From IMG/VR virus record IMGVR_UViG_3300031673_006058, positions 1 to 28,439 of that record: 28,439 nucleotides of DNA. The stretch is one strand, 5' to 3'. The stretch is from a virus. Made by a program: the position numbers and the translations under genes. Positions 1 through 28,439 of the stretch are shown here, piece after piece. Positions within the stretch are counted from its first letter, which is position 1; each line of letters opens with the position of its first letter. The notes under the pieces were generated by a model that saw nothing but the letters and a program-made list of their open reading frames with translations, was not told the origin of the DNA and searched no databases.

Positions 1-33
1 TGTTGTGACTGGGATGACGGAGATGTCGGGCAT
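1..33 (-). CDS. 5' end of an unknown gene, cut by the window edge
   Basis: An ATG at 33 opens a frame that stays open to base 1 (11 codons, starting MPDISVIPVTT). An AGGA ribosome-binding sequence lies 7 bases before it and the preceding gene stops at 42, so it continues the same tightly packed minus-strand operon. Too little is visible to suggest a function. Confidence 0.45.
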   Translation of the reverse strand, partial: MPDISVIPVTT

Positions 34-41
34 ACCTAATC

Positions 42-188
42 CTACATTGCAGCATATACCATGCCCAGGCCGATGACGATCAACGCTACGCCAAGAAGAT
101 CGTTAATGCTCTGCTGTCTCAACTGCAATACCCCCAACACCAAACACCCCCCCAACACCAATTTCATTGATCGGGAGCGCGAAGTCAA
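42..188 (-). CDS. small two-helix membrane protein, candidate holin
   Basis: A 48-residue frame starting at a TTG (186-188) that overlaps the upstream TGA (185-187) as TTGA, the same 4-base coupling used across this operon. An AGGA lies 6 bases upstream. An ATG at 167 is the alternative start but has no visible Shine-Dalgarno sequence. Two hydrophobic stretches (LVLGGCLVLGVLQL and DLLGVALIVIGLGMVYAAM) are separated by a short polar RQQSIN turn, which fits a helical hairpin in the inner membrane. The basic N-terminus (TSRSRSMK) favours a cytoplasmic end. Position two genes after the M15 endolysin makes a holin or antiholin role plausible. That is inference from size, topology and context only. 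Confidence 0.5.
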   Translation of the reverse strand: MTSRSRSMKLVLGGCLVLGVLQLRQQSINDLLGVALIVIGLGMVYAAM

Positions 189-364
189 CTCTTGTCCTGA
201 GACTTGACTTTTGAGGGTCGTATAACAACGCACCCATACTCACACTCTAGGGCGCAGATTTCCCTCTCGGTCATGTCACTAAGCCTGCGGACCGGAGGGA
301 AGTTGAATGAGCCTGTGTCGAACTTGAATGGTGCGCGCCGCTTAGACTTTTTCTTTGTGTCCAT
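185..364 (-). CDS. small hypothetical protein (59 aa)
   Basis: Starts at an ATG (362-364) inside the last codons of the endolysin gene and ends at a TGA that overlaps the TTG of the next gene. The protein begins MDTKKKSKRRAPFKF, with a strongly basic N-terminus. It continues through an aromatic and proline patch (SFNFPPVRR) into TEREICALECEYGCVVIRP, which has three cysteines. It fills the otherwise empty stretch between the endolysin stop and the small membrane protein, and both junctions are overlaps, which is the main evidence that it is real. I do not recognise the family. A role with the neighbouring lysis genes is only a guess. Confidence 0.55.
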   Translation of the reverse strand: MDTKKKSKRRAPFKFDTGSFNFPPVRRLSDMTEREICALECEYGCVVIRPSKVKSQDKS

Positions 365-1172
365 CGCGCGCTACCCACTCAAAGTGCATCGGGTCAAGGA
401 AGGTGTGGTCTTCTGTGCGTCCGTCCTCATCCCAATCAGATCCCCACGAGAACCCACAGCTAGCGAATGCCTGCACGAAGTCCGCTGGGACACCGTTAGG
501 CCAACGCTTCATGTACTCCGCTGAGTACGCCTTGGGAGCTTTACCCTTGGCGTAGTGTTGTCCGCTGTTGGCTGGTGGATTGATGTCGAAGGCCACCCCG
601 AACGAGTGCATCGAGAGGCTCTTGCTCGGGTTGTTCTGCATATGGCGGAAGTTGTAGCTGCCAAGCTTCGTGATGGCGTACCCAGGGCAAGTGATCGTTG
701 CTCGTCGAAGTGCCTCACGTAGGTAAGGCTCAACCATCTTGTGGACCTTGATCCATTGGTTGGCTGGTGCGCCTGGTAGCTTGTTGCCAAGCTTCTGGTG
801 ACACTCGATGATGTTGTCCCGATACCAGGTCTTGCTCATCACGTTGGAGCCTGGAGAGGTCTCAGGTTGACCAAAGTAACCTACCTGCTCGCCCAGCCTG
901 GGCTGCGAGGTCTCAGGACCGTCCCATGGGAGCCACTTGCCATCCACGCATTGGTCATATGCCGCAGCTGGATTTGGTGCCTTAGACCACTCCGCGTCGA
1001 TGCTTGACTGGATGGTCTTCTGTGTCATGGGACCAGCCTGTCCGTCGTCTACTAGGTCATGCGACTGCTGCCAGTGCTGCACGAGTCGCACGATCATCTC
1101 TGGTGTGAAGTCGTCCTCCTCATACTCAGCTGCGTTGTAATCGGCGGCTTTCAATACTTGATCAGGCTTCAT
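342..1172 (-). CDS. endolysin: peptidoglycan-binding domain plus M15 D-Ala-D-Ala peptidase
   Basis: A 276-aa peptidoglycan peptidase. Residues 22-58 resemble a PG_binding_1 module (HWQQSHDL followed by DDGQAGPMTQ, the usual GxxGPxT turn). Residues 115-276 resemble Peptidase_M15_4: HSFGVAFDIN supplies zinc ligands H189 and D196, and DPMHFEW supplies H263. M15 enzymes of phages cleave peptide stems in the cell wall. A longer open frame runs upstream to 1364, but it lies inside the nuclease gene and reads as shadow sequence. The ATG at 1172 overlaps the nuclease stop by 11 bases with a GAAG-rich stretch before it, so I chose it. No signal peptide is visible, so export would need a holin. Confidence 0.85.
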   Translation of the reverse strand: MKPDQVLKAADYNAAEYEEDDFTPEMIVRLVQHWQQSHDLVDDGQAGPMTQKTIQSSIDAEWSKAPNPAAAYDQCVDGKWLPWDGPETSQPRLGEQVGYFGQPETSPGSNVMSKTWYRDNIIECHQKLGNKLPGAPANQWIKVHKMVEPYLREALRRATITCPGYAITKLGSYNFRHMQNNPSKSLSMHSFGVAFDINPPANSGQHYAKGKAPKAYSAEYMKRWPNGVPADFVQAFASCGFSWGSDWDEDGRTEDHTFLDPMHFEWVARDGHKEKV

Positions 1173-1617
1173 CGTCTTCACTTCGTTCGTAGGCGTTGGC
1201 TGCTTCGTAAACTGCCCGTTGTTGGTCCTGGATTTCTTTGCGCTTGGCCCAAGTCTTTTTGGTCCCTCCGAGGTATTCGACCCCGTGCCCAGCATCGATA
1301 ATGCACTGCGTAAGAGACGTTTGATCAGCGTAGCCATCCACCCAAATTTCAACCATCCAATCAAATTTACCGTCCCCCTTGTGCGTGGATATGATCAAAG
1401 TCTTGTCCCGAAGCATCTCGTCAACGAATGCCTTAGCCTCGCCTGCGTACACCTTCTCCAGCGCAGTGACGCCACTGCCTCGAATCTCTGGAGTATTGAC
1501 GCCCCAGAGCCTGTACTTGCCGACGCTCTGCCAACCTTCTCCACGGTCAATCGTGAGCCAGATGGTGTCACCGTCCCAGACGTGGTGCAGCTTCGCTCTG
1601 AAGGTATATGGGGTCAT
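1162..1617 (-). CDS. staphylococcal-nuclease-like (SNase/TNase) domain protein with altered active site
   Basis: A 151-aa single-domain protein about the size of mature staphylococcal nuclease. The OB-fold signature is clear: HVWDGDTIWLTID (residues 12-24) and YRLWGVNTPEIRG (35-47), then GEAKAFVDEML and EIWVDG. The residues matching SNase D21, R35 and E43 are present (D17, R36, E44). The position of calcium ligand D40 is N41. The strand that usually carries catalytic R87 reads GKFDWMVEIW with no arginine. It may therefore be a weak or non-catalytic nucleic-acid-binding protein rather than an active nuclease. Its ATG overlaps the previous stop (ATGA). It sits just before the endolysin. Confidence 0.8.
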   Translation of the reverse strand: MTPYTFRAKLHHVWDGDTIWLTIDRGEGWQSVGKYRLWGVNTPEIRGSGVTALEKVYAGEAKAFVDEMLRDKTLIISTHKGDGKFDWMVEIWVDGYADQTSLTQCIIDAGHGVEYLGGTKKTWAKRKEIQDQQRAVYEAANAYERSEDDEA

Positions 1618-1823
1618 GCTTGGGGCTCCGTAGCTCGTTGCTGCCTGCGCTCCTCGTGCTTCTCAGCACAAGAGGTGTGAACCCCTACCATCTTCATGCC
1701 GCCTGCAGCCCTGTGCATGAAACGCTGCTCGCACTTCGGTCCGTCACAGAAGAAACAAGTCATCTCGTCTTCGTCGTTGTTCTCCAACCAGAACTGCAAC
1801 CGTTGGGGCTTTGGCGTTGACAT
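1614..1823 (-). CDS. small cysteine-rich protein, probable zinc binding
   Basis: A 69-aa protein with TCFFCDGPKC near the middle and a further Cys at SCAEKH, enough for one zinc knuckle (CxxC...C, with nearby His residues as possible ligands). The ATG at 1823 lies 7 bases after the preceding gene's stop, with an AATAGG stretch as a modest ribosome-binding site. The frame is open upstream to 1862, but that part overlaps the protease gene. The stop overlaps the nuclease ATG. The C-terminus is highly charged (EKHEERRQQRATE). No family recognised. Confidence 0.65.
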   Translation of the reverse strand: MSTPKPQRLQFWLENNDEDEMTCFFCDGPKCEQRFMHRAAGGMKMVGVHTSCAEKHEERRQQRATEPQA

Positions 1824-1830
1824 AGGAAAC

Positions 1831-2493
1831 CTATTCGGTTGGCTCTTTTGGTGGAGATGCACAGAACCTCTTTCTCACTGCTTTGAGGTCCTTGTCGGAC
1901 AGCAGGATGATGGGTGTCGCCTGGTTGACCTCGAGCTTGGGCAGCTTCGCCATCGCACCTCTGCGACCATCTGGCAGACCAAGTTCGTGTCCCAGTTCGT
2001 GATAGATGATGAAGGCTTGTTGCCAAGTGTCACCTGGGTAGTTGATATGGATCTCGCCACGCTCTCCGCAGTAGTAAGCGCCACCGAAGTCATCACTATC
2101 GAGTCCCACGTAATCGATGTCGTTGCATGGGATTTCTGTGATGTTTTTGATTGTGATGTCTGCGTTGTCTTCAACGATCTTGAACACAGGACCACTGTCG
2201 CAGTCGATATGGCCATTGAGTAACTCCACCGCAGTGGTGCCTGATTCCTCGAACCGCTCAAAGGCCACTGTGATGGGCGACTTCTTCCAGTGAGGTTCCC
2301 GAAGCTCTGTGTCTGGTAAGTTGTGTGTGGCTAGCCAGAGACCGACGAAGCATGCGAGCGTCACTGGAATAGCTATCGCGAGACGCTGCCACTGCTTGAG
2401 CATCAGGAAGCGATCCTGAAACAGTGCCAAGAGTGCAACCACCACCAAGATGATGATAGCCACGACTGGAACAAATATTGCGGTTGTGCTCAT
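1831..2493 (-). CDS. membrane-anchored metzincin-like zinc metalloprotease
   Basis: A 220-aa protein. Residues 5-26 (FVPVVAIIILVVVALLALF) and about 38-56 (LAIAIPVTLACFVGLWLA) are two transmembrane segments. The rest is a soluble domain with a perfect extended zinc motif, HELGHELGLPD (H165, E166, H169, D175). The HExxHxxGLPD form with Asp as third ligand is typical of snapalysin (M7) and related metzincins. M181 in RGAMAK could be the Met-turn. Four cysteines in the soluble part (IDCDSG, IPCND, YYCGER, FCAS) could form disulphides if it faces the periplasm. The ATG at 2493 overlaps the stop of the 36-aa gene (ATGA); the open frame upstream of it is ignored. Membrane protease is well supported; substrate unknown. 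Confidence 0.75.
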   Translation of the reverse strand: MSTTAIFVPVVAIIILVVVALLALFQDRFLMLKQWQRLAIAIPVTLACFVGLWLATHNLPDTELREPHWKKSPITVAFERFEESGTTAVELLNGHIDCDSGPVFKIVEDNADITIKNITEIPCNDIDYVGLDSDDFGGAYYCGERGEIHINYPGDTWQQAFIIYHELGHELGLPDGRRGAMAKLPKLEVNQATPIILLSDKDLKAVRKRFCASPPKEPTE

Positions 2494-2600
2494 ATGATCT
2501 TGACCATCCACAAGACCGCAATCGCACACGCAACGATGATAGCCACGTCTTTGACCATCGACAGCTTGAGCTTATGTATTGCGAGTTCCCTGTGGTCCAT
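2490..2600 (-). CDS. 36-aa single-pass membrane microprotein
   Basis: A 36-residue gene coupled at both ends. Its ATG shares one base with the preceding TAA (TAATG at 2600), and its TGA overlaps the protease ATG (ATGA at 2490-2493). It begins MDHRELAIHKLKLSMVKD, amphipathic and positively charged, followed by one hydrophobic helix (VAIIVACAIAVLWMV). This fits an inner-membrane peptide with the basic end inside. Direct coupling to the membrane-anchored protease suggests a partner or regulator of it. A small pinholin-like role is another option. Neither is shown by sequence. Confidence 0.65.
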   Translation of the reverse strand: MDHRELAIHKLKLSMVKDVAIIVACAIAVLWMVKII

Positions 2601-3109
2601 TAGAAGTTCCACTTTGCGTCTGCGCGTATCAGATTCCCCGGTGATTCTGATTCTGTACTAGAAAGCTCGATGATGTCCAATTCCGCACCTTCTGGCAAGC
2701 ACACTAATGACGTGTTTTCACCTAGTTGGCGGCGCACTTGCCTCTCCATCGCAGCCAATGCCTCATGGTGAATGGGCGGTTGGCCCTTCGGCCACTTCAG
2801 AACCATCACACGCTTGAGACGGTCATCAGCACTGAGAGTGATCTCCTCCGCCTTGTGTCCTTGAATCAGAACATCCTTAGCTGGCGCTGCGATGTTGGGA
2901 GCATTGCGTCGTGCAGGCAACTCACGAACACCACCACCACCAACGCACTCAAGGGAGATCCGGTTCCCTTGGTGCATGTTGCAAGACATCTGCACGTTGA
3001 TGACACCTTGGATCTCTCTACCGTCTTGGTCCCCGATGAACGTGTGCCCATCAGGTGCGCGCCATAGAGTGAGCTGTAGCTTGTCGGACTCAGCGGGTAT
3101 CTTCGGCAT
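2600..3109 (-). CDS. hypothetical protein with C-terminal WNF tail (169 aa)
   Basis: Not recognised. Begins MPKIPAESDKLQLTLWR and has a beta-rich pattern in the first 60 residues (LTLWRAPDGHTFIGDQDGRE, then VINVQMSC). An internal NAPNIAAPAKD near residue 70 resembles the N-termini of the phage polymerase, RuvC and HTH proteins. The last residues are ADAKWNF, matching the DADWNF ends of two other proteins in this operon (4099-4686 and 4683-5108). The start shares one base with the dNMP kinase stop (TGATG), and the stop shares one base with the next ATG. Confidence 0.75.
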   Translation of the reverse strand: MPKIPAESDKLQLTLWRAPDGHTFIGDQDGREIQGVINVQMSCNMHQGNRISLECVGGGGVRELPARRNAPNIAAPAKDVLIQGHKAEEITLSADDRLKRVMVLKWPKGQPPIHHEALAAMERQVRRQLGENTSLVCLPEGAELDIIELSSTESESPGNLIRADAKWNF

Positions 3110-3750
3110 CAGTCGATCTTGTGTGTCTTGAACAGCTCCTCTTTGCTGTGCGTCGGCGGGAAGAGTGTCGCAAATACCGCGTCCACCTTCTCCTTGAGGT
3201 CGGTGCTGTCAGTACTCTTCTTACTGATGATGGTGTGGTCGATGAACTTCGGCGGAACCAATTCCACTTGCGCTTCGCTGGGATGGTTCGGGTCTCGATT
3301 ACTCACTGCGTCTGGGCAGGTCAACTTGATGACACGAGAGTTGATGGTGTCGTCGTTGTAAAAGGCTTCCGCCTCGTTGATGTACCGCATGTCGTCGATG
3401 ACGAATACCAGGTTGTCCTTGTCATCACTCGCATTGAACAGTTGGTGAATCTCATTGATCGCACCGTCGTACCAGACCAGCTGGCGAATCTCTTGGCGTG
3501 CACCTTCTCCGAGACGCTGCATGAACTCCCCAGAACTGAATCCGAAGCGAGGGTCAACAGCTTCCTTTGCTTCCGTTGCACCGTATAGCTGCTCGTCTGT
3601 GAGGGGCAGCAACCTCTTAGCAAGACGCTTCAGTGGTCCTGCGAAACTAACAATGCGCGCATTGTGCTGGGTAACTAGGTGGCGAGCTGCTGTGGTCTTC
3701 CCGTGGCCAGCACGAGCAAGAAAAGCTACTACTTTGGGTTTCTTTGTCAT
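3109..3750 (-). CDS. deoxynucleoside monophosphate kinase (T4 gp1-like)
   Basis: A 213-aa P-loop kinase. The N-terminus VVAFLARAGHGKTTAA carries Walker A (K18). IVSFAGPLKRLAK and the segment GFSSGEFMQRLGEGARQ match the substrate and LID region pattern of phage dNMP kinases, and FVIDDMRYINEAEAF supplies the acidic strand. This family phosphorylates dNMPs to dNDPs, which fits the ribonucleotide reductase in the same window. The start overlaps the stop of the zinc-ribbon gene (ATGA at 3747-3750). Confidence 0.8.
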   Translation of the reverse strand: MTKKPKVVAFLARAGHGKTTAARHLVTQHNARIVSFAGPLKRLAKRLLPLTDEQLYGATEAKEAVDPRFGFSSGEFMQRLGEGARQEIRQLVWYDGAINEIHQLFNASDDKDNLVFVIDDMRYINEAEAFYNDDTINSRVIKLTCPDAVSNRDPNHPSEAQVELVPPKFIDHTIISKKSTDSTDLKEKVDAVFATLFPPTHSKEELFKTHKID

Positions 3751-4097
3751 TTGTTGTTTCCCCCACGATGTCTGCGCTTCGTGCGAAGCACACTTGTTGG
3801 TTTAATATCAGTGTTGTGGTCTGCCCAGTGGTCGTCTTCGGTCGAAGTGAAGAACTCGACAAGGCCACCATTTGGTGTCTGCTGTGTGGAAGCTTCAGGT
3901 AAGGGAGGAGGAACTCGGTCCCTTCGTCTATCCGGTTGAGTTGCTGCCTCTTCTGCACGCTCCTTGCGGTTCTTCTGGCGACAACTCCAGCAACGCTTTG
4001 GGAATTCTAGCTCTCGGGACAAAAAGAATTCTTGATCCTTCTCAGAGATATAGAAATCGTGCTCGCACTGCACGCATAATTTGAAAATCTTGGTCAT
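3747..4097 (-). CDS. probable zinc-ribbon protein (zf-trcl type)
   Basis: A 116-aa protein. Residues 4-40 follow the probable-zinc-binding (zf-trcl) pattern: KLCVQCEHDFYISEKDQEFF, then FPKRCWSCRQKNRKER. Two CxxC knuckles are separated by an SEKDQEFF helix. The remainder is a low-complexity charged tail (RRRDRVPPPLPEAST, then KRRHRGGNNK). The ATG at 4097 follows the upstream TGA after one base; the open frame up to 4136 would overlap that gene and is not used. The function of this family is unknown; RNA or DNA binding is plausible from the tail charge. Confidence 0.7.
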   Translation of the reverse strand: MTKIFKLCVQCEHDFYISEKDQEFFLSRELEFPKRCWSCRQKNRKERAEEAATQPDRRRDRVPPPLPEASTQQTPNGGLVEFFTSTEDDHWADHNTDIKPTSVLRTKRRHRGGNNK

Positions 4098-4098
4098 C

Positions 4099-4686
4099 TC
4101 AGAAATTCCAGTCCGCATCCTTCGCACGTTGGCCAAACAACTTGCCCAATTGGCCCTCTTGCTCTTTGTGCTCTCGCAACCCCTTGTGCATCAGGAAACC
4201 CTGAATAGACTCAGCGCTTTCATGCACGCAAACATCGCTAATGCAGAAGCCAAAGTCAAACACGCAGATCAGTCCATACGCGGTTGGGTCTGAAATAGCT
4301 ACTGCGTTGTCTGGTAGCTCAGGATAACCAGGAATAGGCAACACGTGATCTTGTCCGATTAGTCGCAGTGAAGTGTCACAGGGCAGTCGGTACTCAAAAT
4401 GTCCAGCCTTGTTCGATGGGTCCATCGGATGTTGGAGCGCCTGCATGGCGTGGGAAAGCTCTTGGTACTGGCTCGTTCGCATATGCGCGTACAGAGGAAT
4501 TCCGTAATGCTTGCCTGTCTCGATGAATTGGCTGGTGAAGATGTCGCACGCCTGCTGCCACAGCTTGTACGGGTTGTTGCCCCGGTCAACTTTGCCTGTT
4601 ACGGATAAACCCTTAGGCTGAGCCTTGGACATGCGCTCCAACGCCCGCAAAGATTTTTGAAAGTTATCTGAGGACGGGTTGCTCAA
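4099..4686 (-). CDS. hypothetical protein with C-terminal DADWNF tail (195 aa)
   Basis: Not recognised. A mixed alpha/beta protein starting MSNPSSDNFQKSLRALERMS, with aromatic-rich segments (KHYGIPLYAHMRTSQYQELS, then YGLICVFDFGFCISDVCVHE). It ends in KDADWNF. The tail differs from the others at synonymous positions (GATGCGGACTGGAATTTC), so it looks conserved as peptide rather than as a copied DNA element. The start overlaps the stop of the preceding gene (ATGA at 4683-4686). Confidence 0.75.
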   Translation of the reverse strand: MSNPSSDNFQKSLRALERMSKAQPKGLSVTGKVDRGNNPYKLWQQACDIFTSQFIETGKHYGIPLYAHMRTSQYQELSHAMQALQHPMDPSNKAGHFEYRLPCDTSLRLIGQDHVLPIPGYPELPDNAVAISDPTAYGLICVFDFGFCISDVCVHESAESIQGFLMHKGLREHKEQEGQLGKLFGQRAKDADWNF

Positions 4687-5108
4687 AAGTTCCAGTCTGC
4701 ATCGTTGCGCTTGATCGCAGGACGCTTTGGCTTATCGATGGGGTCGTCGTCCGTGATCTTGGCTGTCTTCTCTTCACCTGTGTGCGGGTCCACCCACTTC
4801 GCCTCAGCTTCATGCACCTGGACGCGCTTGCCTGTTGCGTACTCGGCTTTGTCGGTTGGCGGACCAGACATGAGTTGCAATTTGCGTGAAGGGAACGACA
4901 ACTCCTGTCCGCTCTTAAAGCGAATTGTTGGGTGCTCACTACCCTCACCTTTGACGATGGTGCCGATTTGGCCTGCCATCAAACCTGTCGAAGCAGTGAC
5001 GCGAACTTTCGCCCCAACCTCGCAAGTACTCGCAGTGAGTGTAGAGCCTGAGTCTCTACCTCTGCGTGACACTGTTTCAGCTCCCGGTGGTCCGTGGTGC
5101 TGGTTCAC
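4683..5108 (-). CDS. KOW/SH3-like small protein with C-terminal DADWNF tail (141 aa)
   Basis: Residues about 30-75 resemble a KOW/SH3-type barrel: GAKVRVTASTGLMAGQIGTI followed by IRFKSGQELSFPSRKLQL, the G-x-V...G-x-G-T-I pattern of KOW motifs. The N-terminal 28 residues are polar and low complexity. The last 35 are charged and end RNDADWNF. KOW modules usually bind RNA, ribosomes or RNA polymerase; no target can be named here. The ATG overlaps the stop of the HTH gene (4 bases). Confidence 0.65.
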   Translation of the reverse strand: MNQHHGPPGAETVSRRGRDSGSTLTASTCEVGAKVRVTASTGLMAGQIGTIVKGEGSEHPTIRFKSGQELSFPSRKLQLMSGPPTDKAEYATGKRVQVHEAEAKWVDPHTGEEKTAKITDDDPIDKPKRPAIKRNDADWNF

Positions 5109-5752
5109 GTCTCTTCGTTTTCAGTTTCATAGTCCAAAGTCCCATCCGTTTCCACTGGAGTCACGTCGATGATGTTGTCATCTTTCTCCCGTGTCGGTTC
5201 CAGTAGATTAGTAGTTAAGCTCTGATCAATCAAAGCTTTTGCTACACGCTCGCGCATATCGTCGTCCCACTCAAGTTGGTGGGTGTGCATCACTTCGACC
5301 TTGTGGGTTTCTTTCTGGATCACTCCAGTGTCTACCAAGGTCTTGGTACGATCATTCTGTGTGAGCCGAATCAGATCGAGGGCCTTGATGCGCGTCTGTG
5401 AGCCTGGCTTCGCCTCGAGATAAGTCTGCCACGCACACTGGTCCACCATGTCCAGTCGCTCTGCAGATTCGACTACGTGCTGGTCCTTGTCATACTTGAC
5501 AGCCTCGCCAGCTTGTTCGTCCCTGATGGCTGCGAGGTCCTTGGTGATGGTTGAATGATCTACTCCGACTTTGGTAGCAATCTCGCTGGGAGACATTCCT
5601 TGGAGCCGAAGCTTGCGAACCTCATAGCGGCGATCCCGGACCTCGACCTTGGAGATGCTGCGCTGAGCATTCTTCTTGGTCTTGGCCAAAGCCTGCTTGC
5701 TGAGCCGACGCGGCTTGTTGGTCGGTGCAGCTATGTTGTTGCCGTTGCTCAA
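5105..5752 (-). CDS. HTH protein, possible terminase small subunit
   Basis: A 215-aa protein. After a basic N-terminus (NNIAAPTNKPRRLSKQALAK), residues 53-73 form a clear helix-turn-helix: MSPSEIATKVGVDHSTITKD. A helical region and an acidic C-terminus (ETDGTLDYETENEET) follow. HTH, oligomerising helices and acidic tail describe terminase small subunits, and it is translationally coupled to the large subunit (ATGA at 5749-5752). It lies after the large subunit rather than before it, which is less common. A transcription regulator is the alternative. Confidence 0.55.
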   Translation of the reverse strand: MSNGNNIAAPTNKPRRLSKQALAKTKKNAQRSISKVEVRDRRYEVRKLRLQGMSPSEIATKVGVDHSTITKDLAAIRDEQAGEAVKYDKDQHVVESAERLDMVDQCAWQTYLEAKPGSQTRIKALDLIRLTQNDRTKTLVDTGVIQKETHKVEVMHTHQLEWDDDMRERVAKALIDQSLTTNLLEPTREKDDNIIDVTPVETDGTLDYETENEET

Positions 5753-7569
5753 AACAGAATAATCGCCTGTCTTTTCAAGCGCTCTAGGGCAATATTAGCG
5801 TAGTTCCAGCTATGAACAAAGTGCGGATCTCTACCCAAATAGACCCACTCCATCTTCCAATTGCCTGTTTCCTCATTGATGACTTTGCGTTGGCGGACGA
5901 TAGACTTCAGGTGGAGCCAAAACAGTGTCCTACAGATGGGCTCTGCTTCAAACCGACCGGACTCTGCACGCACGACCTGCACGAGCGCATCTGGGTGGGG
6001 CATCTCCACGTCACCCTCAACGAATTGGGACAGTGCGAAGTCGATTGAGGTGTAACGGTTCAACGTCACCTGCCACTTGTATTTGAGCTTTGTAGATCCC
6101 CTTTTGATGGACTCCTTCATGATGGTCCGGTCCATCCACTGGACCATATCCTTCTGGGTCTCACCACCGTACCAAGCGATGAACACACGCCCTGGGAACG
6201 AGCGACCAAGCTCCATAGCCTCGTTGTAGTTTGGCATTGCATCAATGACGCACATACCCACGTCGTACTCACGCATCAACTCGTGGGCACGCTTGAAGGG
6301 AGTGACAGGTCTCCCTCCCTCCCAGTATTGCGGGTTCATCGAATCCACCACTTCGAGGTGCACAATCTGTGGACGCCCTGTGTTTGGGTTCCTGCGTGCG
6401 ATGGTCACGAAGATGTTTCCGCCATGCTGGTCGATTCCCATCGCACAGTTTCGACGGCCCTTATTAGCTGCGTGTACAAGCCACGTGAGGTCTGGGTTGA
6501 TGCAGTTCTCGAGAACGTCATCGTTGATGGGCATGTTCTCCTCATCAACGTAGGGCTTGCCCAGCTTCGCGTTATAGAACTCCTTCTTGTTCCGCGTTGT
6601 CATGTACGCGGTCCAGATCTCCTTGACGCTGATGTACTTCGAGATGAACTGGCTGATATGGTAGCTCGGATTGTCAGCACCAGGGTTGTGCTCGATGTAG
6701 CAGCCGTTCTGTGGGTCGTGGATGCGCGTCTTGCACTTCGGGCAGCGGAGGTAGACTTCCTTGCCAGTGTCGATCACGCAGTCGGGAAAACACTCAGACG
6801 GAATGAATCCGTCGAGACAGTTACACTTGACATGCCAGTACTTTTGCGTCCCGCGTAGGAAGCGTTCGTGGATGTCCAGGTTCGGATACCCAGCAGTCGA
6901 GACGTACATTTTGTATTTGTACTTGCTGTGGCTCACCCGCTCTTGTGCTTGATCGATGTCGTCGGTTGAACACAAGCGCACCTCATCGAAGCCCATGACA
7001 TCGAGGGGCACGGAGTCTTTCGATGCCTGTCCACCAAGATAGAGCATGTAGAGTGACGACTTCTTGCCGTGCACGTTGTCGATCTGCTTGAGACCGAGTG
7101 CGTCGAGCTTCTTCTCCACAGCCATGTCCAGCTCTGGGTTGGACTGAATGATGGGGTTTAGACGGTCCTTGGCAAGCTTCGTCACACCATCTGATGTCGG
7201 GAAGAACAGTGCAGCTTTCACGGTGTGGTAGCGACAGAACCACAGCAACCTGAGAACCTCGTAAATGGTTGCACCCATCTGCGCAGACTTCATCCAAGAT
7301 ATTTCCTTGGCCTTGTCGTTGTAGAGATCTAGCAAGTATCGGTGGTCGTCGAACGTGAACTTCCGTTGGTCAACCTCTAGTCCTGAGTATTGAGCCCATA
7401 GCCCAAACTCGCTACGCATGAGGTCCGATAGCTGGTCCCGAGACACTGCGGAGAGTGCTTTGGCTGGGTCCACGGGCTGAATTCCCTTGAGGCTAGCTGG
7501 TGCCTTATTGGGTGATGCTGGTGTCCCAGGAAGCTTTGCAGCCTTGCGCTTTTTCTTAGGTGTGTTCAT
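5749..7569 (-). CDS. terminase large subunit, GpA-like
   Basis: A 606-aa packaging motor of the lambda GpA family. Residues 91-102 (SWMKSAQMGATI) are the deviant Walker A, with the lysine (K94) ahead of the loop as in GpA. FFPTSDGVTKLAKDRL (122-137) follows the usual GpA pattern. VMGFDEVRL (191-199) is Walker B. A Cys-rich insert (WHVKCNCLDG, then LRCPKCKTRIHD) fits a zinc finger. The C-terminal nuclease shows acidic positions at MGIDQHGG, MCVIDAMPN and the DPHFVHSWNYANIA end. The N-terminus MNTPKKKRKAAKLPG is strongly basic. The gene overlaps its upstream neighbour by 4 bases. Confidence 0.88.
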   Translation of the reverse strand: MNTPKKKRKAAKLPGTPASPNKAPASLKGIQPVDPAKALSAVSRDQLSDLMRSEFGLWAQYSGLEVDQRKFTFDDHRYLLDLYNDKAKEISWMKSAQMGATIYEVLRLLWFCRYHTVKAALFFPTSDGVTKLAKDRLNPIIQSNPELDMAVEKKLDALGLKQIDNVHGKKSSLYMLYLGGQASKDSVPLDVMGFDEVRLCSTDDIDQAQERVSHSKYKYKMYVSTAGYPNLDIHERFLRGTQKYWHVKCNCLDGFIPSECFPDCVIDTGKEVYLRCPKCKTRIHDPQNGCYIEHNPGADNPSYHISQFISKYISVKEIWTAYMTTRNKKEFYNAKLGKPYVDEENMPINDDVLENCINPDLTWLVHAANKGRRNCAMGIDQHGGNIFVTIARRNPNTGRPQIVHLEVVDSMNPQYWEGGRPVTPFKRAHELMREYDVGMCVIDAMPNYNEAMELGRSFPGRVFIAWYGGETQKDMVQWMDRTIMKESIKRGSTKLKYKWQVTLNRYTSIDFALSQFVEGDVEMPHPDALVQVVRAESGRFEAEPICRTLFWLHLKSIVRQRKVINEETGNWKMEWVYLGRDPHFVHSWNYANIALERLKRQAIILF

Positions 7570-8207
7570 TCAACGTAGGGCCAAGCATCAACATTGTCGT
7601 GCTCGTTGCTGATGTCGCCAAGCTCAATGTTGTCCATGGTTTTGTGTGCCCATGTCCTGGATTTATTCTTAGTGCCCATAAAGAAGTAAGCACTGCCTCC
7701 GAAGGTCGCTGCCATCTGGTCGGCTTTGGCTGCGCGGTAGTGAGGTGTGAACTCTTTGTGGATCTCAAACCAACTGAGCATCGATTGCGTGTATCCCGCG
7801 CGCTCAAACCTTGCACGGAACGTGAGGATGACAGGCAGCACCAGGATGTAGCAGAAGCTCATGATGACTGCATTGACTGGCCACACAGATTCCAGGAATG
7901 CCAGTGGCCATCGTCGGAATTGGCGGAGGTGCACTAGCTCATGCCGAAGCAGTCGATACTTGTCTTCATCGTGCCAATGGAAGAAACCATCGGGAACGTA
8001 CATCGTTCGCCAGATCGTTGTGGTGTACCCCGACCAATCAGCCTTCCCTCTGCCTAAGGTGAAGACCTTCACCAGGAAGGTGAGGACTGTGAAGATGGTC
8101 TGCATGAAAGCAGAGTTCTTCTTGTTGACTATGCGTGCGCCAGGGATCTCAGCCTTGGTACGCTCCCACAGGTGCTCAAATCGTCTGCCTTCTATCGGTG
8201 ATGCCAT
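7566..8207 (-). CDS. membrane protein with HExxH motif, putative zinc peptidase
   Basis: A 213-aa protein. A hydrophobic segment near residues 35-52 (MQTIFTVLTFLVKVFTL) and a longer one near 104-127 (WPVNAVIMSFCYILVLPVILTF) flank or follow the zinc-type motif RHELVHLRQFRRW. FERAGYTQSM about 40 residues later supplies a Glu that could be the third ligand of a gluzincin-like site. The N-terminal GRRFEHLWERTKAEIP is soluble. Similar HExxH-Q proteins with a later F-E-R/x-A-Y block occur in phages without known function. Peptidase activity is inferred from the motif only. It sits just ahead of the terminase. Confidence 0.6.
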   Translation of the reverse strand: MASPIEGRRFEHLWERTKAEIPGARIVNKKNSAFMQTIFTVLTFLVKVFTLGRGKADWSGYTTTIWRTMYVPDGFFHWHDEDKYRLLRHELVHLRQFRRWPLAFLESVWPVNAVIMSFCYILVLPVILTFRARFERAGYTQSMLSWFEIHKEFTPHYRAAKADQMAATFGGSAYFFMGTKNKSRTWAHKTMDNIELGDISNEHDNVDAWPYVE

Positions 8208-8779
8208 ACCAGTCCTATATCAATAATCTTCGTCACGAACCTCTCAGGGAATGTCCCCCTGATGTCGGGAGGAACTGCTGATTGGCGGACACGAGTCGCG
8301 AATTCTAGGGCCTTCTGCTTGTTGTCGTCTGCTGATTCTGGGTAGTCATCAAGATCCGCTTGACGCAATGTAACATGGCTCACCAATAGGACTGCCTCTT
8401 TCGGTCGCAAGCACGCGATTTCCTTGTTGGTCAAGTTCGAGACGCCCAGCTCGTTAGGATCGACGCCCATGCGCACCATGGCCTCAGCCAGCTCAGAACC
8501 TGAATCACACGCTCGAGAGATTGCGACTACAGTTCCCCCTTTGACTGTGAGTTTCAGCGCATCCCGAACTGTCGCACGCATCTCCTCGAGCCCAGGACAG
8601 AGGTTGAGTGTGTACTCGAGCACTACGGTATCGAAGGTGCCAGTAGTCCCTGCTTCGGGCATAGCGCCATCGATTATTTGCAGAGTTGAACCTGTTTGCC
8701 TAGACCGAACCCAAGCACGTGCAGGCATCTTGCGTGCAGGCACACTCAGGGTAGGTGCTTCAATCTTCGGAATTCGCAC
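8192..8779 (-). CDS. unknown protein with Rossmann/methyltransferase-like half
   Basis: About 195 aa from a GTG start (8777-8779) reading MRIPKIEAPTLSVPARKMPA. The frame extends upstream to 8839, but that part overlaps RNase H. The middle (GTFDTVVLEYTLNLCPGLEE, then LKLTVKGGTVVAISRA) resembles the second half of class I SAM-dependent methyltransferases (motifs IV-VI). The glycine-rich SAM-binding motif I is not evident at the N-terminus, so an active methyltransferase is doubtful. The start overlaps the RNase H stop by about 20 bases, with AAGG 10 bases upstream. No better assignment. Confidence 0.6.
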   Translation of the reverse strand: MRIPKIEAPTLSVPARKMPARAWVRSRQTGSTLQIIDGAMPEAGTTGTFDTVVLEYTLNLCPGLEEMRATVRDALKLTVKGGTVVAISRACDSGSELAEAMVRMGVDPNELGVSNLTNKEIACLRPKEAVLLVSHVTLRQADLDDYPESADDNKQKALEFATRVRQSAVPPDIRGTFPERFVTKIIDIGLVWHHR

Positions 8780-9188
8780 GATACAGATACCTTGATTGTT
8801 CGTCTGCTTCAGAGTTCTCAGCACGAGGAACCCACTCATAAAGAGCTTCTGGAAACTCCTCCGCTAGTCCAAGGATCTCGTCACGGAACCCGAGCAGGAC
8901 TTTGTTGGCGCATTTGTACTCGCCACGGAGCTGCTTAATGACGAGCTGGCTATCGCTCCTGATCTCGATGGCCTTCTGAGTCTCCCCACGCCCAACCAAG
9001 TAACGGAACACACCAAGCACAGCTGCGTACTCGGCCATGTTGTTGGTCCGGTCCTCACCACGCCCAAGGTCAACATTGCCCTTCTCGATGACTTCACCAC
9101 TCACTGCATCCTTGAGCACCCAACCACCAACTGCCCAACCTCCAGGGTTGCCACCTTCTATAGAACCGTCGCAATAGCACACGTACAT
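8760..9188 (-). CDS. ribonuclease H (RNase HI type)
   Basis: A 142-aa single-domain RNase H. All four carboxylates of the active site are visible: D7 in CYCDGS, E53 in NNMAEYAAVLG, D79 in IRSDSQLVIKQL, and D129 in ENSEADEQSR. The short form, without a basic protrusion, is like the archaeal/RnhA-like group found in phages. It would remove RNA primers. The family A polymerase in this window has no 5' nuclease domain, so this enzyme may cover part of that role. The ATG lies 5 bases after the NYN gene stop, and the GGACTAG stretch before it serves as ribosome-binding site. Confidence 0.88.
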   Translation of the reverse strand: MYVCYCDGSIEGGNPGGWAVGGWVLKDAVSGEVIEKGNVDLGRGEDRTNNMAEYAAVLGVFRYLVGRGETQKAIEIRSDSQLVIKQLRGEYKCANKVLLGFRDEILGLAEEFPEALYEWVPRAENSEADEQSRYLYRANSED

Positions 9189-9193
9189 AGTTT

Positions 9194-9697
9194 CTAGTCC
9201 AATCTGTGCGTAACGGACTCGCGCAATGGAATGACGGAGTCTGCCGCTTTTCGTAAATCGTTGGAGGTCGTCTTGCCAAAAGCCATCACAACCGTCCGCT
9301 TGCCGTACCCTTTCAGGTACTCCAGAAGTTCACTGAAGTCACCGTCCCCACTCATGAGCACAAACGTATCGTATTCATCGAGGTTGTGTATCGCGTCGAT
9401 GGTGATTCCAACGTCCCAGTTCGTCCTGATGGAGTTGTATTTGTTGTATGCCAAGAACCGCTCGCGAATGCAGAAGCCGTAGCCGACCAGAGCTTGAGAC
9501 AACACGTGGTGGTTGTCCTTCGGATTCGACACCAAGTAAGCAACGAGCTTCTGCTGCACTTCGGATTTTGACAACGAAGGCACCAGCTTGCTCAAAACAT
9601 CAAAGTCTATGCGAACACGTTTGCCGTACTGGAGACGGCAGCTATGCCATAGGTTCGACACGTCGCATGCGACGTAGATCCGCTCAACATCAGGCAT
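9194..9697 (-). CDS. NYN/LabA-like PIN-fold ribonuclease
   Basis: A 167-aa NYN-domain protein. Acidic residues expected at the metal site are present: D12 and N15 in VACDVSNLW, D95 in NWDVGITIDAI, and D118/D120 in LMSGDGDFSELLEYL. KRTVVMAFG follows as the usual late strand. NYN proteins are usually ribonucleases. The ATG at 9697 follows the TGA of the 40-aa gene after one base; the frame is open to 9760, but that part lies in the preceding small gene and lacks conserved sequence. It sits between RuvC and RNase H in a nucleic-acid processing group. Confidence 0.8.
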   Translation of the reverse strand: MPDVERIYVACDVSNLWHSCRLQYGKRVRIDFDVLSKLVPSLSKSEVQQKLVAYLVSNPKDNHHVLSQALVGYGFCIRERFLAYNKYNSIRTNWDVGITIDAIHNLDEYDTFVLMSGDGDFSELLEYLKGYGKRTVVMAFGKTTSNDLRKAADSVIPLRESVTHRLD

Positions 9698-9698
9698 C

Positions 9699-9821
9699 TC
9701 ACTTGTTGAGCCGGTTGCCCTTGCAAGCACAACGCAACATGTTCTGCCCACACGATCCACACTTGGGAACGCTGGGGGGTTTCGGTGCAGGCTTTGGGGC
9801 AGGTGTCTTAGTCTTGGTCAT
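9699..9821 (-). CDS. 40-aa zinc-ribbon microprotein
   Basis: A complete small gene between RuvC and the NYN protein. It begins MTKTKTPAPKPAPKPP, a Lys/Pro/Ala-rich leader. It ends with KCGSCGQNMLRCACKG, a CxxC...CxC cluster suited to one zinc ion. The ATG overlaps the RuvC 3' end by 14 bases and is preceded by a strong AGGA (CTAGGAAACAAG). The TGA is one base before the NYN ATG. Function unknown; the cluster suggests a nucleic-acid or protein adaptor. Confidence 0.65.
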   Translation of the reverse strand: MTKTKTPAPKPAPKPPSVPKCGSCGQNMLRCACKGNRLNK

Positions 9822-10467
9822 CTTGTTTCCTAGTCGGACGCTGCATGCGCCGCAAAGTCTGAATCTCAGTGCTGTCTAAGCACGTCTTGATAATAGCAAT
9901 CGCATCATAGACATGTTCTCGGGCACTTGGTGGCTTTATATCACCGACGAGACCACCCACAGGATAGAGCTTCGATACTGCATCCGCGATGTCCTGCTTC
10001 GATGCGTTGTTGACACCACAGAGTGCCTTCTTAACTCCCTGCGGGGTCGCCTGGATGAGCGGGATGTCCAACATGGTCACGATGGTGGAAATGATGCCCT
10101 GAGCAAGCCCGAGTTGGGTTGCCGACTTCGCGTTCTGTGAGCCGACCATCGACTCTGCACAGATGACGTGAGGGTCATACGCCTTGATCGCAGCGACGAG
10201 TGCTTTCGTGATCTCTCGACAACAGCGGTGGTTGTCATCAGACACCAGAATCTTGTGCTTCTTGTCCGACTTCTGCGTGCGTATGAGACCAACAGACCTA
10301 ACAACTTCGCCATGCTCACACAGCTCCATGCACGCCCATCCCGTGTTACGGAACGCGGGGTCTATACCCAGTACGCGCACGCCCAAACCCTTCCCAACAG
10401 TTTTCAAGGCTTTCGCCTGCCTGCTGAGTCGGCGTTTGGTCGCGGGAGCTGAGATGTTCTTAGGCAT
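9808..10467 (-). CDS. ruvC: RuvC-like Holliday junction resolvase
   Basis: A 219-aa RNase H-fold endonuclease. Catalytic acids: D36 in VLGIDPAFRNTGW (typical of RuvC), E105 in VICAESMVG, and E184/D188 in AREHVYDAIAI. TQLGLAQGI and ATPQGVKKALCG match the helix and the P-x-x-V-K-K segment of RuvC. A basic extra N-terminus (KNISAPATKRRLSRQAKALK) precedes the domain and closely resembles that of the HTH protein at 5105-5752. It would resolve branched DNA before packaging, consistent with UvsX and SbcCD nearby. The start lies just inside the preceding gene. Confidence 0.88.
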   Translation of the reverse strand: MPKNISAPATKRRLSRQAKALKTVGKGLGVRVLGIDPAFRNTGWACMELCEHGEVVRSVGLIRTQKSDKKHKILVSDDNHRCCREITKALVAAIKAYDPHVICAESMVGSQNAKSATQLGLAQGIISTIVTMLDIPLIQATPQGVKKALCGVNNASKQDIADAVSKLYPVGGLVGDIKPPSAREHVYDAIAIIKTCLDSTEIQTLRRMQRPTRKQDDQD

Positions 10468-10900
10468 CCAGCTTGCGCTTCATATTCGCTTGAGCTGAGT
10501 CAACGTCCGAAGACATGATGATGCTTGATGCCTCTTCTTGTCCCAAGACTTTCATCACGTCATTGAAAGCTTTGTCAATGTCAACGCAACCATTGGCCTG
10601 CAGAGCTTGTCGCATCTTCCAGAGCTGCTTGCCTGTGAGGGGAGGCCCAACTGAGACGGGCTTCTCGATGATTTGCGTGTCGATGGTCTTCGCTTCGTCG
10701 TCCACCACGTCACGTATGATGTAGTTGGAATCCAACATCTTGCGGAAACGTTGATGGTTGTTGAGTGCGATGAAGATGCCTAGCCACCGCTCCTTCATAG
10801 CTTCGGATGCTTGACTGAGTACTTCTTCGGGCATTGCGTCACCGTGGTCTGCGCCTGCCAGAATTTGCTTGTGTGCTTCTTCGTTTGCTTCGTTGCTCAT
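10460..10900 (-). CDS. hypothetical protein (146 aa)
   Basis: Not recognised. Mostly helical and acidic at the N-terminus (SNEANEEAHKQILAG). It contains a GPPLTGKQLWKMRQALQANG segment that looks like a helix-loop-helix, and it ends NMKRKLDA. It follows the 166-base non-coding element directly and has one of the strongest ribosome-binding sites in the window (AACTAGGAGAAAGT before the ATG). Its C-terminal codons overlap the RuvC start. Confidence 0.7.
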   Translation of the reverse strand: MSNEANEEAHKQILAGADHGDAMPEEVLSQASEAMKERWLGIFIALNNHQRFRKMLDSNYIIRDVVDDEAKTIDTQIIEKPVSVGPPLTGKQLWKMRQALQANGCVDIDKAFNDVMKVLGQEEASSIIMSSDVDSAQANMKRKLDA

Positions 10901-10914
10901 ACTTTCTCCTAGTT

Positions 10915-11090
10915 AAAAAAAAAAGACTCTCTACCCACTGTTCTTTATGAGTTGCCAAGCCCACGATTCTCGGTTGTTCCGGTCAGGGGCATTCCATCCA
11001 CGACGGCGCTCATTGCACCCACTAACTCGCGGCCTACTTAAAGACACACACGAAGGGGCACCTACCGTCTTCCCTCATGGGTAGAGAGTC
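10915..11090 (-). ncRNA. candidate structured RNA closed by a 13-bp stem, followed by U10
   Basis: Bases 11078-11090 and 10925-10937 are perfect 13-base inverted repeats (GACTCTCTACCCA on the minus strand), 140 bases apart. On the minus strand the 3' arm runs straight into ten T's (10915-10924), as in an intrinsic terminator. Inside, I can pair GACGG with CCGTC, TGCCCC with GGGTGCA (one bulge), and GCCC with GGGC, so the interior may fold into two or more arms. GAGTT/AACTC could add a long-range pair. The 5' arm overlaps the SbcC stop by two bases. Possible readings: a small RNA ending in its own terminator, an attenuator, or a MITE-like insertion. No known RNA family was recognised. Confidence 0.5.
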
Positions 11091-13008
11091 AAATCATTGT
11101 TGATATTTTGTTCTCCTTGACCACCGTCATGGCAGTCGGAAATTGGTTACTGAGTCCATCGTTGTGTGTGATGCACACGATGGTCTCGTATTCACTGAGC
11201 ACGGAATGGAGAAGTTTGATGACACTGTCTTCTCCTGAAGCGTCGAGGTTCACGAATGGTTCGTCAAGTCCTTTGAACCGGATGGGCTTCTTGGCGCGCG
11301 TGGCTGCAAGGTCACCGAGAGCCCAGCCAACTGCTAGGTCTATGCGTTGGCGTTCCCCATCAGAGTTGCCCTTGTATACATCAGCACCTGCACGGTTGAT
11401 GACCTTGACTTGGAACTCTTCTTTGACTCCACCCTTCTTGAGTTCCTTCTGCGTGGCGAATTCAATTTTAAGATCACCACCAGTGAGGATGTCTGCGTAG
11501 TGCTGCGCGCGCTGGTTGAGGTAGGGGATGACGTTCTCGATGACGTAGCTTTTGAGCCCAGCGTTACTGAACCCACGGTCCCAGAAATTGAGATGTCGAA
11601 GCTCTATGTCAAGTGCTTGCCGCTCGTAGCCCAAGATTTTCCCTTGCTTGGCCAAGTCCTTCAGCTCCGTCTCAGCCTCACCCACAAGTTCGTTGTAGGG
11701 GTTCTCGGAGTCGTCCAGACTGTCGATCTCATCACGGAGATTGAAGACTGTCTGCTCCAACGCGATGATGGTCCGAAGCTCGTTGCGCCGCTTGTGTATG
11801 GCTGTTGTGGTGTCCTGGACCTGGTGTCCCAGTGTAGTCCAATCCTCATCGAGCGTCTTGCGGCTCTCCTGGACCACCAGAATCTCGCTGGCCTCCTTGT
11901 TGGTCGCGCGCTGGCGCTTCTTGTCCAGGTCGTTCATGCGGCCTCTGAGCTGCTCTCCGCGTTCCTCCAGAGCTGTGATGGTCGCTGAGGCTTCGTCTGG
12001 GTCCACACCCCGATGGCAGGTGGGGCAAGTCTTGCCTGCGAGCGTGCTCATGGCGTTGACTGCAGGGCTGATTGTCTGGAAGCTCCCCTGCAATTGCCCT
12101 AGCTCATTGGCGATGTCTGCGCGCTCATTGCCATATTTCTTAGTGATTTCAACTTCTTTTTGCTGGATCTTGGCTCGCTTCTTCTCAAGCTTCCCCTGCT
12201 TGAGTTGTAGATCCCTCTGGCGCTCGAGCAGCACGTCAAGTCCCGTGGTTCGGTACACGTCCTCCATACGCACCTCCGCTGCGGCCTTCTGCTGCTGAAG
12301 ATCGAGCTTGCGCTGGCGCATGATGGTGCGGTGCTGGTTCCTTTGCTGGGTGAGCTTGTGCAGCTGGACACCACCGTGCTCCCTGCGGCTCGCAATGGCC
12401 TGTAGCTTGGCGGAGACGCCAGCCATGGACTGCTGGCGAGTAATCACTCGCTGGTGCACCACAGCGCGAGCCTTGGCCAGCTCGTCAATCTGGAGTATCT
12501 CCTCCAACACCTGCTTCTGCTCGGAGTCCTTCATCTCGGAGAAGCTCCTGCCCTGGTGGCAGAGCATGACCGACTGGGTGAAGGTGCTGAAGTCCATCCC
12601 GATGATGGTGTTGATGAGTGCTTGGGTGTCGCTGTTGACTCCCTGCGTGACCTCCTTGCCGTTGATAGCCAGGATGATGTCGTTGGGCTTCTTGCCCTTG
12701 AGCCTCCTGCACCTGGTCACGGTGTAGGTGCTCTGTGCGTCCTCCATCTCAATCTCGACAATGCAAGGACGGTCCGTAGGCACGTGTCGGTTGATGACTT
12801 CGTCGCCTTTGTAGCCACGCATGGTTGCACCATAGAGAACCCAGACGATGGCCTCCATTATGGTGCTCTTGCCTGCACCGTTGGAGTCTGATGCTGCCGA
12901 GTCACGATTCTGCCCGAAGACAGCTACGAGCCCACGCTTGTTCAAGTCCATCTTTGACATGGGACCGAAGGACAGGAAATTCTGGATCTCGATGCTCTTG
13001 AATCTCAT
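11089..13008 (-). CDS. SbcC/gp46-like SMC-type ATPase of recombination nuclease
   Basis: A 639-aa ABC/SMC ATPase. Walker A is SNGAGKST (K47). The zinc-hook cysteines are in KTCPTCHRG near residue 328. Charged heptad-like helices on each side form short coiled-coil arms. The signature NSDGERQRIDLA (about 548-559), Walker B with LDEP (581-584) and the H-loop THND follow. With the SbcD-like subunit it would form the Mre11/Rad50-type complex (T4 gp46/gp47) that resects DNA ends for recombination-dependent replication. The length is short, like phage gp46, compared with about 1,000 aa in bacterial SbcC. The start overlaps the SbcD stop (ATGA). Confidence 0.88.
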   Translation of the reverse strand: MRFKSIEIQNFLSFGPMSKMDLNKRGLVAVFGQNRDSAASDSNGAGKSTIMEAIVWVLYGATMRGYKGDEVINRHVPTDRPCIVEIEMEDAQSTYTVTRCRRLKGKKPNDIILAINGKEVTQGVNSDTQALINTIIGMDFSTFTQSVMLCHQGRSFSEMKDSEQKQVLEEILQIDELAKARAVVHQRVITRQQSMAGVSAKLQAIASRREHGGVQLHKLTQQRNQHRTIMRQRKLDLQQQKAAAEVRMEDVYRTTGLDVLLERQRDLQLKQGKLEKKRAKIQQKEVEITKKYGNERADIANELGQLQGSFQTISPAVNAMSTLAGKTCPTCHRGVDPDEASATITALEERGEQLRGRMNDLDKKRQRATNKEASEILVVQESRKTLDEDWTTLGHQVQDTTTAIHKRRNELRTIIALEQTVFNLRDEIDSLDDSENPYNELVGEAETELKDLAKQGKILGYERQALDIELRHLNFWDRGFSNAGLKSYVIENVIPYLNQRAQHYADILTGGDLKIEFATQKELKKGGVKEEFQVKVINRAGADVYKGNSDGERQRIDLAVGWALGDLAATRAKKPIRFKGLDEPFVNLDASGEDSVIKLLHSVLSEYETIVCITHNDGLSNQFPTAMTVVKENKISTMI

Positions 13009-14090
13009 GACTGCTCCACCTCTTCCAGAACCTCTGCACCCAATTGGATGAGGTATTCTGGGTCAAGATCATCCGCACGTTGCACACCTGATCGGACGAA
13101 GGTTTGCATCATGTCAATGTACGACATAGAGGGTCCCATCTGCAGTCGGGTTCCTGAAGTGGACTCTGTGCCGTTCTTTGGTTTCAAAATCTCCAGTGAA
13201 CGTGCCTCCAAAGATTTGCGAATGTCCTCACGCTCAGCATCTGGCCACACGCGACTATCTTCGATGCGCACGTAGTTGTCTGTTGTGAGGATTGGTGCAC
13301 CACTGTTTAGCTCCTCAATAGTCAACTGCTGAAACTTGGGAGCCTTGAGTGCAATCTTCTTGTGCCTCCCGGTATCGGTGTCATAGACGAGACAACCACG
13401 CCACTGGTCTCGGTCTCCCCAGGTGTGCTGTAGCGGAGCCCCAATGTAGTGGAAGTTTGGTGCCAGCTGTTGGTGCTCGTGGTAGTGCCCAAGGTAGCCA
13501 GCGTCGAACTCTGTCGCTGTGAGGTCTCCGATGCTCGCGTCGTGTGGATTGGTATAAACGAAGTCTGCGCCCACGCGCGCGCCCTGGATACCTAGATGCC
13601 CAAGGAACAGTCGATGCTTGTTCGCTGCCGGGCAAGGCTCCTTCAGGACATGCCGAAGGTGCTCGATGTTCTCCGTGTAGGGTACTCCCATGATTGCGTA
13701 GGGCTTGCCACTGCGCCCCGTCAACATCTGCCAACCTGGGTCGTCGATTACCGTGCAGAATGTTCGGAACGCATGGATGCTGTGGTCGTCTCCTGCTCGG
13801 TCTGCCTGGTCGTGGTTTCCGTGGATCATGCCCACGGGAATCTTGTACATGGAGAAACCAGCCATGGCCTCATAGACAGCGTTGAATGCCATCACGTTGA
13901 TGGTCCTGCGGACGTGGAACATGTCTCCGCCAAACAGCACAAGGTCTGCATCCTGCTCGCGTGCAATCTGCAACACCTGATGGATACACGAGATGGCATC
14001 TGCAAGCCTGCTGTTCATCCCGCTTTCGAGGATGGTTGCGTAAGGCTTGAACGGATACGCGTGCAAGTCTGAAAAGAGAATGATTTTCAT
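13005..14090 (-). CDS. SbcD/gp47-like metallophosphoesterase nuclease
   Basis: A 361-aa calcineurin-fold nuclease. Motifs: D8 and H10 in LFSDLHAYP, D56 in LFGGDMFHVRR, GNHD at 91-94, H165 in LGHLG, and H202/H204 in GHYHEH. The C-terminal 80 residues would contact the SbcC-like ATPase. The stop overlaps that gene's start, so the two subunits are coupled. The ATG is preceded by GGGACTAGGACTTT in a 26-base gap after the UvsX stop; the same GGGACTAGG 9-mer precedes UvsX. Confidence 0.88.
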   Translation of the reverse strand: MKIILFSDLHAYPFKPYATILESGMNSRLADAISCIHQVLQIAREQDADLVLFGGDMFHVRRTINVMAFNAVYEAMAGFSMYKIPVGMIHGNHDQADRAGDDHSIHAFRTFCTVIDDPGWQMLTGRSGKPYAIMGVPYTENIEHLRHVLKEPCPAANKHRLFLGHLGIQGARVGADFVYTNPHDASIGDLTATEFDAGYLGHYHEHQQLAPNFHYIGAPLQHTWGDRDQWRGCLVYDTDTGRHKKIALKAPKFQQLTIEELNSGAPILTTDNYVRIEDSRVWPDAEREDIRKSLEARSLEILKPKNGTESTSGTRLQMGPSMSYIDMMQTFVRSGVQRADDLDPEYLIQLGAEVLEEVEQS

Positions 14091-14116
14091 AAAGTCCTAG
14101 TCCCAAGTCTACGCAA

Positions 14117-15241
14117 CTACAACAATGTCGCCACCGCTAGCTCCAAGGTTGGGTATTCAGCATGAGTGACAACCTTCTCCTCAAAGCCAGTGTAGCCTTG
14201 GAATTTGATGTCCTCACCCGATGGAGTGGTCCAAGTGGTCCATGACCCAGATCGACTGAGTACGCCAGTCTTCACACCGTACTCGAACACGGTGTACTCG
14301 TTGACGAAACCTTTGTGCGCCATGAGCACGCCTTCAAGATCCATCAAGACACCAGCCATGTTGTTCTTGAGTGTCTTGACGCGGATCTTTGATCCAATGG
14401 TGCGCTCGAGTGTTGTCTTAGCGTCCACCTCTTTGATGAGACCACACGGTGTTAGCTGCAGTCGTGCTGTTGCGAAGTATTTAGGCTTGCGACCACCCTT
14501 GGTCTCTCGCGTACTCCCGTAGGTGACACCAATCTTGGTGTACTCGTGGTTGGTATACAAGTAGCAAGCATGCGTCTTGGCGATGATCTCATTGATGAGT
14601 GTGATGCCGTCGCTCATCACCTTGGCGGAGCGCATACCGAACTTCTCAGCTTGCTCCATTGGTGACAGCTTGGAGTTCTCATCAACCATACCCACACCTG
14701 AAGTACCTCCGAGGGAGTCCCAGATGAGCAACACTTTGCGGTCACCACACTTGTCGCGAGCGAACTGCAAAGCACGGTACTGCTTGTCAAAGACCTCTTG
14801 CAGGCTTGTCGCCGTGAGTCGAATGATGCGTCCCGTGTCCACACCCAATGATTGCCAGTAGTCGTGCGCAATGCGTTCTTCTGTGTCGGTGACGATTACA
14901 ATGCCACCTTCCTTCTGAACCTCTGCTGCGACCTGTGCACAGAGTGTTGTTTTACCACTGTTCTCTGGTCCTGAGACTTCAACCTGCCTACCGAAGGGCA
15001 TCAGTGATGAGCCCATGGGGCGTCCACCCCGAAGCACGGCATCCACCACCATGCTTCGAGTGGAAACCCACCCAGGTATTTTCGACAACGTCTGAGTAGC
15101 GTCCAGGCGCATGGCAGATTCTTGACCAAATGCCTTGTTCAAGTCCCCCTGCAAATTAGTCAACATGCTGTCAACGTCACCCTTCTCGGATGGCGCTGCG
15201 GCTGATGCCTTTGCAGGTCTGCGTGATTTTTCTGTTGCCAT
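14117..15241 (-). CDS. UvsX/RecA-like recombinase
   Basis: A 374-aa RecA-fold recombinase. Walker A is GPENSGKTT (91-99), with TDTEERIA supplying the catalytic Glu region. Walker B is VLLIWDSLGG (D175). KTHACYLYTNHEYTKIG and STRETKGGRKPKYFATARLQ match the loop regions of phage recombinases. The N-terminus is basic and Ala-rich (TEKSRRPAKASAAAPSEKG). It would form filaments on ssDNA, loaded by the neighbouring UvsY-like protein onto SSB-coated DNA. An AGGGGA ribosome-binding site overlaps the SSB stop. Confidence 0.85.
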   Translation of the reverse strand: MATEKSRRPAKASAAAPSEKGDVDSMLTNLQGDLNKAFGQESAMRLDATQTLSKIPGWVSTRSMVVDAVLRGGRPMGSSLMPFGRQVEVSGPENSGKTTLCAQVAAEVQKEGGIVIVTDTEERIAHDYWQSLGVDTGRIIRLTATSLQEVFDKQYRALQFARDKCGDRKVLLIWDSLGGTSGVGMVDENSKLSPMEQAEKFGMRSAKVMSDGITLINEIIAKTHACYLYTNHEYTKIGVTYGSTRETKGGRKPKYFATARLQLTPCGLIKEVDAKTTLERTIGSKIRVKTLKNNMAGVLMDLEGVLMAHKGFVNEYTVFEYGVKTGVLSRSGSWTTWTTPSGEDIKFQGYTGFEEKVVTHAEYPTLELAVATLL

Positions 15242-15253
15242 ACGCCTAGTCCC

Positions 15254-16417
15254 CTATTTCAGTGATGCAGCCATCTCGGCTTCCAGTGCATCGCCCTCAG
15301 TTTGTGGTGCTGCTGGAGCTGCGACCTTGGCGGCTTTTCGTCTGCGCTTTGCTTTTGGCTTCGGAGCCTCGAGCTTCCCGCAAGCTACGCCGCACGCTTG
15401 GTAGAATGGGCAAGGGTCATAGTCCTGTCCATCATCAGCGCTCTTACCACCAACACACTGCACGTCTGTGGTGTCGAACGTGTCTGCGTCCTCGAAGCAC
15501 TCTGGTGGTTCCTCCTCCCCCACACCATCATCATCATCATCATCACCATCAGTTTGATCATCGACCTCAATGGCAGGCTCAGGTGCAGCCTTTACAGCTG
15601 GAGGTGCTGCGGCTGCAGGTGGAAGTGCTGCGGCTGCAGGTGGTGGTGCCGATGCGGCTGGTGGCAGTGCTGCGCCTGCGACAGGCTGGCCAGTTAGCGC
15701 AGACTGGAACTCCTCAGGCGTCTTGAGCTTCGCAAAATTGTCAAGATCTGCCAAACGCAGTGTGCCGATGATTTTGACAGGCTTCGCTGGAGGCTTGACC
15801 ATCGCATCATACTTGGTGCCCATGTCCTTGCCGCTCTTGGTGATCAGGACATCATATCCGTCTACCATGTCGGTGAGGTCCATTTGAAGCTCGCTGAACA
15901 TCTTGAGCAGCTTCTCGTAGATCATGGGTCCGAAGTTGAAGACCTGAATCTTCGTGTCACCTACAGAGAATGGACACTGCGTACTCTTGTCCTTCTGGCG
16001 TGTCTTCCAATTGTCAACATCAGCCTGCACAAAGACGGGGTCCTCGTTGTCGATGATGTTGGTGTAGTAGCGTGGCTTCGCGCGGATCTTCTCAGCGATT
16101 TCCTCATCGGCTGGGTCATCCGTTGCCCGAAGGTTTGCGACGTGGTTACAGATTGGGCACTCGCCCGTGCTGCCGACAACGTTGGGCGTCTTCACAGGAC
16201 AGACAAAAGTCATCTGCGTTGCACCTTTGCCCACGTTCCAGTGCATCCACACTTCACGCTCGAACTCCTCACCTCCATCAGACCACGGAGGCATGAGGCG
16301 AATATTGCTGGTCCCATCGTCTGGTGACCAGAAATTGTATCCACCCGTACCGCGTGCAGCTGCAGCGCGTTGGGCTTCCTCGTTCTTCTCTTTGTATTTA
16401 CCTAGATTAACTCCCAT
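15254..16417 (-). CDS. gp32-like single-stranded DNA-binding protein with long low-complexity tail
   Basis: A 387-aa protein. The N-terminus (NLGKYKEKNEEAQR) corresponds to the basic self-association arm of gp32-type SSBs. The OB core starts near YNFWSPDDGTSNIRLMPPW. H59, C73, C87 and C90 (MHWN, FVCPV, ECPICN) are spaced almost like the H64-C77-C87-C90 zinc site of T4 gp32. Residues about 245-290 are Pro/Ala repeats encoded by near-identical TGCTGCGGCTGCAGGTGG units. Next come an acidic run (DDQTDGDDDDDDGVGEEE), a second Cys cluster (DPCPFYQACGVACG) and a basic KRRRKAAKVAAP segment. A strong AGGAGAAAG precedes the ATG. Confidence 0.82.
   Translation of the reverse strand: MGVNLGKYKEKNEEAQRAAAARGTGGYNFWSPDDGTSNIRLMPPWSDGGEEFEREVWMHWNVGKGATQMTFVCPVKTPNVVGSTGECPICNHVANLRATDDPADEEIAEKIRAKPRYYTNIIDNEDPVFVQADVDNWKTRQKDKSTQCPFSVGDTKIQVFNFGPMIYEKLLKMFSELQMDLTDMVDGYDVLITKSGKDMGTKYDAMVKPPAKPVKIIGTLRLADLDNFAKLKTPEEFQSALTGQPVAGAALPPAASAPPPAAAALPPAAAAPPAVKAAPEPAIEVDDQTDGDDDDDDGVGEEEPPECFEDADTFDTTDVQCVGGKSADDGQDYDPCPFYQACGVACGKLEAPKPKAKRRRKAAKVAAPAAPQTEGDALEAEMAASLK
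15528..15680 (-). repeat. short in-frame repeats in the SSB linker
   Basis: A GAT trinucleotide run (about 15531-15549) encodes poly-Asp. Two near-identical 18-base copies of TGCTGCGGCTGCAGGTGG (on the plus strand, about 15608-15650) encode the Pro/Ala linker. They are in frame and look like slippage-prone linker DNA rather than regulatory sites. Confidence 0.7.
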
Positions 16418-16432
16418 TTTCTTTCTCCTGTG

Positions 16433-17008
16433 CTAGACCGAACGCGATCTACGCCTTTGTTTTGGCTTTTCGCCGTTATTATTCACAGCAGCCTCTTCTT
16501 TCGCTGCCTTGTTCTCACGAATGATTGTGTGCACGGACTCCTGTTGTGCTTCCATAGCACGAGTAGGTGCGTTGGTGGTCCTATGACCAAGCCCTAACTG
16601 AACTAGCATGTCCTTGCGCTGAGCGATAGCTGCTGATGCTGCGCTGAGCTGATCTGCCAGAAGCCTGGCATCGAACATCTCGTGCTTCTTCGCGGTGTAT
16701 CGCTTGTCGGTGATGACCTCGCTCTCGACCATCTTCTCGGTGTACTTGAACTTTGGGTTGGCGGCTTTCATACCCTCCGCTTCGGTACGCTTCTCATGGT
16801 CGATGGCAGCGTAGATCTGCTCCAAGGCAAACTTGTTACGCTCATAAGAAGATTTCGCGTTGGCTGCAAGGAATGCGTAGAAAGCATACTTCTCAGCCTG
16901 TGTGGAAAACTCCTCATCAAGGTTGGTGCGGTCGATGGAAACGTCTGTGTTGAACGAGTTATCGTAATGCACACCATCAATTGAAATGTCTATTTTGGGT
17001 AGGTTCAT
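16433..17008 (-). CDS. UvsY-like recombination mediator (putative)
   Basis: A 191-aa protein from the ATG at 17008, which overlaps the previous TGA (ATGA); the frame upstream to 17080 is not used. The helical core fits UvsY-like mediators of phages: EKYAFYAFLAANAKSSYERN, KYTEKMVESEVITDKRY, then a long helix ending in IAQRKDMLVQLGLGHR. The C-terminus is basic (KPKQRRRSRSV). UvsY loads UvsX onto gp32-covered ssDNA, and this gene lies directly before SSB and UvsX, which supports the role. Sequence similarity is by pattern only. Confidence 0.6.
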   Translation of the reverse strand: MNLPKIDISIDGVHYDNSFNTDVSIDRTNLDEEFSTQAEKYAFYAFLAANAKSSYERNKFALEQIYAAIDHEKRTEAEGMKAANPKFKYTEKMVESEVITDKRYTAKKHEMFDARLLADQLSAASAAIAQRKDMLVQLGLGHRTTNAPTRAMEAQQESVHTIIRENKAAKEEAAVNNNGEKPKQRRRSRSV

Positions 17009-17289
17009 CGTGTGTCTGCCTTCTTGTGGTCCAAATACAGTTGGTTGGATTTGGAGTATGCTTTCTCGCCTAGCTCCCACGCAACGTCCGCCATGTTGAT
17101 GAGCTTGTCGGCGTTGTGGATGTAGCGCTCGAGCTGCATAGGATCAATATCACCTGCGTCTGACAGTCGCTTGAGCGTTGAGTTTAGTTGAGCAGTTGCG
17201 ATGGCGAGAAGTCCTCCGACCATGTCCTTTGCACCTTCGGAAATCGCTTGCTCATGTTGTGCGGTATTTACTTTAGGCTCGTCCATCAT
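17005..17289 (-). CDS. small helical hypothetical protein (94 aa)
   Basis: Begins MMDEPKVNTAQHEQAISEGA. The ATG at 17289 (or the next codon at 17286) overlaps the polymerase stop. Almost entirely helical, with a repeating LNSTLKRLSDAGDIDPMQLE segment and a C-terminal LYLDHKKADTR. Not recognised. Placement between polymerase and the UvsY-like protein suggests an accessory replication or recombination factor. Confidence 0.65.
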   Translation of the reverse strand: MMDEPKVNTAQHEQAISEGAKDMVGGLLAIATAQLNSTLKRLSDAGDIDPMQLERYIHNADKLINMADVAWELGEKAYSKSNQLYLDHKKADTR

Positions 17290-19610
17290 GCAGCCGCTCT
17301 CAATCCATGCTTTGCCGACCATTCGCGCTTCGAGTACTCGATGTCCACTTTGATTGGTATGGAGAATTGCGGGAAGTCCTCCATCACGTCCTTCACCAGT
17401 TGAAGCAAATGAAACTCGTCACGATGCCAGTAAAATTGGATCTCATCGTGCACGTAGTTGACCATCTTAGTCTTCGCGTTGTGGTCCTTGAGTAGCTTCT
17501 TCACACGCACAACTGCGTGCTTGAATACGTCTGCAGCAGTGCCCTGGATGAGGTAGTTTACTCCTTGACGACCTGCGCGCTCACGTTGCCAGTCCTGGCC
17601 ATTCATTGCGATAGGCAATCGTCGGAATCGTCCGAAGCTGTTGATAAGGTATCCGTCTCTACCAAGCATCAGGATGGTCTCGTCGATCCACTTCTTAACT
17701 CCTGGATACTTCTGGAAGTACCGTTGGATGTACAGCTCACACTCCTGCACAGTGACGATGCGTGCAGGGGTTGATACTTGTCGTTGGATGGTTGGAGCTT
17801 CCGCTCCATAGATGATTCCGAAATTGACGCGCTTGGCGATGTTCCTGAACCACTTGTATTCCTTGTACTGTGGGTGATTTTCGTCACCATAGACAACCAT
17901 GAACTCGTCAAGGGAAATACCCATGACTGCTTCCGCGCACGTGATGCTGTGGACATCTTTCTCCACGCCTATGCGCGGGTACGCCGCAAGCAACGTTGGG
18001 TCCTGACTCCAGTGTGCGGTGAGCCGAAGCTCTACCTGCGAGTAGTCAAAGAACATGAAAACCCACTCGTCGTTGACCTTCTTAACGTTCTCGAAGCCAA
18101 TCTCTTCTGGCAGCGTGAATGCTGTACGGATTGTGAGGTCTTGTCCTGGGATGTTCTGGACGTTCGGGTCTCGTGACGACATCCTGCCTGTGGAAACGTT
18201 GGCATTGAAAGTTGAGTGCAGGTAGTGCCGGTGGTCCACCATGTCGATGATTTTGAGCACGTAGGTGTTGAGCAGTTTCTGTGCTTGCCTGTACTCCACC
18301 ACCTTGCTGGCGAATGGGTACTGCGCTGCGAGGTACTCCAGGGTGTCACCATCGCATGAGAATTTGATCTTCTTCTGTAGTTCCTCTGCGTCTTCGTCAC
18401 GACCCTCTTTGATAGCCTGTGCCATCTCACGCTTGGCCTTCTTACCTGCCTTGGTGAGCTTCGAGAGCCTGCATCCTGATTTCTGTAGTGCCTCGATGAG
18501 CTGCTGGTTGGAGCCTAGATTGAACTCGTAGCCGACCTCCTTGTAAACCTCATCCTGAGCAACCTTGACCATCTTGCGAAACAACGGAACCTGGCGCTTC
18601 AGGTAGGGAATGTCGCACTTGACGCCGTGACTCTCCACCTCGAACAGACTGTCTGCAAGATGCATCTCGTTGACATAGAGGCTTTGCAGTGGAGGCGATT
18701 TCACCAATCGACTCACTTGCTCGTTGTGAATCTCGTAAGTGTAGTGTACGTCGGCACACGCATATGGCGTCATGATGTCGAGCGGGACGTTGTCGTAGGT
18801 GATGTCGTCCTTCTTGTTCTTGGCGTACTTGTGATTACTGAGCTTCTCCTTGAGGAAAGATTTCAGCTTGGCTGTGACCTGCGCCTTCTTGAGGCCACTG
18901 AATTTGAGGAATGGATACTCCTTGTGAAACTCCACTTCCAACTCTGCTCGCTCCGAGCCAAGTGTGTCGATGAGCAGATCAGAGAATGCCTTGCGCCTAC
19001 GCTTCGACTCAGCAACACGCCACTCCGTGAGTGTGGTCTCCCACTTTGACGCCGCAGGACCGAAGTACACAGGCTTCTCTGCAACCTTCTTGAGCGCCTT
19101 CTCGGAGTTCTCGTCTAGGAGGTGAAACATGACCACACCATCGTGAATAACTGGTGCTACCTCGATGCCAGCTTTGCGCAAGAAGTGAAGATCGAACTTG
19201 GCATTCCAGAAAATCTTGGCGACATCCGCACGACCAAGATAGTCGGCTAGTGGCTTTTGTATGTCACTGAGGAGCAGCTGTTGCTCCATGGTCGTGTGAG
19301 CTATAGGCAGGTAGTAATTGTGGGCAGGCCCCCAACCGAATACTAGACCGCATGCGTGTGCGCAGACCCAGTCAAGACCGCTGGTCTCAGTATCGACTGC
19401 AACACGCTTCTGCTTGATGAGCTTGTCATAGAACGCATGGAACTGGTCCATGGTCTGCACGCAGTAGTACTTCCCGCCGCGAACACCATCGTAGTATGGT
19501 GCAACCTTCTGTGCCACGGATGACGTGAGCACTGGGTGTTCAACCATCGTCACAGAAGACGTGAGCAGACGCTTCTGTGCAGGTGTTGCTATGTTGGGAA
19601 GCGCACCCAC
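17286..19610 (-). CDS. DNA polymerase, family A with 3'-5' exonuclease
   Basis: A 774-aa replicative polymerase. Exonuclease domain: Exo I VAVDTETSGLDW (D73, E75), Exo II FWNAKFDLHFL (D140), Exo III YACADVHYTYE (Y283, D287). Polymerase domain: STGRMSSRDPNVQNIP (473-488), motif A FDYSQVELRL (D522), motif B RNIAKRVNFGIIYG (589-602) and motif C YVHDEIQF (D722). There is no 5' nuclease domain. Motif O-helix residues are intact, so it should be active with proofreading. The start is a GTG that shares one base with the preceding TAG. The N-terminus ALPNIATPAQKRLL is an extension before the exonuclease and resembles those of RuvC and the HTH protein. Confidence 0.92.
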   Translation of the reverse strand: MGALPNIATPAQKRLLTSSVTMVEHPVLTSSVAQKVAPYYDGVRGGKYYCVQTMDQFHAFYDKLIKQKRVAVDTETSGLDWVCAHACGLVFGWGPAHNYYLPIAHTTMEQQLLLSDIQKPLADYLGRADVAKIFWNAKFDLHFLRKAGIEVAPVIHDGVVMFHLLDENSEKALKKVAEKPVYFGPAASKWETTLTEWRVAESKRRRKAFSDLLIDTLGSERAELEVEFHKEYPFLKFSGLKKAQVTAKLKSFLKEKLSNHKYAKNKKDDITYDNVPLDIMTPYACADVHYTYEIHNEQVSRLVKSPPLQSLYVNEMHLADSLFEVESHGVKCDIPYLKRQVPLFRKMVKVAQDEVYKEVGYEFNLGSNQQLIEALQKSGCRLSKLTKAGKKAKREMAQAIKEGRDEDAEELQKKIKFSCDGDTLEYLAAQYPFASKVVEYRQAQKLLNTYVLKIIDMVDHRHYLHSTFNANVSTGRMSSRDPNVQNIPGQDLTIRTAFTLPEEIGFENVKKVNDEWVFMFFDYSQVELRLTAHWSQDPTLLAAYPRIGVEKDVHSITCAEAVMGISLDEFMVVYGDENHPQYKEYKWFRNIAKRVNFGIIYGAEAPTIQRQVSTPARIVTVQECELYIQRYFQKYPGVKKWIDETILMLGRDGYLINSFGRFRRLPIAMNGQDWQRERAGRQGVNYLIQGTAADVFKHAVVRVKKLLKDHNAKTKMVNYVHDEIQFYWHRDEFHLLQLVKDVMEDFPQFSIPIKVDIEYSKREWSAKHGLRAAA

Positions 19611-19915
19611 TACTTAGCTTTTTTTGGTGTCCGTATGTTCCACGTCTGCTGGGCGCGCGGCTGAGCGGTGCCACCCATCTTCGCAGCCAAGCCATCGGCG
19701 TTAGAGCGTGACTCCTTGATTGTGTGGTCATAGGAGCGTTTCTCCAAAGCAGCGCGTTGGGTCTCTGGATTGTTCATGCGCCCAACCCAGGGTCCACTCA
19801 TTATTCGTTCCGCTGTCTGTCCGCACTCGTCGTGGACAACTTGGAACTCGTCTGAGCGCACAAGCATCTCAAATTTTACGTCGCAGGTTTCGCAAATGAA
19901 GTCGTGGAGAATCAC
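19610..19915 (-). CDS. FmdB-like zinc-ribbon protein
   Basis: From a GTG at 19915 the protein starts MILHDFICETCDVKFEMLVR, matching the FmdB pattern (xxYxCxxCxxxFE). GGGA lies 6 bases upstream. A TTG at 19990 in the same frame is the only alternative and would add 25 residues with no family match. The second knuckle is incomplete: DECGQTAERI has one Cys, with H28 as possible substitute ligand. The tail is basic (TWNIRTPKKAK). FmdB-like small proteins are common in phages; their role is unsettled. The 80 bases between 19915 and the upstream gene hold nothing else I can see. Confidence 0.6.
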   Translation of the reverse strand: MILHDFICETCDVKFEMLVRSDEFQVVHDECGQTAERIMSGPWVGRMNNPETQRAALEKRSYDHTIKESRSNADGLAAKMGGTAQPRAQQTWNIRTPKKAK

Positions 19916-19994
19916 AATAAGTCCCAATCTTTGTGCACCGAAGGAAGGTCTTCGGTTTGGCAAACTATCAATACTGAAGATCGTCGTCAATGTA

Positions 19995-20831
19995 TCAGTA
20001 GCCCATGACAGCCTCCTTTTTACGCTGCTTCATTAGCTCCTTGAGACGAGATCTGTATTTGGTCCCAGCAGCCTCTCGGCGATCCAATGCTTTGAGAATT
20101 TCCAAGCTCTCCAGGCGCGATTGACAGCGTGCGATGACGAGCTTCTTTCGGTATTTCTCTGCAAGGTAGACTTTGTACGCTTCCCGATGAGGTGCCAGGT
20201 GGGGTGCAAGCTTCTTGAGGCGTTTCTTGTACTTCTTAGCAAACGCACGCTTGACCTGCAGCTCCGAAGGCATGTCCTCTGTATCGAGCATGGTGATGCC
20301 ACTGAACTCTTTGAAAGGCTCGCGCCACAGGAACCATGCGTACTCTGTGGCGTCCGTCTTGCCATCAGCAGTAAAGGTTGGTCTTCGTGGGGTGATGAGT
20401 GTGTGGGGTGGGTATGCTCTCAACCACTTAGCTCTTTTCCGAGATCCTAGAAAGTTCAATCGAAGCAGCATGGCCACGATGGAGCGTTCACTCTTGCGCC
20501 ACTTGAGCGCCTGCTGGATGAACTCCCACGCCACTGTGTACGGTGGATTTGTGATGATGAGGTCATACGCAGGGTCTGGCTCCGCCAACAGGAAGTCCAC
20601 AGGAGGGTCGTCCTGCAGATCGGTACCAATGACCGAAGCCCAGGGGAACTTGTCTGCGATGATGCGAGAGATGGCACCAGCACCACACGCAGGCTCGAGA
20701 ATGCGAAAGTCCTGCACGGAGTCGTCTTGGAAGTACTCGTGAAGGTGTGGCACGAGGGTCTCCGTGAGCCACTTTGGGGTCTCGTAGAAGTCGTGCTCGT
20801 TGCGTTCTCTGCCTCTGTTGGTGGCGCTCAT
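19995..20831 (-). CDS. DNA adenine/N4-cytosine methyltransferase-like protein
   Basis: A 278-aa class I SAM methyltransferase. DFYETPKWLTETL (14-26) precedes motif I LEPACGAGAIS (45-55). GTDL is the acidic end of strand 2, and IITNPPYTVAWEF (92-104) is the NPPY catalytic motif of amino-methyltransferases. The last 80 residues are a long basic helical tail. It could modify phage DNA to evade host restriction; the target sequence cannot be read from the protein. No restriction partner lies nearby. The start overlaps the helicase stop (ATGA). Confidence 0.82.
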   Translation of the reverse strand: MSATNRGRERNEHDFYETPKWLTETLVPHLHEYFQDDSVQDFRILEPACGAGAISRIIADKFPWASVIGTDLQDDPPVDFLLAEPDPAYDLIITNPPYTVAWEFIQQALKWRKSERSIVAMLLRLNFLGSRKRAKWLRAYPPHTLITPRRPTFTADGKTDATEYAWFLWREPFKEFSGITMLDTEDMPSELQVKRAFAKKYKKRLKKLAPHLAPHREAYKVYLAEKYRKKLVIARCQSRLESLEILKALDRREAAGTKYRSRLKELMKQRKKEAVMGY

Positions 20832-22306
20832 GTCGTCTTCGCTGCCCTGCGTTGCTTTCTGACTGTGACGGGTGTGGCTGTAGCAGCCACAGTAGCTGCT
20901 GTTGCTGCTGGGGGCGCGGCTGCTTGCGCTGGCAGACCTGCAGCTGCTGCCACAGTAGCTGCGGAGGGTAGGTGGCTGATGTCCTCACCACACTCTGGAG
21001 GGACACCCTTCAGCTGGGTGTAAAGCACCATCTTCTCGAAAGCGCTGAAGATGCGCGTTTGGCACTTTGCTGGGCCATTGCGGTTTTTAGCCAAGTACAG
21101 TCTCAGCAGACTTCTCTGACGCTCCTCAGGCGTTGCTGCCAAGGCAACAATCACGTCGGCAATCTGGGCTTTCTTGAGTGAATCTGAAATATGCTCAACA
21201 TCCACAATCTCAGCACCGAGACCAGGACGGTTGACTTGGGTTGCTGTCCACAGGGGGCAATTATTCTCGCCTGCGATGCCTCGAAGGTCACGGAAGATGG
21301 CACCCAAGTCGGCATACTCGTTGTCGTACTTCGTGAGTGGCTTCAGAAGATCCCCGTAGTCAACGATGATCACGTCTGGGTACCAGTCGAAGCTCTCGAG
21401 CTGCTTGAGGTGGCTCTTGATTGTGTTGGTGCTGGCTGACCCTGTTGGGTAGTCCTTGATCACGAGCTTCCCGTCGTAACGTCCCATTTTGGCCATCTTC
21501 TTGCGGAAGATATGACTGGAGGATTTCAGGTCCTGGAAAGGGATCTGTGTCATCGCTGCGTCGTAGCGCGCACCAACTTCCCGCTCATTCAGCTCGAGCG
21601 TGTAGTGTGCAACCCTGTACCCAAGTGTCATCGCGTGCCTGCCTACTTGAGGGAGTGCGATTGACTTACCACCACCGGTACCGCCCATGAAGATACCGAG
21701 CTGCCCATCCTTGAGTCCGCCGCCGAGCCAGGTGTCTACAATTGGGATGCCACAACCTCCGCGTGCTTCCTTGTCGTCACCAACTCGTCGGAGTCGATCA
21801 CGCTCAGCTGCGTCTGCGTACCAGTGTGTTCCAACGTCTAGGTAGTTGGTTCCGACCTGTGATGCGTTGACCACTTGGTCGATGATCTCGTCCCAATCCT
21901 GGTCATCAGCTGTGTCCATGCGTGGAGCACACTCTAGGAAGGCTCTGCGACCTGCCTGCCTTCGGCAGAAGCGAACGATCTCGTTGACGACATAGTGCTG
22001 TGAGTTGACACGGTCGCCAAGTTGGTTGAAGACAGCTGAGTAGTCCTGGATCTGGTTAGGCTTGATACGTCCCGCGCGTGTGGCTTTCTTCAGTTCGTTG
22101 GAAATAACAGGGTGCGGGGTCGGCTGGTCTTGGTTCTGTAGGTAATGGTTGCGGATTGTTTGGAAGAACCAGATGAGGACCTGGTCCTCGAAATACTCGT
22201 CCTTGATGATCTCCACTGCGGTGAGCAGGAAATCGTAACGCTGAACGCACAGACTCAGAATGCCGATCTGGAACTGTCTGTCGAATGGAAATTTGGCCTG
22301 TGACAT
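20828..22306 (-). CDS. DnaB-like replicative helicase
   Basis: A 492-aa helicase. The N-terminal domain (FDRQFQIGILSLCVQRYDFL, then KDEYFEDQVLIWFF) fits phage DnaB-like proteins. Walker A is GGTGGGKS (208-215). LELNEREVGARYDA, Walker B VIIVDYGDLL (D316), ATQVNRPG and DSLKKAQIADVIVAL follow. The last 60 residues are an Ala/Pro-rich tail ending RKQRRAAKTT, encoded by GCTGCx-rich DNA. It would unwind DNA at the fork with the family A polymerase. I see no separate primase or helicase loader in the window. Confidence 0.85.
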   Translation of the reverse strand: MSQAKFPFDRQFQIGILSLCVQRYDFLLTAVEIIKDEYFEDQVLIWFFQTIRNHYLQNQDQPTPHPVISNELKKATRAGRIKPNQIQDYSAVFNQLGDRVNSQHYVVNEIVRFCRRQAGRRAFLECAPRMDTADDQDWDEIIDQVVNASQVGTNYLDVGTHWYADAAERDRLRRVGDDKEARGGCGIPIVDTWLGGGLKDGQLGIFMGGTGGGKSIALPQVGRHAMTLGYRVAHYTLELNEREVGARYDAAMTQIPFQDLKSSSHIFRKKMAKMGRYDGKLVIKDYPTGSASTNTIKSHLKQLESFDWYPDVIIVDYGDLLKPLTKYDNEYADLGAIFRDLRGIAGENNCPLWTATQVNRPGLGAEIVDVEHISDSLKKAQIADVIVALAATPEERQRSLLRLYLAKNRNGPAKCQTRIFSAFEKMVLYTQLKGVPPECGEDISHLPSAATVAAAAGLPAQAAAPPAATAATVAATATPVTVRKQRRAAKTT

Positions 22307-22796
22307 AACTAAACCAGTGATCCAATCCTGCGGTCCAGAGCTGGTCCCAAAAGGTCATATTCTTCTCGCGCGTCCAACGCAAAGTCACTGGGTCCCAACC
22401 GTCCGACCCGATGGCCTCTGCAACTGCTGGACCCATATCCAAGATGCCTCGGTACTCTGCATCCGCCGTTTCGGGATCTCTCCTGCGCTTGAGTACCCAG
22501 GTTCCATCCGGCATTAGCGCACCGTAGGGACCTCTGTCTGCGATCAAGCATACTGACTCCTCACCTGTGCGCGTGTTGGTAACACTGACCCACGTGCCGC
22601 ATGGAATTGTTCTGCTTGCGCAGATAGGCCATGTCTCATCACTCCAGTTCCGCATCGTTTCACGAGGCAATTGGTGTGTGCGCCCAGCACAAGCAAATAG
22701 TCCATTGTTCAGTCGTTCCTGTGGATAAAAAGTCGAAGCGTTTCCAGATGAAACGTTAAGTAGTGGGAGGGTTAGTAGGGCCAGGATTAACTGCAT
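22056..22796 (-). CDS. RlpA-like double-psi beta-barrel protein, 3' part overlapping the helicase
   Basis: Residues 1-21 (MQLILALLTLPLLNVSSGNA) are a signal peptide. Residues about 30-140 match RlpA-like barrels: RTIPCGTWVSVTNTRTGEES, LIADRGPYGALM, ILDMGPAVAEAIG and WDPVTLRW. RlpA-type proteins bind or cleave peptidoglycan in the Gram-negative periplasm. The frame then runs 251 bases into the helicase gene, and those residues look like shadow sequence (polar, Pro/Arg-rich). A one-base frame change near 22315 would end the protein at a TAG at 22309-22311, just before the helicase ATG. Either a long overlap, a frameshift or a sequencing indel is possible; the domain itself is solid. Confidence 0.7.
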   Translation of the reverse strand: MQLILALLTLPLLNVSSGNASTFYPQERLNNGLFACAGRTHQLPRETMRNWSDETWPICASRTIPCGTWVSVTNTRTGEESVCLIADRGPYGALMPDGTWVLKRRRDPETADAEYRGILDMGPAVAEAIGSDGWDPVTLRWTREKNMTFWDQLWTAGLDHWFSYVTGQISIRQTVPDRHSESVRSALRFPAHRSGDHQGRVFRGPGPHLVLPNNPQPLPTEPRPADPAPCYFQRTEESHTRGTYQA

Positions 22797-23124
22797 TGCG
22801 ATGTTTCTCCACTGCTTTCTTCAAACCAGGAGAGAGTCGCTTCAGAAACTCCATAGTCTCAATCGCACCCATGAGCGCGTAACGTTGCTCAGCAGAAAGC
22901 GCGTGATCACCTTCCATGATCTGGCGCAAGCAACCCTGCATTTCCCCCACCGTTAAATTTATTTTCCCACTCATATCACACCCAAAATCCGCAACGGAAT
23001 CGTAAGTGGAGCCAGGAGCAACCAGATGGCTGCTATCACTGGCCCCACAAGTAACCAAACAAGTAACGGCAAGAGCTGCTATCCGCAGCCGGATGTCGCG
23101 CCACAAGTTGAACACGTAGTGCAT
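22756..23124 (-). CDS. small predicted lipoprotein
   Basis: About 122 aa. A charged start (NLWRDIRLR) precedes a hydrophobic stretch AALAVTCLVTC and GASD, so LVTC fits a lipobox with Cys as the first mature residue. The mature part has two more cysteines (DFGCDMSG, QGCLRQ), a helical middle, and a Pro/Thr tail. The ATG at 23124 lies inside the reductase 3' end; GTG at 23115 or TTG at 23106 are alternatives, and no strong ribosome-binding site separates them. It overlaps the RlpA-like gene by 41 bases. An outer-membrane lipoprotein acting with that protein, or a spanin subunit, is possible; not shown. Confidence 0.55.
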   Translation of the reverse strand: MHYVFNLWRDIRLRIAALAVTCLVTCGASDSSHLVAPGSTYDSVADFGCDMSGKINLTVGEMQGCLRQIMEGDHALSAEQRYALMGAIETMEFLKRLSPGLKKAVEKHRNAVNPGPTNPPTT

Positions 23125-25868
23125 GAGCCAGCGCGTTGTGCTGGGTTTCCGCATCGCGCGCAAGTTAGTCCTTGGTCGCTTCGTTTTGATTCAGTCATAG
23201 TTCCCATTTCCAAAGTCTCAGGTGTTGCCTCCACCTCACCACCACCTTGTCCCAAATACTCAACACCCAAGTATCGGAACAAATAGTCCACTGGTGATTT
23301 TGCAAATCGTATAGCTGCGTTCGACGTGATTCCCTGCGGCTCGAAGTTCATGTACGAGAGCTTCGACACCAGCATGTCGAGGGGCACTCCGTACTGCAAG
23401 CAGAAACTCGTAAGTACACCGATGGTGTCCATGAGTCCAGCAACTGTTGAACCCTCTTTGGCCATCTTGATGAAGACCTCGCCAGGTTTACCGTCTGGGT
23501 ATATTCCTACATGGATGTAGCCCTTGTGTCCGCCGATGTCGAACTTGTGGCGGTGCGCAAAACAATCGTTGGGCAACTTGCGTCGAACCTCAAGGGGATC
23601 TGGTGCAACTTGGCTCTCAACCTCTTTCTTGTCACGAGACTCTATAGGCTGCGTGCGCTTGCTGCCGTCCCGATAGAGTGCGACTGCCTTGAGACCAGAC
23701 TTCCACGCGAGTCGGTAGAGTTCTGAGATGTCCTCCTTGGTCGCGTCGTTGGGAATGTTGCAGGTCTTGCTGATGGCACCAGAAACGAATGGCTGCACTG
23801 CACCCATCATCTGGATATGCGCTTCGGGCCTCATCGACTTCCCACTAACGGGATCGGCAAAGCTTGTTGTGAAGATTTCCTGATGCTGAGACTTCAGGTA
23901 GGGAGCTTGTGCCACGGAGCCGTTCTCGATGACGTACTTGGCCACTTCCTCGATCTCGTCCTCTGGGTATCCAAGGGATCGCATCGCAGCCGCGACACAG
24001 GTATTGAGGATGGTGATGGTGCCACCACCCACAAGCTTCTTCCGCTTGGCCAAGGAAAGCTCTGGCTCGATGCCTGTGGTCTCACAGTCCATCATGAAGC
24101 TAATGGTGCCTGTGGGCGCGAGCACGCTTGCCTGTGCGTTGCGATAGCCTGAACACTCACCAAGGTGCAGCGCGCGATCCCAGTTCTGCTTGGACCACTT
24201 GAGCATGTCACCAAGCTTCGTAGGCTTCTGGTACTGGGATCGGTCCACTGCACTGCGGTGACGAGACACGACACCAAGCATGGCACCCGCGTTGGCACGG
24301 TAGCCGTCAAAGGGTCCTTTGACATCAGCAAGCTCTGCACTGCGTGCGTAGGCGCGTCCAGTAAGCACAGAGGCCAAGAGAGCTGCTTGTGTACGTCCCT
24401 CATCACTGTCGTAGGGAATGCCTTGAGTCATGAGGAATCCACCGAGGTTGGTGTAGCCGAGACCAAGTGTTCGGTACTTCGAGCTGTTCTCCTCAATCTG
24501 CTTCGTTGGGTAGCTCGCTGCATCGACGATGATGTCCATCGCGGTGATGAGCACGTCAATCGTGTGCGTGTATGCGTTGATGTCGAAGCTGCCGTCTGGC
24601 TTCAGGAACTTGATGAGGTTGATGCTGGCGAGGTTGCAAGCTGTGTCATCGAGGAACATGTACTCGCTGCACGGATTGCTTCCATTGATGCGACCGTTCG
24701 CAGGAGCGGTGTGCATGTCGTTGATGGTCGTATCGAATTGCAGACCAGGATCACCACAGAAATGCGCAGACTCGCAAATGTCGCTCCACAACGCACGAGC
24801 TTGGATGGTCTCGAGCACTGTCTTGCCGTCGCGAGCCATGAGGTCCCAAGTGCCATCGCTTTCCACAGCAGCCATGAACTTGTCGGTGCACCGAACGGAA
24901 TGGTTGGCGTTCTGGAAAGGAACCATCGAGTAGGCTCCCCAGCGCTCGCGGAAGTCACCACTGAAGCCTGCGTCCACCAGCGCTTGTGCTGCCTTCTCGC
25001 TGTGCTGCTTGCATCCTACGAACTCGAAGATGTCTCCATGGTCTGCGTTGAGGATGGCCATCTTTGCTGCGCGACGTGTACCGCCTCCGCTCTTGATGGC
25101 ACCTGCGTTGAAGTCATCCTTGGCAATGAAGGGAACTGGTCCCGATGCAAAGCCACCGTTGGAAAGCCCCTCCCTAGACGACCGAAGGGCAGAGTAGTTC
25201 ACACCGGAACCGCTACCGCCCTTGTAAAGTTTGCCTTCTGTGATGCTGAGACCGAGGATGCTCTCCATCGTGTCGTCCAGCGAGTTGATGAAGCATGCTG
25301 AGCATTGCTCCTCACGCATGCGCCCTTGCTTGGTGCCTACGTTGAACCAGACTGGCGAGTTGAACGCGGCCATCTGATTGACGAGGATGTAGCAAAGCTC
25401 ATTGCGGAAGGTCTTCGCGGGGTCGGACTCGTTCCACTGCGTCGAGCCGTTGGAGACTGGGTGGTGCGGGAAGTAGTCCTGCTTGATTCCCCAGTTGGCA
25501 ATCGTGTTGGCAACGCGAGAAATCATCTCCCGCACGGAGGTCTCCCTAAGAAGAGTTCCGTCGTCCTGCTCGACGTGCCTGAAGTATTTCTCGGCGACGA
25601 GTGACACACAGTTCTGTGACCAAGTTTTCGGGAACTCCAAATCGTCCGCCTCGAAAACCTTCTCACCTGTCGTTGGATTCACAATCGAAGCATCGCGGTT
25701 TTCCCATTCCACGGAGTCGAAAGGATCGTCATGACCTTGTGTGAAAAAATCTATGACATGAGCGTGCGACTCTGCTGGTGTTGGTTCCCGACCAACCTTC
25801 CCCGCTGCATCGCGTACTTCACTGCCGTTACCATCGTCCAAATTCCCTCGACGCCATGATTCAATCAT
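23079..25868 (-). CDS. nrdJ: class II (B12-dependent) ribonucleotide reductase
   Basis: A 929-aa NrdJ-type reductase converting ribonucleotides to deoxyribonucleotides. Seen: SPVWFNVG, CSACFINSLDDTMESIL, GSGSGVNYSALRSSREGLSN, GTRRAAKMAILNADHGDIFE, the active-site block NPCSEYMFLDDTACNLASIN near residue 397, and LAPTGTISFMMDCETTGIEP. The C-terminus ends in a Cys-rich zinc ribbon (TCARCGN, CTTCSTCG, GCG), usual for this class as the re-reduction tail. The enzyme needs adenosylcobalamin but no oxygen or small subunit, so it works aerobically or anaerobically. The start overlaps the initiator gene stop (ATGA). Confidence 0.93.
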   Translation of the reverse strand: MIESWRRGNLDDGNGSEVRDAAGKVGREPTPAESHAHVIDFFTQGHDDPFDSVEWENRDASIVNPTTGEKVFEADDLEFPKTWSQNCVSLVAEKYFRHVEQDDGTLLRETSVREMISRVANTIANWGIKQDYFPHHPVSNGSTQWNESDPAKTFRNELCYILVNQMAAFNSPVWFNVGTKQGRMREEQCSACFINSLDDTMESILGLSITEGKLYKGGSGSGVNYSALRSSREGLSNGGFASGPVPFIAKDDFNAGAIKSGGGTRRAAKMAILNADHGDIFEFVGCKQHSEKAAQALVDAGFSGDFRERWGAYSMVPFQNANHSVRCTDKFMAAVESDGTWDLMARDGKTVLETIQARALWSDICESAHFCGDPGLQFDTTINDMHTAPANGRINGSNPCSEYMFLDDTACNLASINLIKFLKPDGSFDINAYTHTIDVLITAMDIIVDAASYPTKQIEENSSKYRTLGLGYTNLGGFLMTQGIPYDSDEGRTQAALLASVLTGRAYARSAELADVKGPFDGYRANAGAMLGVVSRHRSAVDRSQYQKPTKLGDMLKWSKQNWDRALHLGECSGYRNAQASVLAPTGTISFMMDCETTGIEPELSLAKRKKLVGGGTITILNTCVAAAMRSLGYPEDEIEEVAKYVIENGSVAQAPYLKSQHQEIFTTSFADPVSGKSMRPEAHIQMMGAVQPFVSGAISKTCNIPNDATKEDISELYRLAWKSGLKAVALYRDGSKRTQPIESRDKKEVESQVAPDPLEVRRKLPNDCFAHRHKFDIGGHKGYIHVGIYPDGKPGEVFIKMAKEGSTVAGLMDTIGVLTSFCLQYGVPLDMLVSKLSYMNFEPQGITSNAAIRFAKSPVDYLFRYLGVEYLGQGGGEVEATPETLEMGTMTESKRSDQGLTCARCGNPAQRAGSCTTCSTCGATSGCG

Positions 25869-27283
25869 TCTTCAAACGCTCCCTCTGCTTTTAGTTGTTG
25901 ATAGACCGGACGAGCCTCAAGCCAATCCTGGTCAAAGCTGATGTCATCATTTCGCAACGCGAACACCCGAATGACATCAACTTCAGTGACTTCGTAGTTT
26001 CTCATGAGCGCCTTCAGTATGCCATCACAGCGCTCGAATCTATGGCGATCAGCGACGGGTGCCTGCACGACCCGAGTGACAACGTTAGTCGCTATACTGG
26101 TGCGCCCAGACGCAACGCATTTCCGGTACGATTCCCAACGCTCAGTGGAGTACTGGCTTGCAATTTCCCAAAGCTTGGGAGCACGGGATTTCTTGATCTC
26201 GAGCCAGTAGAATTGTGCCTTGATGAACTCAACGTACTCGGCACCAGCAGCCTCAGCGAGCTGTGCAGCCTTCACGTAGAGCTTGTACATCTTGTGCTCG
26301 GGCTTGAAATGGTCGGGCTTTACGAAGCCACTATTCTTGAGATTGCGCTCAGCTGAGATGCCATAGTACCGATACACAGCACGCTCGAGCGCTCTAGCGA
26401 AGCCGACCATGCGAGCATTGTTCGGACTCTGTGTGTGGAGTGACCGCTTGCCGACAAGTTTGCGTGCGTTCTCTCGAAGATCTCCGAGTCGGTCTTCCCG
26501 ACGAGACTCCTTAGCCATTGTGGTATCGAGTTTGCTTCGCGGGCGCGCGCGGGGAATGTTTCGATCTGTACCCAAATGATCCAGATCAATTGAATGATCA
26601 GAATAATCAATATTAGATCTATTAGGGTATTTGCGAATCCCTTCGGGATTCTTAATACAAACCGCGCGCGGACTTTCTGAAAAACTAGAATCAGCACCGA
26701 AAAGGGAGAAAGAAGATGCTGATTCTAGAAATTGAGAATCATCCATCGGACACTCAAAAAGAATCGTATTTTCGGTTAATTGGGAACTTTCTAGATTCTT
26801 AGAAAGTTGGTCTGAGCCTCCTCGATTTGATCTTTCTAGGTTCTTAGAAAGTTCGTCATGAAGTGTTCTTTCTGAAAAGCTAGAATCAGTGCTTCGAGTG
26901 GCATCTGAACTTTCTAGATTCGTAGAAAGATCATGGTCTGCACCGGATTCCTCAACGGGATCGACGGGAGCCATGGCTCGGGTGAGAACAGAAAGACTAC
27001 GCCGAGGACTGGCCAGGTGTTTAGGGTTCTCGTCACCTTTGACCCAACCAGCCCTCAGCGTCTTCAATTCCGCACTGCCAGTGGCAGTAAGTTGGTAGCC
27101 TGCATGAGCTTGTCTGAAAAGACCAGCAGTGATGCCTTGGGAGATCACTCCCTGACAATTGTGACTGACTCCGAGCAGTGCTTGAACGTCGTGCTGGGTA
27201 AATGGCCCGCTCCACCTTCGTTTGGAAAACTCGCCAAGTAGCGACTCCAACAGACTTCCAAAGGTTTCAACGCACGCTGCCAT
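25865..27283 (-). CDS. putative replication initiator (lambda O-like architecture)
   Basis: About 472 aa from the ATG at 27283, with GGGAGG 9-10 bases upstream; a TTG directly before it is the alternative. Residues about 15-75 form a winged HTH (GPFTQHDVQALLGVSHNCQG, then AGLFRQAHAGYQLTATG). Residues about 85-235 are a Ser/Asp/Asn-rich linker with repeated SKNLESS/STNLESS and SSFSE units, encoded by palindromic DNA repeats and an AT-rich stretch. The C-terminal part (MVGFARALERAVYRYYGISA, then FKPEHKMYKLYVKAAQLAE) is helical and unrecognised. The order wHTH, repeat-encoded linker, C-terminal domain is that of lambda O, whose gene contains the origin. A transcription regulator is the alternative. 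Confidence 0.6.
   Translation of the reverse strand: MAACVETFGSLLESLLGEFSKRRWSGPFTQHDVQALLGVSHNCQGVISQGITAGLFRQAHAGYQLTATGSAELKTLRAGWVKGDENPKHLASPRRSLSVLTRAMAPVDPVEESGADHDLSTNLESSDATRSTDSSFSERTLHDELSKNLERSNRGGSDQLSKNLESSQLTENTILFECPMDDSQFLESASSFSLFGADSSFSESPRAVCIKNPEGIRKYPNRSNIDYSDHSIDLDHLGTDRNIPRARPRSKLDTTMAKESRREDRLGDLRENARKLVGKRSLHTQSPNNARMVGFARALERAVYRYYGISAERNLKNSGFVKPDHFKPEHKMYKLYVKAAQLAEAAGAEYVEFIKAQFYWLEIKKSRAPKLWEIASQYSTERWESYRKCVASGRTSIATNVVTRVVQAPVADRHRFERCDGILKALMRNYEVTEVDVIRVFALRNDDISFDQDWLEARPVYQQLKAEGAFEE
26575..26640. other. AT-rich stretch, candidate DNA unwinding element
   Basis: In 26581-26630 I count 14 G/C in 50 bases, clearly lower than the surrounding sequence, with GATC and AATAATCAATATT-like runs. 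It lies downstream (in gene direction) of the palindromic repeats inside the initiator gene, as the AT-rich region does in lambda ori. Confidence 0.45.
26673..26694. repeat. 22-base direct repeat, copy nearest the AT-rich stretch
   Basis: CTTTCTGAAAAACTAGAATC and two following bases. It matches 26868-26889 with one difference (A/G at the twelfth base). It shares the CTTTCT half-site with the palindromic iterons. It encodes SSFSE on the minus strand. Confidence 0.6.
26785..26808. repeat. palindromic iteron, copy 1
   Basis: Perfect 9-base arms AACTTTCTA and TAGAAAGTT around GATTCT. Copies 2 and 3 lie at 26830-26853 and 26908-26931, offset by 45 and 78 bases, so in frame with the host gene. Confidence 0.65.
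26830..26853. repeat. palindromic iteron, copy 2
   Basis: Arms CTTTCTA and TAGAAAG (7 bases perfect) around GGTTCT; otherwise the same as copy 1. Confidence 0.65.
26868..26889. repeat. 22-base direct repeat, second copy
   Basis: Same unit as 26673-26694 with one base different; lies between palindromic copies 2 and 3. Confidence 0.6.
26908..26931. repeat. palindromic iteron, copy 3
   Basis: Arms CTTTCTA and TAGAAAG around GATTCG; the same 24-base unit as copies 1 and 2 with a few differences at the right end. Confidence 0.65.
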
Positions 27284-27316
27284 CAAGGTCAGCCTCCCTA
27301 AATACTTGATTACTAT

Positions 27317-27336
27317 GGTGAAAACACCAAACGGTG
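27317..27336. promoter_or_regulatory. operator-like overlapping palindromes before the initiator gene
   Basis: GGTGAAAACACC (27317-27328) and CACCAAACGGTG (27325-27336) are two 4-base-arm palindromes sharing the CACC. They sit about 10 bases after the candidate promoter and 34 bases before the initiator start, where an autoregulating wHTH protein could bind. Confidence 0.35.
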
Positions 27337-27347
27337 ACGAGGTAACC

Positions 27348-27376
27348 AAACTACTCGGACACACACACGGAGTCAA
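27348..27376 (-). promoter_or_regulatory. candidate sigma-70-type promoter for the initiator gene
   Basis: TTGACT (27371-27376), a 17-base spacer, then TAGTTT (27348-27353). The -35 is good (5 of 6) and the -10 weak (3 of 6). It lies in the 171-base gap before the initiator, one of only two sizeable non-coding gaps in the window. Confidence 0.35.
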
Positions 27377-27441
27377 GAAAACTAGGTGGACATTCGTACT
27401 CTGCCTTTGTGCGCAAGAAGTTGGGAGCCAAACTGCACAGC

Positions 27442-27450
27442 TTATTCACA
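27442..27450 (+). promoter_or_regulatory. DnaA box TTATTCACA
   Basis: Exact match to TTATNCACA in the gap between the J-domain gene and the initiator gene, 32 bases (about three helical turns) from a second exact box in the same orientation. Confidence 0.45.
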
Positions 27451-27454
27451 CCTT

Positions 27455-27979
27455 CTAAGTCTTATCCTCATGTTTATCCACAGGCTGTGGATTGACGAGG
27501 GATCGCTCTTTGCGAATCTGATTGTATGCGTCGGCGAGCTTGAGGAACTTCTGTGCCTCGCCACCAACATCTGGATGGTGAATCCTAGCAAGTGCCTTGT
27601 ACGCTGCTGAAACCACCTCCATCGGGGCCTCCTCGGTCACACAGAGAATTTCGTAGGGTGTGCCTGTGGTGGACTTTTCCGCTACGAACAGACTTCCAGT
27701 GTTGGGTACCTGTGCCCCTGCGGCTCTGAGCTGCCACGTCGTTGGCAGATCTGCCCAATCCACGTGTCCGTAGTCCCGACGAGCCCACGCCACAACCTGT
27801 GGGAGCCAATCCCAGTGGAATTCCCAGAGTCCAACCTCTTCGTTGAACCTGCGCCTGTTGTAGGGCCTGATGCCTGCCTTCAGCGTGGCGATGAGCGGCC
27901 CGCGAGCACCATGCAGACGCACCCAGACGGGCTCGTGAGCTGTCAGGACGAGACTTGGGCCTGTGTCTGCCATGTCCAT
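27455..27979 (-). CDS. J-domain (DnaJ-like) protein
   Basis: A 174-aa protein. Residues 108-157 are a J domain: TPYEILCVTEEAPMEVVSAA, then ALARIHHPDVGGEAQKFLKL, with the essential HPD at 135-137. It would stimulate host DnaK. Residues 18-70 (VWVRLHGARGPLIATLKAGI, RRRFNEEVGLWEFHW) have the alternating pattern of HARP-like modules, in which a lysine-rich strand is followed by a W-x-F strand; that is pattern recognition only. No Gly/Phe or zinc region is present. The start shares one base with the preceding stop. Position next to the initiator recalls the need for DnaJ/DnaK in lambda replication. Confidence 0.8.
   Translation of the reverse strand: MDMADTGPSLVLTAHEPVWVRLHGARGPLIATLKAGIRPYNRRRFNEEVGLWEFHWDWLPQVVAWARRDYGHVDWADLPTTWQLRAAGAQVPNTGSLFVAEKSTTGTPYEILCVTEEAPMEVVSAAYKALARIHHPDVGGEAQKFLKLADAYNQIRKERSLVNPQPVDKHEDKT
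27474..27482 (+). promoter_or_regulatory. DnaA box TTATCCACA within a 17-base palindrome
   Basis: Exact consensus. It overlaps the perfect palindrome ATCCACAGGCTGTGGAT (27476-27492, 8-base arms around one base). It lies in the 3' end of the J-domain gene. Confidence 0.45.
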
Positions 27980-28439
27980 CAGTAAAAGACCCTCACGAGC
28001 TTCATGAAGCCTGGAGCATCTCTCACGCCTTTGGCTTCCACTCCCGGATGCCGTTCCGCCCTGGGACCGCCACCAACCTTGGAGGTGTTGTGTGGTACTG
28101 ATGGAGTGACGTATTTGCGGATCGACAAGATGTCACTGTAGCGGACTGTCGCCAAAAGGTGATCCCTTCGGATGCGATCTCTGCCTTCGACCTGGAGGTG
28201 CATTTCTCCGTTCACACTGTCATTGAGCGTGAGGTACCCAAAGAACACCGTTCTCGAGAAACCCTTGGCGGCACGTCCTGAGACTTTTCGACAGCCCTCT
28301 CGTTTCGTCTTCATCACCAAGAGCTGATTCTGCTTCTTCTTGTTGACGACAGGCTCAAGGTGCCTGCCCGCGCGCATCGCGATGCGGAGCACGTCGCCCA
28401 GCTTGAGCTTGCTGATATGGACTGGTGCGTAGGGATCGA
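27979..28439 (-). CDS. hypothetical protein, N-terminus beyond the window
   Basis: The frame is open from the window edge (reading DPYAPVHISKLKLGDVLRIA) to a TGA at 27979, so the GTG at 28392 is probably not the true start. At least 152 residues are visible. Basic in the middle (NKKKQNQLLVMKTKREGCRK) and then beta-rich (FFGYLTLNDSVNGEMHLQVE, then YSDILSIRKY). No family recognised. Confidence 0.6.
   Translation of the reverse strand, partial: DPYAPVHISKLKLGDVLRIAMRAGRHLEPVVNKKKQNQLLVMKTKREGCRKVSGRAAKGFSRTVFFGYLTLNDSVNGEMHLQVEGRDRIRRDHLLATVRYSDILSIRKYVTPSVPHNTSKVGGGPRAERHPGVEAKGVRDAPGFMKLVRVFY

Follow-up and report, generated by a model that had tools for sequence, protein, structure and literature searches.

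Does a phage gene for a 472-aa protein carry, within its own coding sequence, the origin from which the genome is replicated? To our knowledge, most virulent phages from the environment have no mapped origin. The DNA that we analyzed, called the window, is an entire stretch of 28,439 bases, an IMG/VR record. An earlier note, written from the letters of this DNA, had described palindromic iterons, a second repeat and an AT-rich block inside one gene with an N-terminal winged helix-turn-helix (HTH) domain, organized like gene O of phage lambda.

A gene with iterons, AT-rich DNA and a winged-helix model

The gene lies between a J-domain gene and a class II ribonucleotide reductase gene (23079-25868), and its start codon is likely the ATG at 27283 rather than the TTG at 27376. 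Its product has a winged-helix N terminus, a linker that bears the repeats, and a C-terminal domain that is helical and conserved. The order proposed in the earlier note, in which winged HTH, iterons, AT-rich DNA and C-terminal domain follow each other as in lambda gene O, is borne out by the coordinates (Table 1). A second contig of the same phage, from another record (L002/L011), has identical DNA, with no change.

Table 1. Features of the candidate origin locus, with positions in the window
Feature	Position	Strand	Basis or remark
Putative initiator gene P0001	25865-27283	-	Open frame, 472 aa; syntenic relatives G001-G004
C-terminal helical domain (about residues 277-472)	25868-26455	-	pLDDT mostly 65-92, short weaker stretches; conserved in five phages
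Alternating CG run, one flank of AT block	26543-26551		Joint longest CG run in record
AT-rich block, candidate unwinding element	26553-26660		Record's least stable 60-/80-bp stretches start at 26573/26553
Five GATC sites (26563, 26578, 26584, 26596, 26616)	26563-26619		Densest cluster in record
Alternating CG run, other flank of AT block	26663-26670		CG-run scan
Second repeat type, copy 1, CTGATTCTAGTTTTTCAGAAAG	26673-26694	-	22-mer
Inverted partial copy of second repeat, TGCTGATTCTAGAAATTGAGAA	26717-26738	+	Encodes a different peptide, QFLESA
Palindromic iteron 1, AACTTTCTAGATTCTTAGAAAGTT	26785-26808		24-mer; 9-bp arms, arm match 9/9, self-complementarity 18/24
Palindromic iteron 2, ATCTTTCTAGGTTCTTAGAAAGTT	26830-26853		24-mer; 9-bp arms, arm match 9/9, self-complementarity 18/24
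Second repeat type, copy 2, CTGATTCTAGCTTTTCAGAAAG	26868-26889	-	22-mer, between iterons 2 and 3
Palindromic iteron 3, AACTTTCTAGATTCGTAGAAAGAT	26908-26931		24-mer; 9-bp arms, arm match 8/9, self-complementarity 16/24
N-terminal winged-helix domain (about residues 1-86)	27025-27283	-	AlphaFold2; VIA-align; kept in L004, L007
DnaA-box-like cluster, TTATTCACA, TTATCCTCA, TTATCCACA	27442-27482	+	Strongest such cluster in record
J-domain protein gene, directly upstream of putative initiator gene	27455-27979	-	Pfam DnaJ, E 1.6e-7

AlphaFold2 models of residues 1-104 from three sequences revealed helix, helix, helix, two strands and helix, the topology of a winged helix, with pLDDT about 75-88 over residues 11-80. 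These models support the winged HTH of the earlier note. In VIA-align, TubR (Z 9.6 over 76 residues, 2.1 A), AspA (Z 9.2 over 83 residues, 3.1 A) and MarR-type DNA-binding proteins were tied at Z 9-9.6, and a lambda O structure was absent among the matches listed for this domain. Foldseek and VIA-align searches with the full model yielded no match worth naming. The C-terminal domain, searched as part of that model, likewise had no fold match and may nevertheless have a known fold. No Pfam or PHROG family matched the protein convincingly, the best being Phage_Gene33 (E 0.076) and phrog_13510 (E 0.009). The Phage_Gene33 match (PF25742) covers residues 252-304 and is weak (E 0.035-0.076; score 14.8 bits, cut-off 27; seen in one of five family members). 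The 472-aa protein represents a family without earlier recognition and matches no described protein family.

The three 24-base palindromes were confirmed, each with 9-bp arms around a 6-nt center that is not itself palindromic. A single palindrome of this grade is not rare, since the window has 14 24-mers at 18/24 or above. Occurrence of the iteron sequence in triplicate, in contrast, is rare (0 expected, from 100 shuffles), and the remainder of the window contains no copy. Iteron spacing is irregular (45 and 78 bp), and the peptides encoded by the three palindromes are similar (LSKNLESS). The 22-base repeat was likewise recovered in two copies (95% identity; 0 expected). When 2.9 million viral contigs were searched for the palindrome core, it was found in the same phage and in one unrelated AT-rich contig, whose single copy we judged to be due to chance.

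The block at 26581-26630 is 72% AT, as reported earlier. In addition, at lengths of 60, 80, 120, and 200 bp, the stretch of lowest duplex stability in the entire window record falls inside this gene.

Conservation of the locus in five phages

A search with the reductase, followed by a profile search, identified four phage contigs that carry relatives of the 472-aa protein with 24-29% identity: G001 (171,494 bp), G002 (57,798 bp), G003 (46,814 bp), and G004 (47,124 bp). G001, G002, and G004 are also labeled L004, L007, and L010, respectively; completeness is established for no record. Other searches added little to the family. The window protein had no relatives among 50,697 phage records, one scan of genome contigs detected no relatives of the gene, the P0002 and L009 queries retrieved only a weak C-terminal relative (MT121964), a J-domain alignment used as query returned the same phages only, and the helicase relatives L013-L090 contained no additional family members.

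Gene order is collinear between the window and G001 from the J-domain gene to the large terminase. In all five records, the J-domain gene is the sole one and lies directly upstream of the putative initiator gene. A replicative (DnaB-like) helicase gene lies downstream in the window, G001, G003, and G004, where the record reaches that far. G001 and G002 keep the full architecture of winged helix, linker and C-terminal domain. G003 and G004 keep the C-terminal domain, the AT block and GATC-rich repeats, and their long N-terminal part has no recognizable winged helix. The C-terminal domain also has remote relatives on its own (hhalign probability 96.9), found in a phage of the human gut and in two further contigs. 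These are stand-alone proteins of 275-295 aa (L118:7682-8569, L122:4422-5282, L123:4428-5255) that share this domain, lack notable repeats, and sit between a primase gene and a helicase-like gene. The L118 protein, the one searched, matched no named PHROG family. The recurrence of the domain between primase and helicase-like genes points to a role in replication.

Several other observations concern these contigs. In G004, the region of the 775-aa ORF from the AT block to the C-terminal domain also contains two protein-like open frames in a different reading frame (L010:6709-7017 and L010:7021-7947), which had no match in a PHROG search. Possibly the linker is overprinted, or the long frame is non-coding there. 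As read from translations, intein-like insertions (L004:5833-9561, L004:12125-15250, L007:9318-11687, L009:3353-5053) interrupt ribonucleotide reductase, DNA polymerase, and a DNA methyltransferase in the relatives. In the window, a DNA methyltransferase gene (19995-20831; phrog_799) adjoins the helicase gene, and its product might act on the GATC sites of the candidate origin region.

Base composition at the putative initiator gene recurs across the family. The most AT-rich 100 bases of each record fall in this gene in 5/5 records (tied in G001 and G002). The minimum of duplex stability is also in the gene in the window, G001 (120 and 200 bp), and G003 and G004 (60-120 bp). In G002, where the gene is at the contig end, the stability minimum is elsewhere in the record, though the AT maximum within the gene ties. 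The densest GATC cluster of the record lies in this gene in four of the five. These clusters are not in excess under a strict codon null (see below) and largely follow from the codons used; as a selected DNA feature they are weakly supported. Alternating CG runs reach their record-wide maximum length in this gene in G001, G002, and G004, with a tie in the window (4/5), and paired CG runs flank the AT block both in the window and in G004 (33132 and 33298). Such runs could be a clamp or a protein site. The GATC and CG points were noticed post hoc and carry less weight.

Linker repeats, direct or inverted, occur at the same position in three of the five phages (window, G001, and G002), with different sequences. 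The G001 linker contains three 21-nt repeats spaced by 42 and 63 nt, which are few and not clearly palindromic. In G002, a 25-nt repeat with inverted ends occurs twice and alternates with a 15-nt repeat, both with 84-nt spacing. The core AATGCTACNTTA is confined to the putative initiator gene in G001 and G002.

We compared the linkers with two nulls. In the strict null, the linker's own synonymous codons were permuted; in the softer null, the peptide was kept and codons were drawn from genome usage. Under the strict null, the direct-repeat count was reached in 5, 105, and 0 of 2000 trials for the window, L004, and L007, respectively, and the inverted-repeat count in 0, 8, and 1. Under the genome-codon null, the inverted-repeat count was reached at most once in 2000 draws in the window, L007, L009, and L010, and 49 times in L004, and AT content lay above all 2000 draws in the window, L004, and L010. 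Inverted repeats exceed synonymous-codon expectation in every linker. The linker repeats thus seem to serve as DNA, beyond the peptide that they encode. The earlier note had proposed that the palindromes be compared with synonymous drift in related phages: the linker repeats go beyond synonymous chance, but the particular palindromes are not conserved, and each relative has its own repeats. One motif, CTGATTCTRGCTTT, is common to the window and L007, on opposite strands relative to coding, and the best opposite-strand shared stretch was matched in 12/300 strict-null trials, which is suggestive, not firm.

Strand asymmetry and the neighboring J-domain gene

Third-codon GC skew was determined per gene in stretches with a single gene direction, and change points were evaluated with 2000 gene-order permutations. 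The best change point fell exactly at the putative initiator gene in G001 (0/2000), G004 (1/2000), and G003 (88/2000), and in all three the more G-rich side was the downstream coding strand. In a simple base-level test, the distance of the change point from the midpoint of the gene was 1.3 kb in G001, 3.0 kb in G004, and 6.4 kb in G003. The skew evidence excludes the window and G002, in which the gene is too near the record end for a fair test; in G002, the best change point was elsewhere and not significant. Of the GC-skew check put forward earlier, the change at the gene stands for three relatives, but the whole-record cumulative minimum of G001 is elsewhere, at 149 kb. Since gene direction also flips there, we limited the analysis to one-direction stretches. 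The switch may sit near the boundary between virion-type and replication genes, where transcription could contribute. As a shift in gene class there could strengthen the signal, we regard the switch as supporting, not decisive.

The protein encoded upstream matches the DnaJ profile (31.8 bits against a cut-off of 27.8) and contains the HPD motif in IHHPDVGG; its J domain is C-terminal. Initiation of lambda replication requires host DnaJ and DnaK. One phage J-domain protein, Rki of RB43, is able to engage host DnaK and stabilizes sigma-32 (PMC3486835). The J domain of Rki is N-terminal and its locus consists of unknown genes, whereas the protein described here always lies beside the putative initiator. 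Given the need of lambda for DnaJ and DnaK and the action of Rki with DnaK, the J-domain gene is a plausible partner in initiation.

The window also contains a cluster of DnaA-box-like sequences, and a pair as close as that in the window arose in 0/300 simulated sequences. No such cluster was found in G001-G004, so DnaA boxes were dropped as a shared origin feature.

A putative initiator and competing explanations

We consider it quite probable that the gene at 25865-27283 is a phage replication initiator that contains its own, bidirectional origin and acts much as lambda gene O does. No other explanation accounts for the data nearly as simply as a bidirectional origin within the gene of its initiator. 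The winged-helix N terminus, probably as a dimer, would bind the palindromic iterons, from which the protein's own linker is translated. The assembled complex would then strain the adjoining AT-rich block until it opens. The C-terminal domain, for which we infer a contact to helicase or replisome, would load the phage DnaB-like helicase (20828-22306) on the opened strands, and replication would proceed bidirectionally from the opened block. The upstream J-domain protein may recruit host Hsp70 and remodel the initiation complex, as DnaJ and DnaK do for lambda. The position of the repeats, conserved while their sequence changes, is consistent with an origin, as judged from sequence comparison. 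Against this reading stand the lack of a recognizable winged helix in G003 and G004, the few repeats of G001, and the displaced stability minimum of G002.

Ori-lambda lies inside gene O. It combines a 39-bp AT-rich stretch with four iterons, each an 18-bp inverted repeat; every iteron is bound by a dimer of O, whose C-terminal part makes contact with P (PMC6022878, PMC7466680). Shared with the locus described here are the placement of the origin, in our case a candidate, within the initiator gene and inverted-repeat iterons that encode a linker (PMC6022878, PMC7466680), as well as an AT-rich block that separates the iterons from the C-terminal domain, and N-terminal DNA-binding and C-terminal partner domains (in the window, predicted). 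However, the window iterons are 24 bp long and irregularly spaced, where lambda has four 18-bp inverted repeats; a P gene was not seen in the phage, which has its own J-domain gene next door; and the replisome is T4-like, with a PolA-type polymerase, a DnaB-like helicase, and gp32-, UvsX-, and gp46/47-like genes. A six-frame search with Phage_rep_O (PF04492) revealed no match in the window or G001-G004 (the control search found E. coli). Since PF04492 is absent from five records, the iterons differ, and a P gene was not seen, we call the protein a putative new-family initiator with a lambda-like arrangement. Iteron origins with GATC sites and DnaA boxes are also known from the P1 oriR type. 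Such origins resemble the locus in their iterons, AT-rich block and GATC sites, which form a cluster here, and the window also has a cluster of DnaA-box-like sequences, but here the putative initiator belongs to no known plasmid Rep family (no Pfam match), the candidate origin is inside the gene, and DnaA boxes were not found in the relatives of the window.

Could the repeats be a partition site? The winged helix would then be a centromere-binding protein that binds the iterons to segregate a plasmid-like prophage or anchor the genome, with the C-terminal domain contacting a segregation motor. TubR and AspA, which bind iteron centromeres, are among the best structural matches of the N terminus and have a winged helix of like topology, but this resemblance is structural only, and MarR-type regulators tie with them at Z about 9. 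Moreover, no ParA-, ParM-, or TubZ-like gene or other segregation motor was found in the scanned genes of the window, itself a fragmentary record, the neighbors are replisome genes, and a centromere would not predict the skew switch or the AT maximum. We therefore find this explanation very improbable. We give as little credence to an autoregulated transcription factor that would act on transcription of the phage, in the manner of SPO1 gp33 for instance, with the repeats as operators. Regulators are frequent among winged-helix proteins, and the weak match to Phage_Gene33 fits this idea; however, that match is under the Pfam cut-off in a single family member, the repeats lie deep in the coding region, away from a promoter and nowhere else in the window, and an operator leaves the AT maximum and the skew switch unexplained.

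It is slightly less probable again that a low-complexity Ser/Asn/Glu linker gave rise to the repeats incidentally, with no role for them as DNA. Such linkers easily drift and duplicate, and the palindromes do encode similar peptides, but the synonymous-codon nulls reject this explanation for both direct and inverted repeats in the window and L007. In addition, the inverted copy of the second repeat encodes another peptide, and the composition maxima recur in five phages. The small terminase gene is a frequent location of pac sites in headful phages, and such sites can contain repeats, which would allow for a packaging or recombination site within a DNA-binding gene. This we regard as the least probable explanation of all: in the window and G001, about 18-20 kb separate the gene from that for the large terminase, the gene sits among genes of DNA metabolism, and a pac site predicts no skew switch there.

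Returning to a replication initiator with an embedded origin, its ancestry can be considered. Tentatively, and with some doubt, we suggest that these proteins form a separate family, unrelated to lambda O, that independently reached a gene-embedded origin. The family would have its own layout (an AT block between alternating CG runs in GATC-rich DNA) and a dedicated J-domain protein in an otherwise T4-like replisome, and one branch would have lost or moved the iteron-binding domain and kept the DNA elements.

From the sequences of five divergent phages one can read the position of a candidate origin, its protein family, and its DNA layout. This legibility yields a search rule: find the J-domain gene, then the initiator gene, then the AT maximum and the skew switch. 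Should the family prove independent of lambda O, an origin within the initiator gene would be a design that arose more than once, and the adjacent J-domain gene would make the chaperone step of initiation testable outside lambda.
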